Part shown: piece by piece, positions 1 to 64,000 of the stretch
Layout: each line of letters starts with the position of its first letter
How positions within the stretch are numbered: position 1 is the first letter of the stretch
DNA from: Saccharothrix sp. ALI-22-I
Lineage (GTDB): Bacteria > Actinomycetota > Actinomycetes > Mycobacteriales > Pseudonocardiaceae
Direction: 5' to 3'
DNA length: 64,000 nucleotides
Assembly: GCF_001984175.1 (NCBI RefSeq)
Contig: NZ_MTQP01000068.1
Span: 744,001 to 808,000 of the forward strand
Made by a program: the position numbers and the translations under genes
Notes under the pieces: generated by a model
Told to the model about the DNA's origin: nothing
Database searches by the model: none
Seen by the model: the letters and a program-made list of their open reading frames with translations, nothing else

Positions 1-294
1 CCGCCCGTCGACCGCCCAGCCACCGCCGGGCGTGCGGGTGTGGCCGCCCTTGGTGGCGACCATGACGCCGTCGACGCCCTTCAGCGCCTCGGCGATCAGC
101 TCCTCGTTGTGCCCGAAGTCGCTGTCGTCGGCCGAGTACGCGTCCGCCGTGTCGATCAGGGTCACGCCCTTGTCGAGCGCAGCGCGGATCGTCTCGATCG
201 ACCGGTCGCGGTCTGGGCGGCCTTGCAACGACATCGGCATCGCGCCCAAGCCGATGGCGCTGACCTCGACCCCTCCGATTCGGCGAGTCAGCAT
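1..294 (-). CDS. aldo/keto reductase, N-terminal part (runs off the window)
   Basis: The reading frame starts at ATG 294 and is open to the window edge, giving 98 residues of a TIM-barrel NADPH-dependent aldo/keto reductase. The family signature is visible: an N-terminal RRIGG strand, a GLGAMPMS turn, and DTADAY (about residues 48-53), which supplies the catalytic Asp and Tyr of the AKR tetrad, followed by VATKGG with the catalytic Lys. The start is supported by an AGGAGGT ribosome site 8 bases upstream. That site lies against the end of the repeat element at 310-535, so the element may carry or modify the promoter. The substrate cannot be deduced from this fragment. Confidence 0.9.
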   Translation of the reverse strand, partial: MLTRRIGGVEVSAIGLGAMPMSLQGRPDRDRSIETIRAALDKGVTLIDTADAYSADDSDFGHNEELIAEALKGVDGVMVATKGGHTRTPGGGWAVDGR

Positions 295-309
295 CTTTGA
301 AATACCTCC

Positions 310-535
310 TGTGTTGGATTGCGCCGCCTCCGGCGTCGCGGGCGAGGTCGCGGTGTGGTGTCCAGCTTGGGCGGTCGGTATTGAGCTGTCCAACCGGTTG
401 TCCAACCTGGTGGGCGCTGCGCATGAACAGCGCGGCGTGCCCGGAAGTGACCAGCCGAGGTGGCAACCACCGCGCGAGGTCGCGACTTCCAGGCGACCTC
501 GCCCGCCGTCTGCGGAGCAGCGGCAATCCAACACA
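310..535. mobile_element. MITE-like element with 13-bp terminal inverted repeats
   Basis: A 226-bp non-coding segment begins TGTGTTGGATTGC (310-322) and ends with the exact reverse complement (523-535). Both arms continue with related GC-rich text including GGCGAGGTCGC. The right arm also contains a hairpin (GCGAGGTCGC / GCGACCTCGC, 474-502). It sits exactly between the ribosome site of the aldo/keto reductase and the stop codon of the next gene. Its right arm matches part of the repeats at 56083, 57871 and 63714, reverse oriented. No transposase is present. A target-site duplication is not obvious. Confidence 0.5.
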
Positions 536-537
536 GC

Positions 538-1503
538 TCAGTCCTGCTGGACGTGGTCGTCGAGGCGGGCCGGGGCCTGTCCGTCGCCGGTCAGCCGCCA
601 GCCCGTCGGGTCGATCCGGAAGGCGGTTCCGGCCAGTACTTCGAGCTCGCCGATCTGCGATTCCGGTGGTTTCGGGGCGACGTGCAGGAACGTGCCGACG
701 ACCGCGCCGGTGACGTTGAGCTCACGCTTGAACGTGGTGTCCTGGAACGAGATGCCGCCGTTGAGCCGCCCGCCCCGAAGATCCACCCGGCCGTGGAACG
801 TGGCGCCGGAGAACAGCGCGGGCTTGCTGAGCACGATCTCGCGGAACGCGCTGATCCCGTAGAACTGGGTCCGTCGGGCGACGAGCCGGCCGAACCGGCG
901 GCCCTCCAGCCGGAAGTGCACGAGTTTCGCCCCGGTCAGGTCCAGGTGGTACTGGATCTCGTCCGGGTCGTCGCCCCAGGGCAGCATGTCCGTGATGAGC
1001 CGCTGCGCGGTCATCCGCACGGTCATTTCCCGGTCTTCCTCGGGCGTCACCGCTCGTTCGGGCTTGTCGAAGAAGGCCTGGTCCGGGTCCTCCGGCTTTT
1101 CCCCGATCGACGCGTGCTCGAACGGCCGCCGCAGGTAGGCGCACAGGACGCTCAGCACGGTCTGCTTGTACCTCGGCGTGGTGCCGGCCAGCACCGCCAG
1201 CACGTGCATCGCACCCACCCTGACCTGGTCGGCCTCGTTGCCCAGCAGCTCGACCGCCCGCGCGAACCGCTCGTCGGCGACCTTCTCGCTCTCCAGTTCG
1301 TGCCGCGCCTCTTCGATGCGCCGCCGCCGGTCGTTGAGCCACAGCGCGTACAGCGCGACGACCGCGCCACCGGCCAGCCCACCGGTCTTGATCGCCTCGG
1401 CCTTGGGTTGCTTGGGGTCGACCAGCAGCAGGATCGCCGTCGTCGCCACCGTCACCAAGATCGCGGCGAGCACGCTCACCGCCAGAAATCCGCGTCCGCG
1501 CAC
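538..1503 (-). CDS. membrane-anchored pentapeptide-repeat-like protein, copy 2
   Basis: This 321-residue protein has two N-terminal hydrophobic segments (residues about 8-28 and 42-57) joined by a KQPKAEAIKTGG stretch, then a basic NDRRRR stop-transfer. A helical region (about 65-130) contains the family-wide VADERFARAVELLG and RVGAMHVLAVLA. The C-terminal half (about 190-290) is rich in strands such as LVHFRLEGRRFGRL and SGATFHGRVDL, as in pentapeptide/right-handed beta-helix proteins. It starts GTG 1503, one base after the stop of its paralogue upstream, so the two are surely cotranscribed. No enzymatic motif is seen; function unknown. It is shorter than its neighbour at both ends. Confidence 0.75.
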   Translation of the reverse strand: MRGRGFLAVSVLAAILVTVATTAILLLVDPKQPKAEAIKTGGLAGGAVVALYALWLNDRRRRIEEARHELESEKVADERFARAVELLGNEADQVRVGAMHVLAVLAGTTPRYKQTVLSVLCAYLRRPFEHASIGEKPEDPDQAFFDKPERAVTPEEDREMTVRMTAQRLITDMLPWGDDPDEIQYHLDLTGAKLVHFRLEGRRFGRLVARRTQFYGISAFREIVLSKPALFSGATFHGRVDLRGGRLNGGISFQDTTFKRELNVTGAVVGTFLHVAPKPPESQIGELEVLAGTAFRIDPTGWRLTGDGQAPARLDDHVQQD

Positions 1504-1504
1504 G

Positions 1505-2656
1505 TCAGCTCCTGACCAGTCCGATGCCGCCTTCGCGGTTTTCCACCACCCAGCCCTCGGGCAGGACGTTCTCGTGCTCCAGCGACACGTACATGGCGTG
1601 CGTGCGCGCGACGGCGGGTTTCCCCAGCGCCAGGTTCACGCCGCCGTTGAACCTGGCGTGCTCGAAGTCGATCGGGGTGGCGAACTCGCAGCCCTCGAAC
1701 GTCACCGAGCCGGTGAACTCCACCCCGGCGAACTTGTTCGGGCCGAGGAACCTCGTGCCGGTGTAGTCGGCCTTGCCCTGGCACTTGAACCGGCTGAACC
1801 ACGCCTTGCCTTGGAAGACCACGTCGTGCAGGTACAGCCGCCCGGGGCTGGTCGCGTCGGTGAACCACGCGCCGCCGTGTACGACCGCGTGGTGGAAGGA
1901 GTTCGACTCCTGGAGGTACGCCGCCCGCATGATCAGCCGGCCGACCTGGCGGTGCGAGATGTCGAAGTACTCCAGGTACGCCCTGGTCAGGTCCAGGTCG
2001 TAGTGCGGGATCCCGGTGCCCTCCGCCGGCTTCGCGTCGTCGTGGGGCAGCAGGTCGGCGATCAACCGCTGGGCGGTGAGCCGGACCTCCAGCTCACGCT
2101 TGTCCTTGATCTCCGGCTTCTTCTCGGTCTGCCGGTTGCCGTCCGGCTTCGACATCGCTTCGAACGGCCGTCGCAGGTATGCGCAGAGCACGTCGAGCAC
2201 GGTCTGGGTGTACTCGACGCGGGACCGCGCCAGACCCGCCAGGGCGTGCATCGCGCCCACCCGCACCTGCTCGGCCTCGTGCCCGAGCAGTTCCACCGAT
2301 CGGGCGAACCTCTCATCGGCGACCCGCGACCGATCGTGTTCGGCCCGGGCGTCCTCCAATACCTGTCGGGCGACCTCGATCTTCTGCCGATCCTCGTCCG
2401 TGCGCCGCCGCCGGTCGTTGAGCCACAGCGCGTACAGCGCCACCAGCGCACCGCCCGCCAGGCCGCCGGTCTTGATCGCCTCGCCCTTCGGCGCACCGGG
2501 GTCTACCACGAACAACCAGCCAGCGACCAGCAGGAACGCGCCGATGGACCCGGCCAGCGTCGGCGCCAGCAAACTGCCCTTGCGCCGGTGCTGGACGATC
2601 AACAGCACGGCCGCGACCACCACCACGACCGCGCCCGCGATCCACAGGTACTCCAC
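1505..2656 (-). CDS. membrane-anchored pentapeptide-repeat-like protein, copy 1
   Basis: This 383-residue protein is a paralogue of the gene immediately downstream. It has an N-terminal membrane helix (about 5-21), a second one (about 33-52), the shared GEAIKTGGLAGGA segment, a basic NDRRRR boundary, and the shared VADERFARSVELLG / RVGAMHALAGLA helical region. The C-terminal half repeats motifs of the type A(D/E)F.G, for example KADYTGTRFLGPNKFAGVEF, which fits a pentapeptide-repeat beta-helix. The soluble part is predicted to face the cytoplasm or form a scaffold at the membrane; this is inference. The pair is probably a tandem duplication that diverged. No known operon partner is adjacent. 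Confidence 0.75.
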   Translation of the reverse strand: MEYLWIAGAVVVVVAAVLLIVQHRRKGSLLAPTLAGSIGAFLLVAGWLFVVDPGAPKGEAIKTGGLAGGALVALYALWLNDRRRRTDEDRQKIEVARQVLEDARAEHDRSRVADERFARSVELLGHEAEQVRVGAMHALAGLARSRVEYTQTVLDVLCAYLRRPFEAMSKPDGNRQTEKKPEIKDKRELEVRLTAQRLIADLLPHDDAKPAEGTGIPHYDLDLTRAYLEYFDISHRQVGRLIMRAAYLQESNSFHHAVVHGGAWFTDATSPGRLYLHDVVFQGKAWFSRFKCQGKADYTGTRFLGPNKFAGVEFTGSVTFEGCEFATPIDFEHARFNGGVNLALGKPAVARTHAMYVSLEHENVLPEGWVVENREGGIGLVRS

Positions 2657-2800
2657 GAGGCGGCATTCTTCCGGGTGATCAGGTCAGGGGTGGGTGATTC
2701 GGAACTCGCGGCAAAGCGACGGTGTGCTAACTCACCGGATTGGCCCATGATGTGGGGGTCACCGCAACAGTGGGACACCGGCACGTCGAGGAGAGAACGG

Positions 2801-3622
2801 GTGGACACCGTGGAGCGGCCGAACTGGGCACCGGGCGATATCGACCTGGGGCGCCCGAGCATCGCGCGGGTCTACGACTACTGGCTCGGTGGCGCGCACA
2901 ACTTCGCCATCGACCGTGCCGTGGGCGACAAGGTCCTGGCCGATGTGCCGATCCTCAAGAACGTCATCCTCAACCACCGCGCGTTCCTGCGGCGGGCGGT
3001 GCGGTTCATGTTGTCGCAGGGCATCCGGCAGTTCCTGGACCTGGGCTCGGGCATCCCCACCGTGGGCAACGTGCACGAGATCGCCCAGGCCACCGACCCC
3101 GGCGCCCGGGTGGTCTACGTGGACATCGACGCCGTCGCGGTCGCGCACAGCCGGGCGATCCTCACCGGCAACGAGCTGGTCAACGTCCTGCAGACCGACG
3201 TGCGGGACGCCAAGCAGGTGCTGAAGTCGCCCGAGGTGCAGGGCCTGCTGGACTTCGACCAGCCGATCGGCGTGCTGATGGTCGCGCTGCTGCACTTCGT
3301 CCCGGATTCCGACGACCCGCACGGGATCGTGGCCGACTACCGGGACGCCATCCCGAGCGGCAGCTACCTGGCCGTCTCGCACGCCGGGTACGAGGAAGGC
3401 GAGTGGGACCCGGCGTGGGACGACGCGAAGACGACCTACAACCGCGGCGTCAGCGAGATGACGTACCGCAAGAAGCAGGACGTGGGAGCGTTGTTCGACG
3501 GGTTCGAGCTGGTCGAGCCGGGTGTGGCGCGGCTGCCGCTGTGGCAGCCCGAGTCACCCGACGACCTGGACGAGAACTCGGCGCGCTTCCTGGGGTTCGG
3601 CGCGGTCGGGCGGAAGCCCTGA
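2801..3622 (+). CDS. SAM-dependent methyltransferase, DUF574/PF04672 family
   Basis: The 273-residue product belongs to the actinobacterial S-adenosyl methyltransferase family usually annotated PF04672. The family hallmark N-terminus is present: PSIARVYDYWLGGAHNFAIDR (about residues 15-35). It is followed by a glycine-rich SAM loop FLDLGSGIPT (about 69-78) and acidic strand VVYVDIDAVAVAHSRAIL. The start at GTG 2801 follows a GAGGAG ribosome site; an in-frame ATG at 2750 would add 17 unlikely residues. Substrates of this family are largely unknown. It is a single gene, transcribed toward the c-di-GMP gene 97 bases downstream but without evidence of coupling. Confidence 0.85.
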   Translation: MDTVERPNWAPGDIDLGRPSIARVYDYWLGGAHNFAIDRAVGDKVLADVPILKNVILNHRAFLRRAVRFMLSQGIRQFLDLGSGIPTVGNVHEIAQATDPGARVVYVDIDAVAVAHSRAILTGNELVNVLQTDVRDAKQVLKSPEVQGLLDFDQPIGVLMVALLHFVPDSDDPHGIVADYRDAIPSGSYLAVSHAGYEEGEWDPAWDDAKTTYNRGVSEMTYRKKQDVGALFDGFELVEPGVARLPLWQPESPDDLDENSARFLGFGAVGRKP

Positions 3623-3718
3623 TGACAGGCCGGATCGCGGGCCGCGCAGTCGGCCTAATTGTCGACCGCGGCCGGCGAGCGCCCGTATCCTCTGCGTTGT
3701 GGCGGTAGGCCGGCGGAC

Positions 3719-5878
3719 ATGACGGAACAGGTTGACCATCGGGTGGCAGCACCGGGCCGATCGAACCTCGACCCCGCCGTACTGGCCGGGGCGGAGTCCT
3801 TCGCGCGGACCTGGGCCACCGCGGTGATCGGCAGCAGTTACGTCCCGATGACCAGGGCCGAGGTCGCCGCACACCTCCAGGCGTTGACCGAGGTCCTGGT
3901 GCACGCGCTGCACGCCAGCCCGTTCCGCACCGCGCCCGGCTACGAGATCGGCGCGCGGCTGGTGGAGGCGCACTTCACCGGTACCGACACGCTGGGCCGC
4001 ACCGTGCAGCTGCTCGGCGACGACCTGCTCGGCGAGCTGGGCATCCAGCCCGACGAGCTGATGCGGTCACGGCTGGCGGCGTTGCAAGGCGCGTTGGCCG
4101 CCGGGTACGCGCGGGCCCTGCGTGAACGGACGCTGGCCGAGCAGGAGGCGATCCGCGCGGCCGTGCTGGACGCCCGTGATCAGGCCGAAGCCGCGCTGCG
4201 CGCGTCCGAGGCGCGGTTTCGCGCGATGTTCACCGAGGCCGCGATCGGTATCGGCATCGCCGATATCGAGGGCCGCATCCTGGACGTGAACCAGGCGTTG
4301 CAGGACATGCTCGGGTTCAGCGTCGAGGAGATGCGGCAGTACAACATCCGCGACCTGATGCACCCGGAGGACGGCGGCAGCGTCTGGCGGCTGTACGACC
4401 AGCTCACCGCGGGCGAGTGCGACCACTACCGGGCGGAGAAGCGGTTCCGCCGCGCTGACGGCGAGCAGGTGTGGACGCACCTGACCCTGTCGCTGGTGCG
4501 CGACGACCACGGCGACCCGCAGTACCAGGTGGCGATGATCGAGGACGTCACCGACCGCCACCTGTTGCAGAACCGGCTGCGCTACCAGGCGTTGCACGAC
4601 CCGCTGACCGGTCTGCCCAACCGCGCGCTGTTCCTGGAACGCCTCGGCCGCGTGTTCAACAACCGGGCACGTCACCGCGCCGGCCTGTGCTACCTGGACC
4701 TGGACGGGTTCAAGGTGATCAACGACAGCCTCGGTCACGACATCGGCGATCAGCTGCTGGTCGAGGTCGGCCGGCGGCTGGACCACTCGGTGTCCGGCGA
4801 GGGCAAGCTGGTGGCCCGGATGGGCGGCGACGAGTTCGTGATCCTGGTGGAGGGTTCCCAGGACACACAGGACATCGTCAATGTCGCCGACCGGGTGCTG
4901 CGGGAGCTGGAGTCGCCGATCCGGATCGGCGGGCACGAGCTGACCGTGTCGGCGTCGATCGGCATCGTGGAACGGGCGCTGTCCGGCACCACGGCCGCCG
5001 ACCTGATGCGCGACGCGGACATCACGCTGTACTGGGCGAAGGCGGACGGCAAGTCGCGGTGGGCGCTGTACAACCCGGAGCGCAACGCCAAGGAAGTCGC
5101 CCGGTTCACGCTGTCCGCGACCATGCCGGCGGCGTTGGAGCGCGACGAGTTCTACGTCGACTACCAGCCGTTGGTGCGGCTGGAGGACAGCACCGTGGTC
5201 GGTGTCGAGGCTCTGGTGCGCTGGCAGCACCCCGAGTTCGGGCGGCTGGCGCCGGACCGGTTCATCGAGCTGGCCGAGGAGACCGGCCTGATCGTCCCGC
5301 TCGGCCGGTGGGTGCTGCGCAAGGCGTGCGAGCAGGCGCGGCGGTGGCTGGAGGAGTTCGGTGACGCGGCGCCGTTCGTCAGCGTCAACCTGGCCGTGCG
5401 CCAGTCCCGTGACCCGGAGCTGGTGCGGGACGTGAAGCGGATTCTGGACGAGTGCGCGCTGCCGCCGCACCACCTCCAGCTGGAGCTGACCGAGAGCGCC
5501 ATCATGGGCACCGCCGACGAGCCGCTGGAGGCGTTGCGGGCGTTGTCGGACATGGGCGTGCGGATCGCGATCGACGACTTCGGCACCGGTTACTCGAACC
5601 TGGCGTACCTGAAGCACCTGCCCGTGCACGAGCTGAAGATCGCGGGCTCGTTCATGGAAGGGCTGCGTGCGGCGGACGAAGAGGACGCGGTGGACGTCCA
5701 GATCGTGTCGACTTTGGTGCAACTGGCCCACGCGTTGCAGCTGGGTGTCACCGCCGAAGGCGTCGAGACACCGGCGCAGGCCAAGCGCCTGCACCGAATC
5801 GGCTGCGACACCGGCCAGGGCTGGTTCTTCGCCAAGCCGATGAAACCGGAATCGATCGACGAGCTGCTGCGCCGCTGA
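3719..5878 (+). CDS. PAS-GGDEF-EAL c-di-GMP turnover protein (RmdA-like)
   Basis: This 719-residue cytoplasmic protein combines an N-terminal helical sensory region (about 1-150), a short coiled coil, a PAS domain (about 160-285), a GGDEF diguanylate cyclase domain (intact GGDEF, about residue 369) and an EAL phosphodiesterase domain (EAL about 497; DDFGTGYSN about 618). The active-site motifs of both domains look intact, so it could make and degrade c-di-GMP. The order is the same as Streptomyces RmdA, a regulator of development. The start ATG 3719 was chosen because the longer frame lacks a good ribosome site. A possible target of this messenger, RsiG, is encoded at 52.1 kb. Confidence 0.92.
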   Translation: MTEQVDHRVAAPGRSNLDPAVLAGAESFARTWATAVIGSSYVPMTRAEVAAHLQALTEVLVHALHASPFRTAPGYEIGARLVEAHFTGTDTLGRTVQLLGDDLLGELGIQPDELMRSRLAALQGALAAGYARALRERTLAEQEAIRAAVLDARDQAEAALRASEARFRAMFTEAAIGIGIADIEGRILDVNQALQDMLGFSVEEMRQYNIRDLMHPEDGGSVWRLYDQLTAGECDHYRAEKRFRRADGEQVWTHLTLSLVRDDHGDPQYQVAMIEDVTDRHLLQNRLRYQALHDPLTGLPNRALFLERLGRVFNNRARHRAGLCYLDLDGFKVINDSLGHDIGDQLLVEVGRRLDHSVSGEGKLVARMGGDEFVILVEGSQDTQDIVNVADRVLRELESPIRIGGHELTVSASIGIVERALSGTTAADLMRDADITLYWAKADGKSRWALYNPERNAKEVARFTLSATMPAALERDEFYVDYQPLVRLEDSTVVGVEALVRWQHPEFGRLAPDRFIELAEETGLIVPLGRWVLRKACEQARRWLEEFGDAAPFVSVNLAVRQSRDPELVRDVKRILDECALPPHHLQLELTESAIMGTADEPLEALRALSDMGVRIAIDDFGTGYSNLAYLKHLPVHELKIAGSFMEGLRAADEEDAVDVQIVSTLVQLAHALQLGVTAEGVETPAQAKRLHRIGCDTGQGWFFAKPMKPESIDELLRR

Positions 5879-5931
5879 AGTCGCGCCACCGACTTCAGCG
5901 CCACGGCCCCAGTGCCACGGACCCAGCGCCG

Positions 5932-6954
5932 CTACACCAGGTCTACGACCACCTTCACGTCGTCCTTCTCCTTCTCCAACGCGTCCGTGAACCGGTCCAA
6001 CGGCACGCGCCGGGTGATCAGGCCGTTGAGCCAGGGGCGGCTGGCTTCGGACAGGGCCTCGGCTGCCGCGACGTAGTCGGGTAGGCCCGCGTTGACCGTG
6101 CCGACGATCGTCTTGTTGCCCAGCACCATCCCGTCGAAGACGCTCGGGTCCAGGGGTACGGGGTTGTGGTCGCCGGTGAGGCCCGCCAGCACCGTGACGG
6201 ACGCACGACGTGCGCACTCCCAGATCAGCTGGGCGACACCGGTGCACTCGATGGCCACGTCCACATCGGCGGTGACCTTGGAGAGGTCCGAGTAGTAGGT
6301 GGCGCCCAACGTCGTGACCAGGTCCGGTTTGCGGCCGTCGGTAACGCGGTCGACCACGTGCACCTCCAAGCCCCGCTGCACGCCCAGCAACGCCGCCAAC
6401 AGACCGATCGGACCGGCACCGGTGATCAACACCGAGCGCACCGGCAGGTGGGATCGGGCAGCTACCGCCTCTGCCTGCGCCCACGCCTTCGCCACCACGG
6501 ACGCCGGTTCCGTCAGCACCCCCGCGTCACCCAACGTCGGGTCCAGCTTCACGGCGAACTTCGGCGGCACGGTCCAGCGCTGCATGCCGTAGCCGTCGAT
6601 TTCCTTGATGCCGCGCTCGGTGTACTTCCCGTTGCGGCAGAAGTCCCACGCGTCCACGGCGCACGCCGGGCACGGCTCCGGATCAGGTCGGCGCACCACC
6701 CCGGAAACCAGGTCACCGGGCGCGAAATCCGGTGTGGGACTGCGGAGGACCCGGCCCAGGGACTCGTGGAACGGCACGATGCTGTCCCGCCCCGGCGGCA
6801 ACCAGCCGAAACCGTCGCGGATGATCTCCACGTCCGTGCCGCACATGCCGACCAGCAGGCCCTCGACCAGCAGTTCGTCCGGACGATCGGGATCCTCCCG
6901 ATCAACCACGCGAGACGCCGAAGGCTTACCCGGAACGACCTCCGCCGCCCTCAC
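5932..6954 (-). CDS. zinc-dependent glucose 1-dehydrogenase-like MDR protein
   Basis: This 340-residue medium-chain dehydrogenase resembles NAD(P)-dependent glucose dehydrogenases of the Sulfolobus/Haloferax/actinobacterial type. It shows the catalytic zinc Cys in MCGTD (about residue 38), FHES in place of the usual GHE, a cysteine lobe CPAC...FC (about 95-106), and a Rossmann GAGPIG turn (about 178). GTG 6954 overlaps the stop of the upstream GH15 gene by four bases, so translation is probably coupled. The GH15 enzyme would release glucose that this enzyme oxidises to gluconolactone; that pathway link is inference. Sugar specificity cannot be read from sequence alone. Confidence 0.85.
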   Translation of the reverse strand: MRAAEVVPGKPSASRVVDREDPDRPDELLVEGLLVGMCGTDVEIIRDGFGWLPPGRDSIVPFHESLGRVLRSPTPDFAPGDLVSGVVRRPDPEPCPACAVDAWDFCRNGKYTERGIKEIDGYGMQRWTVPPKFAVKLDPTLGDAGVLTEPASVVAKAWAQAEAVAARSHLPVRSVLITGAGPIGLLAALLGVQRGLEVHVVDRVTDGRKPDLVTTLGATYYSDLSKVTADVDVAIECTGVAQLIWECARRASVTVLAGLTGDHNPVPLDPSVFDGMVLGNKTIVGTVNAGLPDYVAAAEALSEASRPWLNGLITRRVPLDRFTDALEKEKDDVKVVVDLV

Positions 6955-8846
6955 GCCGCACCGCCCCGGTGCCGCTCGTCACGGGTGTGGCCGCCGAACA
7001 GCACCGCGGCGCTGTTCACCAGCGCCAGGTGGCTGAACGCCTGCGGGAAGTTGCCGCACATCCGCCCGGTCTCCGCGTCGTACTCCTCGGCCAACAACCC
7101 CACGTCGTTGCACAGATCCACGAGCCGGTCGTACATCGCCAGCGCCTCCTCGCGTCGTCCGGCCAACGCCAGCGCGTCGACGTACCAGAACGAGCACGCC
7201 AGAAAGCTTCCCTCGACACCGGCCAATCCGTCCACTTCGGACTCGCCGTGGGACGTCTCGTACCGGTCCACCAGGTCGCCCCGCTTCAGCACAGCGGAGA
7301 TCGCATCCAGAGTGCCGAGCACCCGCGGGTCGTCGCCGGGCAGGAAGCCGACCGCCGGGATCAGCAACGTGGCCGCGTCCAACTCCGTGCCGCCGTAGTA
7401 CTGGGTGAACGCGCCCAACGACGAGTTCCACGCCTTCGCCAGCACCTCTTCGTGAACGGCCGCGCGCAGCTCGCGCCACCGTTCCACCGGACCGGGCAAG
7501 TCGAATTCCTCCACCGCCCGCACCGCCCGGTCGAACGCCACCCACAGCATCACCCGAGAGTGGGTGAAGTGCCGATCCGGCCCACGCACCTCCCACAGCC
7601 CTTTGTCGGGCTGCTCCCACACCTTCTCCAGGTGCCGCATCATCCCGCGCTGCATGGACCACGAGTCCGGCGTCTCACCCAGCCCGCGTTCCCGTGCCAG
7701 GTGCAGCGCGTCCATCACCTCGCCGTACACGTCCAGCTGCAACTGCCGGTAGGCCGCGTTCCCGATCCGCACCGGCTGCGCACCCCGGTACCCCGGCAGC
7801 CAATCGACCTCCCACTCGACCAGGTGACGCTCGCCGCCGATCCCGTACATGATCTGCAGGTCCGCCGGGTCGCCCGCCACGGCCCGCAGCAGCCACTTCC
7901 GCCACGCCGCCGCCTCACCGCCGCAGCCGAAGTTGTCGAACGCCAGCAACGTGAACGTCGCGTCACGCAGCCAGCAGTACCGGTAGTCCCAGTTGCGCTC
8001 ACCGCCGAACGTCTCCGGCAGCGACGTGGTCGGCGCGGCCACGATCCCGCCGGTCGGCGCGTACGTCAGGCCCTTCAACGTGATCAGCGACCGGTGCACG
8101 GCCGCCGCGTGCGGCCCGTCGTAGTCGATCCCGGACGACCAGTCCAGCCAGAACGCCTCGGACCGCGCCACCTCGGCCAACGCGTCCACCGGCGCGGGCG
8201 GCTCGTCGGGGGAGAAAGCGAACTCCATCACCCACGACAGCCGCTCACCGGCGGAGATGGTGAACACGGCCTCGTGCGCGCGCACGCCCGGCACCCGGTA
8301 CGGCAGCCGGTCCCCGTACAGCGCGACGGCGGACGGCCCGGCCAGGGCGATCACGCACTCCTGCCCGTCCCGCTCACCGCGTCGCACCCACGGCACCGAG
8401 TCGGCGTAGGCGAACCGCAACACCCACCGCAACTCCATCTCGACCTGCCCGGACACGCCCTCCAACACCCGCACCACGCGCGTGTCGGCGTCCCAGTCGT
8501 CCTGCTCCGGGGGCATGGTGTCGATCAACCGCACCACGCCGTCGACGGTCTCGAACTCCGTCTCCAGCACCAGGCTGCCGTCCCGGTAGGACCGGCGCAC
8601 CGACACCACCTCGCCGGTCGGCGCGATCCGCCAGTGCCCGTCGTCCTCGGTGCCCAGCAGCCGGGAGAAGCAGGACGGCGAATCGAACCGCGGCATGCAC
8701 AGCCAGTCGATCGACCCGTCCCGCCCCACCAGTGCCGCCGTCCGCAGATCCGACAGCAGCGCGTAATCCTCGATACGTCCTGGTCCGGTGTCTCCCACCC
8801 CGCCGAGGCTACGGATCCACGTTTGACCGTGCGCGGTGTTGTTCAT
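6951..8846 (-). CDS. cytoplasmic GH15 glycosidase (trehalase/glucoamylase-like)
   Basis: This product of up to 631 residues has the GH15 layout of mycobacterial trehalase: an N-terminal beta-sandwich beginning RIEDYALLSD and DGSIDWLCMPRFDSPS, then an (alpha/alpha)6 barrel with the substrate-binding NWDYRYCWLRDAT (about 286-298) and the C-terminal catalytic motif GVEGSFLACSFW. No signal peptide is seen. The frame can start at ATG 8846 or GTG 8798; the ATG would sit only 10 bases from the divergent start at 8856, so the shorter protein is quite possible. It is coupled (GTGA) to the glucose dehydrogenase gene, suggesting trehalose or maltodextrin breakdown followed by glucose oxidation. Confidence 0.88.
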   Translation of the reverse strand: MNNTAHGQTWIRSLGGVGDTGPGRIEDYALLSDLRTAALVGRDGSIDWLCMPRFDSPSCFSRLLGTEDDGHWRIAPTGEVVSVRRSYRDGSLVLETEFETVDGVVRLIDTMPPEQDDWDADTRVVRVLEGVSGQVEMELRWVLRFAYADSVPWVRRGERDGQECVIALAGPSAVALYGDRLPYRVPGVRAHEAVFTISAGERLSWVMEFAFSPDEPPAPVDALAEVARSEAFWLDWSSGIDYDGPHAAAVHRSLITLKGLTYAPTGGIVAAPTTSLPETFGGERNWDYRYCWLRDATFTLLAFDNFGCGGEAAAWRKWLLRAVAGDPADLQIMYGIGGERHLVEWEVDWLPGYRGAQPVRIGNAAYRQLQLDVYGEVMDALHLARERGLGETPDSWSMQRGMMRHLEKVWEQPDKGLWEVRGPDRHFTHSRVMLWVAFDRAVRAVEEFDLPGPVERWRELRAAVHEEVLAKAWNSSLGAFTQYYGGTELDAATLLIPAVGFLPGDDPRVLGTLDAISAVLKRGDLVDRYETSHGESEVDGLAGVEGSFLACSFWYVDALALAGRREEALAMYDRLVDLCNDVGLLAEEYDAETGRMCGNFPQAFSHLALVNSAAVLFGGHTRDERHRGGAA

Positions 8847-8855
8847 CCCAAGGGC

Positions 8856-10787
8856 ATGACCCCATTGGGTGTGACCCCGTTAGTCGCGGTGCTGTTGGCG
8901 AGCGCGTTGACCGTCCCCGGTCCTCCGGCCACTTATGCCCCGGCCGACAAACAGGGGTTCGGCACGGCACGCCAGGCGACGAGCCCGGTCTGGTTCACCC
9001 TCGGCCGCACCGGCCTGACGGAGGTCTTCTACCCCGATCTGAGCACTCCGGCGACACGTGACCTGCGGTTGGTCGTGGACGGCCGCACGGCCGAGGCGCG
9101 CACCGAACCCGTCGGCAGGTTGCGCTACCGGCAGGAGTTCCGGGGCGCCGGTTGGGGCGCGGAGATCACCTACACCACCGACCCGTCGCGGCCGACCGTG
9201 CTGGCCGACCTGCGGTTACACGCCGACCGGCCGGTGGACGTCCAGGTGGTCTTCGACCCGAACCTCTCCCGCGACGGTGATGACGACTCGGCCGCCGATC
9301 ACCCCGAGGCGTTGCTGGCCTACGACGATCAGTCCGCCAGCGCCCTGACCACCGACGAGGGCATCACGTCGCAGGGTGCCACCGAGGGCAACGTCATCCA
9401 GACCGGCGCGTTGGGTGTGGACGGCGTCCGTGACCGGAGCACCACGTTGGCGATGGGCTTCGGCGCCACCACCGAAGACGCGTTGACCACCGCGAAGACT
9501 TCGCTGATCGAGGGTTTCCCCCGCCACTCGCGCCGCTACGACCAGGGCTGGGACGACTACCTGAAGGGCTTGGAGCGGCCGAAGAGCGCGGACCGCGACC
9601 TCTACGACACGTCCCTGATGGTGATGGCCGCGACCGAGGACAAACGCCACCCCGGCGCGTTCGTCGCCTCGCCGAGCTTCCCCTGGGCGTTCGGCTTCGA
9701 CCGCACGATCGCCCCGGAGTTCGGCTCGTACGCCCTGGTGTGGCCGCGTGACCTGTACCAGGTGGCCAGTGCGATGCTCGCGGCCGGCGACCGGGCGGCG
9801 GCCGACCGCGCACTCGACTTCATGCTCGACGTGCAACAGCAGCCCGACGGCCACCTGCCGCAGAACACCAGGGTGGACGGCGAGCCGTACTGGACGAACA
9901 TCCAGCAGGACGAGCAGGCCGCGCCGATGCTGCTGGCCTGGCTGCTCGGCCGCACCGACAAATCCACAGTGGACTCGCTGGTCGCGGCCGCCGAGTTCCT
10001 GATCACCCAGCCGGACGCGCCGTTCACCCAGCAGGAGCGCTGGGAGAACCAGAGCGGCTACTCACCGGGCACGATCGCCGCGGAGATCGCCGGTCTGGTG
10101 TGCCTCGCCGACCTGCTCCAACGCTCGGGCGACCCGCGTGCCGCCAAGTACCTCGCCATCGCCGACGACTGGGAACGCCGCCTGGAGGGCTGGACCGTCA
10201 CCAGCACCGGCCCGTTCTCATCCGATCCCTACTACCTGCGGCTCACCAAGGACGGCCGACCGAACGCGGGCACCACCTACAACCCGGGCGACAATCACCC
10301 GATCGAGATCGACCAGCGCGCCGCCGTGGACCCGAGCTTCCTGGAGCTGGTGCGGCTGGGCGTCCGCCCGCACGACGACCCGGTCGTCCGCAACACCGTC
10401 GAGGTCGTGGACGAGCAGTTGGGCAAGGACCGGTTCTGGCACCGCTACAACGGTGACGGCTACGGCGAACGCGCCGACGGCGGCCCGTGGAACATCGGCC
10501 AGGGCCGGACCTACGGCAGGCTGTGGCCGATCTTCGCCGGTGAACGCGGCGAGTACGAACTGCTCGCGGGTGACACCGGGAGCGCCCGCCGGCGGCTGGC
10601 GGACATCGCCTCCACCGCCAACGAAGGCCGGATGCTGCCCGAGCAGGTGTGGAACGGTCGCGGCACCACGTCGGCGACGCCGTTGGCCTGGACGCACGCC
10701 CAGTACGTGCGGTTGGCGTGGTCGATCGACGCCGGTCGGCCGGTGGAGCGGCCCGCCGTGGTGGCGTGCCGCTACACCGGCTGCTGA
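8856..10787 (+). CDS. secreted GH15 glucan 1,4-alpha-glucosidase / glucodextranase-like
   Basis: This 643-residue protein begins with a hydrophobic signal-like segment (about 5-22), then a beta-sandwich domain N typical of bacterial glucoamylases and glucodextranases (GFGTARQATSPVWFTLGRTGLTEVFYP), and an (alpha/alpha)6 catalytic barrel. Visible barrel motifs are WPRDLYQVASAM, ERWENQSGYSPGT with the expected general acid, and RMLPEQVWNG with the expected general base. It should hydrolyse exposed alpha-glucan ends outside the membrane. It is divergent from a cytoplasmic GH15, giving an outside/inside pair. The ATG has only a weak AAGG ribosome site two bases away, so it may be leaderless or start at GTG 8829. 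Confidence 0.88.
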   Translation: MTPLGVTPLVAVLLASALTVPGPPATYAPADKQGFGTARQATSPVWFTLGRTGLTEVFYPDLSTPATRDLRLVVDGRTAEARTEPVGRLRYRQEFRGAGWGAEITYTTDPSRPTVLADLRLHADRPVDVQVVFDPNLSRDGDDDSAADHPEALLAYDDQSASALTTDEGITSQGATEGNVIQTGALGVDGVRDRSTTLAMGFGATTEDALTTAKTSLIEGFPRHSRRYDQGWDDYLKGLERPKSADRDLYDTSLMVMAATEDKRHPGAFVASPSFPWAFGFDRTIAPEFGSYALVWPRDLYQVASAMLAAGDRAAADRALDFMLDVQQQPDGHLPQNTRVDGEPYWTNIQQDEQAAPMLLAWLLGRTDKSTVDSLVAAAEFLITQPDAPFTQQERWENQSGYSPGTIAAEIAGLVCLADLLQRSGDPRAAKYLAIADDWERRLEGWTVTSTGPFSSDPYYLRLTKDGRPNAGTTYNPGDNHPIEIDQRAAVDPSFLELVRLGVRPHDDPVVRNTVEVVDEQLGKDRFWHRYNGDGYGERADGGPWNIGQGRTYGRLWPIFAGERGEYELLAGDTGSARRRLADIASTANEGRMLPEQVWNGRGTTSATPLAWTHAQYVRLAWSIDAGRPVERPAVVACRYTGC

Positions 10788-10792
10788 CTCGA

Positions 10793-11066
10793 TCACCTGA
10801 CCACACGGGCCGCGTTGTGCCCGAACACCTCCACGCTCGGCGTCACCCCGCCCAGGTCGGACGCCCGGTACCGGGCCGTCAAGGTCACGGTTTCGCCAGG
10901 CCACAGCGTCACGTAGTTGTCGCTCCAGTCGGTCGGCAGCACCTCCGACCCACCGACGCCCCGCCGCACGGAAACCCGCACGAAGAACGCCACCGAGCAC
11001 GGCCACCAGCGGAACGACTCGTGGGCGCATTCCTGCTCCTCCCCGGGGAACGGGTGCGGGGCGGCG
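10793..11066 (-). pseudogene. remnant of a GH2 exo-beta-D-glucosaminidase C-terminus
   Basis: The frame ending at 10793 encodes AFFVRVSVRRG...EVLPTDWSDNYVTLWPGETVTLTARYR, which matches the C-terminal Ig-like domain of GH2 exo-beta-glucosaminidases such as CsxA (family recognition from memory). The rest of the roughly 900-residue enzyme is absent. Homology in this frame continues upstream (CAHESFRWWPCSVAFF) without a start and merges into GC-rich text near 11066. A 66-residue ORF from an internal start at 10993 exists but is unlikely to be functional. The gene appears to have lost nearly everything but its 3' end by deletion. Confidence 0.6.
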
Positions 11067-11070
11067 ACCC

Positions 11071-11095
11071 TTCGTAAAGAAGGTTTCCTTTAAGT
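11071..11095. promoter_or_regulatory. relic hydrolase-type upstream element
   Basis: The AT-richer stretch TTAAAGGAAACCTTCTTTA (minus strand, 11074-11092) resembles the GAAA/TTTC-rich element often found just upstream of secreted glycosidase genes in actinomycetes. Here it lies directly before the GH2 remnant, so it may be that gene's surviving promoter region. Recognition is by pattern memory only. Confidence 0.3.
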
Positions 11096-11149
11096 CGGTT
11101 CCTCGGCAATGCGTCTTACGGGTGACGTTGATCCGATACGTTGGTCCTC

Positions 11150-11728
11150 ATGCGCCGTGTCGTGCCGCTCATTGCCGCTCTGGCCCTGCTCGGGGGCTGC
11201 TCGCAGACCATGAACGGGTCTGCCAGCGGGTCCGGATCCACGTCCACCGAGCAGACCTCCGGATCGGCCAAGCCGACCTCGGCCACGAAGGAACCGGCCA
11301 AGCGCCCGAAGACGATCAACATCGAGGGCATGGACCCGTGCACGCTGGCGACCGATGCCCAGCGCGCCGAGGTCGGCCTGAACCTCCCGCCGAAGCAGGA
11401 CCCCGAGCCGGGCAGGCCCGGGTGCAGCATGAGCCGCGAGGACCGCACGTACTCCGTCGGCATCTACCTCGACAGCACCAAGGGCATCGAGACCTACACC
11501 GACCCGCCCCGGCCCAACGTCACGACGTTGCAGGTAGGCGGCTTCCCCGCGGTGCTGCTCGAGTCGACCACGGCCCTCGGCCTCGCCTGTTCGGTCATCA
11601 TCGACGTCTCCGACGGGCAGTTGGTCGACGTGCAGGCCCACAGCCTCGGTGAAACGAACGTGCCAGCCCTCTGCCGGGTCGCCCAGCCGCTCGCGGGCGC
11701 CGTGGTGGCCAACCTCATGAGCAAGTAG
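11150..11728 (+). CDS. DUF3558 family lipoprotein
   Basis: The 192-residue product starts MRRVVPLIAALALLGGCSQ with a clear lipobox (LGGC, Cys17), so it should be a secreted lipoprotein. A Ser/Thr-rich linker (about 20-50) leads to a domain with DPCTLATDAQRAEVGL, GCSM and ALCRVAQPLAGAVVANL, the usual DUF3558 landmarks including paired cysteines. DUF3558 proteins of Pseudonocardiaceae are commonly found beside PE/PPE-like and EspG genes, as here. ATG 11150 is preferred over TTG 11141, which would add three residues before the signal peptide. Molecular role unknown. Confidence 0.85.
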   Translation: MRRVVPLIAALALLGGCSQTMNGSASGSGSTSTEQTSGSAKPTSATKEPAKRPKTINIEGMDPCTLATDAQRAEVGLNLPPKQDPEPGRPGCSMSREDRTYSVGIYLDSTKGIETYTDPPRPNVTTLQVGGFPAVLLESTTALGLACSVIIDVSDGQLVDVQAHSLGETNVPALCRVAQPLAGAVVANLMSK

Positions 11729-11748
11729 CCCCAGTGGTCGGGAAGAAC

Positions 11749-11762
11749 GAGTAGAACTACTC
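11749..11762. promoter_or_regulatory. 14-bp perfect palindrome upstream of the PE/PPE-like operon
   Basis: GAGTAGAACTACTC is a perfect dyad located 100 bases before the PE-like start and 20 bases after the DUF3558 stop. Its position in the only intergenic gap of this ESX-type cluster makes it a candidate operator. The binding protein is unknown, and no second copy was noticed in the window. Confidence 0.35.
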
Positions 11763-11861
11763 CCTTTGCACAGGGAACCGCTCACTCGCGTCATACATCA
11801 GAGCTAAAGTCGTCCCAGATGCACACGCTGGGGTATGTGCAGCACTGAGGAGGGGTGTGCC

Positions 11862-12251
11862 GTGTTCATCGCGGATGGTGGCGGGGGAATGTCGCCGACG
11901 ACGCTTCCCGACTACGCCGGGTCGCAGCGGAAGCTGAGCGTCGATCCCTCGGCGATCCCGGACGCGCGCAAGGTGTTCTCCGATGCGCTGGAAAGGCTGG
12001 ACGAAAAGTTGAGGCGGGCGGTCGCCGAACTGGAGGCGCGGCCGTGGGCGGCCGACCCGGTGAGCAGGGAGACCGCCGACCGGTTCAACCAGGACACCTT
12101 CGAGGCGGGCGACTCCGCGGGTCTGACGGCCCTCAAGGCATACCGCGACCAGCTCAAGGGCGTGGTCGACCAGCTCACCGCCATCGAGGCCGACTACCGG
12201 CGAGTCGAAGGCGACAACACCGCGTCCTGGGGACGCATCAACAACGGCTGA
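11862..12251 (+). CDS. PE-like / WXG100-like ESX secreted protein
   Basis: This 129-residue helical protein begins at GTG 11862 behind GAGGAGGGG. Two long amphipathic helices can be read (about 30-60 and 80-120), the second ending in YRRVE. That is a Y-x3-D/E type VII export signal in the expected position after a helical hairpin. There is no canonical WxG; ARPWAAD occupies the turn region. It lies 35 bases before a PPE-like gene and is followed by EspG, the same order as mycobacterial PE-PPE-EspG sets. It is therefore probably the small partner of the PPE-like protein. This assignment rests on context plus the export motif, not on strong sequence identity. Confidence 0.65.
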   Translation: MFIADGGGGMSPTTLPDYAGSQRKLSVDPSAIPDARKVFSDALERLDEKLRRAVAELEARPWAADPVSRETADRFNQDTFEAGDSAGLTALKAYRDQLKGVVDQLTAIEADYRRVEGDNTASWGRINNG

Positions 12252-12286
12252 CCTGCTGACCTACGCACCCGAGGGGGGCGAGCACG

Positions 12287-13636
12287 ATGGGTGACCACCG
12301 CTGGCGCGGGTATGCCCACCCCGATCTGCACCGCATGATCAACGATGGACCGGGCGTTGCCGCGTCCCGTCCGCTGGAGGACTCCTGGAAGTCGTTGTCC
12401 GAGGCACTGGGCGAGATCGACACCTCCATCCAGGACGGTCTGGCCAAGCTCGGCGCGAGCTGGGAGGGCGAGACCGCCGACACGACGACGACCGTGTTGT
12501 CGCCGCTGGCGGCGTGGGCGGCGGACGCCCAGCAGGGTTCGACCACGATGGAGACCTCGGCCCAGTTGCAGGCCGACTACATCGCCAACGCGCGCAAGGA
12601 GATGCCCGAGCCGCTCCCGGTGACCACCGAGGCGCCGTCCCTGGGCGACAAGATCGTCGGCGGGCTGACCGGTCCGGTCGGCATGATGCACGTCATCAAG
12701 CAGCAGGAAGACCACGAGCGGCAGGAAGCGGCGCAGGACAACGCCGAGGCCAAGGCCGTCGAGGTGATGAACAACTACCAGTCCAGCAGCGAGTGGAACG
12801 CCGACACGCTGGGCAAGTTCGTCCCGCCGCCGAAGGTCGTGATCGACACGCCGCCGCCGGCGGGCGCGGGCGAGTACAACAACACGAACGCGAACTACAA
12901 CACCTCGCAGACGTGGACGCCGCCGAGCGAGAGCGGCACCACGCGGACGTCGTGGGCACCGCCGACTACCGGCACCCCGGTCGCCCCGGTCACGCAGTTG
13001 CACGGCACCACGGGCGGTGACACCCGCACCTCGTGGGCGCCCCCGACCCCGACGCCGCCTCCGCCTCCGCCGCCGCAGGTCACTCCGCCGGTGAACACGC
13101 TGGTGCGGCCGCCCATCGGCATTCCCCCGATGCCGCCTCCCAACTGGACCCCGCCGAAGCCCCCGGGCAGCACGCAGGTCCCGCCGAGGGTCCCGACCGG
13201 GCCCGGCAGCCAGAACGTGCGTCCGGGTGTGCCGACCGGCCGGATGCCCGGGATGCCGGGTATGCCCGGTGGTCCGGGCACCAGTGGCCCGGGTGGTCCT
13301 GGTGGCATGCGTGGCGGTATGCCCGGTATGCCCGGTGGCGGTATGCCTGGCGGGGGTATGCCCGGCGCGAGTAACCCGGCCGGTATCGCCGGTCGCGGTG
13401 GCGCGCCCGGTGGCTTCGGTCCCGGTGCGGGCGGTCCCGGCGCGGGTGGTCCGGGTGCCGGCGGTCGTCCGGGTGCCGGTGGTGCGGGCATGGCCGGTGG
13501 GGCGGCCGGCGCGCAGCGCGGTGACGGCGAGGACGACATCGAGCACAAGGCAGCCGACTACCTGGTCGAGACGAACGACGTGTTCGGCGACGACCGGCTC
13601 GTCGCGCCGCCGGTGATCGGGGAATCACCGCAGTAG
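12287..13636 (+). CDS. PPE-domain-like ESX protein with Pro/Gly/Met-rich tail
   Basis: This 449-residue protein has an N-terminal helical domain (about 1-165) containing LAKLGASWEGETADTTT, which corresponds to the WxG turn of PPE proteins, followed by PLAAWAADAQ. From about residue 185 it becomes low-complexity: a Thr/Pro region with two related RTSWAPPT motifs, a poly-Pro stretch (about 246-265), then Gly/Pro/Met repeats such as MPGMPGGGMPGGG (about 315-375) and GPGAGGPGAGG (about 380-400). It ends in an ordinary acidic segment. RBS GAGGGGGG precedes ATG 12287. It should pair with the preceding PE-like protein and be delivered by EspG; the tail could reach through the cell wall (inference). 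Confidence 0.75.
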   Translation: MGDHRWRGYAHPDLHRMINDGPGVAASRPLEDSWKSLSEALGEIDTSIQDGLAKLGASWEGETADTTTTVLSPLAAWAADAQQGSTTMETSAQLQADYIANARKEMPEPLPVTTEAPSLGDKIVGGLTGPVGMMHVIKQQEDHERQEAAQDNAEAKAVEVMNNYQSSSEWNADTLGKFVPPPKVVIDTPPPAGAGEYNNTNANYNTSQTWTPPSESGTTRTSWAPPTTGTPVAPVTQLHGTTGGDTRTSWAPPTPTPPPPPPPQVTPPVNTLVRPPIGIPPMPPPNWTPPKPPGSTQVPPRVPTGPGSQNVRPGVPTGRMPGMPGMPGGPGTSGPGGPGGMRGGMPGMPGGGMPGGGMPGASNPAGIAGRGGAPGGFGPGAGGPGAGGPGAGGRPGAGGAGMAGGAAGAQRGDGEDDIEHKAADYLVETNDVFGDDRLVAPPVIGESPQ

Positions 13637-13647
13637 GAGATGTTCCG

Positions 13648-14529
13648 GTGCACGGGCTCGCGTCGATCTCGGCGCGGGCCCGTCTCCGGTCTTCCGGGAC
13701 TGTTCAGGGGACGGGGATAGCGGTGACGTATTTCGGGGGGCCTGCGGAGCGGGAGCCGATCGAGCTCTCCGCCGAGGAGTTCGACGTGCTCTGGGAGCGC
13801 CTCGACCTGGGGCAGATGCCGCTGGTCATCAAGGTGCCCTCACCGGGCAAGACCCATCAGGAACGCGCTGAGCTGGAACGACGCGTCTGGGACGGGATCG
13901 GTGCGCGTGGGCTCGGCGGTCCGACCGGGCTGCACCCGGAGCTGGACTACCTGCTGCGGCTGTTCTCCCGGCCCGAGCGCGAGGTCGACGGCCGGGTGTG
14001 GATCGGCAAGAGCGTGCGGGTGCTGGCCGTGGCGAACGGTGACTTCGGCGCGGTGGCCACGTTGACCGACAACCGGTTGACCTTCCGGCGCGCGGCGGGC
14101 AGCGGCCTGCCGTCGGCCGTGCTGGGCGCGCTGCCCGCGCACCCCGCCGGGACCGGGCACTCGGTGACCATGCCCAGCACCGACCTGGAAGCCGCGGTGA
14201 AGAAGTCAGACGGCTCGCCCAAGAGCCTGGAGAACTCGCTGCGCGAACACGGCGTACGCCAAGAGGACGCCGCCACCCTGGTGAAGATGTTCACCGGACT
14301 CGTGCACACCGGCAACTTCGGCGCGGCGGCCCGCGACAAGTACGGCAAGCGCTGCCGACCGGACCGGGTGGTCGCGTTCTTCGATACCGAAGAAGGCCGC
14401 TACCTGCAACAACGCCGTGCGTCGAACGGGTCGGTGCCGTGGAGCACGTTCACCCCGACCGACTCCCGCAGGCTGGCCCACCAACTGGACGAACTGCTCG
14501 CCGAAGCGGTGCGCGCCGCGAAGATCTGA
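13648..14529 (+). CDS. espG: ESX secretion-associated chaperone EspG
   Basis: The product (293 residues from GTG 13648) carries the EspG family landmarks: PIELSAEEFDVLWERL near the N-terminus, a central mixed domain with RVWIGKSVRVLAVANG, and a C-terminal basic region RPDRVVAFFDTEEGRYLQ. EspG chaperones bind the tip of PPE proteins and bring PE-PPE pairs to the ESX ATPase. GTG 13648 has a strong AGGAG site overlapping the PPE stop. GTG 13723 would give a 268-residue protein closer to the family length, and the extra 25 codons include a rare ATA, so either start is possible. No ESX core genes lie in the window, so the membrane complex must be elsewhere. Confidence 0.85.
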   Translation: MHGLASISARARLRSSGTVQGTGIAVTYFGGPAEREPIELSAEEFDVLWERLDLGQMPLVIKVPSPGKTHQERAELERRVWDGIGARGLGGPTGLHPELDYLLRLFSRPEREVDGRVWIGKSVRVLAVANGDFGAVATLTDNRLTFRRAAGSGLPSAVLGALPAHPAGTGHSVTMPSTDLEAAVKKSDGSPKSLENSLREHGVRQEDAATLVKMFTGLVHTGNFGAAARDKYGKRCRPDRVVAFFDTEEGRYLQQRRASNGSVPWSTFTPTDSRRLAHQLDELLAEAVRAAKI

Positions 14530-14539
14530 TCTGGCGCTC

Positions 14540-15442
14540 GTGACCCACTCGGGGTTTCGGCGGACGCCTCCTCGGCCGTCAACCGGGCGATCGAGGACGT
14601 CGGCCGGCGCGGCGGCGGCACCGTGCTGGTGCCCGCCGGGACTTACCTGATCGAGGACATCGTCCGGATCGGCTACTCCGACGTGGTGCTGCGCGGGGCC
14701 GGCAGCGGTTCGACCACGTTATTCGCGCCGCGGTCGTTAGAGGAGATCGTCGGCATCAACCGCAGTCGGTACGGCAGCACGAACTCGGCCTGGGGGTACA
14801 ACGGGTGGCGTTCCAGTGCGCTTGGGACTGCTGGGCGGATGATGTGTCTGTTGTGGACAGTGACAACGGTTTCCTCTTAGTGTCCAGCAAGGGTATTTCA
14901 CTGTTACGCACTCGCGTCTCCGGGCGCGGGCAACACCACTCGTACGCGTGCCGTGAGCAGTCGCACGACAACCTGGTGGAGGACTTCGCCATCGGAGCGT
15001 TCACCGAGCCACCGACGCCCGGCTCCGGTCACCACGGCATCAACGTGGAGGGCTTGTCGTGCGGGAACGTCTGGTCGCGCGGGCGGATGGACGCGGGCAC
15101 GTTCGACACCACCGCGGGCTGCCGTTCGGCAACGTGCGCACCGAGGTGACGGTGTTCAACGACGGCGCCCACGGCGGTTCGGCGGACGCCGGGCCGCTGT
15201 ACGGGGCGAGGTTCACGCACTGGAACGTGACGGTGGCCAACGGGCGCGCGGGATGCGTGAAGATCGACCACGTCGCGCCGTGCAGCGCCACGGTCGGGAT
15301 CAGCGAGGTGACCGAGTTCGGGCAGATCGACAAGCCCGACTTCACCGGCCCGCTGCACTCGGTCGCCGAGGCCTACGGCAAGACCGACGTGCACCCGCGC
15401 AACCTGCACCAGGCGCAACGCCGGCTGCGCGGGCGGCGTTAA
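14540..15442 (+). pseudogene. frameshifted right-handed beta-helix (pectate-lyase-like) protein
   Basis: Homology to secreted parallel beta-helix proteins runs through three frames. The first (to about 14815) reads AVNRAIEDVGRRGGGTVLVPAGTY, the second (about 14805-15120) reads NGFLLVSSKGISLLRTRVSG and GSGHHGINVEGLSCGNVW, and the third (about 15090-15442) reads LPFGNVRTEVTVFNDGAHGG. Each frame change is within a continuous alignment, and a start codon and signal peptide are missing, so the gene is dead. It is much shorter than the roughly 550-600 residues I expect for intact relatives, indicating internal deletions too. It separates the EspG gene from the conserved backbone gene at 15452. Confidence 0.75.
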
Positions 15443-15451
15443 CCTGGGCGG

Positions 15452-15829
15452 ATGCCGCCGAAGCCCGTTGACCCCCACGAGTTGCGCGCCGCGGTCGAGG
15501 CCGTGCTGCCCTGGCTGTCGGGCGAATCGGACCAGCCGGAACGCCCGCTCCTGGCCGCGGCGGTGCGCCTGAGCCTGCGCACGCTGGCACAGATCGCACC
15601 CGGTCGCAGCGTCGAGGTCCGGGTCCCACCGTTCGCCGCGGTGCAATGCGTAGCCGGCCCCCGACACACCCGCGGCACACCACCCAACGTGGTCGAAACC
15701 GATCCACGCACGTGGCTGGAACTGGCCGTGGGCAGACTCGACTGGGCGGAAGCGGTGCAAAACGCCAAGGTCACCGCATCCGGGAGCAGGGCCGATCTCT
15801 CAACCCTGCTCCCTGTCCTCCGCTTCTAG
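15452..15829 (+). CDS. sterol-carrier-like (SCP2-type) actinobacterial protein
   Basis: This 125-residue protein with the segments [31 protein letters not shown] and [13 protein letters not shown] matches the small 'sterol carrier family' protein conserved beside purF in actinobacteria (Rv0807 in M. tuberculosis, from memory). The C-terminal [11 protein letters not shown] motif is the usual lipid-cavity end of SCP2-like domains. No catalytic residues are evident; lipid binding is assumed from fold similarity. Here it lies 5 kb from purF, so the ESX proteins and lipoproteins were apparently inserted between the two. Confidence 0.75.
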
Positions 15830-15843
15830 CTAAGCTCGACCCC

Positions 15844-16191
15844 GTGAAGGCGCTCAAGGCGTGTATGGCCGTTCTCGCGGTCGGAACCCTCCTCGTCGGT
15901 TGCGGGGGCAGCAGCGAGTGGTCGGGACAGGTCAAGTTCAAGGTCACCGACATCAAGCCGGACGAAAAGCTCGTCTCCGGAGCTACCTGGCCGGGCACGG
16001 TATTCCTGGAATTGGACCAGGAGCAGCCCGACGGACCCGCACCGATCACCAACGCATCGGCGAAGCTCACCGACGTCCCGGCCGGCATCGCCGTCGGAGA
16101 CGCGCTGACCTGCACCGTGCACGAGCGTGACGACAGCAAGCTGGACGATGCCGAACCGGTGCAGGAAATCGGTCCGTGCCAGAAGTCATGA
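15844..16191 (+). CDS. small lipoprotein, tandem paralogue A
   Basis: GTG 15844 opens a 115-residue protein with a lipoprotein signal (KALKACMAVLAVGTLLVGC, lipobox LVGC, Cys19). The mature part is short and strand-rich with KFKVTDIKPDEK, FLELDQEQPDG and DALTCTVHERDD, ending in EIGPCQKS. Two cysteines (in LTCTV and GPCQ) could form a disulphide. It is directly followed by a paralogue (16215) whose first 72 bases are almost identical. No family is recognised; function unknown. It begins 14 bases after the SCP-like gene's stop and may be cotranscribed with it. Confidence 0.75.
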   Translation: MKALKACMAVLAVGTLLVGCGGSSEWSGQVKFKVTDIKPDEKLVSGATWPGTVFLELDQEQPDGPAPITNASAKLTDVPAGIAVGDALTCTVHERDDSKLDDAEPVQEIGPCQKS

Positions 16192-16214
16192 GCTTGCCGG
16201 CCAAGCTCGACCGC

Positions 16215-16556
16215 GTGAAGGCGCTCAAGGCGTGTGTGGCCGTTCTCGCGGTCGGAATCCTCCTCGTCGGTTGCAGCAGCGACTGGGAGGAAGATGTCCA
16301 GTTCAAGGTCACTCGGATCGTTCCCGAACGCCAGGTCACCCCTGGGCACACGTCTCCGCCGTACGTGGTCCTCGCACTCGACCAGGACGATCCCGATGGG
16401 CTCGTGTCGCTGAACACGGCAGGAGCCGACATCGACCAGTTCCCGGACGGGATCAAGGCCGATGACGTGGTGATCTGCAAGATCCGACAGGTCGAGAGGA
16501 ACAACCTCGACGGCCTCGAAGCGGAGACGACCGTCGGCCCCTGCCGGATGGCCTAG
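16215..16556 (+). CDS. small lipoprotein, tandem paralogue B
   Basis: This 113-residue lipoprotein has the same signal peptide as its upstream paralogue (KALKACVAVLAVGILLVGC) and the same plan: QFKVTRIVPERQ, VLALDQDDPDG, DDVVICKIRQVE and TVGPCRMA at the end. The mature domains share only the skeleton DQ..PDG, the two late cysteines and a hydrophobic pattern, although the 5' ends are 69/72 identical. GTG 16215 is chosen because it aligns with the paralogue's start. The stop overlaps the convergent stop of the DUF1023 gene. Function unknown. Confidence 0.75.
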   Translation: MKALKACVAVLAVGILLVGCSSDWEEDVQFKVTRIVPERQVTPGHTSPPYVVLALDQDDPDGLVSLNTAGADIDQFPDGIKADDVVICKIRQVERNNLDGLEAETTVGPCRMA

Positions 16557-18535
16557 AACCAGGACCCGACGGTCTTGTCCCAGACCTTGCCCGCGCCTTC
16601 CACCGCGTCGCGGCCGACTTCGACGACGTCACCGACGCCGCCGACCACCACGTCGAGGGTGTCGCTCACCACTTCCTTGCCCGTGTTGGCCAGTTCGGTG
16701 CCGGCTTGGGACCAATTGCCGTTCCAGGCCTCGCGACCGGCGTTGTAGAGCCCGGTGCCGGCGTCGGCCGCCAGGTCCGCCGCGCCCACGGCCGTGCCGC
16801 CGACGACGTCGATCACCGGGCCGACGCCGGGGATGTGCGAGCCGGGCAACGAGGGGCCGAGCGGGTTTTCGTCCCACTCCTGCGCGGTCACCGAAGCGCC
16901 GTTTCCGGTCGCGATCTTGGCGAGGTTGTCCACCGACTCCGAGCCGCGGTCGTAGTAGGCCGAGTGCGCATCCTTGATCATGGGCGAGTCCGAGGTGCCG
17001 AAGGTCTTGGCGCCGAACCGGTCGTCGTACGGGCCGATCGAGGAGCCGTCCTCGGTGAACCAGCTGGAACTCGTGCCCTGGACGACCGGGTCGTGCTCGG
17101 TCGCGCCGACGTAGACGTGGCCGGGACCGACCGAGAGCTGGTTGACGTTGGACGCGCCGACACCCGGCGAGCCGACGAAGGCGATGTCGTCGGCGGCCAA
17201 GCCGTTCATGCCCGCGTAGCCGACCGTGGTGGAGCCGTACGAGTGACCGATCACGGTGAGGTGCTGGCGGTTGCCCGCGGCCTCGGCGGCGGCGCGGTAG
17301 CCGTTGACGTCGGCGACCAGGTTCGCGCCACCCTCACGGGCCTGCGCTGGGTTGTCGACCTCACCGGGCGCCCAGCCGGGTGCGTCGTAGCCGAGCCACT
17401 GGATGGTGGCATTGCCCTCGGCGCCCATCTCCGCACGCAGGTTGCCCGCCTGACTGACGCTGAAGCTGTCGAGTTCCGAGCCGGTGCCGGGAACGGCGAC
17501 CGCGAGGTTCTTCGCCGTGTCGGGATCGCCGTACGCGATGGCCATCCCGCCGTCACCACGCGGGCCGTACGGGTCGTAGGCCAGCACCCGGACGTCGCTG
17601 TCGGGCCAGCCTTCCTTGCGGGAGAGCGCGGTGGCGTCGTCGATGCTGCTCTGGGCCTTCTGCGCGTTCTCGGCCTTGGTGGCGGCTTCCTGTCGTTGCT
17701 CGTTGAGCGACGCGTACTGCTCGTCGTTCATGAGCTTGGTCATGTCGTCGGAGTTGTTCGGGTCTAGACCCAACTCCTTGGCCCGCTCGGCCATCTGCGC
17801 GTCGAGCTGGTCGCGCTGGGTGCCGAAGCGCTGGATGTCGTCCTGGATCCGAGCGCGGTTGGCCTGGTCGAGGACGCCGGACGGGAGGCCGCGCAGTTGG
17901 CCCAGTTCCTGGAACTTGGTGCGCAGCAGCTCGTCCTGCTGCTCCTTGGTCAGCGACTTCCACCAGGCGGCGACCTGCTTGGGGTCGGTGCCGGGGCCGG
18001 GCACGGTGGCGGTGGTGCGCATGGCGGCGACGGCGGTGCTCCAGCCGGCGTCCTTGCTCGCCGTCTCCTCGAAGCCCGGGCGGACCTTGGTGAGGGCGGC
18101 GGCGTAGTTGCGCAGGACGCCTTCGTAGCTGGTCTTGACGTTGTTCAGCTGTTCGTTGACGCGGTTGGCCAGGTCACGGGTCTGGGCCTCGTCCAACGCG
18201 GGAGAACGGCCGCGCCAGAAGTCGATCAGCTGGTCGGCGCTGCCGCGCATCTGGGTGTAGGCGCGGGATGCCGCCTGGACGATGTCGGCGCCGGCACCCA
18301 GCCGTTCACCCGCCACGGTCGCGGACTTCGTGGACAGTTCGGCGCGGGCGCCGAACTTGGTTGCGCTCTCACCCCGCCAAGCGGAGGTCGCGGTGGTGCC
18401 GCCGGCGGAGACGGACCCGCCCGCGCGGCTGAGGGCGCTCATCGCACCGGTGATGGGGTCGGCGGCGGCCGCGACGCGGCCCGCGTCACCGGTGGCCAAC
18501 TGGCCGTACAGGACCTCGGGGTCGGTGTAGCTCAC
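16553..18535 (-). CDS. DUF1023 alpha/beta hydrolase with WXG-like N-terminus
   Basis: This 660-residue protein has an N-terminal helical ESX-like domain (about 1-140) with TSAWRGESA forming a WxG-type turn. A long coiled region (about 190-300) follows, then a DUF1023 alpha/beta-hydrolase domain (about 315-540) with nucleophile elbow GHSYGS, an ATEHDPV acid segment and a DAHSAYY histidine, so the triad looks intact. The last 100 residues are alternating amphipathic helices (VGAADLAADAGTGLYNAG). GTG 18535 overlaps the stop of the EspC-like gene upstream by four bases, so the two are coupled. It is probably a type VII secreted or surface hydrolase; the substrate is unknown. Its stop overlaps that of the convergent lipoprotein gene. 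Confidence 0.85.
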   Translation of the reverse strand: MSYTDPEVLYGQLATGDAGRVAAAADPITGAMSALSRAGGSVSAGGTTATSAWRGESATKFGARAELSTKSATVAGERLGAGADIVQAASRAYTQMRGSADQLIDFWRGRSPALDEAQTRDLANRVNEQLNNVKTSYEGVLRNYAAALTKVRPGFEETASKDAGWSTAVAAMRTTATVPGPGTDPKQVAAWWKSLTKEQQDELLRTKFQELGQLRGLPSGVLDQANRARIQDDIQRFGTQRDQLDAQMAERAKELGLDPNNSDDMTKLMNDEQYASLNEQRQEAATKAENAQKAQSSIDDATALSRKEGWPDSDVRVLAYDPYGPRGDGGMAIAYGDPDTAKNLAVAVPGTGSELDSFSVSQAGNLRAEMGAEGNATIQWLGYDAPGWAPGEVDNPAQAREGGANLVADVNGYRAAAEAAGNRQHLTVIGHSYGSTTVGYAGMNGLAADDIAFVGSPGVGASNVNQLSVGPGHVYVGATEHDPVVQGTSSSWFTEDGSSIGPYDDRFGAKTFGTSDSPMIKDAHSAYYDRGSESVDNLAKIATGNGASVTAQEWDENPLGPSLPGSHIPGVGPVIDVVGGTAVGAADLAADAGTGLYNAGREAWNGNWSQAGTELANTGKEVVSDTLDVVVGGVGDVVEVGRDAVEGAGKVWDKTVGSWF

Positions 18536-18846
18536 GCCATGCCCCCTTCGATGCCGCGGAACGAGGCGTGCGAGTCGTCGTCCACGCGCTGGTAGGCGTC
18601 GGCGTTCTCGTTGAGGCCGTCACCCGCGTCGCGGTACCAGGCGCTGCCCCGGCGCAGGTCGTCGGACTGCTCGCCGGACCACCTGGCCAGCGCGTCGACG
18701 AACTCCGCCGCCGCCGGCACCTGCCCCAACGCGTCGGCGTCCAGTCTGAGCATGGAGATCATCTCAGCACCGTCGCCCGTCGCGTCCGCGCCGTCGTGGA
18801 ACTGCTTGGACGCCGCGCGCAACGTCTCTGGTTGCACACCGAACAC
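18532..18846 (-). CDS. EspC/DUF2580-like type VII secretion substrate
   Basis: This 104-residue helical protein starts FGVQPETLRAASKQFHDGAD, typical of EspC/DUF2580 ESX proteins, with a hairpin of two helices and the export motif YQRVD near residue 87 (Y-x3-D). GTG 18846 is the only sensible start; the end overlaps the DUF1023 hydrolase gene (GTGA). The pair probably forms a heterodimer in which this partner provides the export signal for the hydrolase, as WXG/EspC-type partners do in other ESX operons (inference). Confidence 0.8.
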   Translation of the reverse strand: MFGVQPETLRAASKQFHDGADATGDGAEMISMLRLDADALGQVPAAAEFVDALARWSGEQSDDLRRGSAWYRDAGDGLNENADAYQRVDDDSHASFRGIEGGMA

Positions 18847-19006
18847 GATTGCCCACCCTTCGTGCCACTAGCCGCTGGGAGTCCGACGCGCCGTCACCCG
18901 CTCCGGTTCCCACGCCCCACGGGGCAAGAAGGTCGATTAACACACCCGGCCGTGATCACCCGAAGGTGATCTTGCCGGCGTCGAACAGCAGTTCGACCAT
19001 TGATGC

Positions 19007-19834
19007 ATGACAATACTGATCCCGACGCCGAAATCCGTCGCCCTCGGAGCCGTCCGTCACGCGGCGGACCGAGTCCGGGAACTCCTGGCGACCCTTCTGG
19101 CGCCCGCCCCCTCCCGTTCCCGTCACTACGCGCCGTCAGCGCTGCAAATCCTTTGGCAGCGGTGCAAATCAGCCTTGAGCTACTGCGCGACCACGACACT
19201 CCAGACCCGCCCGGTCCGACATCCGGACCAACTCGCGACACCCCGTCGCGAGCCGCTCGACACACCCGGTTCGAGCCCCCTCCAGTCACCAACCCGAACG
19301 GCCCAACCCCATGAGGAGGTACGCCCGAATGACCACCACTGGCACGACCAGCCGATCCCACCGTCCGCCTGCACCACGACCGCCGACCTCGCCATCGACT
19401 GGCCACCTGTCATCGACTGGCCCACGGCGGAGCCGGAGCTCCGGGCCGACCACACCGACACCGGTTTCGCCGGCTACTTCGCGAAGCCCGCCGTCGTGAA
19501 GCCCGCCTTCGCGGAATCCACCGTCGTGAAGTCCGCTGTTCTGGAGCCCCTTGTTCCGGAGCCCGCCGTCGCGGAATCCGCTGTCCTGGTCACCGTCGTC
19601 GAGCAGACCGCTGTCCTGGAGGCCGTTGAGGAGACCGCCGTCCTGGAGACCCTTGTCGAGCAGACCGTCGTCCTGGAGGCCGTTGTCGAGGACGCCACCC
19701 CCGGCGAATACACCACCGACTGGGAATACACCCTCGGCGAGTACACCCCCGGTGATCTCGCCCGGTGGTACGACGAGGCCGCGGCGAGGCTGGACGCGGA
19801 GATCGGCACCAACTTCGCCAGTCGCCCTTGGTGA
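19007..19834 (+). CDS. repeat-rich hypothetical protein, uncertain
   Basis: A 275-codon frame is open from ATG 19007. The second half (from about 19330) has strong GC third-position bias and looks coding: DLAIDWPPVIDWPTAEPE, imperfect repeats of the type VVEQTAVLEAVEE (about residues 175-230), then an ordinary GEYTPGDLARWYDEAAARL end. The first 100 codons look poor and compete with another frame (19003-19314) that ends just before an AGGAGGT site. Possibly a shorter gene, or an old frameshift, is hidden here. No family or localisation signal is recognised. The repeats are encoded by related 21-24-base units, so length probably varies between strains. Confidence 0.4.
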   Translation: MTILIPTPKSVALGAVRHAADRVRELLATLLAPAPSRSRHYAPSALQILWQRCKSALSYCATTTLQTRPVRHPDQLATPRREPLDTPGSSPLQSPTRTAQPHEEVRPNDHHWHDQPIPPSACTTTADLAIDWPPVIDWPTAEPELRADHTDTGFAGYFAKPAVVKPAFAESTVVKSAVLEPLVPEPAVAESAVLVTVVEQTAVLEAVEETAVLETLVEQTVVLEAVVEDATPGEYTTDWEYTLGEYTPGDLARWYDEAAARLDAEIGTNFASRPW

Positions 19835-19949
19835 CCGAGCCTGCGCCCGCGCCGGCGCAGGAGAGTGGGAATCTCGGGCTTCCGGCGTCGTGAGGTGGAT
19901 CGGTGCGGCACGATGGCCGCACCGATCTACTCAAGCGGGAGGGCTGGAC

Positions 19950-20681
19950 GTGCCAGGAGGTTGGACCACGCAGCGGTGGACCGAGGTCTTCACCGCGCAG
20001 GCGGCGATGTTCCGGGCGGCGGTCGGGAAGGCCGACCCCGCGGCCAAGGTGCCCAGCTGCCCCGGCTGGACGTTCACCGAACTGACCCTGCACGTCGGGC
20101 GGTTCCTGGAGACGTCGCTGGAGTACCTCCGCACCGGCAGCACGGTCCAGCTGCGCCTGCCCCGGCCGCCCGCCGACGTCCTGCCGTTGGAGTACCTGGA
20201 CGCCCAGCTCGCCAAGGCGGCCGAACTGCTCCCCGCCATCCCGGGCAACCGGACGGCCTGGACGTTCTCGCCGTCCGCCCCCGACCTGGCCTGGGTCTGG
20301 CACCGGCGCATCGCGCACGAGCTGGACCTGCGCCGTTGGGACGCCCAAGCCGCCCTCCGCGAGCTGGTCGTGGGCGACGCGGACTTCGCGGTGGACGGTA
20401 TCGACGAGGCGCTGACCACCCTCCTCGCCGCCAAGTACGCCACCGACGTGCCGCCGACGACCAAGGGCACCGCCCTCATCCAGCTCACCGACGTCCCCGA
20501 GGCGTGGGTGGTCACCTTCGCGCCCGGCGTCGTGCCGGAGGTGCGGGCAGCGTGGCCGGGCGAGGAGACGGACCTCCGGATCGCGGGTGAGGCGCAGCTC
20601 GTCTACTACGGCCTGTGGGGCCGCCTCCCCCTCAAACACGCCGGTGACGACCAGGTCTGGTACGCGCTCAAGCTCGATTAA
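19950..20681 (+). CDS. maleylpyruvate isomerase-family (MDMPI/DinB-like) mycothiol-dependent protein
   Basis: The 243-residue product has the N-terminal DinB-like four-helix domain of mycothiol-dependent enzymes (PF11716). Visible signatures are VPSCPGWTFTELTLHVGRF (about 35-53), with one metal-ligand His in the second helix, and WHRRIAHELDLRRWDA (about 112-127), which supplies the His/Glu pattern expected for Zn. A C-terminal small domain follows. GTG 19950 has a GGGAGG site. The catalysed reaction is unknown; such proteins are thought to use mycothiol, consistent with mshD at the right edge of the window. It precedes purF with a strong hairpin between them. Confidence 0.8.
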   Translation: MPGGWTTQRWTEVFTAQAAMFRAAVGKADPAAKVPSCPGWTFTELTLHVGRFLETSLEYLRTGSTVQLRLPRPPADVLPLEYLDAQLAKAAELLPAIPGNRTAWTFSPSAPDLAWVWHRRIAHELDLRRWDAQAALRELVVGDADFAVDGIDEALTTLLAAKYATDVPPTTKGTALIQLTDVPEAWVVTFAPGVVPEVRAAWPGEETDLRIAGEAQLVYYGLWGRLPLKHAGDDQVWYALKLD

Positions 20682-20708
20682 GGGTGCGTTTGGTCACGCG
20701 ACGGGGGT

Positions 20709-20738
20709 GCTGATGGGGGTGTTTGCACCCCCATCAGC
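20709..20738. terminator. strong hairpin between MDMPI-like gene and purF
   Basis: GCTGATGGGGGTG (20709-20721), loop TTTG, CACCCCCATCAGC (20726-20738): a perfect 13-bp stem with no U-tract. It is 27 bases after the upstream stop and 48 bases before the purF start. It can end the upstream transcript, or lie in the purF leader as an attenuator. Confidence 0.55.
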
Positions 20739-20785
20739 CTTACACTCGGTGGTGCAGCCCGACCCTCGTCGCTAGGGAGCACCCG

Positions 20786-22318
20786 GTGGTCACCGACCAG
20801 CCCGCAACCGGCCGAACTGACCCCGACGTACAAGAAGAACGCGAACCCCGTGAGGAATGCGGTGTGTTCGGCGTCTGGGCACCCGGTGAAGAGGTCTCCA
20901 AGCTCACCTACTTCGGCCTCTACGCCCTCCAGCACCGCGGCCAGGAGGCGGCGGGCATCTCCGTCGGCGACGGCAGCCAGGTGGTGGTCTTCAAGGACCT
21001 CGGCCTGGTCAGCCAGGTGTTCGACGAGCAGGTGCTCCAGTCCCTGCGCGGTCACGTCGCGGTCGGCCACTGCCGCTACTCCACCACCGGCTCCACCACG
21101 TGGGAGAACGCGCAGCCGACGTTCCGCACCACGGCCACCGGCTCGGGCCTGTCGCTGGGCCACAACGGCAACCTGGTGAACACCGCCGAGCTGATGGCCA
21201 GGGCCCGCGAGGTCGGCGTCGACACCAGTCACGGCGCGACCACCGACTCCGACCTGATCTGCGGGCTCCTCGCCGCCCAGGCCGCCGACATCGGCATCGA
21301 GCAGGCGGCCTTGCAGCTGCTGCCGACCCTGCGCGGCGCGTTCTGCCTCACGTTCTCCGACGAGTCCACCCTCTACGCGGCACGCGACCCGCAGGGCGTG
21401 CGCCCGCTGGTGCTGGGCCGGTTGGAGCGCGGTTGGGTCGTCGCCAGCGAGACGGCGGCGCTGGACATCGTCGGCGCGTCGTTCGTCCGCGAGGTCGAGC
21501 CGGGCGAGCTGATCGCGATCGACGAGAACGGCCTGCGGTCCAGCCGGTTCGCCAACCCGGAGCCCAAGGGCTGCATCTTCGAGTACGTCTACCTGGCCCG
21601 CCCGGACACCACGATCGCCGGCCGCTCGGTGCACGCCACCCGGGTGGAGATCGGCCGCCGCCTCGCGGTGGAGCACCCGGTCGAGGCCGACCTGGTCATC
21701 CCGGTGCCCGAGTCCGGCACGCCGGCCGCCATCGGTTACGCCCAGGCCAGCGGCATCCCGTACGGGTCGGGCCTGGTCAAGAACGCCTACGTGGGCCGCA
21801 CGTTCATCCAGCCGTCGCAGACCATCCGCCAGCTGGGCATCCGGCTGAAGCTGAACCCGCTGCGCGATGTGATCCGCGGTAAGCGCCTGGTCGTGGTGGA
21901 CGACTCGATCGTCCGCGGCAACACGCAGCGCGCCCTGGTCCGGATGCTGCGCGAGTCCGGCGCCCTTGAGGTGCACGTGCGGATCGCGTCGCCGCCGGTC
22001 AAGTGGCCGTGCTTCTACGGCATCGACTTCGCCTCCCGGGCCGAGTTGATCGCCAACGGTCTGGACATCGACGGCATCCGCCGCTCGGTCGGTGCGGACT
22101 CGTTGGGTTACGTGTCGCTGGAGGAGCTGATCGCGGCCAGCGAGCAGCCCAAGACGCGGCTGTGCACGGCCTGCTTCGACGGCGACTACCCGATCCCGCT
22201 GCCCGACGACGCGCTGATCGGCAAGCACCTGCTCGAAGGAATCCGGGGCGTTGCCGGCTCGGCCGCCCCCGTCCTGACGAACGGGTACGGTGCCGAAGAC
22301 GCCCTGCAACGGCCCTGA
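20786..22318 (+). CDS. purF: amidophosphoribosyltransferase PurF
   Basis: PurF (510 residues) makes 5-phosphoribosylamine from PRPP and glutamine, the first step of purine synthesis. The catalytic Cys lies in EECGVFGVW after a short propeptide (about residues 1-27), as in the B. subtilis type that is processed. The glutamine-site signatures GHCRYSTTGS and GHNGNLVN follow. The PRPP motif VVVDDSIVRGNTQR is at about residues 370-383, and the late cysteines (CTACFDGDYP) fit the Fe-S cluster type. GTG 20786 has a TAGGGAG ribosome site. purM follows 81 bases downstream. Confidence 0.97.
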   Translation: MVTDQPATGRTDPDVQEEREPREECGVFGVWAPGEEVSKLTYFGLYALQHRGQEAAGISVGDGSQVVVFKDLGLVSQVFDEQVLQSLRGHVAVGHCRYSTTGSTTWENAQPTFRTTATGSGLSLGHNGNLVNTAELMARAREVGVDTSHGATTDSDLICGLLAAQAADIGIEQAALQLLPTLRGAFCLTFSDESTLYAARDPQGVRPLVLGRLERGWVVASETAALDIVGASFVREVEPGELIAIDENGLRSSRFANPEPKGCIFEYVYLARPDTTIAGRSVHATRVEIGRRLAVEHPVEADLVIPVPESGTPAAIGYAQASGIPYGSGLVKNAYVGRTFIQPSQTIRQLGIRLKLNPLRDVIRGKRLVVVDDSIVRGNTQRALVRMLRESGALEVHVRIASPPVKWPCFYGIDFASRAELIANGLDIDGIRRSVGADSLGYVSLEELIAASEQPKTRLCTACFDGDYPIPLPDDALIGKHLLEGIRGVAGSAAPVLTNGYGAEDALQRP

Positions 22319-22399
22319 CGGGCCGGTAGGCCGGGCGCGTGGTTGCCCGGAGAAGCAGATGCCGGAAAAGCAGATGCCCTGAATGTGGAGCACAGAGAC

Positions 22400-23461
22400 G
22401 TGACGGACAGCGCCAAGGCGACCTACGCCGCAGCTGGAGTAAGCATCGACGCCGGTGACGAGGCGGTGGAGAAGCTCAAGCCCTGGGCGGCGAAGGCGCA
22501 GCGTCCCGAAGTGCTCGGCGGCATCGGCGGTTTCGCGGGGCTGTTCCAGTTGAAGCTCGACCGCTGGAAGGAGCCGGTGCTGGCGTCCTCGACGGACGGC
22601 GTCGGCACGAAGATCGCGGTCGCGCAGGCGTTGGACAAGCACGACACGGTCGGTATCGACCTGGTCGCGATGGTCGTGGACGACCTCGTGGTGTGCGGTG
22701 CGGAACCGCTGTTCATGCAGGACTACATCGCGATCGGCCAGGTCGTCCCGGACAAGATCGCCGCGCTGGTCAAGGGCATCTCCGAGGGCTGTGTGCTGGC
22801 GGGTTGCGCGCTGCTGGGCGGCGAGACCGCCGAGCACCCCGGCCTGATGGGCGCGAACGACTACGACATCTCCGGCACGGGTGTCGGCGTGGTCGAGGCG
22901 TCCGCCATGCTCGGCCCGGACCGGGTGCGCGCGGGTGACGTGGTGATCGCCATGGGCTCCTCCGGCTTGCACTCGAACGGGTACTCCTTGGCGCGGCACG
23001 TGCTGCTGGACATCGCCCGGATGCCGCTGGAGGGTCACGTCGAGGAGTTCGGCCGCACCCTCGGCGAGGAGATGCTGGAGCCGACCCGGATCTACGCCAA
23101 GGACTGCCTGGCGCTGGCCGCCGAGGCCGAGGTGCGGACGTTCGCGCACGTCACCGGCGGTGGCCTGGCCGCGAACCTGGCCCGCGTGCTGCCCAAGGGC
23201 CTGCGCGCCGAGCTCAACCGCGGCACCTGGACGCCCGCGCCGGTGTTCGCCCTGATCGCCCAGCGCGGTCGGGTGGAGCGCGAGGAGATGGAGAAGACGT
23301 TCAACATGGGCGTCGGCATGGTGGCCGTGGTCGCCCCCGAGGACGTCGACCGCGCCCTGGCCGTGCTCACGGCCCGCCACGTGCCCGCGTGGGTGCTGGG
23401 CGACGTGGTCCGCTCGGACCAGCCGGGCGCCGCCATGGTCGGCGACCACCCGCGTTTCTAG
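22400..23461 (+). CDS. purM: phosphoribosylformylglycinamidine cyclo-ligase PurM
   Basis: PurM (353 residues) closes FGAM to AIR in an ATP-dependent reaction of purine synthesis. Family landmarks are ASTDGVGTKIAVA (about residues 63-75), VDDLVVCGAEPLFMQDY (about 93-109), GCALLGGETAEHPG, SSGLHSNGYSLAR and HVTGGGLAANLARVLP. GTG 22400 follows GGAG by nine bases; the longer frame would fuse unrelated residues. The gene sits downstream of purF as in mycobacteria. After it the conserved order is broken by about 26 kb before DUF3073 resumes at 49.6 kb. Confidence 0.97.
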   Translation: MTDSAKATYAAAGVSIDAGDEAVEKLKPWAAKAQRPEVLGGIGGFAGLFQLKLDRWKEPVLASSTDGVGTKIAVAQALDKHDTVGIDLVAMVVDDLVVCGAEPLFMQDYIAIGQVVPDKIAALVKGISEGCVLAGCALLGGETAEHPGLMGANDYDISGTGVGVVEASAMLGPDRVRAGDVVIAMGSSGLHSNGYSLARHVLLDIARMPLEGHVEEFGRTLGEEMLEPTRIYAKDCLALAAEAEVRTFAHVTGGGLAANLARVLPKGLRAELNRGTWTPAPVFALIAQRGRVEREEMEKTFNMGVGMVAVVAPEDVDRALAVLTARHVPAWVLGDVVRSDQPGAAMVGDHPRF

Positions 23462-23545
23462 CCGCCTCCAAGACCTGAAATCGCTCTCGCGGCAACCTCC
23501 GCCGGTCGTCGATCCGTACTAAGCGGCGACCGAGGAGGGGCCCGA

Positions 23546-24037
23546 GTGGATCGCGATCGTGAGTTCGACGAGTACGTCGACGCCCGTGCGCTGGTGATGC
23601 GGAGAACCGCGTACCTGCTGTGCGGCGACTGGCACCGCGCCGAAGACCTGGTGCAGACGGCGCTGACCAAGCTGTACGTCGCCTGGCCCAGGGTCAGACG
23701 GGACGCATCACCCGACGCCTACGCCCGAAAAGTGCTCGTCCGTGCGGCCATCGACGACTCGCGGCGCGCGTTCCGGCGTCGCGAGACGGTGGTCGACGCG
23801 GTCCCGGACACACCGGTCCCCAGCGCCGCGTCCGACCTCGACGTCCGCCGCGCGCTGGCGTCGTTACCGGCAGGGCAGCGGACGGTGGTGGTGCTGCGCT
23901 ACTGGGAGGACCTGAGCGTCACGGAGACCGCACGCCTCCTCGGTCGAACGGAAGGCACCGTGAAGAGCCAGGCGGCCAAGGGCTTGGCCGCGCTGCGCGA
24001 CCTTCTCGGTCACGACGTCCTGGAGGAGCAGCGATGA
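23546..24037 (+). CDS. SigE-family ECF RNA polymerase sigma factor
   Basis: The 163-residue protein has a region 2 (FDEYVDARALVMRRTAYLLCGDWHRAEDLVQTALTKLY shortened here to its motif HRAEDLVQTAL, about 30-43) and a region 4 (VVVLRYWEDLSVTETARLLG about 112-131, GTVKSQAAKGL about 135-145). This is the actinobacterial 'sigma-E family' group. It lacks the longer linkers of primary factors. GTG 23546 has a GAGGAGG site. The stop overlaps the start of a single-pass membrane protein (ATGA), which is the likely regulator. No autoregulatory promoter was identified with confidence. Confidence 0.9.
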   Translation: MDRDREFDEYVDARALVMRRTAYLLCGDWHRAEDLVQTALTKLYVAWPRVRRDASPDAYARKVLVRAAIDDSRRAFRRRETVVDAVPDTPVPSAASDLDVRRALASLPAGQRTVVVLRYWEDLSVTETARLLGRTEGTVKSQAAKGLAALRDLLGHDVLEEQR

Positions 24038-24813
24038 CCGACATCAAGCAGACCCTGGCCACGGCGTTCACCGACGAACCGCCGCTGACCATCGACAAGC
24101 CTGCCATCCGCAGGGCGGGCAAGCGCAAGGTCGCGACCCGGTACGCGTCCATCGGCGCGGCGGTGCTCGTCGCGGTGGTCGTGGTGGCCGTGCCGACCAT
24201 GGTGAACCTCGGGGGTGGCGGTGGCGGTCCGGACGTGGGGCAGGTGAGCGCGCCGGAGTCGCAGACGTCGATCCCGCGCACCACGGTCGTCATCTCCGAG
24301 ACCAAGCCCCTGGACCCGGGCTTGTCGGATGAGCGCGCGGTGCAGTTGACCGGCATCCTGCGCGACTCCGGCGCGATCCCGGCCATGCAGACGCACAGCC
24401 CTCCCGGGTCGGAGTTCGGCCCCTGGGAGTTCGAGGCGTGGGGATCCTTCTACCGCACCCACGCGGAGGTGTTCGACGCCCGAGGCAGTGCCATCGTGTC
24501 GATGTCGTTGGTCGCGCGTCCCTACGAAGGCTGTGAGGAGATCACCTTCCAGTCGGCCAACCGCACGTGCGAGGTGCGGACCACGGCGGACGGCCGTGAG
24601 TACAAGGTCGAGCTCGGGCCGGACGTCCCGGGCAACCTGATCAGGGTCACCTTGAAGCTCCCGGACGGCCGGAAGCTCGAAGTGTCGACCCAGGGCATCG
24701 AGGACCGCAGCAAAGGCCCCTACAACACGACGCCCGTGGTGGGCGGAGGGCCGCAGCCGCTGACCGTTGACGAGGTGGTAAAGCTCGCGACCGTTCCAGG
24801 GCTGACCTTCTAG
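24034..24813 (+). CDS. membrane protein coupled to the ECF sigma factor (putative anti-sigma/sensor)
   Basis: This 259-residue protein has a cytoplasmic N-terminus (about 1-38, basic near the membrane: RRAGKRKVATRY), one membrane helix (about 39-59, AAVLVAVVVVAVPTMV), a Gly/Ser linker and an extracellular domain with two cysteines (about 168 and 177, CEEITFQSANRTC). It begins inside the stop of the sigma gene, so the two are translated together. The N-terminus is too short for a ZAS-type zinc anti-sigma domain and no HxxxCxxC is visible, so it may be a sensor or accessory protein rather than a classical anti-sigma factor. Confidence 0.7.
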   Translation: MTDIKQTLATAFTDEPPLTIDKPAIRRAGKRKVATRYASIGAAVLVAVVVVAVPTMVNLGGGGGGPDVGQVSAPESQTSIPRTTVVISETKPLDPGLSDERAVQLTGILRDSGAIPAMQTHSPPGSEFGPWEFEAWGSFYRTHAEVFDARGSAIVSMSLVARPYEGCEEITFQSANRTCEVRTTADGREYKVELGPDVPGNLIRVTLKLPDGRKLEVSTQGIEDRSKGPYNTTPVVGGGPQPLTVDEVVKLATVPGLTF

Positions 24814-24822
24814 TCTGTACGG

Positions 24823-25251
24823 GTGGCTGAGGACTTGACCGTGACGCGGACGCTGGTGGTGCCGGCGGCCGAGTTGAGCGAACGGTTCTCCAGGTCCTCC
24901 GGCCCCGGTGGCCAGGGCGTGAACACGGCGGACAGCCGGGTCGAACTGAGCTTCGACCTGGCTGCCTCGCCGTCGGTGCCCGAGTGGCTGCGCACCCGGA
25001 TGCTCTCCCGCCTGGAGAAACGCCTGGTCGACGGCGTGCTCACGGTGACCGCCAGCGAGCACCGGGCCCAGCTCCAGAACCGGATGGCGGCCCGGGAGCG
25101 GATGACCGGCATCCTGCGTGACGCGGCAGCCGCCCCACCACCGGTTCGGCGCAAGACCAAGCCGACCAAGGGCTCCCAGGAACGCCGCATCGCGGAGAAG
25201 AAGCGCCGCGCCCAGACGAAACAGGGCCGGCGCGGGGGCGGTTGGGACTAG
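24823..25251 (+). CDS. arfB: ArfB/YaeJ-type peptidyl-tRNA hydrolase (ribosome rescue)
   Basis: The 142-residue product is a small class-I release-factor-like protein. It carries the catalytic GGQ in SSGPGGQGVN (residues 29-31) and a long basic C-terminal tail (RRKTKPTKGSQERR... about 113-140) that in E. coli ArfB threads the mRNA channel of stalled ribosomes. Length matches ArfB (140 residues). It has no codon-recognition domain. GTG 24823 starts nine bases after the preceding stop. It frees peptides from stalled ribosomes without needing a stop codon. Confidence 0.93.
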   Translation: MAEDLTVTRTLVVPAAELSERFSRSSGPGGQGVNTADSRVELSFDLAASPSVPEWLRTRMLSRLEKRLVDGVLTVTASEHRAQLQNRMAARERMTGILRDAAAAPPPVRRKTKPTKGSQERRIAEKKRRAQTKQGRRGGGWD

Positions 25252-25262
25252 GGTGACGCGGC

Positions 25263-25901
25263 GTGACCGTCGAGCCCGAATTCCTGACCATGGCCCGTAC
25301 CGCCTACAACACCGTTGCCGAGAACTACGCCGAACTGGTGCGTGACCACTTCGCGAACAGCCCGGTGGACCGGGCGGTGTTGGGCCTGTTCGCCGAACTC
25401 GTGGACGGCCCGGTCGCGGAAATCGGCTGCGGCACCGGCCTGGTCACCGGTCACCTGCACGGCCTGGGCGTGGACGTGTTCGGCATCGACCTGTCGCCCG
25501 GGATGCTCGCCGTCGCCCGCCGTGAAAACCCGGACGTGCGGTTCGAGGAGGGCTCGATGCTCGACCTCGACCTGCCGGACGGGGAACTCGGCGGCGCGCT
25601 CGCCTGGTACTCGGTGATCCACGTGCCGTGGGACCTGCACCCGGCCGTGTTCGCCGAGTTCTACCGCGTCATCAAACCCGGTGGCGTGTTGATGTTGGGC
25701 TTCCACGTCGGCGACATCGTCCGGCGGCTGGAGCACGCCTACGGGCACGACATCTTGCTGGACGCCTACCGCATGAACCCGGAACAGGTGCTCAAGCAGC
25801 TGGTCGAGGCGGGGTTCGAGCCACACCTCCGCCTGGAGAGGGAGCCGCAGGGCCAGGAGAAGTCGCCGCAGGGCGTGCTGATCGTGCGCAAGCCGCGCTA
25901 G
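25263..25901 (+). CDS. class I SAM-dependent methyltransferase
   Basis: This 212-residue protein has a clean class I methyltransferase core: motif I AEIGCGTGLVTGHL (about 52-65), acidic motif II FGIDLSPGMLAVAR (about 73-86), EGSMLDLDLPDG (about 97-108), and post-motif RVIKPGGVLMLGFH (about 136-149). GTG 25263 follows the arfB stop by 11 bases with a GGTGACG context. The substrate is unknown; small actinobacterial methyltransferases of this kind modify diverse metabolites. It converges on the citB-like regulator gene, only 26 bases separating the stops. Confidence 0.85.
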   Translation: MTVEPEFLTMARTAYNTVAENYAELVRDHFANSPVDRAVLGLFAELVDGPVAEIGCGTGLVTGHLHGLGVDVFGIDLSPGMLAVARRENPDVRFEEGSMLDLDLPDGELGGALAWYSVIHVPWDLHPAVFAEFYRVIKPGGVLMLGFHVGDIVRRLEHAYGHDILLDAYRMNPEQVLKQLVEAGFEPHLRLEREPQGQEKSPQGVLIVRKPR

Positions 25902-25927
25902 AGCCGTGCTAGAGCCGCGCCGAACGG

Positions 25928-26596
25928 TCAGCTCAGCCAGACGTAGAGGCGTTCGGGCCGGCCGGTCCCGCCGTACTTGAGTCGCACCTCCGCCTTCCCG
26001 GTGCTCACGAAGTGCTCCAGGTACCGCCGCGCGGACACCCGGGCGAGCTCGGTGGCCTCGGCGCACTCACTGGCGGACATCCCGGCCGGCCGGTTCCGCA
26101 GCACGCGTTCCACCAGGTCGGCGGTCTGCGTGCTCAACCCCTTCGGCAGCACGGGGACACTGCGCGGCCGTGCCCCGAAGACCTGGTCCACGTCCGCCTG
26201 ACCGGCCGACGCGAGTTGGTCCAACCGCCGGTCCAACGCGGCGAAGTGAGCGAGTTGATCACGCAGCGCCGCGTACTCGAACGGCTTGATCAGGTAGTGC
26301 AGCACCCCGCCGCGCATGGCGCTGCGCACCGTCTCCACGTCCGTCGCCGCCGTGATCACGATGACGTCCACGTCGTCGGCCAACCCGCGCAACTCCCGCA
26401 GCACGCCCAACCCGTCGACGTCGGGCAGGTAGACGTCCAGCAGCACCAGATCCGGCCGCAGTTCCCGCACCAACCGCACCGCGTCCGCGCCGTTGTGCGC
26501 CACGCCGACCACCTCGAAACCGGGCGTCCGCGCCACATATCCACTGTGGACTTTCGCGACCATGAAGTCGTCGTCCACCACCAGAACCCTGATCAC
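25928..26596 (-). CDS. CitB/DcuR-type response regulator
   Basis: This 222-residue response regulator has a receiver domain (RVLVVDDDFMVAKVH, about 3-17; phosphoacceptor Asp in LVLLDVYLPDVDG, about 54; Lys in YLIKPFE, about 104). The C-terminal winged-helix region contains MSASECAEATELARVSARRYLEH, typical of the CitB/DcuR group. GTG 26596 overlaps the kinase stop by four bases. With the kinase it probably controls the divergent tctCBA tricarboxylate transporter, the usual target of this two-component type (inference from context). Confidence 0.9.
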   Translation of the reverse strand: MIRVLVVDDDFMVAKVHSGYVARTPGFEVVGVAHNGADAVRLVRELRPDLVLLDVYLPDVDGLGVLRELRGLADDVDVIVITAATDVETVRSAMRGGVLHYLIKPFEYAALRDQLAHFAALDRRLDQLASAGQADVDQVFGARPRSVPVLPKGLSTQTADLVERVLRNRPAGMSASECAEATELARVSARRYLEHFVSTGKAEVRLKYGGTGRPERLYVWLS

Positions 26597-28176
26597 ACCG
26601 GCACCTCCACGGGCAGCCGGGCGGTGAACACCGCACCGTTCTCGTTGTGCACCTGCACGAATCCGCCGCGCCGCAGGCAAGTCTGCCGGATCAACGCCAA
26701 CCCGAGCCCGCGCTGGCCCTGTTCGGCGGCCTTGGTGGTGAACCCGTGCCGGAACACCTCGTCGGCCAGCTCGGCCGCGACACCCGGTCCGGAATCCCGC
26801 ACCACGACCAGGACGTCCTCGAAGTCCTCGGAGTCGACGTCCGGGTCCGGGGCCGAATCCGAAGACCGGACCGACACCTCGATCCAACCCCGTTCCGACA
26901 GCGCGTCCAGCGCGTTGTCCACCAGGTTCCCGATCACCGTGACCAGGTCCGTGGACAACGCCTCGTCCACCACGCCGAGCGAGCTGTCCGGCGCCATCCG
27001 CAACCCGATGCCGCGTTCGGCGGCCAGGCTCGACTTGGCGATCAGCAGTGCCGCCACCGCCGGGTCGGCGATCTTCGAGCCGACCTCGGCCCGCCACGCG
27101 CCCTGCGCGGTGTTGATGCGGCTGATGAACCCGCGCACCTCGTCGTACTCGCCCAGCTCGACCAGTCCGGCGATGGTGTGCAGGCGGTTGCTGAACTCGT
27201 GCGCCTGCGCCCGCAGGGTGTCGGTGGCGTGCCGGTTCGCGTCCAGCTCGTCGCGCAACGTCATCAGTTCGGTCCGGTCCCGCAGCGTGACCACGGCGCC
27301 GTGCACGTCCAGCGGCATGTAGTTCAGCGTCAGCACCCGGCCGCCGGTCAGCGCGAGTTGGTCCACGCCGGTCGCCCGCCCGGTGAGCACGTCACGCAGC
27401 CGTTCGTCCAGGTCCAGGTCGGCGACCGACCGGCCCACGGCGTCCGGGGGCAACGCCAGCAGCTCCCGGGCGTGGTCGTTGACCAGCGTGATCCGGTGCT
27501 GCGGGTCGAGGGCGACCACGCCTTCCTTGATGCCGTGCAGCAGTGCCTCCCGGTACTCGACCAGCGCGGTGATCTCGTGCGGCTCCAGACCCAGAGTCTG
27601 GTTCTTCACCCGCCGCGCGAGCAGCAGCGAACCGGTGACGCCGATGACCAGGGCCACGCCGAGCAACCGCAGCGCGTTGTCCGGGGAGTCCAGCACACCT
27701 TCCCAGAATCCCGGCGCCTGCTGCCCTGCGGCGACCAGGCCGATCACCGTGCCGTCGTCGCCGATCACCGGTACGTGCGCCACGGTGCCGCCGTCCAGTT
27801 GGCCCACCCACGACCGGCCGCGCAGCGCCGTGCTGTCGCCGACGTCGAGCGGTTCGCCGACCTGGCTCGGGTCCGGCGAGGTCAGGACCTTGCGATCGGG
27901 GTCGGTGATGATCACGTAACTCGCGCCGGCCAGGCTCCGCGCGCTCTCCGCGAACGGCGCCAGCGCGTAGTGCCGCAGCGGGTCGGCCAACGACACCCGC
28001 ATGCCCTCCGTCGCGGCCACGTTCTCCGCCACGGAGAGCATCTTGCTGCCCTCGGTCGAGCGGAAGTTGTTCCCCGCCTGGACAACCGAGAGCACGCCCA
28101 CCGTGCCGAGCAGCGCCACGACCACGACGAGTTGCCACACGAGCAGCTGACGGGCCAGCGATCCACGACTGCCCAA
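26593..28176 (-). CDS. CitA/DcuS-type sensor histidine kinase
   Basis: This 527-residue kinase has a first membrane helix (about 8-35, LLVWQLVVVVALLGTVGVLS), an extracytoplasmic single-Cache/PDC domain (about 36-165), a second helix (about 172-192), a PAS domain (about 215-320), a DHp helix with phosphoacceptor HEFSNRLHTIAGL (about 337-349) and an HATPase domain (NLVDNALDAL; DSGPGV; GLGLALIRQ). This is the carboxylate-sensing CitA/DcuS layout. TTG 28176 has a perfect AGGAGG site. An in-frame copy of site and start lies 18 bases upstream. It is divergent from the tct transporter genes. Confidence 0.9.
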   Translation of the reverse strand: MGSRGSLARQLLVWQLVVVVALLGTVGVLSVVQAGNNFRSTEGSKMLSVAENVAATEGMRVSLADPLRHYALAPFAESARSLAGASYVIITDPDRKVLTSPDPSQVGEPLDVGDSTALRGRSWVGQLDGGTVAHVPVIGDDGTVIGLVAAGQQAPGFWEGVLDSPDNALRLLGVALVIGVTGSLLLARRVKNQTLGLEPHEITALVEYREALLHGIKEGVVALDPQHRITLVNDHARELLALPPDAVGRSVADLDLDERLRDVLTGRATGVDQLALTGGRVLTLNYMPLDVHGAVVTLRDRTELMTLRDELDANRHATDTLRAQAHEFSNRLHTIAGLVELGEYDEVRGFISRINTAQGAWRAEVGSKIADPAVAALLIAKSSLAAERGIGLRMAPDSSLGVVDEALSTDLVTVIGNLVDNALDALSERGWIEVSVRSSDSAPDPDVDSEDFEDVLVVVRDSGPGVAAELADEVFRHGFTTKAAEQGQRGLGLALIRQTCLRRGGFVQVHNENGAVFTARLPVEVPV

Positions 28177-28210
28177 TCTCCACCTCCTGGCCAATCTCGA
28201 CCTCCTGGCC
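28174..28210 (-). promoter_or_regulatory. tandem duplicated ribosome site plus TTG start of the kinase gene
   Basis: Two 18-base units, GGCCAGGAGGTSGAGATT, lie head to tail (28175-28192 and 28193-28210 on the minus strand). Each provides AGGAGG and a TTG with 6-base spacing (TTG at 28194 and 28176), and they are in frame. The kinase could start at either, differing by six residues. Confidence 0.6.
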
Positions 28211-28333
28211 GATCGGCACCGCCGTGACCCTGTGACCACAAAGAACAAAAGAACCCTTAGGCGCGCAAGCGGGACTTCTCTGTTTACACGAGTGCAACAT
28301 GTCCAACCACGCGGAAGAGAGGCGGGGATCACA

Positions 28334-29314
28334 GTGCGGATCACGAACTGGCTCGCGGTCGTCGGCGCCCTGGCGGCCGTCGTCCTCGTGCCGCCGCTGC
28401 TGACGTCCGGCGCGGGCGACACGACGTCGTTGCGCAGCCTGCGCGTCCTGGTGCCGAACTCGCCGGGCGGCGGGTACGACGTCACGGCGCGCACCGCCGC
28501 GAAGGCGATGGAGGACGCGGACCTGCTCCGCAACGCCGAGGTGTTCAACCTGCCCGGCGCGGGCGGCACGGTCGGCCTCGGCCGGACGGTCAACGAGCGC
28601 GGCAACGGCAAGCTCGTCATGTCGATGGGCCTGGGCGTGGTCGGCAGCGTCTACACCAACAAGGCGCCGTCATCGCTGCTCGACACCACGCCGATCGCCA
28701 AGCTCATCGAGGAACCCGACATCGTCGTGGTCGGCAAGGACTCGCCGTACCGGTCGCTGGACGAGCTGGTCCAGGCGTGGAAGGCGAACCCCGGCGCGGT
28801 GCAGGTCGGCGGCGGCTCCTCGCCCGGCGGGCCGGACCACCTGGCCCCGATGCTGATCGCCAAGGCGGTCGGTCTGGAGCCGCGGACGGTCAACTACATC
28901 CCGTTCGACGGCGGCGGCGAGCTGCTGGCGTCGGTGCTGGGCGGGAAGGTCGCGTTCGGCGTCTCCGGCGTCGGCGAGTACCGCGACCAGATCGAGGCCG
29001 GGCAGATCCGGGTGCTGGCGGTGACCAGCGGCGCGCGACTGTCCGGTGTGGACGCGCCCACCCTGCGCGAGGCCGGTGTGGACGTCGAGTTCAACAACTG
29101 GCGCGGTGTGGTCGCGCCGCCGGGGATCAGCGACACCGACCGGGCCCGGCTGGTGGACCTGTTCACCGACCTGCACGGCACCCCCCAGTGGCAGGAGGCG
29201 CTGACCCGCAACGGCTGGACGGACGCGTTCGCGCCGGGTGACGAGTTCGGCGCGTTCCTGCGCGAGGAGAACGACCGGGTGGCGACCGTGCTCAAGGACC
29301 TGGGGTTGGCATGA
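28334..29314 (+). CDS. tctC: TctC-type tricarboxylate-binding protein
   Basis: The 326-residue protein belongs to the tripartite tricarboxylate receptor family. It has an N-terminal membrane/signal helix (about 5-24), and typical motifs RVLVPNSPGGGYDVTAR (about 36-52), NLPGAGGTVG (about 70-79), VGGGSSPGGPDHLA and NYIPFDGGGELLASVLGG. No lipobox Cys is seen, so it is either a cleaved or tethered extracytoplasmic receptor. It would capture citrate-like or other dicarboxylates for the TctAB channel. GTG 28334 follows a GGCGGGG sequence. It is the first gene of tctCBA and overlaps tctB by four bases. Confidence 0.92.
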   Translation: MRITNWLAVVGALAAVVLVPPLLTSGAGDTTSLRSLRVLVPNSPGGGYDVTARTAAKAMEDADLLRNAEVFNLPGAGGTVGLGRTVNERGNGKLVMSMGLGVVGSVYTNKAPSSLLDTTPIAKLIEEPDIVVVGKDSPYRSLDELVQAWKANPGAVQVGGGSSPGGPDHLAPMLIAKAVGLEPRTVNYIPFDGGGELLASVLGGKVAFGVSGVGEYRDQIEAGQIRVLAVTSGARLSGVDAPTLREAGVDVEFNNWRGVVAPPGISDTDRARLVDLFTDLHGTPQWQEALTRNGWTDAFAPGDEFGAFLREENDRVATVLKDLGLA

Positions 29315-29874
29315 GTGGAGGGTTGGGCGTGCACAAAGCCGTGAACGAGCCCGTGGACGAACCCGGGAACAAGCCCCTGAGCAGGGCGTGGCTGCGGGAG
29401 CGTTCGGAACTGGGCGTGTCCGCGATCCTGGTCGGGTTGGGCGTGCTGGTCCTGGTCGACGCGATCCGGATCCACACCGACTTCGCGCAGCGCGGACCGG
29501 TCGGACCGAAGGCCGTGCCGATCGTGGTCGGCGTCGGGTTGATCGTGGTCGCCGCGCTGCTCGCGCGGGACGTGCTGCGCGGTGGACGCGGTGAGGCGGA
29601 GGGCGGCGAGGACGTCGACCTCACCGCGCCCGCCGACTGGCGGACCGTGCTGCTGCTGTGCGGGGCGTTCCTGGCCAACGCCGCGCTGATCGGCGTGGTC
29701 GGCTTCCCGATCTCCGGGGCGATCCTGTTCTGGGGCGCGGCCTACGCGCTGGGCAGCCGGAACTTCGTCCGCGATCCGCTGATCGCGGCCGGGCTGTCGG
29801 TGGTGACGTTCCTGTTGTTCAACAACCTCCTGGGCGTGCCGCTGCCCGGCGGGCCTCTGGTTGGGATGTTCTGA
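29311..29874 (+). CDS. tctB: TctB-type small membrane subunit
   Basis: This 187-residue protein has a polar N-terminus of about 33 residues and four membrane helices (about 36-53, 68-86, 112-132, 150-172), the layout of the small TctB subunit of tripartite tricarboxylate transporters. The helix ends include [13 protein letters not shown], a common TctB segment. ATG 29311 overlaps the tctC stop (ATGA); the stop is one base before the tctA start region, so the three are translated as a unit. It stabilises the large subunit TctA in the membrane. Confidence 0.88.
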
Positions 29875-29875
29875 C

Positions 29876-31408
29876 GTGGACTCGTTCAACAACCTCATCG
29901 AGGGATTCGCGACCGCGCTGACACCGACGCACCTGGCGTTGGCCGCGTTGGGCGTGCTGCTGGGCACGGCGATCGGCGTGCTGCCGGGTATCGGCCCGGC
30001 CATGGCGGTGGCGTTGCTGCTGCCCGTCACCTACGGCCTGGAGCCGACCGGGGCGTTCATCATGTTCGCCGGCATCTACTACGGCGGCATGTTCGGCGGC
30101 TCGACCACGTCGATCCTGCTCAACACACCGGGTGAGAGCGCGGCGGTGGTCGCGGCGATCGACGGCAATCCGATGGCGCGCAAGGGACGCGGCGCGCAAG
30201 CGCTTGCGGCGGCGGCCATCGGGCACTTCGTCGGTGGCATCATCGGCACCACTCTTCTGGTTCTGCTCGCTCCGACGGTGGCGAAGTTCGCCGTGGACAT
30301 CGGCGCGCCGGACTTCTTCGCGATCATGGTGCTGGCGTTCATCGCGGTCACGTCCGTGCTCGGCGCGTCCCGGGTGCGCGGGTTCGCCTCGCTGCTCATC
30401 GGCCTCACCATCGGCCTGGTCGGGCTGGACGAGATGACCGGCCAGCAGCGCCTGACGTTCGGCTCGCTGCACCTGGCCGACGGTATCGACGTGGTCGTGG
30501 TCGCGGTGGCCCTGTTCGCGGTGGGCGAGTCCCTGTGGGTGGCCGCTCACCTGCGGCGCAAGCCCGCTTCGCCGATCCCGGTCGGCCGGCCGTGGCTGCA
30601 CAAGGCGGACCTCAAGCGGGCGTGGAAGCCGTGGCTGCGCGGTCCGATGATCGGGTTCCCGTTCGGCGCGGTGCCGGCCGGTGGCGCGGAGATCCCGACG
30701 TTCCTGTCCTACGTGACCGAGAAGCGGCTCTCCAAGCACCGCGACGAGTTCGGCAAGGGTGCCATCGAGGGTGTCGCCGGTCCGGAGGCGACGGCCAGCG
30801 CGTCCGCCGCGGGCACGTTGGTGTCGATGCTGACCCTCGGCCTGCCGACCACGGCGGTGGCCGCGGTGATGCTGGCGGCGTTCCAGCAGTACGGCATCCA
30901 GCCGGGGCCGCTGCTGTTCGAACGGGAGTCCGCGCTGGTCTGGGGCCTGATCGCGTCCTTGTTCATCGGCCTGTGCCTGCTGCTGGTGCTCAACCTGCCG
31001 CTGGCGCCGGTGTGGGCGAAGCTGCTGCGCATCCCCCGGCCGTACCTGTACGCGGGCATCCTGTTCTTCGCCAGCGTCGGTGCCTACGCCGTGAACGCCG
31101 ACGTGTTCGACCTGCTGGTGATGTTCGTGATCGGCGTGCTCGGCTTCGTGATGCGCCGCTACGGCCTGCCGGTGCTGCCCGCGATCATCGCCGTCATCCT
31201 CGGCCCAGCCGCCGAACAGCAGATGCGCCGGGCGCTGCAACTGTCGGACGGCTCACTGACCGGCCTGTTCAACACCCCGTTCGCACTCGTCGTCTACGCC
31301 ATCGTGGCAATCCTGCTGTTCTGGCCACTGATCCGCCGCCTGTTCCGCAAGCCCGCCCCACCCACCGAGCCGTCCCCGCAGGTGGAGCGGCCGAAGGTGG
31401 ACGCCTAG
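29876..31408 (+). CDS. tctA: TctA-type large transporter subunit
   Basis: TctA (510 residues) is the polytopic transport subunit with about 11-12 helices. Its signature loop [20 protein letters not shown] (about 29-48) and the second [18 protein letters not shown] region (about 321-338) form the inverted-repeat substrate site. [16 protein letters not shown] and [18 protein letters not shown] are also family features. Together with TctB and TctC it imports tri- or dicarboxylates using an ion gradient. The last 20 codons ([19 protein letters not shown]) and the following DNA are duplicated at 32122-32217. Confidence 0.93.
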
Positions 31409-31438
31409 CGCGGCTCGTGCCCCTGCCGGCCGGACTCC
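31344..31438 (+). repeat. direct repeat copy 1: tctA 3' end and terminator left arm
   Basis: About 95 bases beginning TCCGCAAGCCCGC in tctA and running through the stop into the left arm of the terminator recur at 32122-32217 with only a few changes. This copy is the original, since it completes the tctA reading frame and the palindrome. Confidence 0.8.
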
Positions 31439-31462
31439 GGATGCGCAGTCCGGCCGGCAGGG
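31421..31462. terminator. 16-bp perfect hairpin after tctCBA
   Basis: CCCTGCCGGCCGGACT (31421-31436), a 10-base loop, and its exact complement (31447-31462) follow the tctA stop by 13 bases. The stem is very GC-rich and fits a rho-independent-like actinobacterial terminator without a U-tract. Only its left arm is present in the duplicated copy at 32122-32217. Confidence 0.75.
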
Positions 31463-31571
31463 CGTCGGTGGTGAACGCGGCGTCCACCGGCGACGAGGTC
31501 ACGCGCGTCGCTGATCGCCCCGAGGGTCTCGGCGATACCGTCCGCGCGGTCCTGGCCGCTATCGTGATTGT

Positions 31572-31910
31572 GTGACCGCAGCAGCAACACCCGGACCGCG
31601 GCAGGGCCGGGGCGGGCCGTCGTTCTCCGACGCCTCGCCCGCCCAAGTGCGCGCGGCGCTCATCCCCGAAGAGGCGGCCGAGTTCGACCGGGAGTGGCGC
31701 GAGGTCATGGCCCGCGCCACCGAGTCGCTGGACCTGACGGAGCTGTTCGAGACCCTGGAATCGTGGCGGTTCGTCGCCCGGATCACCGCCGCCCAGGGAG
31801 CCGAGGCTCACCGCGCCCTCTACCGCCGTGCTGCGGCGAAACTCACCGGCGACCAGGTCCCAGCAGACGAGCCGCTGGCCACCACCAAGGCCCGGCTGGG
31901 ACTGGCCTGA
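31572..31910 (+). CDS. DUF6247-like antitoxin candidate
   Basis: This 112-residue protein has a disordered N-terminus followed by the helical core SPAQVRAALIPEEAAEFDREWREVMARA (about 21-48; segment PEEAAEFDREW is characteristic) and LFETLESWRFVARITAAQG. It matches the actinobacterial DUF6247 family, which I recall being encoded just upstream of RelE/ParE-like toxins. The remnant partner follows 10 bases downstream. GTG 31572 is the start. The gene sits between two copies of the tctA 3' end. Antitoxin function is inferred from pairing. Confidence 0.65.
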   Translation: MTAAATPGPRQGRGGPSFSDASPAQVRAALIPEEAAEFDREWREVMARATESLDLTELFETLESWRFVARITAAQGAEAHRALYRRAAAKLTGDQVPADEPLATTKARLGLA

Positions 31911-31920
31911 CCGGCGCCTC

Positions 31921-32100
31921 TTGTACACCGTCACCACCGACGACCACTCGCAGCCACAGATCGACGCACTCCCGCCCGAGGCACTGGCGCTGTTCGCAGA
32001 AGCTCGCGTCATGCTGGAGGTCGCGCCGTGGAACGGCTGGTCCTCTGGAACGGCTGGTCCTCTGGATCGGCTGATCCCACCCACGACGGTACCGGCAGGT
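31921..32100 (+). pseudogene. truncated RelE/ParE-like toxin
   Basis: The frame from TTG 31921 reads LYTVTTDDHSQPQIDALPPE, ALALFAEARVMLEVAPWNG, which matches the N-terminal half of the RelE-like toxins that accompany DUF6247. After APWNG (about 32041) homology stops in an 18-base tandem repeat (GGCTGGTCCTCTGGAACG-type, 32034-32072). The expected C-terminal strands with the catalytic residues are missing and are replaced by the duplicated tctA end. It should be inactive. Confidence 0.6.
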
Positions 32101-32121
32101 CCCGGTCGGAGCAGTAGTCGA

Positions 32122-32217
32122 TCCGCAAGCCCGCACCCCCTACCGAGCCGTCTCCGCAGGTGGAGCGGCCGAAGGCGGACGCCCAGCGCGGCTCGTGCCC
32201 CCGCCGGCCGGACTCCG
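32122..32217 (+). repeat. direct repeat copy 2: duplicated tctA 3' end
   Basis: This copy of the tctA end differs from the original by single-base changes (e.g. CCCAGCG for CCTAGCG, which destroys the stop) and one indel. It ends in the left arm of the terminator, immediately before the stop of mmsA. Together with copy 1 it brackets the antitoxin and toxin remnant. Confidence 0.8.
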
Positions 32218-32222
32218 TCACC

Positions 32223-33713
32223 TCAGCCGTGGGTGGGAAAGCCCAGGTCGATGCCGTGTTGGCGCGGCCAGCGGGCGGTGATTGCCTTGGCTCGGGTGTA
32301 GAAGCGGACGCCTTCGGCGCCGTGGACGTGGGTGTCGCCGAACAGGGAGTCCTTCCAGCCGCCGAACGAGTAGTAGGCCATCGGCACCGGGATGGGCACG
32401 TTGATGCCGACCATGCCGACCCGCACCCGCCGCTGGTACTCACGCGCGGCCAAGCCGTCGCCGGTGTAGACGGCGGTGCCGTTGCCGTACTGGTTGGCGT
32501 TGACCAGGGCCACCGCGTCGTCGAACGTCGGCACCCGCACCACGCCGAGCACAGGGCCGAAGATCTCGTCGCGGTAGATCGACATCTCCGGCGTCACGTG
32601 GTCGAACAGGGTCGGCGCGAGCCAGAACCCCTCCTCGTGCCCGCTCGGCGGCGCGTAACCACGCCCGTCCACCACCAGCGCGGCGCCCTCGCCGACGCCG
32701 GCGTCCACATAGGACTTCACCCGGTCCCGGTGCGCGCCGGTGACCAGCGGGCCCATCTGCGCGTCGGGGTCGGTGCCCGGCAACGTCACCAGCTTGCGGG
32801 TGCGTTCGGCGATCTTCTCCACCAGTTCGTCACCGGCGTCACCGACCGCGACGACCACCGAGATCGCCATGCACCGCTCGCCCGCGCTGCCGTACCCGGC
32901 GGACACGGCGGCGTCCGCGGCCACGTCCAGGTCGGCGTCCGGCAGCACCACCATGTGGTTCTTCGCGCCGCCCAGCGCCTGCACCCGCTTGCCCGCCGCC
33001 GTGCCGCGCGCGTAGACGTGCCGGGCGATGGGCGTCGAGCCGACGAACGACACCGCGGCCACGTCCGGGTGGTCGAGCAGCGCGTTCACCGCGACCGCGT
33101 CACCGTGCAGGACGTTCAGCACACCGTCCGGCAGCCCGGCTTCCTGGAACAGCTCCGCCAACCGCACCGCCGCCGACGGGTCCCGCTCGGACGGCTTGAG
33201 CACGAACGCGTTCCCGGCCGCGATCGCCACCGGGAACATCCACATCGGCACCATCACCGGGAAGTTGAACGGCGTGATCCCGGCGACCACACCCAGCGGC
33301 TGCCGCACCGAGTACGCGTCCACACCCCGTGACACCTGCTCGGAGTGCTCGCCCTTGAGCAGGTGCGGGATACCGCACGCGAACTCCACCACCTCCAGCC
33401 CGCGCTGCACCTCGCCCGCCGCGTCGGACAGCACCTTGCCGTGCTCGGCGGTGATGATCGCGGCCAGCTCGTCGCGGTGCCGGTCGACCAACTCGCGGAA
33501 CTTGAACAGCACCCGGCCGCGGGTGGCCAGCGACGATTCGCCCCACCCCTCCGCCGCCTTCACCGCGGACGCGACCGCGAGGTTCACGTCGGCCTCCTCG
33601 GCCAGCGTGACCTGCGACGCGACCGCGCCGATGGCGGGGTTGAACACGTCGGACGTGCGGCTGGACACCCCGGTGGTCCGGGCGCCGTCGATCCAGTGGG
33701 GGATGGTGCTCAC
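32223..33713 (-). CDS. mmsA: CoA-acylating methylmalonate-semialdehyde dehydrogenase
   Basis: This 496-residue aldehyde dehydrogenase (MmsA/IolA) converts malonate semialdehyde, the end product of inositol catabolism, or methylmalonate semialdehyde to acetyl- or propionyl-CoA. Motifs: [24 protein letters not shown], and the catalytic Cys in [10 protein letters not shown] (about residue 281). GTG 33713 has the AGGAGG site of the preceding reading frame and overlaps the LacI gene stop (GTGA). The gene is the promoter-distal member of the regulator-mmsA operon, divergent from iolG. Its C-terminal position next to the duplicated tctA end marks the edge of the inositol region. Confidence 0.95.
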
Positions 33714-34777
33714 GACGTTCCTCCTGTGTTGGATCGACCTGCCTCCGGCAGGTTGGGCGGGGCCGCCGGGGAGGTCGACCTACCGACGCGGCCCCCTGGG
33801 CAGGCTGTGGTCGAGCGGACGACCAAGGACGGGTGCAGCAGGTGGCGCACGGGCTCCTCGCGCTCACCCCGCACGCGTTGCAGCAGCGCTTCGGCGGCGA
33901 GTCGGCCGAACTCGTTGCGCGGCTGGTCGATCGTGGTCAGCGAGATGTGTCGTAACGCGGCCAGCGAGGTGTTGTCGTAACCGACCACCGAGACGTCCTC
34001 CGGAACGCGGTAACCCGCGTCCTCCAAGGCGGAGATCGCGCCGACCGCGTTGAAGTCGTTGCACGAGATGATCGCGGTGGGCATGTCGCCCAGCAGCCCC
34101 TGCACGGCACGCGCACCGGCCGCGTCGGTGTACTCGCTGCTCACCACCTGCGGCACGAGTCCGTGGGACGCCATCGCGGCCAGGTACCCCCGCCGGCGGG
34201 GCGCGGCCTGCGTGCCCTCACCGCCGTCGAGGTGCGCGATCCGCTTGTGCCCCAACGAAACCAGGTGATCGACGGCTAACGTGATGCCGCGCTCACCGTC
34301 GTCGTTCACGGTGTCCACAGCGGCCAGTCGGGACGACCGCGCCACCAGCACCACCGACGTCTGGTCCGCCGCCCGACCGATGTCCGCCGACGGCACCACC
34401 GGCGACAGCAGGACCAACCCCGCCGGCCGGAACGACAACAGGCTCTGCAACGCCCGCCGCTCCCGCGCCGGACTGCGCCCACCGGTGTTGATGATCAGGT
34501 CGAAACCCTGCTCGGTCGCCACCGCGTCGAGCCCGTCCACGACCTCCGCGAAGAACGCGTTGTGCAGGTCCGACACCATCACGCCGAGCACGTGCGACGT
34601 GCGGCTGGCCAACGACCGCGCCATGGCGTGCGGCGAGTACCCCAGCTCCTCGGCCGCCTTCAGCACGGCGGCACGTCGTTGATCGCTCACTTTCGGTGAT
34701 CCCCGCATCACCAGCGACACCAGCGCGCGGGACACCCCGGCGCGCGCCGCGACGTCCTCCATTGTGGGCCTGGCCAC
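33710..34777 (-). CDS. LacI-family repressor of the inositol cluster
   Basis: The 355-residue protein has an N-terminal helix-turn-helix ([22 protein letters not shown], about 5-26) with hinge helix [10 protein letters not shown], then a periplasmic-binding-protein-like effector domain. It ends with [12 protein letters not shown] followed by an unusual 37-residue tail whose DNA contains a small CCTGCC/GGCAGG dyad. GTG 34777 has an AGGAGGGG site. Two palindromic operator copies lie in the divergent gap before iolG at 34870 and 34887. Its effector is probably inositol or a pathway intermediate (inference). Confidence 0.9.
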
Positions 34778-34869
34778 CGGTAACTCCCCTCCTGCGACCT
34801 CCTGCGGCTGTCCCGGACGTCACGAGCGGGAAACGCACTCTTGACTTCCGTGTGACCGACGCTACAGCA

Positions 34870-34883
34870 TTAGAGCGCTCCAA
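34870..34883. promoter_or_regulatory. LacI-type operator 1 (iol divergent promoter)
   Basis: TTAGAGCGCTCCAA contains the palindromic core GAGCGCTC with the central CG of LacI-family sites. A second copy follows with centres 17 bp apart, and the gene for a LacI repressor is divergently adjacent. Confidence 0.75.
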
Positions 34884-34886
34884 CAA

Positions 34887-34901
34887 ATAGAGCGCTCCAA
34901 T
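34887..34901. promoter_or_regulatory. LacI-type operator 2 (iol divergent promoter)
   Basis: ATAGAGCGCTCCAAT repeats operator 1 and lies 36 bases before the iolG start. Two closely spaced sites suggest cooperative repression of both the iolG operon and the regulator's own gene. Confidence 0.75.
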
Positions 34902-34936
34902 GAAAGACCTCCTCTACCAGGACGGAGACCAGCGGG

Positions 34937-35941
34937 ATGCGGATCGGAGTTGCCGGAGTCGGTCGGATCGGCACCATGCACGCCACCAACCTGGCCACCC
35001 TCGACGAGGTCGACGAGGTGCTGCTGTTCGACCCGGTGCCCGGTCGCGCGGCGCAGGCGTCGGCCGGACTGCCCGGCACCAAGAGCGTCGACGACCTCGA
35101 CGCATTGCTCACAGCCAGTGACGGCGTCCTGCTGGCCACGCCCACGACCACGCACCCCGCGTTGCTGCGCGCCGCCATCGCGGCGGGCGTGCCGACGCTG
35201 TGCGAGAAGCCGATCGCCAGCCACCTCGACGAGATGCGCGCGTTGGTGGCCGACGTCGAGGCGTCCGGGGTGGAGGTGCTGGTCGGGTTCCAACGCCGGT
35301 TCGACCCGGCCGTGTTCGAACTGCACCAGCGCATCCGGGCCGGCGAGGTCGGCAACGTCTACCTGGTCCGCGCGGTCGGCAACGACGCCCAGCCGCCCGA
35401 CTCCTCCTACCTGCCGCACTCCGGTGGCATCTTCCGCGACCTGCTCATCCACGACCTGGACGCGGTGCCGTGGCTGGTCGGCGAGCCGGTGGTGGAGGTG
35501 TACGCGTCTGGCTCGGTGCTGGTGGACCAGGCGTTCGCCGATGCCGACGACGTGGACAACGCCGTGGTGCTGCTGAAGTTCGCGGGCGGCGCGCACGCCA
35601 CCCTGGCCGGTGGCAGGCACGACCCGCTCGGCTACGACCACCGCATCGAGGTGCTGGGCAGCCGGGACTCGCTGGCCGTCGGCCTCGACCCGCGCACGCC
35701 GCTGACGTCGTTGGAGCCCGAAGGGCCGAAGGTCGCGGCCGACGCGTACCCCGGCTTCGCGGAGCGCTTCCACCGCGCCTACCTCAACGAGATGGCCGTG
35801 TTCACGCAGGTCGTGGCGGGTGCGGTAGCGAATCCGTCACCCGCGCGGGAGAGTTTGATCAGTCTTCAGCTGGCCGAGGCGTGTGAGCAGTCGCGGCGTT
35901 CCGGCGCCCCGGTGAAGATCCAGACGGAGGTTGTCGCGTGA
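34937..35941 (+). CDS. iolG: myo-inositol 2-dehydrogenase IolG
   Basis: This 334-residue Gfo/Idh/MocA oxidoreductase oxidises myo-inositol to scyllo-inosose with NAD. The Rossmann turn GVAGVGRIGTMHA (about 4-16), the catalytic-domain CEKPI (about 88-92), and GGIFRDLLIHDLDA with the Asp/His pair (about 163-176) are the family pattern. ATG 34937 is the first gene of the long inositol operon, 36 bases downstream of two LacI operators. Its end overlaps iolE by four bases. Specificity within the family (inositol versus other polyols) is inferred from neighbours. Confidence 0.9.
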   Translation: MRIGVAGVGRIGTMHATNLATLDEVDEVLLFDPVPGRAAQASAGLPGTKSVDDLDALLTASDGVLLATPTTTHPALLRAAIAAGVPTLCEKPIASHLDEMRALVADVEASGVEVLVGFQRRFDPAVFELHQRIRAGEVGNVYLVRAVGNDAQPPDSSYLPHSGGIFRDLLIHDLDAVPWLVGEPVVEVYASGSVLVDQAFADADDVDNAVVLLKFAGGAHATLAGGRHDPLGYDHRIEVLGSRDSLAVGLDPRTPLTSLEPEGPKVAADAYPGFAERFHRAYLNEMAVFTQVVAGAVANPSPARESLISLQLAEACEQSRRSGAPVKIQTEVVA

Positions 35942-36798
35942 AGATCGCCGGTGCGCCCATCTCGTGGGGTGTCTGCGAGGTGCCCGGTTGGGGCAACGTC
36001 CTCGACCCCAAGACGGTGCTGGAAGAGATGGCCTCGCTGGGGTTGCGGGCGACCGAACTCGGCCCGCCCGACTACCTGCCGGCCGATCCCGACGAGCTGC
36101 GCGAACTGCTGGACGAGCACGGCCTGTCGTTGGTCGGCGGTTTCCTCGCCGTCCCACTGCACACCGGCGAGCAGTCCACAGTGGACGAAGCCGAACGGGT
36201 GGCCGCACTGCTCGCCGCCGGCGGCGCCGAAGTCCTGGTGCTGGCCGCCGCGACCGGCCTCGACGGCTACGACGAACGCCCGGCGCTCACCGACGACCAG
36301 TGGCGCACCCTGATCGACACCGCCGCCCTGATCAGCGACAAAGCCGCAGGTCACGGCCTGCGCACCGTGCTGCACCCGCACGTGGGCACGCACGTGGAGC
36401 GCACCGCCGAGGTCGAGCGGTTCCTCGCCGACTCCGACCTGCCGCTCTGCCTGGACACCGGCCACCTGCTCATCGGCGGCACGGACCCGGTCGACCTGGC
36501 CCGCCGCTTCCCCGAGCGGATCGGGCACGTGCACCTCAAGGACGTGCGGGCCGACATCGCGGCCACCGTCCGCGACGGGGACCTCGGGTACATGGCCGCC
36601 GTCCAGCAGCGGATGTACGTCCCGCTCGGCGACGGCGACGTGGACGTGGCGGCCCTGGTGGCGTTCCTCCGGGACGCGGGCTACACCGGCTGGTACGTCC
36701 TGGAGCAGGACACCGCGCTCGGCGACGACAGCCCGCTCGACACCCCGGTGCGGGACACCGCGCGCAGCCTCGCGCACCTCACCCACATCACCGCCTGA
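35938..36798 (+). CDS. iolE: inosose dehydratase-type sugar isomerase/dehydratase
   Basis: This 286-residue TIM-barrel protein of the xylose-isomerase-like superfamily fits IolE/IolH. Metal-site motifs include EVLVLAAATG, LHPHVGTHVE (about 141-150), CLDTGHLLIGG (about 171-181) and HVHLKDV (about 200-206). In the pathway, IolE dehydrates scyllo-inosose to the trihydroxycyclohexanedione, the substrate of IolD, encoded later in the same operon. GTG 35938 overlaps iolG. The N-terminus KIAGAPISWGVCEVPGWG is characteristic of the IolE/IolH group; IolH remains an alternative. Confidence 0.82.
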   Translation: MKIAGAPISWGVCEVPGWGNVLDPKTVLEEMASLGLRATELGPPDYLPADPDELRELLDEHGLSLVGGFLAVPLHTGEQSTVDEAERVAALLAAGGAEVLVLAAATGLDGYDERPALTDDQWRTLIDTAALISDKAAGHGLRTVLHPHVGTHVERTAEVERFLADSDLPLCLDTGHLLIGGTDPVDLARRFPERIGHVHLKDVRADIAATVRDGDLGYMAAVQQRMYVPLGDGDVDVAALVAFLRDAGYTGWYVLEQDTALGDDSPLDTPVRDTARSLAHLTHITA

Positions 36799-36836
36799 CC
36801 TCCAGGCGAATGAACCGCCCCCAGCGAGGAGAGACG

Positions 36837-37826
36837 ATGACGTCCACTCGAAAGGCCCTGCGTGCGGGCCTCGCCCTCACCGGACTCGCACTGCTGGCCG
36901 CGTGCAGCGGCCCCGGCGCGGACAACACCGCCGGCAACACCACAGCCGCCGCCCAGGCACCCACCGGTGACCTGCGCGTCGCCGTCGTCACCCACGGCAC
37001 CGCGGGCGACGCGTTCTGGAACGTGGTGAAGAACGGCGCCACCGACGCGGGCAAGCAACTCGGCGTGACGGTCGACTACAACTCCGACGGCGACCCCGGC
37101 CGCCAGTCCACCCTGATCGACAACGCGGTATCGCAGAGAGTCGGCGGCATCGTGGTCTCGATGGCCAACCCCGACGCGTTGAAGACCTCGATCGAGAACG
37201 CGGTCAAGGCCGGCATCCCGGTCATCACCATCAACTCCGGCTCGGACAAGAGCGCGTCGTTCGGCGCACTCGCGCACGTCGGCCAGGAGGAGAGCGTGGC
37301 CGGCGAGGAAGCGGGCCGCAAGCTCAAGGAAGCCGGCAAGACCAAGCTGCTGTGCGTGATCCACGAAGCCGGCAACGTCGGCCTCAACCAGCGCTGCGAC
37401 GGCGCCCGCACCGGCTTCGGCGGCACCGTCACCAACCTCCAGGTCGACATCAACAACCCCACCGACGTGGAGTCCCGGATCAAGGGCGCGCTGCAGACCG
37501 ACCCGTCGGTCGACGCGGTGCTCGCGCTGAACCCGCAGGTCGCGGTGTCCTCGGTGAGCGCGATCAAGGGCGCGTCGTCGAAGGCGGTGGTCGCCACGTT
37601 CGACCTCAACGCCGACGTCACCGCCGCGATCAAGGCCGGTGACGTGCTGTTCGCCGTCGACCAGCAGCAGTACGAGCAGGGCTACCTGCCGATCGTGATG
37701 CTCAAGCTCTACCGCGACAACGCCAACACCGTCGGCGGCGGCAAGCCGGTCCTCACCGGACCCGGCTTCGTCGACAAGTCCAACGTGGACAAGGTGGCCG
37801 AATACGCCGAGCGCGGCACCCGCTGA
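36837..37826 (+). CDS. sugar/inositol ABC importer, periplasmic-type binding lipoprotein
   Basis: The 329-residue protein has a lipoprotein signal (LALTGLALLAACSG, Cys at about 23), then a type I sugar-binding fold: RVAVVTHGTAGDAFWNVVKNGA, VDYNSDGDPGRQSTLIDNAV, VGGIVVSMANPDAL and PVITINSGSD. It should present inositol to the permease encoded next, as IbpA does in Caulobacter. ATG 36837 has a GCGAGGAGAG site. It is the first transporter gene, followed by permease and ATPase; the substrate is inferred from the inositol genes on both sides. Confidence 0.88.
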   Translation: MTSTRKALRAGLALTGLALLAACSGPGADNTAGNTTAAAQAPTGDLRVAVVTHGTAGDAFWNVVKNGATDAGKQLGVTVDYNSDGDPGRQSTLIDNAVSQRVGGIVVSMANPDALKTSIENAVKAGIPVITINSGSDKSASFGALAHVGQEESVAGEEAGRKLKEAGKTKLLCVIHEAGNVGLNQRCDGARTGFGGTVTNLQVDINNPTDVESRIKGALQTDPSVDAVLALNPQVAVSSVSAIKGASSKAVVATFDLNADVTAAIKAGDVLFAVDQQQYEQGYLPIVMLKLYRDNANTVGGGKPVLTGPGFVDKSNVDKVAEYAERGTR

Positions 37827-37837
37827 GGAGGACGTCC

Positions 37838-38899
37838 GTGACTTCAGCGCCAGCGACCTCACCGTCCGCGACCTCGCCGTCCGACGAACGCGTCGGCTCG
37901 TCGAGACTGCTCGACCGGCTGGTCGTCCGACCCGAGATCGGCGCGCTGCTCGGCGCGCTGCTGGTCTTCGCGTTCTTCTCCGTGGTGACCGAGCAGTTCC
38001 TCAGCACCGGCGGCGTGGCGACCTGGCTGGACGACGCGTCCACGCTCGGCATCATGGCGGTCGCGGTGGCGCTGCTCATGATCGGCGGCGAGTTCGACCT
38101 GTCCGCCGGCGTGATGACCGCGTCGACCGCGCTGGTCACGGCGATCCTCGCCACCCGCCTCGGCTGGAACGTGTGGCTCGCGCTGTTCGCGTCGCTGGTG
38201 TTCGCGCTGGCGGTGGGCGCGCTGAACGGGTGGCTGGTGATGCGCACCGGCCTGCCCAGCTTCATCGTGACGCTGGGGACGTTCCTGGCGTTGCAGGGCC
38301 TCAACCTCGGCATCACCCGCCTGGTGACCGGATCGGTGCAGGTATCCGGTATGCGGTCCACCGACGGCTACTCGTCGGCCGGGCTCCTGTTCGCGTCGAC
38401 GTTCACCATCGGCGGCACGTCGTTCTACGTGTCGATCCTCTGGTGGATCCTGTTCACCGCCATCGCGGGGGCCGTGCTGGTGCGCACCCGGTTCGGTAAC
38501 TGGATCTTCGCGGTCGGCGGGTCCGCGCTGTCGTCCCGGGCCGTCGGCGTGCCCGTGGTGCGCACCAAGATCCTGCTGTTCATGACCACGGCGGGCGCGG
38601 CGTGGCTGGTCGGGTCGATCAACATCCTGCGGTTCACCAGCGTGCAGGCCAACCAGGGCATCGGGCTGGAGTTCCAGTTCATCATCGCCGCGGTGATCGG
38701 CGGGTGCCTGCTGACCGGCGGGTTCGGCTCGGCGGTCGGCGCGGCCATCGGAGCCCTGATCTTCGGCATGGCCCGGCAGGGCATCGTCTACGCGAACTGG
38801 AACTCGGACTGGTTCCAGCTGTTCCTCGGCGTGATGCTGCTGGCCGCCGTGCTGGTCAACAACGCCCTGCGGCGGCGGGCGGAGAGGGTGCGGCGATGA
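37838..38899 (+). CDS. sugar/inositol ABC importer permease
   Basis: This 353-residue permease of the RbsC/XylH-type (BPD_transp_2) has a disordered N-terminus of about 28 residues and about 9-10 helices. The characteristic cytoplasmic segment [20 protein letters not shown] (about 82-101) and the ATPase-coupling [17 protein letters not shown] (about 222-238) are evident; [20 protein letters not shown] lies near the end. It would form the homodimeric channel of the importer. GTG 37838 follows the binding-protein stop by 11 bases with GAGGAGG; its stop overlaps the ATPase start. Confidence 0.9.
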
Positions 38900-39690
38900 G
38901 TTTCCCGAAGAAACAAACACAGCTTGAGGTCCGGGGGATCGGCAAGACCTACGGCAGCGTGATCGCGCTGCGGGACGTCTCGACCGTGGTCAACGCGGGC
39001 GAGGTGACGTGCGTGCTCGGCGACAACGGCGCGGGCAAGTCCACGTTGATCAAGATCCTGGCCGGGGTGCACCAGCACGACGCCGGCGAGTTCCTGGTCG
39101 GCGGGTCCCCGGTGCGGTTCTCCTCGCCGCGGGATGCCCTCGACCAGGGCATCGCCACCGTCTACCAGGACCTGGCCGTGGTGCCGCTGATGAGCGTGTG
39201 GCGGAACTTCTTCCTCGGGTCGGAGCCGACCGTCGGGTTCGGGCCGTTCCGGTTCCTGGACCGGAAGCAGGGGCGGTCGGTGACGCGGACCGCGTTGGCC
39301 GAGATGGGCATCGACCTGCGGGACGTGGAGCAGCCGGTCGGCACGCTGTCCGGTGGTGAACGGCAGTGCGTGGCCATCGCGCGGGCCGTGCACTTCGGGG
39401 CGAAGGTGCTGATCCTGGACGAGCCGACGGCCGCGCTCGGGGTGAAGCAGGCCGGGGTGGTGCTGAAGTACGTGGCCCAGGCGCGGGATCGCGGGCTGGG
39501 GGTCGTGCTGATCACGCACAACCCGCACCACGCCTATCCCGTCGGTGACCGGTTCCTGCTGCTCAAGCGGGGGCGGGCACTGGGGTCGTACGAGAAGACG
39601 CAGATCAGCCTGGAGGAGTTGACCAGGCAGATGGCGGGCGGTGCGGAGCTGGAGGCGCTGGCCCACGAACTGCGCGGTGTCGCCGAATGA
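38896..39690 (+). CDS. sugar/inositol ABC importer ATP-binding protein
   Basis: The 264-residue ATPase has a single nucleotide-binding domain: Walker [10 protein letters not shown] (about 42-50), Q-loop VYQDLAVVP, signature LSGGERQ (about 150), Walker [13 protein letters not shown] (about 170) and H-loop THNPHHAYP. RbsA/MglA-type importers usually carry a two-domain ATPase; this half-size version is like FrcA. ATG 38896 overlaps the permease stop. It drives uptake of the inositol-like substrate. The stop overlaps iolC (ATGA), so transport and catabolism genes form one unit. Confidence 0.9.
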
Positions 39691-40616
39691 CGGTCGAGGT
39701 GCTGACTGTCGGCCGGGTCGGGGTGGACCTCTACCCGGAGCAGAGCGGCGTGCCGTTGGCGGAGGTGCGGACGTTCGCCAAGTCCCTCGGTGGGACGGCG
39801 ACGAACGTGGCCGTGGCGGCCGCGCGGTTGGGGCGGCGGACGGCGGTGTTGACGAAGGTGGGGCCGGACGGGTTCGGGCCTTACGTGCGTTCGGCGCTGG
39901 AGTCCTTCGGTGTGTCCGCTCAGTACGTCGGCACCGCTGCCGACCTCCAGACACCGGTGGTGTTCTGCGCGTTGGACCCGCCCGAAGACCCGCCCTTGCT
40001 GTTCTACCGCGCGCCTCTCGCGCCGGACCTGTCCCTGACGGGCGAGGACGTGCCGTGGGACTTGGTGGAGTCCGTGCCGTTGTTGTGGGTGACCGGAACG
40101 GGTGTGTCCGCATCACCCGCCCGTGCGACCCAACGGCAGATCCTCGAACGCCGAGCCCGCCGTCCCCACACCGTGCTGGACCTCGACTACCGACCGATGT
40201 TCTGGCCGGACGTGGAGACCGCACGCCGTGAGATCGACTGGATGCTCGACCACGTGACGGTGGCCGTGGGCAACCGGACCGAGGTCGAGGTGGCGGTCGG
40301 TACCGCCGACCCCGACAAAGCCGCCGCGCGCCTCTTGGAACGAGGCGTCGAACTGGCGGTGGTGAAGAAGGGCGCCGAGGGCGTCCTGTTCGCCACCGCC
40401 TCCGACTCGTGGACCGTGCCGCCGCACCCGGTGGACGTCGTCTGCGGCCTGGGCGCCGGCGATGCCTTCGGCGGCGCCTTGGCCCACGGCCTGCTGTCCG
40501 GCTGGGCCCCGCCACGCATCGCCCGCTACGCCAACATCGCCGGTGCCCTGGTAGCCGGCCGGCTGGCCTGCGCCGACGCCATGCCGACACCGAGCGAGAT
40601 CGAGGAACACCTGTGA
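39687..40616 (+). CDS. iolC: 5-dehydro-2-deoxygluconokinase IolC
   Basis: The 309-residue PfkB-family kinase phosphorylates 2-deoxy-5-keto-gluconate, the IolB product. PfkB features: [11 protein letters not shown] at the N-terminus, [15 protein letters not shown] (about 35-49), [14 protein letters not shown] (about 191-204), and the anion-hole/catalytic [14 protein letters not shown] (about 255-268) with the Asp base. The DLYPEQ variant near the start is typical of IolC. ATG 39687 overlaps the ATPase stop. The downstream aldolase gene is separated by 259 bases that contain a small hairpin. Confidence 0.92.
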
Positions 40617-40730
40617 AAACCGCTCGACAGGCGCCCTCCACGAACCCGTGGCAAGATCAATCCGACCTCGCCGGCCCGGCCACACGATCGGATGAACATG
40701 GCCCCAAAATGTACGGAAACGGCGTTACCA

Positions 40731-40750
40731 GTCCTCGGTTAAACGAGGAC
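40731..40750. promoter_or_regulatory. hairpin in the iolC-aldolase gap
   Basis: GTCCTCG (40731-40737), loop GTTAAA, CGAGGAC (40744-40750). The flanking 259 bases have lower GC and more non-coding codons than the neighbours. A 88-codon frame (40613-40879) spans the gap with GTGA overlaps at both ends. It does not look convincingly coding. The hairpin may attenuate or process the operon transcript. Confidence 0.4.
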
Positions 40751-40875
40751 CGAGCGCCCGACAACCACCACCCCTGCCCACCCCCCGCCGCCACCCTCAC
40801 TCTCACCGCCATCCCCCCACACGGCCGGCGGCGCCAGGTGATGAGGAACGAACAGCGGCCGGCCGGAGGTGCCAG

Positions 40876-41991
40876 GTGATCACGGACGAACAGTGGTGGC
40901 GGTTGCTGGACACAAGGGCGACGGACCCCGCCGCCGTCCACAGGGCCTACCAGACCCGCCGCCGACGCCGCCGGTTGCTGTCCGACCAGGGCACCCTGTT
41001 CCTGGTGGCAGCCGACCACCCGGCCCGCGGCGCACTGGGCGTGGGCACCGACCCACTGGCGATGGCCGACCGCCGCTCGCTGCTGGACCGCCTGCTCACC
41101 GCCCTGACCAACCCGGCGGTGGACGGCGTGCTCGGCACGCCGGACGTGATCGAGGAGCTGCTGCTCCTCGACGGCCTGCACGACAAGGTGGTCATCGGCT
41201 CCATGAACCGCGGCGGCTTGGCCGGCGCGGACTGGGAGATCGACGACCGCTTCACCGCCTACGACCCCGGCGCCATCGCGGCCAACGGCCTGGACGGCGG
41301 CAAGATGCTGCTGCGCCTGGTCGACTCCGACCCCGGCACCGTGCCGACGCTGGAGAGCTGCGCCGCCGCCGTGTCGGCACTGGCCGAACGCGGCCTGATG
41401 GCGATGGTCGAGCCGCTGCCGTACGCGCGGAACGCGGCGGGGGATCTGGTGTTGCAGAAGGACGCCGCCGCGTTGGCGCGCGCCGGGAGTGTCGCGGCCG
41501 GCTTGGGTGCGACCTCGGCGTACACGTGGCTCAAGCTGCCCGCGTCGCCGGACGAGGTGCTGGACGCGACGACGTTGCCCGCGCTCGTGCTGGGCGGCGT
41601 GCCGTCCGCGCGGCCGGAGGACGACCTGGCGTCGTGGGGCCGGTCCCTGCGTCACCCGACCGTGCGCGGGCTGGTCGTGGGGCGCGCGCTGCTCTACCCG
41701 CCCGACGGCGATGTCGCCGGTGCGGTGGAGGCGGCGGCCGGGGTGTTGCGGACGGCGCGTGCCGCTGACCTGGTGCGGACTGGTGCGGCGGAGGGCGCTG
41801 ACGTGGCGCCGGCCGAAACGGCGCGGGCCGAGACGGCGCCTGGCGCTGACGTAGTGCAGACCCGGACGGCACAGGGCGAGGCGGCACAGGGCGAGGCGGT
41901 GCAGGGCGAGGCGGTGCAGGGCGAGATTGCGCAAGGCGAGATTGCGCAGGGTGCGGACGTGTCGGGTACGGCGAGGGGAGTGGACGGATGA
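40876..41991 (+). CDS. class I aldolase-like protein (Cgl0159 type) with repeat tail
   Basis: The first 300 residues form a TIM-barrel aldolase-like domain seen in actinobacterial inositol clusters (Cgl0159-like in Corynebacterium, by recall). It includes TLFLVAADHPARGALGVG (about 41-58), GSMNRGGLAGADWEIDDRFT (about 113-132), GLDGGKMLLRLV and AYTWLKLP. It probably splits the IolC product into dihydroxyacetone phosphate and malonate semialdehyde (IolJ role; inference). From about residue 305 the sequence is low-complexity, ending in six AQGEA-type pentads. GTG 40876 has a GGAGGT site and overlaps the preceding small frame. Confidence 0.75.
   Translation: MITDEQWWRLLDTRATDPAAVHRAYQTRRRRRRLLSDQGTLFLVAADHPARGALGVGTDPLAMADRRSLLDRLLTALTNPAVDGVLGTPDVIEELLLLDGLHDKVVIGSMNRGGLAGADWEIDDRFTAYDPGAIAANGLDGGKMLLRLVDSDPGTVPTLESCAAAVSALAERGLMAMVEPLPYARNAAGDLVLQKDAAALARAGSVAAGLGATSAYTWLKLPASPDEVLDATTLPALVLGGVPSARPEDDLASWGRSLRHPTVRGLVVGRALLYPPDGDVAGAVEAAAGVLRTARAADLVRTGAAEGADVAPAETARAETAPGADVVQTRTAQGEAAQGEAVQGEAVQGEIAQGEIAQGADVSGTARGVDG
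41869..41958 (+). repeat. 15-bp minisatellite in the aldolase tail
   Basis: Six tandem 15-base units of the type GCRCAGGGCGAGGCG (41869-41958) encode A/V-Q-G-E-A/I. Units differ by one to three bases; copy number is likely unstable. They begin about 25 codons into a degenerate region of similar composition. Confidence 0.8.
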
Positions 41992-42869
41992 GCCTGCACC
42001 GGCCGTTGGGCACGTTGTCGGATGGCGAGAACGCTGTCGAGCTCACGCCCGAGACCGCAGGGTGGGATCACACCGGGTTGCGGGTGTTGTTGTTGCACCC
42101 CGGTGGGGTGACCACGTTCGAGACCGGCGATTTCGAAGCGTTCGTGCTCCCGCTCTCCGGCGGCTGCGTGGTCGAGGTCGACGGGGAGCGGTTCGAGTTG
42201 CGGGGGCGGGATTCCGTCTTCACCCGGGTGACGGACTTCGCCTACGTGCCACGGGACGCACGGGTGCGATTGTCCACAACGGACGGCGTCGAAGTGGCCC
42301 TGCCGATGGCGCGTTGCGAGCGCAGGCTCACGCCCAAGTACGGGCCGGCCGACGACGTGCCGGTGGAGGTCCGGGGCGCGGGCAGCGCCACCCGTCAGGT
42401 CACGAACTTCGGCATCCCCGGCGTCTGGGACCACGCGGACAAGCTCATCGCCTGCGAACTGATCACCCCCGACGGCAACTGGTCCTCCTACCCGCCGCAC
42501 AAGCACGACCACACCTGCGACGTCGTCAACGAAGAGATCTACTACTTCCGCATCGCCGGCCGGGACAAGATCACCCCATCGCGTGAAGGTTTCGGTCTCC
42601 ACCGCACCTACACCGACGACGGCGACATCGACGAGGACGTCGTCGTCCGCGACGGCGACGTCTTCCTGATCCCACGCGGCTACCACGGTCCGTGCGTCGC
42701 CGCCCCCGGCTACCCCATGTACTACCTGAACGTGTTGGCCGGACCGGGCGCCGAGCGGTCCCTGGCGTTCTGCGACGACCCCGCGCACACCTGGATCCGG
42801 GACACCTGGGCGAGCCAGGAACTCGACCCGCGCTGTCCCGTCACGACTGCCGAAGGACGGGTGGATTGA
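41988..42869 (+). CDS. iolB: 5-deoxy-glucuronate isomerase IolB
   Basis: IolB (293 residues) isomerises 5-deoxy-glucuronate to 2-deoxy-5-keto-gluconate. It is a bicupin: the first cupin contains GVTTFETGDFEAFVLPLSGG, the second the metal motif PPHKHDHTCD (about 165-174) with EEIYYFR (about 178-184) and a late GYHG histidine. ATG 41988 overlaps the aldolase stop. The IS200/IS605-type element begins at or just after its stop codon, so the insertion left the coding sequence complete. tnpB reads 148 bases antisense into iolB. Confidence 0.93.
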   Translation: MSLHRPLGTLSDGENAVELTPETAGWDHTGLRVLLLHPGGVTTFETGDFEAFVLPLSGGCVVEVDGERFELRGRDSVFTRVTDFAYVPRDARVRLSTTDGVEVALPMARCERRLTPKYGPADDVPVEVRGAGSATRQVTNFGIPGVWDHADKLIACELITPDGNWSSYPPHKHDHTCDVVNEEIYYFRIAGRDKITPSREGFGLHRTYTDDGDIDEDVVVRDGDVFLIPRGYHGPCVAAPGYPMYYLNVLAGPGAERSLAFCDDPAHTWIRDTWASQELDPRCPVTTAEGRVD

Positions 42870-43693
42870 CTTCCTCCCCACGCCTGAAGACGAGGGATTC
42901 CAACCCTCTCGGGTTGGGTTTCCTGCTTCATGGGCGATCGCCTCACCGACTGTTGTCGGGTTGGTCTTACACCGCCTCCACAGGCGGCGACCGCCAGCCC
43001 GGCGGCCAGGATGTTGCGTGCCGCGTTGACGTCCCGGTCGTGGGCTGTCCCGCAACCGGGGCAGGTCCATTCCCGAACGCCCAAGGGCAGCGTGTCGAGC
43101 AGTCGCCCGCAATCCGAGCAGGTCTTGCTCGACGGGAACCACCGGTCGATGGCGATCACGTCGCGGCCGTACCAGGCCGCTTTGTACTCCAACTGGGAGC
43201 GGAACTCCGACCACGCGGCGTCGGAGATGGCACGCGCCAGGCTGCCGCTGCGCAGCATGCCGGACACGTTCAGGTCCTCGATCACGATCGTTTGGTTCTC
43301 ACGAACGAGCCGAGTGGTCAGTTTGTGCAGGAAGTCCCGCCTGCGATCGGTGATCCGGGCGTGTACCCGCGCGACCTTCCGTCGGGCCTTGGCCCGGTTG
43401 TTGCTGCCTTTCTGCTTGCGTGCCAGGCCTTTCTGGGCGAGAGCGAGCCTGGCACGGTCGCGGTTCCCGTGCCGCGGGTTGGTGATCTTCTCCCCGGTGG
43501 ACAGCGTCACCAGGCTCGTGATCCCGGCGTCCACCCCGACCGTGGCATCCGTGGACGCCAGGTGGGCAACGGCGGTTTCGACCAGCAAGGACACGTGCCA
43601 CCGGCCCGCATGATCACACGACACCGTGACCGTGGACGGCTCCGCGCCCTCAGGCAGCGGACGCGACCACACGATCGCCAACGGCTGGTCCAT
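42722..43693 (-). CDS. tnpB: TnpB C-terminal part with RuvC nuclease and zinc finger
   Basis: This frame begins ATGGACCAG right after the amber codon of the N-terminal part and contains all RuvC landmarks: TVGVDAGITSLV (first Asp), IVIEDLNVSGM (Glu), the four-Cys zinc finger CSDCGRLL...CPGCG, and DRDVNAARNIL (last Asp). The nuclease half is thus intact. The normal end is near the element boundary (GIPRLQAWGG), and the frame only runs on through the boundary into iolB antisense for lack of a stop. It may be made by readthrough or stop-start reinitiation, or be silent. Confidence 0.8.
   Translation of the reverse strand: MDQPLAIVWSRPLPEGAEPSTVTVSCDHAGRWHVSLLVETAVAHLASTDATVGVDAGITSLVTLSTGEKITNPRHGNRDRARLALAQKGLARKQKGSNNRAKARRKVARVHARITDRRRDFLHKLTTRLVRENQTIVIEDLNVSGMLRSGSLARAISDAAWSEFRSQLEYKAAWYGRDVIAIDRWFPSSKTCSDCGRLLDTLPLGVREWTCPGCGTAHDRDVNAARNILAAGLAVAACGGGVRPTRQQSVRRSPMKQETQPERVGIPRLQAWGGSQSTRPSAVVTGQRGSSSWLAQVSRIQVCAGSSQNARDRSAPGPANTFR
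42870..43000 (-). ncRNA. predicted omega/reRNA scaffold at the tnpB 3' end
   Basis: TnpB systems encode their guide RNA over the tnpB 3' end and right end of the element. The two right-end hairpins (about 42875-42920) and the terminal AGGAAGTCAA fit that scaffold. The guide would be the adjacent flanking DNA, i.e. the reverse complement of the last bases of iolB. The 5' limit is a guess. Prediction from position and family knowledge only. Confidence 0.45.
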
Positions 43694-44095
43694 CTACGCC
43701 AGGGTGAGTTGGCCGTCGCGCCAGCGGAATGCCGATCGGGTGTACTCCGCCGATGCCTTCCCGCGCTTGCGGGACTTGAACCGCGGATACTTCGCGCGTT
43801 TCTCCCAGAAATTGACGAACGCGCCTTGCAGGTGCCGCAGGCACTGCTGCAACGGCACCGACGAGACGCCACCGAGGAACGCGAGCTCCTCGGTTTTCTT
43901 CCAGCCGGTGAGCATCGCGGAAGTCTCGGCGTAGTTCACGCGCCGCTGCTCGGTGCACCACGCGGCCGTCCTCGCTTCGAGTGCCTTGTTGTACACCAGC
44001 CGGACACAGCCGAAGGTGCGCAGCAACTCCTGCTCCTGCTGCGTGGTCGGCACGAAGCGGTACTTGTAGGCCCGCTTCACCAACGTCTTCGACAC
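43694..44095 (-). CDS. tnpB: TnpB N-terminal part (ends at in-frame amber codon)
   Basis: 133 residues matching the TnpB N-terminus: VKRAYKYRFVPTTQQEQELLRTFGCVRLVYNKAL, then FVNFWEKRAKYPRFKSRKRG and FRWRDGQLTLA. Intact relatives continue LTLAKMD; here the next codon is TAG, immediately followed by ATGGAC in the same frame. A single A-to-T change (AAG to TAG) would explain it. The first part contains the WED/REC-like guide-RNA binding region. Taken with the following frame, the protein would be about 410 residues, normal for TnpB. See also 42722-43693. Confidence 0.85.
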   Translation of the reverse strand: MSKTLVKRAYKYRFVPTTQQEQELLRTFGCVRLVYNKALEARTAAWCTEQRRVNYAETSAMLTGWKKTEELAFLGGVSSVPLQQCLRHLQGAFVNFWEKRAKYPRFKSRKRGKASAEYTRSAFRWRDGQLTLA

Positions 44096-44205
44096 GTCTC
44101 ACACACTAACGCGCCAGCATGTGAACACCCGGAAAGGGTTGATCCCAGCGGGGATCGGCTCCTCCCCACGGCTACAGCCGGGGGTCTCCGCCGATTGGAG
44201 TTTCG

Positions 44206-46053
44206 ATGAGGCTCACCACCGCACAAGCACTGGTCCGCTGGCTCCTGGCGCAACGCACCGAGCTCCCCGACAACACCGAGGGCCCGCTGTTCCCCGGCGT
44301 GTTCGCGATCTTCGGCCACGGCAACGTCCTCGGCCTCGGCAACGCCCTCGAAGAATTCCGGACCGAGATCCCGGTCTGGCGCGGCCACAACGAGCAGGGC
44401 ATGGCCCTGGCCGCGGTCGGCATCGGCAAGGCCACCCACCGCCGCCAGGTCGGCGTCGCCACGTCGTCCATCGGACCGGGCGCGCTGAACATGGTCACCG
44501 CCGCCGGCGTGGCCCACGCCAACCGCCTGCCGCTGCTCCTGCTCCCCGGCGACACGTTCACCAGCCGCGCGCCGGACCCGGTGTTGCAGCAGGTCGAGCA
44601 CTACGGCGACCCGACGACCACGGTCAACGACGCGTTCCGGGCGGTCAGCCGGTACTTCGACCGGATCACCCGCCCGGAACAGCTGCTCAACACCCTCCCG
44701 CAGGTGGCCCGCGTCCTGACCGATCCGGCCGACTGCGGCCCCGTCACCCTCGCCCTGCCGCAGGACGTGCAGGCGGAGTCGTTCGACTTCCCGGACGCAC
44801 TGTTCACCCCGGTCGTCCACCGCCCGACCCGCCCCCGCCCGGACATCCGAGCCCTCACCGAAGCAGCCGAAACACTGCGCCGAGCCCGCAAGCCGCTGCT
44901 GGTCCTGGGCGGCGGCGTGCGGTACTCCCGCGCGGCCGGTCGCGCGATCCGTTTCGCCGAACAACACGCCATCCCGATCGCCGAGACGACCGCCGGCCGC
45001 ACGCTCGTCCCGCACGACCACCCGCTGCACGCCGGACCGCTCGGCATCACCGGCTCCACCTCGGCGAACGTCCTGGCCGCCGAGGCCGACGTGGTCCTGG
45101 CCGTCGGCACCCGCCTCCAGGACTTCACCACCGCCTCGTGGACCGTTTTCGCGCCCGATGTCCGAATCGTCTCGCTCAACGCCGCCCGGTACGACGCGGT
45201 GAAGCACGGCGCGCTGTCGCTGGTGGCCGACGCGGACGAAGGACTGCGCGAGCTCACCGACGAACTGGGTGACTGGCAGGCCGACGCCACCTGGGCCGCA
45301 CGGGCGGGACAGGAACGGGCGAAGTGGGATGCGCACATCGAGGGGTTGCGCGCACCCGCCACAACACCGACGTACGCGCAGGTCGTGGGCGTGGTCAACG
45401 ACCTGTCCACGCCGGAGGACTACGTGATGACGGCGTCCGGCGGGATGCCGGGCGAGCTGATCGGCGGCTGGCGCGCGATCGGCGAGGCGAGCATGGACGT
45501 CGAGTACGGCTTTTCCTGCATGGGCTACGAGCTGGCCGGCGCGTGGGGTGCGGCGATCGCCCGACCGGACGGCGTGGTCACCACGCTGCTCGGCGACGGC
45601 TCGTACCTGATGCTCAACTCGGAGCTGTTCTCGGCGGCGTTCGCCGGGCACGGTTTCGTGGCCGTGGTGTGCGACAACGACGGCTACGCCGTCATCCACC
45701 GCCTCCAGACCGGCCAGGGCGGCGCGGGGTTCAACAACCTCTACGACGACGTCCGCACCGCGCACGCCCGACCGCCGCGCACCGATTTCGCCGCGCACGC
45801 CGCCTCGATGGGCTGCGCGACGTTCCCGGTGGACGACATCAAGGACCTCGCCGAGGCTTACCGCAAAGCGCGGGAAGTGGCCAAGACCGAACACCGCCCG
45901 GCCGTGGTCGTGATTCGCACCCACCCGTCCTCGTGGACGGAAGCGGGCGCGTGGTGGGAAGTCGGCGTCCCTGAAGTGGCGCACCGCCCGGAAATCACCG
46001 CGGCCCACCAGGAAGTGGCCACCGGAAAAGCGAAACAAATTCGCTACCTCTGA
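44206..46053 (+). CDS. iolD: 3D-trihydroxycyclohexane-1,2-dione hydrolase IolD
   Basis: IolD (615 residues) is a thiamine-diphosphate enzyme that opens the inositol ring to 5-deoxy-glucuronate. The N-terminal domain has the activating Glu region GHNEQGMALAAVGIGKA (about 63-79), the middle domain PLLVLGGGVRYSRA, and the cofactor motif LGDGSYLMLNSELFSAA (about 463-479). TTGGAG precedes ATG 44206. It would normally follow iolB in the operon but is now 1.3 kb away because of the inserted IS element, so its expression may depend on readthrough past the insertion or on a new promoter. Confidence 0.95.
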   Translation: MRLTTAQALVRWLLAQRTELPDNTEGPLFPGVFAIFGHGNVLGLGNALEEFRTEIPVWRGHNEQGMALAAVGIGKATHRRQVGVATSSIGPGALNMVTAAGVAHANRLPLLLLPGDTFTSRAPDPVLQQVEHYGDPTTTVNDAFRAVSRYFDRITRPEQLLNTLPQVARVLTDPADCGPVTLALPQDVQAESFDFPDALFTPVVHRPTRPRPDIRALTEAAETLRRARKPLLVLGGGVRYSRAAGRAIRFAEQHAIPIAETTAGRTLVPHDHPLHAGPLGITGSTSANVLAAEADVVLAVGTRLQDFTTASWTVFAPDVRIVSLNAARYDAVKHGALSLVADADEGLRELTDELGDWQADATWAARAGQERAKWDAHIEGLRAPATTPTYAQVVGVVNDLSTPEDYVMTASGGMPGELIGGWRAIGEASMDVEYGFSCMGYELAGAWGAAIARPDGVVTTLLGDGSYLMLNSELFSAAFAGHGFVAVVCDNDGYAVIHRLQTGQGGAGFNNLYDDVRTAHARPPRTDFAAHAASMGCATFPVDDIKDLAEAYRKAREVAKTEHRPAVVVIRTHPSSWTEAGAWWEVGVPEVAHRPEITAAHQEVATGKAKQIRYL

Positions 46054-46130
46054 CGAGAACGCCCGAGTTCCGCGAGCCACCGCTCAACCGGTGGCTCGCA
46101 AACTCCGGATCGCCGAAGCCGCGGACCCGC

Positions 46131-46496
46131 TCACCGGCGGGTGGCGGTCCCGGTGCCGTAGTCCTCGGCCGTGCGCGGCAAGGCGGGGCTGACGTCGTGG
46201 AGCACTGCCCGCAGGGGGCCGGCGGCTTCGGGGCGTTCCCACAGCATGGTGTGGATCGAACCGCGCCACTCGGTGGTGAACTCGGCCCGGGCCAGTTCCA
46301 GCCGCACCCGCGGCACCGCGACGAGCCTGCGCCGCGCCTCTTCCATCCGGGCGCTGACCAGGTCGAACAGTTCGGGTGCGAGGACCGCCGCCACCCGGGC
46401 CCGCAGGTCGGGCCACTGCTCGGTGTCCACGACCGTGGCCAGCGCCCCGGCTGCCGCGCCGGCGAGCAGTCTCAGCGGTTCCTCGCGCGCCATCAT
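46131..46496 (-). CDS. small helical protein of the cyclase module
   Basis: The 121-residue protein is mostly helical, beginning REEPLRLLAGAAAGALATVVDTEQWPDLRARV, then RMEEARRRLVAVPRVRLELARAEFTTEWRGSI and ERPEAAGPLRAVLHDV. It resembles a widespread uncharacterised actinobacterial family of 100-150-residue proteins with a V..T..W.. helix and a late E.P....L...L helix (from memory, no search done). ATG 46496 overlaps the cyclase-fold gene stop (ATGA), so both are made together. No catalytic residue or localisation signal is evident. It could be an adaptor or effector of the module. Confidence 0.6.
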   Translation of the reverse strand: MMAREEPLRLLAGAAAGALATVVDTEQWPDLRARVAAVLAPELFDLVSARMEEARRRLVAVPRVRLELARAEFTTEWRGSIHTMLWERPEAAGPLRAVLHDVSPALPRTAEDYGTGTATRR

Positions 46497-47320
46497 GCCC
46501 TCTCGTCAGTGTCCCGGCGGTAGATCGGGCCGAAGTGCGAGCCCCGCTGATCGTTGCGGTCGAAGTTCTGGATCACGTCCGCCTTCTGGGTCGGCACGTG
46601 CGCGTCGCGGCCGGCCTGGATGACCGTCGATCCGCCGGTGGCGACCGCGCTCTGGTTGACCGAGGACGGACCGGCGACGGGCGGGACCGGCACGACCGGG
46701 ACCGCGTCGCCCGGCGTGACCTCGGGCGTGTCGTCCAGGACCAACGCGTGCGCGTCCCCGCTCGGCAGCCACATCCACCCGTGGCCGCTGAAGGTCTTCA
46801 CCCGCACCTCCACGCGCCGGAAGATCTCCGGCCGCAGCGTGGTGTGCCGGGGCACGACCAGCGACGTGTAGATCACATCGGACAGCACCACGACGAGGTC
46901 GGCGTCGGTCTGCTCCAGCGCCGCGTGCGCCGGTTTGCTGTCGAGCAGCCTGCTGACCAGCACCGCGTCCTGGCCGGGGTAGCCGTTGGCGCCCTCGACC
47001 GTGGTGCCGAAGTGGATCGCCATCCGCATCCGCAGCCTGGCGTGCGGCACCCGGTACCGGTTGGTCGTGGCCAGTTCGGCGTCCAGCGCACGCACGTACC
47101 GGTCCACGACGTCGCCCTCCGGCGTCGAGACCGGCAGCACGGCCCACTCCTCGTCACCCTTGGCCTGACGCCGCCACGACGAGCGGTCCAGCCCGGCCGC
47201 CTCGCCCGCCCGGTCCAGGCTGCGCACCAGCAGCTCCTGCAACTCGCGTTGGAGCAGGTCGTCGACCGACCCGTAGCTCTTCAGGTCACAACACACCAGC
47301 AGACTGCGCTGGAAGCTCAT
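46493..47320 (-). CDS. nucleotidyl-cyclase-fold protein with glycine-rich IQAGRD tail
   Basis: This 275-residue protein has a class III cyclase-like fold. LLVCCDLKSYGSVDDLL (about 7-23) places the first metal Asp, RRQAKGDEEWAVLP (about 50-63) the second, and RMRMAIHFGTTVEGANGYPGQDAVLVSRLLDS (about 95-126, cited by parts) the dimer/transition-state region, where Arg is kept but the usual Asn is Val. The C-terminal 70 residues contain NQSAVATGGSTVIQAGRDAHV, a tail type I associate with conflict or signalling proteins. ATG 47320 is preferred; the longer frame adds a basic leader. It is followed by the small helical gene and lies 104 bases downstream of a Crp-type gene. Confidence 0.7.
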   Translation of the reverse strand: MSFQRSLLVCCDLKSYGSVDDLLQRELQELLVRSLDRAGEAAGLDRSSWRRQAKGDEEWAVLPVSTPEGDVVDRYVRALDAELATTNRYRVPHARLRMRMAIHFGTTVEGANGYPGQDAVLVSRLLDSKPAHAALEQTDADLVVVLSDVIYTSLVVPRHTTLRPEIFRRVEVRVKTFSGHGWMWLPSGDAHALVLDDTPEVTPGDAVPVVPVPPVAGPSSVNQSAVATGGSTVIQAGRDAHVPTQKADVIQNFDRNDQRGSHFGPIYRRDTDERA

Positions 47321-47424
47321 GGGTTCGGCCTTTCGACGGGTGCGGACAACGGCCCGGACACGGCTGCGCAGAGTCACTGTGGAGTACCGCATCGGCGCGA
47401 ATACCGCAGAATTGCGGTCTTGCG

Positions 47425-48132
47425 TCAGAACCCCGCGAATTTACGCAGTGCGGTCAGATCCGGCACCAGCACGTCACGTCTCAGGTGACTGACCACCACC
47501 CCCGCTTTTCGCAGATCGGAGAACGCCTTCTCGGCCGTTCGGGGCTTCATCCCGGCGATCGAGGCGAGTTCGACCTTCGTCAACGGAATTCCCAAGGTCC
47601 ACCCGTGCGCCTCTTCGCGCCCGTAGGTCTGCACCAATTCGGCCAGTACCCGCGCCACCCGTTCGGCGGCCGGGTGGGACAGGAAATCCCGCCGGCGCTG
47701 GTTCGCCCAGCGCAGCCGGTCGTTGATCATCCCGATCAATTCCACGAACACGTCGTTGCGCCGGTGCAGGAAGCTCATCAGCTCACCACTGGTGATCAGC
47801 TTCGCGACCACGTCGCCGCACGTGACGACGGTGGCCGAGCGGGGTTTCTGGTCCAGCGCCGCCATCTCGCCGACCAGGTCGCCCGCGACTCGGATCGCGA
47901 GCAGCGCAGTGTCACCCGTTTCGTCGGTGGTCTGCACCTTGACCACGCCGTCGAGCAGGAGCAGGACATGAGTATCCTTCGCATCCTGTTCGATGACCTC
48001 GCGGTCGGCCGTGTACCGCACGACCGTGCCGATGTTCAACAGCTCTTGTCGGGTGTTGTCTCGGAGTCGACCCAGGAGGCTGTTGCTGGGCCACCCTGGA
48101 TCCTGCGTCATCGTGGTCGGCATGGGCAGCAT
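47425..48132 (-). CDS. Crp/Fnr-family cyclic-nucleotide-responsive regulator
   Basis: The 235-residue protein has a cNMP-binding beta-barrel with a textbook phosphate-binding cassette GEMAALDQKPRSATV (about 94-108), a dimer helix (about 118-150), and a winged helix with recognition helix GMKPRTAEKAFSDLRKAG (about 195-212). The cassette retains the Glu and Arg that hold cyclic-nucleotide ribose and phosphate, unlike FNR members. ATG 48132 has an AGGA site at five bases. It is upstream of and in line with the cyclase-fold gene, so synthesis and sensing of a nucleotide signal may be encoded together. Confidence 0.88.
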   Translation of the reverse strand: MLPMPTTMTQDPGWPSNSLLGRLRDNTRQELLNIGTVVRYTADREVIEQDAKDTHVLLLLDGVVKVQTTDETGDTALLAIRVAGDLVGEMAALDQKPRSATVVTCGDVVAKLITSGELMSFLHRRNDVFVELIGMINDRLRWANQRRRDFLSHPAAERVARVLAELVQTYGREEAHGWTLGIPLTKVELASIAGMKPRTAEKAFSDLRKAGVVVSHLRRDVLVPDLTALRKFAGF

Positions 48133-48457
48133 GTGGATCCTGTTACTGTCGTGACCGGCGGGAACTTCCAATGGGCCGACCTGCGTCGGGCTGCAAGTGA
48201 TGGTCTCCCCGAACGTGCTGCGGACAGTACACCCGAATGGGCGTAACTGGTGTCCTCTTGTTCGGCGTTTTGCGCGCCGACCTCTCCTCGAAGATCACGT
48301 GCGAATGCACGCGCAATACCGATTCGAATGGAATTCCGCAGCTCTCGTGAGGTGGGACGGGCGTCACGCCGGGAACAAGCCGCCCGATCCGGGACCTTGG
48401 ACCCGATGACGCGCCGAAGGGCTCGTCGCCGTACCCGAACGTCCCGAGGAGCCGCAT
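48133..48457. other. 325-bp divergent intergenic region (Crp-type gene / OYE gene)
   Basis: No convincing ORF is present. It holds promoters for both directions. One interrupted dyad, CGTGCGAATGCACG (48298-48311), is the only clear palindrome and does not match the TGTGA-N6-TCACA Crp consensus. A GGAG-type site precedes the OYE start. Otherwise I see nothing specific. Confidence 0.4.
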
Positions 48458-49522
48458 GTGAGCCAGCTGTTCAGCCCGCTGACCCTCCGCGCCGTCACGT
48501 TGCCCAACCGCATCGCGGTCAGCCCCATGTGTCAATACTCTTCGCAGGACGGTCACCCGAACGAGTGGCACCTCGTGCACCTCGGTTCGCGCGCGATCGG
48601 CGGTGCCGGCCTGGTGTTCACCGAGGCGACCGCGGTGCAGGCGATCGGCCGGATCTCGCCCGAGGACGCCGGCATCTGGGACGACGCGCACATCGCCTCC
48701 TGGCGGCCGGTCGTGGACTTCATCCACGCGCACGGCGCCGTCGCCGGTGTGCAACTCGCCCACGCCGGCCGCAAGGGCTCTACCTACGCGCCGTTCGCGC
48801 CGCAACGGGGCGGTGTCGCCGACGTCGACGGCGGCTGGACGCCCGTCGCGCCCAGCGCCGAGCCGTTCCACGAGAGCTACCGGGTGCCCGTCGAACTGGA
48901 CGCCGAGGGCATCGCGCAGGTCGTCGCCGACTTCGCCGCGGCGGCTCGCCGCGCGCTGGAAGCCGGTTTCCGGGTGGTCGAGGTGCACGCCGCGCACGGC
49001 TACCTCCTGCACGAGTTCCTGTCGCCGCTCAGCAACCACCGCACCGACGCCTACGGCGGCTCCCTGGAGAACCGCACCCGGTTGGTGCGCGAGGTCACCG
49101 CCGCCGTCCGGGAAGCCGTGGGCGAGGAGGTGCCGGTGTTCGCGCGCATCTCCGCCACCGACTGGGTCGAGGGCGGCTGGACCGCGGAGGACAGCGTCGT
49201 ACTGGCGCGCGACCTCGCGGCCCTGGGTGCCGACGTGATCGACGTGTCCACCGGCGGCAACGTGCCCACGGCGGACATCCCGATCGGCCCCGGCTACCAG
49301 GTGCCGTTCGCCGAGACGGTTCGACGGAAGGCCGACGTGCCCACCGGGGCGGTCGGCATGATCACCGACGCCCGGCAGGCCGAGCAGGTCCTCGCCGATG
49401 GCTCGGCCGACCTGGTGCTGCTGGGGCGGGAGTTCCTGCGCGACCCGTACTGGCCGTTGCACGCGGCACAGCAGCTGGGGGTGCAGGTCAACCCGCCACG
49501 GCAGTACGCCAGGGCGTTCTAG
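48458..49522 (+). CDS. old-yellow-enzyme family NADH:flavin oxidoreductase (YqjM-like)
   Basis: The 354-residue FMN protein belongs to the thermophilic-like/YqjM class. Signatures: SPLTLRAVTLPNRIAVSPMCQYSS with the redox-tuning Cys25, GVQLAHAGRKGS (about 101-112), VEVHAAHGYLLHEFLSPLSNHRTD (parts; about 171-194) with substrate His pair, YGGSLENRTR, and VGMITDARQAEQVL. It reduces activated C=C bonds; the physiological substrate is unknown. GTG 48458 follows a GAGGAGCC sequence. It converges on DUF3073 across a perfect terminator hairpin. Confidence 0.93.
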   Translation: MSQLFSPLTLRAVTLPNRIAVSPMCQYSSQDGHPNEWHLVHLGSRAIGGAGLVFTEATAVQAIGRISPEDAGIWDDAHIASWRPVVDFIHAHGAVAGVQLAHAGRKGSTYAPFAPQRGGVADVDGGWTPVAPSAEPFHESYRVPVELDAEGIAQVVADFAAAARRALEAGFRVVEVHAAHGYLLHEFLSPLSNHRTDAYGGSLENRTRLVREVTAAVREAVGEEVPVFARISATDWVEGGWTAEDSVVLARDLAALGADVIDVSTGGNVPTADIPIGPGYQVPFAETVRRKADVPTGAVGMITDARQAEQVLADGSADLVLLGREFLRDPYWPLHAAQQLGVQVNPPRQYARAF

Positions 49523-49535
49523 GGCCCGCCGCAAA

Positions 49536-49572
49536 GGTTGGGCTGCCGGTTGAGAGAACCGGCAGCCCAACC
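49536..49572. terminator. bidirectional terminator, 16-bp perfect stem
   Basis: GGTTGGGCTGCCGGTT (49536-49551), loop GAGAG, AACCGGCAGCCCAACC (49557-49572), in the 72-base gap between the convergent OYE and DUF3073 stop codons. Confidence 0.85.
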
Positions 49573-49594
49573 TCAGCAGCGGGTGTTGGATACG

Positions 49595-49780
49595 TCAGCG
49601 ACGGTAGTCGTCGTATTCATCGTCCGACGGCTCGTCGGAGCGTTCATCGCTCCGTCGGCCAGCAGCGATCTCGCCGCCGGACAGCTCGCGTTGCAAGGCG
49701 TCGACGTCGATGTTGTGGGAGCTGTATTTGAGCTCCCGCGCCACCTTGGTCTGCTTGGCCTTCGCTCGGCCGCGCCCCAT
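49595..49780 (-). CDS. DUF3073 small conserved actinobacterial protein
   Basis: This 61-residue protein starts GRGRAKAKQTKVARELKY and ends in an acidic tail (SDDEYDDYRR), the invariant pattern of DUF3073. It is basic at the front and acidic behind. It is universally conserved in actinobacteria; in M. tuberculosis it is Rv0810c next to purM (recall). Here it marks where the conserved order resumes after about 26 kb of inserted genes. Function unknown; nucleic-acid association is possible from the basic front (inference). ATG 49780 is certain; the longer frame is not conserved. Confidence 0.93.
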   Translation of the reverse strand: MGRGRAKAKQTKVARELKYSSHNIDVDALQRELSGGEIAAGRRSDERSDEPSDDEYDDYRR

Positions 49781-49942
49781 GGCTCGACCCCCTCGCACAG
49801 GGACGGGGGCGGCCGGGGGAACGGCGGCCCCACTCGTCTCGACAACTGGTTCCTGGTAACTACCGTACCGTGTCGAAGGGGTTCCCCGCGACGCGGTAGG
49901 CGTGACACGTACCGCCAAATCTCACCATGGGAGGATGCGCGG

Positions 49943-50824
49943 GTGCCTCAACCGTTCGTCGCCTACCTCAGGGTGTACGAACCGCTGTCGGCTCTTGACG
50001 CACCGTTGGCCGATCAGGTGCGAAAAGCCCTGGAAAACGGGGTGTTGAGCCGTGCGGACGTCGGTGCGCGCGAACGGGAACTGTGGTTGCGATCACAGCT
50101 GGCCCGGCCGCGCCGCCTCCTGCCTGGTGAGCGGTCGGACGGCAGCGTCTCCCCCGACGCGCCGTTCGACGTGATGACCATCAGTCCCGCCGAGGTGCCC
50201 GGAGAAGTCGGACCGGGTCCCCTGGTCTGCCCGCTCGACCTGCGCGCCCGGTCCGCCGCCGCGCTGGTCGGCTTCCTCGCCACGTCCACCGGACCGCTCC
50301 AGGACGAGGCCGTGTCGGTCGAGCCGGACGCGATCCGGGCCCGGGCGTCCGCGGTGATGGCCGAGTTGACCGGTGGGGCGGTGCACGTCATCTCCACCAC
50401 CTGGACGGTGCCGCTGCCCTGGTTCGCCCTGGTCGAGCCGGAGGCGCGGCGGGTCGTGCTGGCGCCGAAGGACGACCCGGAGCGCCAGGTGTCGTGGCGG
50501 GTGTCCATGGCGGACGCCCGCGCGCGGGTGGCCCGGGCGCACCGCGTGGTGTCCAGTTCCCTGGGTGACGCGGGTCCCGCCAAGGTCCTCCAGGACACCG
50601 GGCGCTGGCTCGACCACTTCGCGCCGGACTCGGCCGTCGAGCTGGACTACGGCGGCCTGGTGCAGCTCATCGACGACAAGGACCTGCTCGAAGACAGCTC
50701 GGCGACGGACGTCAACGCGATCGTGGACGCGCTGGAGGCCGGTGACGCCGAGGAGGTCGCCCTCCGGTACGAGCGGCTACGGGAGTTCTGGGGCGAGCTG
50801 GCGCGTCGCGAACGGCACGGCTAG
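49943..50824 (+). CDS. conserved actinobacterial protein (DUF8083-like)
   Basis: A 293-residue soluble protein beginning PQPFVAYLRVYEPLSAL, with STWTVPLPWFALVEPEA in the middle (about 149-165) and ALEAGDAEEVALRYERLREFW near the end. I recognise it as a conserved hypothetical of Pseudonocardiales, probably DUF8083, but know no function. No catalytic or membrane motifs are visible. GTG 49943 has a GGAGG site eight bases away. It is divergent from DUF3073, and its last 48 bases overlap the 3' end of the convergent MFS gene. Confidence 0.75.
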   Translation: MPQPFVAYLRVYEPLSALDAPLADQVRKALENGVLSRADVGARERELWLRSQLARPRRLLPGERSDGSVSPDAPFDVMTISPAEVPGEVGPGPLVCPLDLRARSAAALVGFLATSTGPLQDEAVSVEPDAIRARASAVMAELTGGAVHVISTTWTVPLPWFALVEPEARRVVLAPKDDPERQVSWRVSMADARARVARAHRVVSSSLGDAGPAKVLQDTGRWLDHFAPDSAVELDYGGLVQLIDDKDLLEDSSATDVNAIVDALEAGDAEEVALRYERLREFWGELARRERHG

Positions 50825-51973
50825 CAGCACGCGGGCCCCCACGGCCGCCGCTGCCGCCATGAGCAGGGCGCCGGGCCAGCCGATGCTCACCGCGACCAAC
50901 CCGGCCAACGGGGGCGTCACGGTGGCACTCAGGTAGTTGGCGGTATTTTGCATACCAAGTGCGATTCCGGTCCGGCCGGGCGGCGCCAGCTCCCCGGCGG
51001 CCGTGATCGCGACGCCGTTCCAGCACAGCGCCAGGGCGGCGGTCGGCACCAGGACCGCGGACAGCAGCCAAACCGGTGCCTGGTCGAGCGCCGCGCACAG
51101 CACGAACCCGACCGCGACCAGCACGCTCAGCACCTTCAGCGGCTGGACCCGGGTCGAAGACCGGTCCGACCACACCCCGACCACCAGCCGGCCGACCCCG
51201 CCCGTGACCTGGGCGGCGGCGAACAACCCGGCCGCCAGTCCGACGGCCACGCCGCGGTGGTCGTGCAGGAGTTCCACCATCAGGGCGGCGGCGGTGAACT
51301 GGGGGACGACCAGCAGCCCGCTGGCCGCGCTGAGCCGGATCAGGTTCGGGTCCTTGAGCACGACCCCGTGCTGTCCCTGGCCGGAGCGCACGGCCCACGG
51401 GGGCTCGCGAATCCACAACGCGATCGCGATCGCTACGAACCCGGTGAAGCCCGCCAGCGCCAGGAACGCCACCGGCACGCCGGCCCGCAGCGCGATCACC
51501 GGCAGCACCGCGGCGGCCAGTGCCGCGCCGAGCGGGGTGGCGGTCTGCCGCAGACCCATGGCGAACCCACGCCGTTCGGCGGGGAACCAGGTGAGCACCG
51601 CACGACCGCTGGCCGCGTTCACGCTCGCACCGAACAACCCCACGCCGACCAGCGCCAACCCGGCCACCACGGGCCCGTCGAACGCGGCCAGTGCCAGGCA
51701 GAGGGCGGCGCCGAACCCGCCGATGGTCATGACCAGGCGCTCACCGTGCCGGTCGGCCGCCGCGCCCCAGAGCACGAGGGTGAGCATGGTGCCGAGGTTG
51801 ACCGCGCCGAGCAGCAGCCCGACCTGCGGCAGCGACAGCCCGAAGTGCTCGCGCAGCTGCGGGGTGATCGCCGGCAGACCCAGGAACACCGCGGCGTTGG
51901 TGCCTTGCGCGACCGCGCCGACCGCCAGCACCACCCACCGGTACCTCGACGGGGCCGATCGTTGTTGTGCCAT
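50777..51973 (-). CDS. MFS transporter, CynX/NimT-like
   Basis: This 398-residue protein has 12 predicted helices with typical MFS loops: GAAADRHGERLVMTIGG (about 69-85, loop 2-3 motif), WFPAERRGFAMGLRQTATPLGAAL (about 128-151) and VVGVWSDRSSTRVQP in the second half. The closest group is the CynX/NimT-like transporters of small anions and drugs, but the substrate is unknown. ATG 51973 is chosen over TTG 51976. The gene converges with and overlaps the 3' end of its neighbour by 48 bases, so antisense effects are possible. Confidence 0.88.
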   Translation of the reverse strand: MAQQRSAPSRYRWVVLAVGAVAQGTNAAVFLGLPAITPQLREHFGLSLPQVGLLLGAVNLGTMLTLVLWGAAADRHGERLVMTIGGFGAALCLALAAFDGPVVAGLALVGVGLFGASVNAASGRAVLTWFPAERRGFAMGLRQTATPLGAALAAAVLPVIALRAGVPVAFLALAGFTGFVAIAIALWIREPPWAVRSGQGQHGVVLKDPNLIRLSAASGLLVVPQFTAAALMVELLHDHRGVAVGLAAGLFAAAQVTGGVGRLVVGVWSDRSSTRVQPLKVLSVLVAVGFVLCAALDQAPVWLLSAVLVPTAALALCWNGVAITAAGELAPPGRTGIALGMQNTANYLSATVTPPLAGLVAVSIGWPGALLMAAAAAVGARVLLAVPFATRQLAPELP

Positions 51974-52053
51974 CAACCGGCCACGTTAGGCAGCCGGTCC
52001 AGATCGCGGGAGTGCCGTCTTACAATCTGATACAGCTTACGTCTTGGGACGGC

Positions 52054-52674
52054 TTAGTCCTTGGTGCGACCGGGGTTGGTCGGCCACCCGCGCTCGGCCG
52101 CCAGCAGCTCGTCCACCGAGGCGCTGCCGTTCTGGTACCGCCCGGCGATCTCGGCGTTCAGCAGGTCGACCACGGCCTGCACCTCGCGCCGGCGTGACGA
52201 GACCGAGGCCTCCTCGCCGATGAACACCCGGAGCGCGAGGATCAGCTTGTCGTCCGAGAGCGCGCTCACGTCCGACAGGTCGACGTCCGACACCAACGCC
52301 TCGACGTGCCGCCGGTGCGCCTCGGCCCGAGACGGCTCCTGCGTCTGGTACCGACCCAGGCCGGTGGCCGGGCCGACGGCGTTCGACGCGAGGATGGTGG
52401 CCAGCTGGTCCACCACCGCCGAGCCGCCCGACATCCGCCGCTCCTGCTCCGCGCGCACGATGTCGATCCGCGCGTGCAGCAGTCGTCTGAGATACGACAG
52501 GTCGGTCTCCTCCTGCGCCGCTTCGTCGCGCAGTGCGCGCACCTCGGCGAGCGGGAGTCGCTCGACCCCCTCCGCGTAGTCAGGGGCGAGCACCCGGTCG
52601 ATACGGCGGCGCCCGCCAGGACGCACCTCGATCACGTACTCATCCTGCGGTAGTTCGTGTCCACCCGCCAACAC
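52054..52674 (-). CDS. rsiG: RsiG-type c-di-GMP-binding anti-sigma factor
   Basis: The 206-residue helical protein contains the c-di-GMP-binding signature E-x3-S-x2-R-x3-Q-x3-D twice. The first is E56-S60-R63-H67-D71 (Q replaced by H), the second an exact E155-S159-R162-Q166-D170. This is the hallmark of RsiG, which in Streptomyces uses c-di-GMP to hold the sporulation sigma factor WhiG. The two motifs are on antiparallel helices as expected. GTG 52674 has a GGAAG site. No sigma factor of the WhiG type is in the window. Regulation of a motility/sporulation sigma factor is inferred. Confidence 0.85.
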   Translation of the reverse strand: MLAGGHELPQDEYVIEVRPGGRRRIDRVLAPDYAEGVERLPLAEVRALRDEAAQEETDLSYLRRLLHARIDIVRAEQERRMSGGSAVVDQLATILASNAVGPATGLGRYQTQEPSRAEAHRRHVEALVSDVDLSDVSALSDDKLILALRVFIGEEASVSSRRREVQAVVDLLNAEIAGRYQNGSASVDELLAAERGWPTNPGRTKD

Positions 52675-52695
52675 AAACCTGCTTCCAAAGTTGTC

Positions 52696-53544
52696 TCAAA
52701 CCTGTACCGGACTGCGAACGCCCAAAAGTGCACGTGCGTCCGCATGTGAAAGGGGCGGTCGTTGGGCGATCTTCGCCAACCCGGCCGCACGGGCGACCAG
52801 CTGCGCGTTGTCCCGGACCGGCTGGCCTTTCGCATAAGAAATGGTGTCTTCCATGCCCACGCGGAGGTGCCCACCCGCGGCCAACGCGGTCAGCATCACC
52901 GGCAGCGTGGTCCGCCCGATGCCGGTGGCCGAGAACGACGCTCCCTCCGGCAGCAGCCGCAACGCCGCCACCAGGGTTTCCGCGTCACCCGGCATACCGC
53001 CCGGCACGCCCATCACCAGGTCGACGTGCACCTTGCCGCCCGCGGGCAGCCCGTGCTGGTCCAGCAGCCGCCGCAGCGACGCCAGCTGGCCGATGTCGAA
53101 GATCTCGTACTCCGGGACGATGCCCCGCTCCTGCATCCCCTTGTGCAACGCGACGATGAACTCCCAGCGGTTCAGGAACACGTCGTCGCCGAAGTTCACC
53201 GTGCCCATGGTGCAGGACGCCGAGTCCGGCAGGGCGTCGAGCACGCGCAGCCGGTCGGCCTCCGGGTCGGTCACCGCGCCACCCGTGGACAGCTGCACGA
53301 TCAGGTTCGTGTTCGCGCGCAGCGCGGCGACGGTCTCCTTGAGCAGCCCGAGGTCCAGTGTCGGCTTGGTGTCCGCGCCGCGGATGTGCACGTGGACCAT
53401 GGCGGCGCCGACCTGCTCGCACGCCTGTGCGGCGCGGACCAGTTCCTCCATGGTGACCGGCAGCTGGGGGACGTCGGCCTTCGCGTGCTCGGCCCCGGTG
53501 GGGGCGACGGTGAGCAGCGTGCCGTGGGCTCCGGGTCGGGACAT
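52696..53544 (-). CDS. BKACE-type beta-keto acid cleavage enzyme
   Basis: This 282-residue TIM-barrel protein belongs to the 3-keto-5-aminohexanoate cleavage enzyme (BKACE) family, which condenses a beta-keto acid with acetyl-CoA using Zn. The metal His pair lies in HVHIRG (residues 51-56), followed by IVQLSTGGAVTD (about 81-92), CTMGTVNFGDDVF, EYEIFDIGQLASL and GMEDTISYAKGQPVRDN near the end. ATG 53544 is well placed. The real beta-keto acid is unknown; the family is diverse. It is not coupled to neighbours. Confidence 0.92.
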   Translation of the reverse strand: MSRPGAHGTLLTVAPTGAEHAKADVPQLPVTMEELVRAAQACEQVGAAMVHVHIRGADTKPTLDLGLLKETVAALRANTNLIVQLSTGGAVTDPEADRLRVLDALPDSASCTMGTVNFGDDVFLNRWEFIVALHKGMQERGIVPEYEIFDIGQLASLRRLLDQHGLPAGGKVHVDLVMGVPGGMPGDAETLVAALRLLPEGASFSATGIGRTTLPVMLTALAAGGHLRVGMEDTISYAKGQPVRDNAQLVARAAGLAKIAQRPPLSHADARALLGVRSPVQV

Positions 53545-53645
53545 GTCCTGATCCTGACACAGAACCCGTTCGGACTAGCGCCTCAGCGGTACCGGTGGGG
53601 GCAGGAACCCCAGGCAGCCGCGGTCGCCGGTTTTCCGGTCCGGAT

Positions 53646-54737
53646 CTACCGGCCCAGGTTGCGCGCCGCCTCCCGGCCGAGGCCGGGGGTGTCCGGCGGC
53701 ACCGAGTCGGGATCGACGGACGCCTGGACCCGCCGGTCCTCCGCGCCCACCAGCAGCTCGGTCTCCGGTCCGATCGACCGCTTGACCAGCGCCAGCACGA
53801 TCGTGCCCAGCTCGTGGTGCAACGCCACGCTGCCGACCCGGCCGACCACGCGGTCTCCGGCCAGCACCGGGTCGCCGGTCTCCGGCTGCACCTCGCGGGA
53901 CCCGTCCAGGTGCAGGAGCAGCATCCGGCGCGGCGGGCGGCCGACGTTGTGCACCTTGGAGACCGTCTCCTGGCCCCGGTAGCAGCCCTTGTCGAGGTGC
54001 ACGGCCTCGCCGATCCAGTTCACCTCGTGCGGGATGGTCTTCTCGTCCGTGTCCACGCCCAGCCGCGGGTGCAGGGACTCCACGCGCAGCGCCTCGAACG
54101 CCCAGCTGCCGGCCGGGCGCGCGCCCGCGTCGGTCAGCTTGCGCCACCACTCGGCGATGTCGCCGCGCGGGATCACCAGGTCGACCGCGTCCTGGCCGGG
54201 CCACGTCATGCGGCGGGCGAAGCCGCCCTCCAGCGCGACGACACCGTGCGGGCCGGCGGGCAAGGGCAGGTCCAGGTTGTCGAACAACCCGACGGTCTCC
54301 GGGCCGATCACGGTCAGCACCGCCAGCTCGGCCGTCGCGTCCCGCGGCTCGACCTTCGACCAGAACACCATCTTGGTCAGGTACGCCAGCAGCTCGGCCG
54401 CCCGCGACTGCTCGGTGTCGAGGTAGACCACACCGCCGACGTTCGCCACGACCGCGTGGTGCTCGACCCGGCCCTGCACGTCCAGGATCAGCATCTCGGT
54501 GCCCTGGTCCTCGTCGAGCGCGGTGAAGTGCTGGCTGGTCAGCGAGTGCAGCCAGGTCAGCCGGTCGTCACCTGACACCGCGATGACGGCCCGGTGCGAG
54601 CGGTCGAACACCGCGACCGACCGCACGGCCGCGCGCTGTTCGGCGAACGGGTCGCCGAAATGCCACGGCACACCCTGGTCGGGAGAGCCCTCGAACGGCC
54701 CCACCGCACCAGGGGCGGTCAACAGCGGTGAATTCAC
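53646..54737 (-). CDS. ygfZ: folate-binding YgfZ-family protein
   Basis: The 363-residue product is a GcvT-like folate-binding protein with the YgfZ signature KGCYRGQE (about residue 250), preceded by WIGEAVHLD. YgfZ helps maintain iron-sulphur enzymes. The N-terminal domain begins VPWHFGDPFAEQRAAVRSVAVFDRSHRAVIAVSGDDR (read in parts). GTG 54737 overlaps the stop of the Fur-family gene (GTGA), so translation is coupled. In M. tuberculosis the orthologue Rv0811c occupies the same place after DUF3073 (recall). Confidence 0.92.
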   Translation of the reverse strand: MNSPLLTAPGAVGPFEGSPDQGVPWHFGDPFAEQRAAVRSVAVFDRSHRAVIAVSGDDRLTWLHSLTSQHFTALDEDQGTEMLILDVQGRVEHHAVVANVGGVVYLDTEQSRAAELLAYLTKMVFWSKVEPRDATAELAVLTVIGPETVGLFDNLDLPLPAGPHGVVALEGGFARRMTWPGQDAVDLVIPRGDIAEWWRKLTDAGARPAGSWAFEALRVESLHPRLGVDTDEKTIPHEVNWIGEAVHLDKGCYRGQETVSKVHNVGRPPRRMLLLHLDGSREVQPETGDPVLAGDRVVGRVGSVALHHELGTIVLALVKRSIGPETELLVGAEDRRVQASVDPDSVPPDTPGLGREAARNLGR

Positions 54738-55201
54738 TCGGACTCCTTCGGTGCTCGTTCGGCCTTCGACGCTCTCTCGGCGAGGCACTCGCGGCACGTG
54801 CCGGACAGCGCGAGGTGGCTCGCATCAAGTTCGAACCCGTACTCCGCCCGCAGTGTTCCCCCTAGAGGGGAGAGGAGTTCGCACGGCACCTCGTTCACCC
54901 GCCCGCACCGGTGGCACACCAGGTGCACGTGCTCGTGCTCGTCCACCGAGTAGTTCGGCGCGCCGTGGCCGAGGTGCGTGTGCCGGACCAGGCCGAGCCG
55001 GTCCAGCAGGTCCAGCGTGCGGTAGACGGTGGTGATGTTCACCGTGGGCGCGGTGACCTGGACGCGCTGGCAGATCTGCTCCGGCGTCGCGTGCCCCAGT
55101 TCGCGCACCGCGTCCAGCACGAGCTGGCGCTGGGGCGTCATCCGCATGCCGCGGTCGTGCAGCGTTTTGCGCAGGGCTTTCGGGGCGCTGGCGGTGTCCA
55201 C
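54734..55201 (-). CDS. Fur-family metalloregulator
   Basis: This 155-residue regulator has the winged helix MTPQRQLVLDAVRELGHATPEQIC (about 21-44) and TVYRTLDLLDRLGLV, then the metal-binding domain with HEHVHLVCHRCGRV (about 88-101) and CRECLAE (about 135-141), giving a four-Cys structural zinc site and His-rich sensory site. It could be Zur- or Fur-like; sequence alone does not decide. GTG 55201 lies 34 bases from the divergent pabC gene. The stop overlaps ygfZ, a plausible link of metal sensing to Fe-S maintenance. Confidence 0.9.
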   Translation of the reverse strand: MDTASAPKALRKTLHDRGMRMTPQRQLVLDAVRELGHATPEQICQRVQVTAPTVNITTVYRTLDLLDRLGLVRHTHLGHGAPNYSVDEHEHVHLVCHRCGRVNEVPCELLSPLGGTLRAEYGFELDASHLALSGTCRECLAERASKAERAPKESE

Positions 55202-55235
55202 GAATTCGATGGTAGGCCGTGAGTAGTCTCACGGT

Positions 55236-56078
55236 ATGCGCGTGCTCGCACTACTGGACGGAACCCTGGCCGACCCGGACGCCCCGCTGATCCGGGTCGA
55301 CGACTACGGCCTGATGCGCGGCGACGGGATCTTCGAGACGATCCTCGTCGTCGGCCGCAAGCCCCGGGAGCTCGGTCCGCACCTGGACCGGCTGGCCCGC
55401 TCGGCGGCCATGCTCGACCTGCCCGAACCCGACCGCGGCGCGTTCGAGCGCGCCGTCGACCTGGTGCTGGACAACTGGACGGGTGGCGCGGAGATCGCGT
55501 TGAAGCTCGTCTACACCCGCGGTGTCGAAGGCGGTGACGGCACACCGACCGGTTTCGCTCTGGGGATGGACATCGCGCCGAAGGTGATGGCGCAGCGCGT
55601 GGACGGCATCGCCGCCGTGACGCTGGACCGGGGGATCGAGCCGGGCCTGATGGAGCGCGCGCCGTGGCTGCTGCTGGGCGCCAAGTCGCTGTCGTACGCG
55701 GTGAACATGGCCGCGATCCGCGAGGCCGAACGGCGCGGCGCGTCCGAGGTCGTGTTCACCACGTCGTCCGGCTCGGTACTCGAAGGCCCGACGTCCACGC
55801 TGATCATGGTGCGCAGCCGCACCCTGACCACGCCGCCCGCGAACCTGGGCATCCTGCCCGGCACCACGCAGGCCGCGCTGTTCCGGGCGGCCAAGCGCGA
55901 GGGCTGGACCATCGAGGTGCGGCCGATCGCGGTGGAGGACCTGTACTCGGCGGACGGCGTGCTCCTGGTGTCGAGCGTCCGCAAGATCACGCGCGTGCAC
56001 ACGTTGGACGGCAAGACCCTGCCGGACTCCGTTGAGCTGCACGCGCAGTTGGCCGACCTGTACGAGTCGGAGTACTGA
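55236..56078 (+). CDS. pabC: aminodeoxychorismate lyase PabC (PLP class IV)
   Basis: The 280-residue class IV PLP protein releases p-aminobenzoate from aminodeoxychorismate for folate synthesis. The PLP Lys is K150 in GAKSLSYAVN; other landmarks are DDYGLMRGDGIFETI (about 22-36), SEVVFTTSSGSVLEGPTST and GILPGTTQAALFR. A branched-chain aminotransferase would be longer with different motifs. ATG 55236 is clear. It is divergent from the Fur-family gene. In M. tuberculosis the same order (Rv0812) is recalled. Confidence 0.9.
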   Translation: MRVLALLDGTLADPDAPLIRVDDYGLMRGDGIFETILVVGRKPRELGPHLDRLARSAAMLDLPEPDRGAFERAVDLVLDNWTGGAEIALKLVYTRGVEGGDGTPTGFALGMDIAPKVMAQRVDGIAAVTLDRGIEPGLMERAPWLLLGAKSLSYAVNMAAIREAERRGASEVVFTTSSGSVLEGPTSTLIMVRSRTLTTPPANLGILPGTTQAALFRAAKREGWTIEVRPIAVEDLYSADGVLLVSSVRKITRVHTLDGKTLPDSVELHAQLADLYESEY

Positions 56079-56082
56079 ATTG

Positions 56083-56213
56083 ATGGCCGCTGCTCCGCAG
56101 ACGGCGGGCTCGGTCGCCTGGAAGTCGGCCGCTCACGCCTCATTTTCCGACGATCGAAAAGCGTGATCGCCGGAAAATGAGTCACGAACGACCGACGCGA
56201 CCTCGCGGTGGTG
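56083..56213. repeat. hairpin repeat, copy A
   Basis: About 130 bases starting ATGGCCGCTGCTCCGCAGAC, 5 bases after the pabC stop. The core is TCATTTTCCGACGATC (56140-56155), a 9-base loop, and GATCGCCGGAAAATGA (56165-56180), one mismatch in 16. It ends GCGACCTCGCGG. The minus strand contains a conserved short frame MRRERPTSRRPSPPSAEQRP, which is probably an artefact of the repeat. Confidence 0.85.
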
Positions 56214-56256
56214 GTTGCGTTGTGTTCAGGTCTGGGCGAGCGGGCCTGGGGGCGAA

Positions 56257-57222
56257 TCAGGGCTGAGGGGCGAAGCGGAGCGGCGTGCCCGGGATGGCCT
56301 GGCCGAGCAGTGGGAGGGCGTCCTCCGGGACCACGCCGATCACCGGGTAGCCGCCGGTCGTCGGGTGGTCGGCGAGGAAGACGACGGGGCTGCCGTCGGC
56401 CGGGACCTGCACCGCGCCGGTGATCAGGCCTTCGCTCGGCAGTTCCTGGCCGACCCGGCACGAGACCCGGTCGAGGGCGGTGCCGGTGAGGCGGATGCCG
56501 ACCCGGTTGCTGCGGTCGGACACCGTCCAGCGGCCCGCGCTGAGTTGGCGCGTCGGGTTGTCGAACCAGTCGTCACGCGGGCCGAGGAAGACGGGGACGA
56601 TCAGCTCGTCCGGCACCTGCACGGGCACCAGCACGTCGACGCCCACCGGCACGCCGGTCGGATCGCCGAGGGGGAGTTCGTCGTCGGGCTGGAGCGGTGC
56701 CGGGCCGAGGCCGGAGAGCAGGTCGGTGGACCGGCTGCCCAGGTCGGCCGGGACGGTGATGCCGCCGGACACCGCGACGTACGACCGCAGTCCGCCTCGG
56801 GGTGTGCCGAGGGTGAGGGTGTCGCCGGCGGCCAGGTGCAGCGGCGAGTCGCGGAGGACCCCGTTGACCCAGGTCGGGGTTGTCGGGCCGGTGACGGCGA
56901 TCGTGCACGAGGTGTCGGCGCGCAGGGACAGGCCGCCGAGGAGGACTTCGAGGCCGGCGGCGTCCTCGGGGTTGCCGACCAGGCGGTTGGCCAGCGTGAA
57001 CGACGGCACGTCCAGGGCGCCGGAGGGCGGGACGCCGAGGTGGGCGTTGCCCGGTCGGCCCAGGTCCTGGATCAGCGTCTGCGGGCCGGTGCGCAGGACG
57101 GTGAGGGTGCGCGAGTGTTGAACTCGGGGGTCCTGAACGTAGGACTCACGCGTTCTGAGCGTTCGACTCTCGTGTTCTGAGCGTTCGACTCTCGCGTTCT
57201 GGAGGGAGGACTCGCGGGTCAT
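56257..57222 (-). CDS. pxpC: 5-oxoprolinase subunit PxpC (KipA/biotin-dependent carboxyltransferase family)
   Basis: This 321-residue protein has the KipA/PxpC core: VLRTGPQTLIQDLGRPGNAHLGVPPSGALD (read in parts, about 42-71), GPTTPTWVNG, RSYVAVSGGI, and LADHPTTGGYPVIGVV near the end. With PxpB it forms the ATP-dependent part of bacterial 5-oxoprolinase. ATG 57222 overlaps the pxpB stop. About 38 residues before the core come from a 22-base repeat array and are not in relatives; no other start codon is available in frame. pxpA is not in the window. Confidence 0.88.
   Translation of the reverse strand: MTRESSLQNARVERSEHESRTLRTRESYVQDPRVQHSRTLTVLRTGPQTLIQDLGRPGNAHLGVPPSGALDVPSFTLANRLVGNPEDAAGLEVLLGGLSLRADTSCTIAVTGPTTPTWVNGVLRDSPLHLAAGDTLTLGTPRGGLRSYVAVSGGITVPADLGSRSTDLLSGLGPAPLQPDDELPLGDPTGVPVGVDVLVPVQVPDELIVPVFLGPRDDWFDNPTRQLSAGRWTVSDRSNRVGIRLTGTALDRVSCRVGQELPSEGLITGAVQVPADGSPVVFLADHPTTGGYPVIGVVPEDALPLLGQAIPGTPLRFAPQP
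57152..57194. repeat. 22-bp tandem repeat encoding the PxpC N-terminal extension
   Basis: Two near-identical units GTTCTGAGCGTTCGACTCTCG (57152-57172 and 57174-57194) and degenerate neighbours to 57109. I recall such GTTCTGA/GTTCGACTC arrays as common intergenic text in Pseudonocardiaceae. Here the array is translated. Confidence 0.65.
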
Positions 57223-57824
57223 GGGGTGGCCTCGAAGCGGACGCGGTGGCCGGGGGTGAGCAGGGCCGGGGTGGGGCGGCGCGGGTCGAACAGCGGCGCG
57301 TCGGTGCGGCCGATCAGCCGCCAGCCGCCGGGGGTGGCCCGGGGGTAGGCGGCGGTGTACTCGCCGGCCACGGCCACCGAGCCCGCCGGGACCTTGGTGC
57401 GCGGCGAGTCGAGGCGGGGTTGGCGCAGCGGTTCCGGCAGGCCGGTCAGGTAGGCGAAGCCGGGGGCGAACCCGCAGAACGCCACCTGGTAGGTCGCGCC
57501 GGCGTGCAGGTCGACCACCTCGGCGGTGGTCAGGCCGGCGGTCTCGGCGACCAGGTCGAGGTCCGGGCCGTCGTAGCGGACCGGGATGACCACCTCGTCG
57601 GAGACGGTTCCGGGGTGGTGGACCAGGTCGACGGTGGTCAGCATCTTGCGGACTGCCTGCATCGCGCCGGGTCTGGTGACGATCAGGACTGTTCGGGCAG
57701 CCGGGACGAGTTCGACCACGTCCGGCAGCTCGGCCGCCTCGACCGCGGCGCGCACGGCTTCCACCTCGCCGAGCGAGTCCACCTCGACCAGCACCGCGTG
57801 GGTGCCGCAACGCCGCAGCTGCAT
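57219..57824 (-). CDS. pxpB: 5-oxoprolinase subunit PxpB (KipI family)
   Basis: The 201-residue protein is of the KipI/PxpB family: it starts QLRRCGTHAVLVEVDSL and contains VVIPVRYDGPDLDLVAETAGL (about 94-114), the diagnostic YQVAFCGFAPGFAYLTGLP (about 127-145), VPAGSVAVAGEYTAAYP and GWRLIGRTDAPLFDP. It pairs with PxpC to open 5-oxoproline. ATG 57824 is chosen; a longer start at 57860 adds residues not in relatives. The stop overlaps pxpC (ATGA). Confidence 0.9.
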   Translation of the reverse strand: MQLRRCGTHAVLVEVDSLGEVEAVRAAVEAAELPDVVELVPAARTVLIVTRPGAMQAVRKMLTTVDLVHHPGTVSDEVVIPVRYDGPDLDLVAETAGLTTAEVVDLHAGATYQVAFCGFAPGFAYLTGLPEPLRQPRLDSPRTKVPAGSVAVAGEYTAAYPRATPGGWRLIGRTDAPLFDPRRPTPALLTPGHRVRFEATP

Positions 57825-57870
57825 GAGCACAGCGTAGAACCTGTGAGGATTGTTGAACAATCTGTGTTCG

Positions 57871-58000
57871 ATGGCCGCTGCTCCGCAGACGGCGGGCTCG
57901 GTCGCCTGGAAGTCGACCGCTCACGCCTCATTTTCCGACGATCGAAGAGCGTGATCGCCGGAAAATGAGTCGCGAACGATCGACGCGACCTCGCGTGGTG
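57871..58000. repeat. hairpin repeat, copy B
   Basis: Same element as at 56083, starting ATGGCCGCTGCTCCGCAGAC. Hairpin arms at 57928-57943 and 57953-57968 with the same one mismatch. It lies between pxpB and the nitrobindin gene, whose convergent stops it nearly touches on one side. Confidence 0.85.
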
Positions 58001-58029
58001 GTCGGTTCAGGGTCGCGGGCGGCGCAGGT

Positions 58030-58665
58030 TCAGCCGACCCAGCGCTGGAGCTGGGCGGAGGTGTGCGGCTGGAGGGGCTGGCCGACCATGGCGCGCTCTT
58101 CGACGTACGCCAGGTCGCCGTTGTTGACGATGCCGTACAGCCGCTGCGCGCCGGTGACCTCCTTGGCGGTCGCCGTGCGGATCACCGCGTCGGTGCCGAA
58201 CTCCCACGACGTCTGGTTGCGCGGCTTGCCGTAGTACAGCTCCACGATCCCGGTGTTGTGCGTGAGCAGCACCTCGATCGTGTCGTCCGGCTGGGGACGC
58301 CAGAAGCCGGTCTCCCGTGCCGCCTGGCGGATCACCCCGCCGTTCTCGTCGAGCAGCCACGCGCGCGCCTCGTAGTAGAGGAACGGGCGGCCGTCGTGCG
58401 CGAAGGTGATCTGCTGCCCGAACCGGCGGGGGCCGTCGATGGTGGAGTACACGACCTCGCCCTCACCGCGCCACACGCCGACCAGCGGCAGCAGCGCCAG
58501 GCAGGCGTCGTGCAGCGAGGGACCGGAGCGCAGGTTCGCGGTGTCCGCCGGGATCGGCAGGTCGTCGAACTGCGGCAGGTTGCGCGCACCCGTCACGGAA
58601 GCGCGCGAAGCGGCGGCCTGGACGGCCGCGTCACCACTGCCCGGAACGGGCCCGTTGTCGCTCAC
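58030..58665 (-). CDS. nitrobindin-family heme protein
   Basis: The 211-residue protein has a disordered N-terminus and a fatty-acid-binding-protein-like barrel starting [18 protein letters not shown]. The nitrobindin motif GxWxGxG is visible (GVWRGEG, about 69-75). It also contains [17 protein letters not shown] and [19 protein letters not shown]. Nitrobindins bind ferric heme and act on peroxynitrite. The proximal His is expected near the C-terminus; [11 protein letters not shown] includes a candidate. GTG 58665 overlaps the stop of a 32-residue membrane protein gene. Counterpart: Rv0813c (recall). Confidence 0.9.
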
Positions 58666-58760
58666 CGCTGGTCGGAGAACAGGCGGTACACCACGTACCC
58701 GGCGAACCACACGATCAGCAGGGACACGAGGATCAGCAATCCTGTGAAGAAGTGTTCCAC
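58662..58760 (-). CDS. 32-aa single-helix membrane protein
   Basis: GTG 58760 to TGA 58662 encodes 32 residues: [20 protein letters not shown] followed by [11 protein letters not shown]. This is one hydrophobic helix (about 5-22) with a positively charged end, giving an N-out/C-in small membrane protein. The stop overlaps the nitrobindin start (GTGA), which strongly argues for translation. The ribosome site is weak (GGCGG). I do not recognise a named family. It is too short for routine ORF calling. It may anchor or regulate the nitrobindin. Confidence 0.75.
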
Positions 58761-58876
58761 CCGCCGAGTTTATCGTCACGCCCCGGAAAGCCGCCGACCC
58801 CGGTGGCGAACGCCACCGGGGTCGGCGAGCAGGTAGCGCCGGGACTGAGCCCGTGCACTCCTGTGAATCACACAGC

Positions 58877-59176
58877 TCAGGCCACCGCGACCTCGACCGG
58901 GTGCACGCCCGGCCCCTCCGCGTTGACCGACGCCTGCCCGTTGCCCGACCGGTGCAGCGCGCGGATGGTCCACGTGCCCGGCGCGGCGTAGAAGCGGAAG
59001 TCGCCCTCGGCCGAGGACACGACCTCGGCGGTGAACTCGCCGGACGCGTCCAGCAGGCGCACGAACGCGCCACCGACCGGACCGCCCTCCGAGCGGACCT
59101 TGCCGGTCAACACAACCTCGTTCGCGCCCACCTGGACCTCCACGCCCTGCTCCGGTGCACCACAGCCGTTGCTCAT
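58877..59176 (-). CDS. sseC: DUF1416 protein (SseC-like)
   Basis: The 99-residue protein is the small DUF1416/SseC partner of actinobacterial thiosulfate sulfurtransferases. It has [10 protein letters not shown] at the N-terminus, a beta-sandwich-like body ([22 protein letters not shown]) and ends [10 protein letters not shown]. Its single Cys5 may take part in sulfur carriage (inference). GGAGG precedes ATG 59176 directly after the sulfurtransferase stop, so they are cotranscribed. Orthologue in the same order: Rv0814c (recall). Confidence 0.9.
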
Positions 59177-59178
59177 TG

Positions 59179-60024
59179 TCAGGCCTCCTTGCCGCTGCCG
59201 AGCTCGACCGGCACGCCGACCAGCGAGCCGTACTCGGTCCAGGAACCGTCGTAGTTCTTCACGTCCTCGTGGCCGAGCAGCTCGTGCAGCGCGAACCACG
59301 TGTGCGACGAGCGCTCGCCGATGCGGCAGTAGGCGATCGTCTTGCGCGAGCCGTCGAAACCGGCCTCGCCGTAGATCTCGGCCAGCTCCTCGTTCGACTT
59401 GAACGTGCCGTCCTCGTTGGCCGCCTTGCTCCACGGCACGTTGATCGCGCTCGGGATGTGGCCGGCGCGCTGCGCCTGCTCCTGCGGCAGGTGGGCGGGC
59501 GCCAGCAGCTTGCCGGAGAACTCGTCCGGCGAGCGCACGTCGACCAGGTTCTTCTGGCCGATCGCGTCCACGACCTCGTCGCGGAACGCGCGCAGCGCCA
59601 GGTTCTGCTCCTGGGCGGTGTACGCGGTCGTCTCGCGCACGACCGGCTCCTTGTCCAGCGGACGGCCGTCCAGCTCCCACTTCTTGCGGCCGCCGTCGAG
59701 CAGCTTCACCGCGTCGTGGCCGTACAGCTTGAAGTACCAGTACGCGTAGGCGGCGAACCAGTTGTTGTTGCCGCCGTAGAGGATGACCGTGTCGTCGTTG
59801 GAGATGCCCTTGGCGGACAGCAGCTTCTCGAAGCCCTCGCGGTCGACGAAGTCGCGCCGCACCGGGTCCTGGAGCTCGTTCTTCCAGTCGATCTTCACCG
59901 CGCCGGGGATGTGGCCCCCGTCGTAGGCGCTGATGTCCTCGTCCACCTCGACGAACACCACGCCGGGCGTGTTGAGGTTCTCCTCGGACCAAGCGGCCGA
60001 GACCAGGACGTCTTCACGGCTCAT
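59179..60024 (-). CDS. thiosulfate sulfurtransferase (two-rhodanese-domain)
   Basis: The 281-residue sulfurtransferase has two rhodanese domains. The catalytic Cys is in AYCRIGERSSHTWF (about residue 232) in the second domain; the first lacks it, as usual. Also visible: GGHIPGAVKIDWKNELQDP, VILYGGNNNWFAAYAYW and VDVRSPDEFSGK. It transfers sulfane sulfur to cyanide or cellular thiol acceptors. It is the CysA2/CysA3-type enzyme (Rv0815c; recall). The operon contains DUF4395, this gene and DUF1416, preceded by a cysteine-containing leader peptide. Confidence 0.94.
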   Translation of the reverse strand: MSREDVLVSAAWSEENLNTPGVVFVEVDEDISAYDGGHIPGAVKIDWKNELQDPVRRDFVDREGFEKLLSAKGISNDDTVILYGGNNNWFAAYAYWYFKLYGHDAVKLLDGGRKKWELDGRPLDKEPVVRETTAYTAQEQNLALRAFRDEVVDAIGQKNLVDVRSPDEFSGKLLAPAHLPQEQAQRAGHIPSAINVPWSKAANEDGTFKSNEELAEIYGEAGFDGSRKTIAYCRIGERSSHTWFALHELLGHEDVKNYDGSWTEYGSLVGVPVELGSGKEA

Positions 60025-60048
60025 CGAGCTGCTCCAATTTCTTCGTTC

Positions 60049-60501
60049 TTACTGCGACGGTGTCGACTGGGGTCGGGCGAGTGCGGGTGCGTAACGGCGC
60101 AGGAGCAGGAACATCTCGCAGCCAAGGCACAGGCCGAGCGCGGCGTTGAGCAGCGCGGCGACCAGCGCGGCGGACGTCGCGACGACTCCGAGCGCGGTGA
60201 GGCCGGTGGCGTACCCGACCGTGCCCACCAGGGCGAAGACGAACCCGACACCCTGCGCGAACCGCAGCGGGGCGGCTTCCTCGCGCTCGGTCGTCGGCGT
60301 GATCCTCGGCTGGACGGCGTACCGGTAGACGTGGCCCCACGGGTTGAGCTTGAGCGAGATGAACGCGCACAGGCCGAACATCACGGTCTGCGCGGCGAGC
60401 AACCGCCACGACCCGGTCAGCAGCACGACCGCTAACACGACGGTGGTGATCCAGGCGCTGAACCGCGGACCACGCGGGTCCACGGGGGCATCTTTCGGCA
60501 C
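60049..60501 (-). CDS. DUF4395 membrane protein
   Basis: The 150-residue protein carries PF14340-type features: PRGPRFSAWITTVVLAVVLLTGSW with the first helix (about 12-33), a second helix, a cytoplasmic PRITPTTEREEAAPLRFAQGVGFVF segment and two more helices (about 90-130). The last includes CLGC (about 122-125), a CxxC pair. The redox pair may take part in sulfur transfer at the membrane (inference). GTG 60501 has an AGGAGG site. It is the first structural gene of the sulfur operon after the leader peptide. Confidence 0.88.
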   Translation of the reverse strand: MPKDAPVDPRGPRFSAWITTVVLAVVLLTGSWRLLAAQTVMFGLCAFISLKLNPWGHVYRYAVQPRITPTTEREEAAPLRFAQGVGFVFALVGTVGYATGLTALGVVATSAALVAALLNAALGLCLGCEMFLLLRRYAPALARPQSTPSQ

Positions 60502-60607
60502 GGCGACCTCCTGACGGTGGACAAGACTGGGCAGTCCGTCTTCAGGCGGTGTTAGGGGCAGGCGCACACGTCCGTCAAGGGCGTGCGGGCCGCCGGGGAC
60601 CGCCCGG

Positions 60608-60685
60608 TCAGCGCGCCGCGCGACACAGGCTGCTGCGCACGCGGCACAGGTCCACCGCGAGTCGCTTGGTCAGCAGCATGGTCAT
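60608..60685 (-). CDS. 25-aa leader peptide of the sulfur operon
   Basis: ATG 60685 to TGA 60608 encodes MLLTKRLAVDLCRVRSSLCR-type sequence of 25 residues (LTKRLAVDLCRV, then SSLCRAAR). It matches the actinobacterial 'VDLxRVxSxLC' leader peptides found upstream of sulfur-assimilation and transport genes. Cys codons at residues 14 and 21 suggest translation-dependent attenuation by cysteine supply (inference). No Shine-Dalgarno is seen, so it may be leaderless. It lies 106 bases before the DUF4395 start. Confidence 0.75.
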   Translation of the reverse strand: MTMLLTKRLAVDLCRVRSSLCRAAR

Positions 60686-60751
60686 GGATTGGAGACTAGC
60701 CGGTCATCTCTGCTGTCGGGAGTGGCGTCCATCTGGTGGGAGTTCGCAGGT

Positions 60752-61177
60752 TCACCCGATCGGTCGAGGCAGGTGTGGGCGCAACGCCGCAATAAGCGTG
60801 TCCCGCTTCGGGACGCCGCCGACGCGCAGGAGTTCCGCGCCGGACGCGTCCAGCGCCAGCGTCGTCGGCGCGCGCAGCACCCCGAGATCGGCCGCGACCT
60901 CCGGCAGGTCGGTCACGTCGAGTTCGACGTGCCGCAGCCCCTCGGTGCGCCCGGCGAGGTCTTCGAGCAGCGCTCGGGTCTGCCGGCAGGTGGCGCAGAA
61001 CGTCGTCGAGACCTGGACCAGCGTGACGGGGGTGCCAGGGTGGAGCAGATCGCGCACCGGGGCGGGCAGGCCGTCGCGCGGTTTCGCCACGCGGACGCGG
61101 CCGTTCCGCGCGCGCAGCACCACGCCGATCACGGCCACCAGCGCGACCGCGCCGAGCAGCGCCCAGACCCCGGTCAT
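60752..61177 (-). CDS. membrane-anchored thioredoxin-like protein (ThiX-like)
   Basis: The 141-residue protein has an N-terminal membrane helix (about 2-22) and a thioredoxin fold with active site FCATCRQTRALLEDL (Cys 61 and 64). The cis-Pro lies in LRAPTTLALDA and the C-terminus is short. The active site faces either side depending on topology; a positive-inside rule (RARNGRVRVAKPR after the helix) favours the cytoplasm. ATG 61177 follows the lmeA stop directly. Orthologue Rv0816c ThiX (recall). It may reduce partners of the adjacent sulfur operon. Confidence 0.88.
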   Translation of the reverse strand: MTGVWALLGAVALVAVIGVVLRARNGRVRVAKPRDGLPAPVRDLLHPGTPVTLVQVSTTFCATCRQTRALLEDLAGRTEGLRHVELDVTDLPEVAADLGVLRAPTTLALDASGAELLRVGGVPKRDTLIAALRPHLPRPIG

Positions 61178-61981
61178 CTAGTTGCCGCCTTCATCCAAGG
61201 GGATGTCGTTGATAGCGCCTTCCACGGTGAACGCACCGCTCTCCACCTTGACAGCGGTCGGCGTCACCGTGAAGGGCAGCTCACCCGGGTCGATGGTCAC
61301 GCTCAACGCCTCGCGCACCACGCCGAGCACCGCGTCCAGCCCGTCCAACGCCAGGTCGTCCACCTCGACGTCGTTCATCGCGATCATCACCTGGCCGTTG
61401 ACCAGCGACACCGAGCCGTACGCGCTGATCCGGACGGTGCGGCCGGCGACCTTGGTGTTGCCGGACAGCTTCACCGCCGCGACCGTCGGGTCCGGCTCCT
61501 GCCCGGCGGGCGGCTCGGTGCGGGTGTCCGGCTCGATGGCCATGTCGGTGAACGGCGTGACCTGGTTGACCAGCCGGTTCAGGTCCGTCGCCTTGATCTT
61601 GACGCTGCCCTTGACCTGGTCGATCTTCGCGCCGCGGGTGTTGCCGGCCAACAGGTCCGACAGGCCGATGCGGACGTGGTAGAGGTTCGCGTGGATCTCC
61701 AGGTCGCGCAGCTGGTCCTGCACCGGCACGCCGGAGGCGCTGATCTCGATGTCGCGGTAGTCGCCGCCGACGGCCTGCGTGATGAACGGGAAGCCGTTGA
61801 TCCGGACCGACGGGTCCTCGCTCAGTTTGAACTTCTCCCGCATCTTCTGCGCGACCTGGTACTCGCCCGCCGCGGCCAACCCGAAGTCGGCCGCGACCAG
61901 CAGCCCGCCGATGACGAGGGCGGCGATGATCAGCTTGCGCCCGCGGGTGGGACGGCGGCGCTTGGTCTCGGTCGCGGTCAT
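61178..61981 (-). CDS. lmeA: LmeA-like phospholipid-binding/phospholipase protein (DUF2993)
   Basis: The 267-residue DUF2993 protein has a basic N-terminus (KRRRPTRGRK), a membrane anchor (about 17-38) and an exported beta-rich lipid-binding domain (FPFITQAVGGDYRDIEISASGV, VKIKATDLNRLVNQVTP, GDxP-like end). In mycobacteria LmeA (Rv0817c, recall) is needed for lipomannan elongation and has phospholipase activity. ATG 61981 overlaps the hydrolase stop (ATGA); its TAG abuts the next ATG, so the three genes are read as one unit. Confidence 0.88.
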   Translation of the reverse strand: MTATETKRRRPTRGRKLIIAALVIGGLLVAADFGLAAAGEYQVAQKMREKFKLSEDPSVRINGFPFITQAVGGDYRDIEISASGVPVQDQLRDLEIHANLYHVRIGLSDLLAGNTRGAKIDQVKGSVKIKATDLNRLVNQVTPFTDMAIEPDTRTEPPAGQEPDPTVAAVKLSGNTKVAGRTVRISAYGSVSLVNGQVMIAMNDVEVDDLALDGLDAVLGVVREALSVTIDPGELPFTVTPTAVKVESGAFTVEGAINDIPLDEGGN

Positions 61982-62859
61982 CGCCTGCCCTTTGTCTGGT
62001 CGTCTGCGGCGTCTTGTCCTGCGGGGTCCTGCGAGCGTTCTGCGTGGTGTGAGCGTTCTGCCTGGTGGGAGCTTTCGGCAAGCCAGGTCGCGATCCGGTC
62101 TACCAGAGCCGGCGTCATCGCCGACTCGGCGTGCCGGACGCCGGGCTCCAACCACAGCTCCGCCGCGCCACCCGCCGCGCGGTGCAGCGCGACGGCGTGC
62201 GCGGGACCGAAGTAGTGGTCCTCTTCACCGTGCACGATCAGCAGTGGTGTGGGGGTGATGCGGTGCACCACCTCCAGCGGGCTCTCCGGCGTCGTCGTCC
62301 ACGGCGGGCCGAGGCGCACGCCCAGCGCACGGGCGGCCAGTCTGCCGTGCGGCTGTTCGAGCAGCCAGTGCACCCGGCGCATGGCCACCGTGTCCCGCAC
62401 CCACCAGCGCGACGGCGCGCTGATCGCCGCGACGGCGTCCGGTTTGTCCTCGTGCAGGGCGGCGTGGCGCAGGGCGACGGACGCGCCCATGGAGAACCCG
62501 ACCGTCACCACGCGTCGGTACCCGAGATCACGGGCGAGCGAAACACCGGCCGCGAGGTCGTGGATTTCGTCACTGCCCACCGAGGACCGGCCGGCGGAGC
62601 GCCCGTGGCCCCGGAAGTCCAGTGCGACGACCCCGCCATGCCGTGCGAACCGCTGCAACACGCGCGAAACGAACGGCTTTCGGACGTGGTTGGTGAAGCC
62701 ATGACCCACCACGAATGCGAGATCCGTCACGGAGTGTGTTGATCTCACGTGCAAACCGTGCAAGACGACAGCATCGTGTGACACGGATGTAACAGGGGTG
62801 ACGCTTGTGGAAACAACTGTGACTCTGACCTGCTGACCTGGGTCTTTCATCGTGTGCAC
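61978..62859 (-). CDS. alpha/beta hydrolase with repeat-derived C-terminus
   Basis: About 293 residues of an alpha/beta hydrolase. Nucleophile elbow [12 protein letters not shown] (about 148-159), oxyanion [12 protein letters not shown], acid region [11 protein letters not shown] and His in [13 protein letters not shown] all look intact. Starts are uncertain: ATG 62877, GTG 62859 (GGAGA site, chosen) or ATG 62850. The last 20-25 residues read [16 protein letters not shown] and come from GAGCGTTCTG-type repeats (about 62028-62075). Coupled to lmeA. The substrate is unknown, possibly a cell-envelope lipid (inference). Confidence 0.85.
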
Positions 62860-62958
62860 CGGTATTGTCTCCGTCATCCGCAGGCAACGGGGCCCGGTCA
62901 CCGTACTTCGCTGTGCTTGGTCGGTGACCAAGCACCGGCCGAACGAGAGGGCGCCGCG

Positions 62959-63714
62959 ATGAGTATCGACGTGCTGCTGTTGACCACCGACTCCGACCCC
63001 GAGGCGGTTCTCCCCGCGCTGTCGCTCCTCCCGCACGAGGTGCGTCCGCTGCGGCCGGAGGTCTCGGCGCTGCTGGAGGCAGGTCCGCACGACATCGTCC
63101 TGGTCGATGCCAGGACCGACCTGGTCGCCGCGCGCAGCCTGTGCCGGCTGCTGGACTCCAGCGGGGTGGACGTGCCCGTGGTGGCGATCGTCACCGAGGG
63201 TGGTCTGGTCGCGGTGAACTCCGACTGGAGCGTGGACGAGATCCTGCTCCCCACCTCCGGCCCGGCCGAGGTGGACGCCAGACTGCGCCTGGTGCGCTCC
63301 CGGCGCGGCACCACGCAGCCCGGTGGCGACGGCTCGCTGCAGCTCGGTGAGCTGGTCATCGACGAGGCGACGTACACCGCGCGCCTGCGCGGCCGTCCGC
63401 TCGACCTCACCTACAAGGAGTTCGAGCTGCTGAAGTACCTGGCGCAGCACGCGGGTCGGGTCTTCACCCGCGCCCAGCTGCTCCAGGAGGTCTGGGGTTA
63501 CGACTTCTTCGGTGGCACCCGGACCGTGGACGTGCACGTCCGGCGGCTGCGCGCCAAGCTCGGCCCCGAGCACGAGTCCCTGATCGGCACCGTGCGCAAC
63601 GTGGGCTACAAGTTCGTCCGCCCGCCGCGCCCGGGCAGCAACCGCCGCGTCGAGCACGCCATCGACACGCCGGAGACCACGATCGACGACGCCGAGCTGA
63701 TCTTCCGTGCTTAA
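62959..63714 (+). CDS. glnR: GlnR-type OmpR-family response regulator
   Basis: The 251-residue regulator has a degenerate receiver ([26 protein letters not shown] with one Asp, about 46-54) and a winged helix with [52 protein letters not shown] (read in parts, about 153-205). GlnR controls nitrogen and carbon genes in actinobacteria without a cognate kinase. ATG 62959 has a GAGAGGG site. It is divergent from the hydrolase and precedes mshD, as in M. tuberculosis (Rv0818-Rv0819, recall). Distinct from the CitB-type regulator. Confidence 0.88.
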
Positions 63715-63840
63715 TGGCCGCTGCTCCGCAGACGGCGGCTCGGTCGCCTGGGAAGTCGGCCGCTCACGCCTCATCTTCCGACGATCGAAAAGCATGATCG
63801 CCGGAAAATGAGTCACGAACGACCGACGCGACCTCGCGGG
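63714..63840. repeat. hairpin repeat, copy C
   Basis: Third copy, beginning at the glnR stop. Arms at 63771-63786 and 63796-63811 with one extra mismatch (TCATC for TCATT). It fills the gap to mshD and ends 27 bases before its start, so it overlaps the mshD promoter region. Confidence 0.85.
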
Positions 63841-63866
63841 CGGTCCGGCCGAGTAGGTTTTCCCGT

Positions 63867-64000
63867 GTGGAATTGACCTGGTTCGAGGAAGTGACCCCCG
63901 AGCAGGCCGACGAGATCTCCGGTCTGCTCGGGGCTGCCCAATCCGCCGACGGTGTCGCTCCTGTCGGCGAGGCCGTTGTGCTGCGGTTGCGCCCCGGCGC
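63867..64000 (+). CDS. mshD: mycothiol synthase MshD, N-terminal part (runs off the window)
   Basis: The frame from GTG 63867 gives ELTWFEEVTPEQADEISGLL and VVLRLRPG, the beginning of the first GNAT domain of MshD, which acetylates the cysteine of the mycothiol precursor. Recognition is from the start sequence and its position after glnR (Rv0819, recall). GTG 63867 avoids the alternative GTG 63865 that meets a stop at once. The window ends after 44 residues. Confidence 0.8.
   Translation, partial: MELTWFEEVTPEQADEISGLLGAAQSADGVAPVGEAVVLRLRPG

Follow-up and report, generated by a model that had tools for sequence, protein, structure and literature searches.

A putative receptor-gated second-messenger circuit built on a Crp regulator and a class III cyclase-like protein in Saccharothrix and related actinomycetes

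Introduction

When a Crp-family regulator is encoded in line with a protein of nucleotidyl-cyclase fold and a small helical protein, the question arises whether the three form a signalling circuit and, if so, what turns it on. Such a trio is found on the minus strand of the window studied here, a stretch of 64,000 nucleotides from the 10.3 Mb genome of the actinomycete Saccharothrix sp. ALI-22-I, with all three genes at the positions given in a preliminary description. Linkage to Crp, the predicted cyclase fold and a cyclase tail that is both conserved and recurring place this arrangement beyond chance. In the reading developed below, the family to which the trio belongs is probably a receptor-gated circuit, which runs from a STAND/NLR protein through the cyclase and a cyclic nucleotide to Crp. 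Parts of the preliminary reading are borne out; the STAND/NLR partner and the logic of the shared motif had been missed.

Results

Organization and lineage of the trio

The Crp/Fnr-family transcription factor (47425..48132, minus strand; PF00027, PF13545) precedes a 275-residue protein of class III nucleotidyl-cyclase fold, assigned by predicted fold and alignment (P0001; 46493..47320, minus strand). The third gene encodes a small helical protein of 121 residues with a Bell-like domain, recognized by a profile match (P0003; 46131..46496, minus strand), and its start overlaps the cyclase stop codon (ATGA). The Crp reading frame opens at a TTG at 48171; counted from the ATG at 48132 the protein comprises 235 residues, the same length as the Crp frames of L070–L073, and this ATG is the more likely start. 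The trio is flanked by genes which we take to be an iolD-like gene, encoding a thiamine-diphosphate enzyme, and an old-yellow-enzyme-like gene.

Judged by the cyclase protein, the nearest named relatives are Saccharothrix, for instance S. deserti with 86% identity. The cyclases of the Saccharothrix/Umezawaea group form a single clade (tree support 100/99), the sister of the window's clade is L077–L083 (100/98), and the NTPase-linked L099 and L100 fall near it with weak support (84/82). The host genome holds a second, paralogous Crp-cyclase pair (L010). In S. tamanrassetensis (L069) the small gene is followed by one whose product has TPR repeats and a P-loop, with NB-ARC scoring below cut-off.

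Conservation of the Crp-cyclase pair

Members or paralogues of P0001 occur in 170 of 297 sampled genomes of the host's family (29 of 46 genera, host included) at a threshold of E≤0.001, many of these matches being paralogues with other architectures. A phylum-wide sample of 396 genomes gave matches at E≤1e-20 in seven, the host among them, too sparse for neighbourhood statistics. All 34 loci of the named-genome scan (L064–L097) were examined, together with 20 drawn from the leading 21 family-scan rows that lacked a prior locus (L098–L117), which makes 54. Of these 54 loci, 49 have a Crp homologue upstream of the cyclase and in the same orientation, with a divergent gene intervening in L085–L088; it lies downstream in two (L093, L095) and was not found in three (L090, L092, L097). 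Co-occurrence of Crp and cyclase in relatives, on which the preliminary description had staked its proposal, is thus observed. Conservation of all three genes holds for this pair and fails for the third gene: the small gene is lineage-specific, and in the majority of other loci examined a STAND NTPase gene takes its place as the third.

STAND-type NTPases as neighbours of the cyclase

Outside the window's clade (L064–L076), 27 of the 41 loci have a STAND-type NTPase as the gene that follows the cyclase; they were chosen by eye from a locus listing which also holds spurious antisense reading frames in Saccharothrix. These NTPases are about 490–990 residues long and carry an N-terminal P-loop domain; nine of them, aligned together, show 29–37% identity to the first. 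When five were compared with the Pfam model nSTAND3, the match exceeded the cut-off in L098 (32.0 bits), stayed below it in L094, L088 and L084 and was absent in L105. Four of the 27 loci (L109, L110, L112, L113) belong to genomes of the genus that contains the window; NTPase-linked copies are thus present there too. On the cyclase tree the NTPase label requires eight changes, three of them forced by firm branches, and hence gains and losses of the NTPase are frequent.

The remaining 14 of the 41 loci are L077–L083, L093, L095, L114, L092, L097, L108 and L117. Crp and cyclase are kept in L077–L083 without tail motif or NTPase, which counts against the circuit; the downstream gene there is presumably aldo-keto-reductase-like. 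In L093 the cyclase is fused to a TIR domain (TIR_2, PF13676, E 7.5e-15), L095 carries a TIR-type fusion by its likeness to L093, and in L114 the fusion partner is an HSP90-like ATPase. L092 possesses the tail motif and no adjacent NTPase. The divergent gene between Crp and cyclase in L085–L088 encodes a membrane protein, and the two of these four that were compared with PADLOC models gave PycTM-like matches (E 2.6e-5 and 3.6e-6).

In the window no NLR/STAND NTPase gene adjoins the trio, a further point against the circuit. Also against it, a search of the host genome for proteins related to the neighbouring NTPases, run without a positive control, gave nothing at 1e-5. Neither a PycTM nor a PycTIR protein is encoded beside the window's trio, PycTM-like proteins being confined to other genera.

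A motif shared by cyclase tails and NTPase N-termini

In the NTPase-linked loci, the C-terminus of the cyclase resembles the N-terminus of the neighbouring NTPase, as in L098 (VVNEFHGPVDARRANFGF in the cyclase, VVNNFHGRVDAGGASFGF in the NTPase) and in L101 (IEFQREVTAPRSVFGISN and INFNGSVRAEGSTFGVSN, respectively). For 27 pairs, the last 40 residues of the cyclase were compared with the NTPase region ahead of the P-loop and scored against 1000 shuffles. The likeness was significant at p≤0.05 in 19 of 27 pairs and at p≤0.01 in 14, so that a motif common to the C-terminus of the partner and the N-terminus of the adjacent NLR is found in relatives of the window. Moreover, in 21 of 27 pairs the cognate match scored higher than any other segment of that NTPase. 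The sum of cognate scores, 1040, was reached by none of 10,000 re-pairings, a control which leaves in the relatedness and compositional likeness of proteins encoded by one genome. Against the circuit stand the eight pairs that fail at p≤0.05, the close relationship of several pairs, and the rank of the cognate partner, which comes first among the 27 N-termini in only seven cases (median rank 5). An acidic or proline-rich linker adds to the score in a few pairs (e.g. L084, L103). Owing to the failing pairs, the near relatives and the linkers, the effective evidence is smaller than these counts.

The tail of the window's cyclase (STVIQAGRDAHV) is conserved among orthologues and turns up again in further proteins encoded by this genome. 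In this lineage it comprises two conserved motifs: motif 1, a BASS-like QAGRD motif (SVNQSAVATGGSTVIQAGRDAHV; 46595..46663, minus strand), which occurs elsewhere in the genome, and motif 2 (DVIQNFDRNDQRGSHFGP), represented in the window by ADVIQNFDRNDQRGSHFGPIYR (46517..46582, minus strand). Aligned via L099 and L100, motif 2 appears to be the counterpart of the motif common to cyclase and STAND NTPase in other loci; L099 bridges the two forms, with MYNFGDVDAPHSHFGPNYG in its cyclase and IYNFYGTTNAQGSQFG in its NTPase. Motif 1 is an addition of the window's lineage, and L100 has both kinds of motif together with an adjacent NTPase. No second copy of motif 2 was found in the host genome among 150 of 163 candidates scored, the next match having an E-value of 0.69; motif 2 is thus left without a partner there, which likewise counts against the circuit.

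A search of the host genome with the motif 1 alignment (A3), in which 150 of 442 candidates were scored, located the motif in at least 14 places at E≤10 and at least seven at E<1e-3. Apart from the query itself, the latter include four N-terminal sites, in P-loop proteins (C34, C64, C55, C41), and two C-terminal ones, in a Bell-like protein (C67) and a small membrane protein (C56). Pfam assigns NB-ARC and TPR to C64 and C41:59290, NPHP3_N to C34 and, below cut-off, AAA_16 to C55. A further STAND protein (C41:89938; nSTAND5/NB-ARC) has a weaker N-terminal match (E 1.3), and the other weak matches are mostly chance-like. Because A3 includes C55, C34 and C56 as rows, their E-values are inflated. 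The matches to C64 (2e-10), the Bell-like C67 (3e-4) and C41 (6e-4) do not depend on A3 in this way. P0001 alone gave weak motif matches (E 0.014, 0.043 and 0.52). The tail was initially taken for one of signalling or conflict proteins, and its motif is indeed shared with NB-ARC/STAND-type proteins. In the window itself, a motif common to the partner and an adjacent NLR is not seen: the receptors that carry the QAGRD motif are encoded away from the trio, which again weighs against the circuit.

The shared tail might instead act as a conventional docking peptide, a small β-hairpin lying in a groove, which seeds no amyloid and leaves the circuit otherwise the same. The variability of motif 2 and the disorder of the tail in the predicted monomer model would suit such a peptide. 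However, templated assembly predicts precisely a likeness of motif to motif, and the QAGRD motif occupies the N-terminal position in NLRs and the C-terminal position in Bell proteins that define BASS as described in PMC7889193. Docking of this kind is therefore rather doubtful.

The cyclase domain and its catalytic residues

P0001 consists of a catalytic domain (approximately residues 1–190), a disordered linker and the C-terminal motifs. For residues 1–190 a cyclase homology domain is predicted with block pLDDT values of 87–98, the fold comparison being made with VIA-align; the cyclase fold first proposed from the sequence is thereby corroborated at the level of a model. Its recognition by database models, also envisaged at the outset, did not follow: neither the 275-residue protein nor any of 30 members of the family matches a Pfam or PADLOC model, NCBIfam has no match for the window's cyclase and PHROGs none for two members. 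That none of the 30 is recognized by the PADLOC PycC models counts against the circuit. The domain libraries likewise yielded no match for P0003. A phmmer search of the PDB with the cyclase returned a single chance match (E 0.72), and a profile search retrieved Ma1120, an adenylyl cyclase of Mycobacterium avium, at E 0.043. Identity to Ma1120 is 17% over the aligned part, and the Lys/Asp substrate pair of Ma1120 is replaced by Gln/Gly.

Residues were counted in 54 cyclases, those of 53 loci and the window's own, with L097 and five paralogues set aside. By alignment, the metal positions correspond to Asp12 and Asp56, and these two and Arg124 are kept in all 54, in line with the retention of both metal-binding aspartates noted earlier; Lys175 is kept in 30 of 30. 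The position of the transition-state Asn, four residues ahead of the Arg, is occupied by Val120 in the window, as originally observed, and by Val in 52 of 54 cyclases (Ile and Thr in one each), so that the Asn-Arg pair is lacking throughout. The substrate positions Gln52 and Gly113 are of neither adenylate nor guanylate type, which counts against the circuit; since the specificity residues for both are lacking, the messenger may be a non-purine cNMP.

These substitutions raise the possibility of a pseudo-cyclase adaptor which binds a nucleotide without turnover and serves as a scaffold that joins receptors to the Bell-like effector and Crp. Both the family-wide absence of the Asn and the non-canonical base-specifying residues would fit, and Kaur et al. 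(PMC7159879) describe several cNMP cyclase domains fused to vWA domains of conflict systems as catalytically inactive. Retention of the metal aspartates and the Arg in 54 of 54 proteins would, however, be unusual in a dead enzyme, and a conserved neighbour of the cNMP-binding Crp type better fits an enzyme that makes a cNMP. Furthermore, Ma1120 has Ala at the Asn position and is nonetheless an active class III cyclase, whose activity drops drastically when Asn is introduced there, as reported in PMC4215837. Since the Asn is dispensable in Ma1120, its absence lowers the prospect of catalysis without excluding it. An inactive scaffold is accordingly unlikely, and the window's cyclase-like protein probably makes a cyclic nucleotide.

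The Crp protein and a candidate operator

Both Pfam matches of the Crp protein exceed the cut-offs (PF00027, 55 bits; PF13545, 49.9 bits). A cyclic-nucleotide-binding domain, a phosphate cassette of the form GE..R and a helix-turn-helix can all be recognized in its sequence; the cassette, GEMAALDQKPRSATV, is intact, and the complete cNMP pocket first ascribed to this protein stands. By pattern search, 42 of 51 partner Crps have a cassette of this form, the truncated L068 being among the nine misses. In addition, the cNMP domain matches the PADLOC model of PycTIR (60 bits).

A palindrome, CCGCAATTCTGCGG, between the Crp and cyclase genes (47404..47417, minus strand) is a candidate operator by its sequence pattern, with a single match in the window against 0.04 expected. 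Of 12 orthologue rows in the alignment, 11 keep both arms and L071 has a broken palindrome, and the form CCGCANTTNTGCGG occurs 12 times in the genome, compared with two for the backward control. A classical Crp site (TGTGA-N6-TCACA) was also sought near the trio; the best match, 8 of 10, was unconvincing.

The closest solved relative by sequence is the CRP of M. tuberculosis (57.5 bits), which binds cAMP and has an Asn at the base-contacting position, as does the window's Crp. That the trio is an ordinary cAMP-Crp system for metabolic regulation, for instance of the flanking metabolic genes, with incidental tail motifs, is improbable: the adjoining thiamine-diphosphate enzyme gene (presumably iolD-like), an antisense frame like one over that gene noticed by eye in several relatives, the Asn shared with M. 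tuberculosis CRP and the fact that no canonical PF00211 cyclase was found in the host genome, for which reason the window's cyclase could be the cAMP source, would speak for it, whereas outside the clade a STAND-type NTPase that shares the tail motif, rather than a metabolic gene, is the usual neighbour, and a conflict function is indicated by the TIR and PycTM-like neighbours. The same Asn, aligned with Ser128 of E. coli Crp, had suggested a receptor for cUMP; because M. tuberculosis CRP shares this residue and binds cAMP, the idea was abandoned. It had been taken from PycTIR, where Asn143 marks reception of cUMP (PMC11224242).

The small Bell-like protein

Of 22 near orthologues (L017–L038), 16 have a P0003 homologue after the cyclase gene; in the overlapping set L064–L076 it is 7 of 13 loci, and in L077–L097 there is none. 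The P0003 profile aligns with that of a small helical protein family (A7) at an hhalign probability of 98.4, compared with at most 9.8 for 30 column-shuffled controls and 0.4 for the reversed one. A7 was seeded by a protein originally found through the motif; the comparison without the motif region and without L038 gives the same result (98.3). The family, for which 16 of 24 loci were used (L131, L140 and others being dropped), comprises P0004 of the host, one protein from the host's genus and otherwise members from another genus of the same class. That genus was sampled because the Bell-like P0004 is present in just 2 of 40 genomes of close relatives; there it occurs in 16 of 31.

Many A7 proteins carry C-terminal YQAGRD-type motifs such as ASGQARVYQAGRDQHI. 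Such a motif is absent from P0003 itself and from most of the 16 aligned small proteins of the trio; the one in L038 ends in one (RSVTQNATASDHSRVYQAGRDIIGR) and that of L030 has a worn form. A P-loop neighbour within 1.5 kb that bears the motif at its N-terminus was detected by pattern scan in only one of 21 Bell-like loci (L126), which counts against the circuit. No convincing paralogue of P0003 was found in the host genome. We take the A7 family to be Bell-like, following the account of such proteins in PMC7889193. The coupled small helical protein of the preliminary description is hence confirmed by the ATGA overlap and the helical family match, its Bell-like identity having escaped notice.

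Discussion

With its short tail of the 'handshake' kind seen in bacterial immune-type receptors, the cyclase hints at an alarm that is passed on by a second messenger. In the favoured circuit, a STAND/NLR-type NTPase would sense a threat and oligomerize. The receptor would then recruit or template the cyclase-like protein by a homotypic motif located at its own N-terminus and at the C-terminus of the cyclase. Class III cyclases work as dimers, and clustering could turn on synthesis of the cyclic nucleotide. The adjoining Crp-family protein would bind the product and alter transcription, and in some genera a PycTM-like membrane protein is probably another receiver. In the window's lineage, which has no neighbouring NTPase, the added QAGRD motif could let receptors encoded elsewhere recruit the cyclase, while the Bell-like helical protein, probably made from the cyclase transcript, is a likely membrane-active effector. 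A role in defence or cell death would be in keeping with these parts.

A more detailed version is put forward tentatively, as a possibility somewhat less probable than the circuit itself: in an NLR-to-cyclic-nucleotide pathway, receptor oligomers would template a prion-like motif onto the class III cyclase, which would release a diffusible messenger to a dedicated Crp, with PycTM or TIR effectors in other lineages and a co-produced Bell-type killer in Saccharothrix.

Several known systems resemble individual parts of this module. In the NLR amyloid signalosomes termed BASS, as portrayed in PMC7889193 and PMC8086366, an NLR is paired with a Bell, CHAT or TIR partner. Both occur in actinomycetes and share a short motif between the N-terminus of an NLR/STAND protein and the C-terminus of a neighbour-encoded protein, and one lineage of the cyclase module has a Bell-like partner. 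In contrast to the BASS partners named in these accounts, the partner here is a class III cyclase accompanied by a Crp gene. Pycsar, described in PMC11224242 as a PycC cyclase with PycTM or PycTIR, likewise places a class III cyclase near a cyclic-nucleotide receiver, and some loci of the present family have a PycTM-like protein or, in L093, a TIR fusion. Here, however, the receiver is a DNA-binding Crp, the cyclase goes unmatched by PADLOC PycC and a STAND NTPase is the apparent input.

Cyclase domains of cNMP type are also contained in the VMAP/iSTAND ternary and two-gene conflict systems (Kaur et al. 2020, PMC7159879; 2021, PMC8195603), and CRP-like genes stand beside some actinobacterial AP-ATPase systems (PMC7159879). 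As far as these accounts were available, the former are vWA-MoxR, caspase or peptide-processing systems, and a Crp-cyclase-STAND trio whose members have a terminal motif in common is not noted among them. Nor was such a module found in the open-access literature searched, which does describe cyclase domains in conflict systems, BASS partners and Pycsar.

The cyclase represents a hitherto unannotated family, without a Pfam, PADLOC, NCBIfam or PHROGs match in the members searched. If the templated version of the circuit is true, a threshold event of assembly is converted into a diffusible second messenger. With a second messenger and a transcription factor as output, the cascade would be measurable by mass spectrometry and reporters, and the circuit would link two fields, that of NLR signalosomes and that of Pycsar-type cyclases.

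Sequence features around the Crp gene

Between the Crp gene and the cyclase-like gene lies the palindrome CCGCAATTCTGCGG (47404-47417), both arms of which are kept in 11 of 12 aligned rows. Relaxed copies of this palindrome occur 12 times in the genome versus twice for the backward control. Upstream of the Crp gene, a block at 48172-48457, which includes GTTACGCCCATTCGGGTGTACTGTCCGC, is almost constant in seven of eight aligned rows, with weaker conservation at the related locus L075; it may represent a promoter or leader. The minus strand of the window also carries a transposase-like frame (42722-44095), which we take to be of the TnpB/OrfB type. Since it is split into two abutting open reading frames, 44095-43694 and 43693-42722, it is apparently interrupted by a stop.

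Related cyclases and their fusion partners

In the 10.3 Mb host actinomycete genome, no match to the canonical class III cyclase family PF00211 was found at E<=0.1, and divergent cyclase domains resembling that of the cyclase-like protein are present in six places, the trio counted among them. In relatives, the domain is fused to different partners. At locus L114, a single 1087-aa protein (2032-5295, minus strand) combines it with an HSP90-like HATPase, with a Crp gene directly upstream. A TIR domain, checked with Pfam, follows it in L093 (5998-7044) and a TIR-type domain in L095 (5974-7053), the Pfam check having been made for L093 alone; at both loci the fusion gene is followed by Crp and then by a second cyclase-like gene.

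At L029 (2304-2933), the tail of the small protein has grown into many QAGR-type tandem repeats at the expected place of the motif; either the motif itself has been amplified as a repeat, or the repeats arose simply by slippage.

The host genome carries a second Crp-cyclase pair (L010, 7821-9156, minus strand). At the base-contacting helix position, its Crp protein has Glu (GEQRR) in place of Asn in the Crp protein of the window (ANQRR), and this substitution suggests that the two proteins would bind different ligands.
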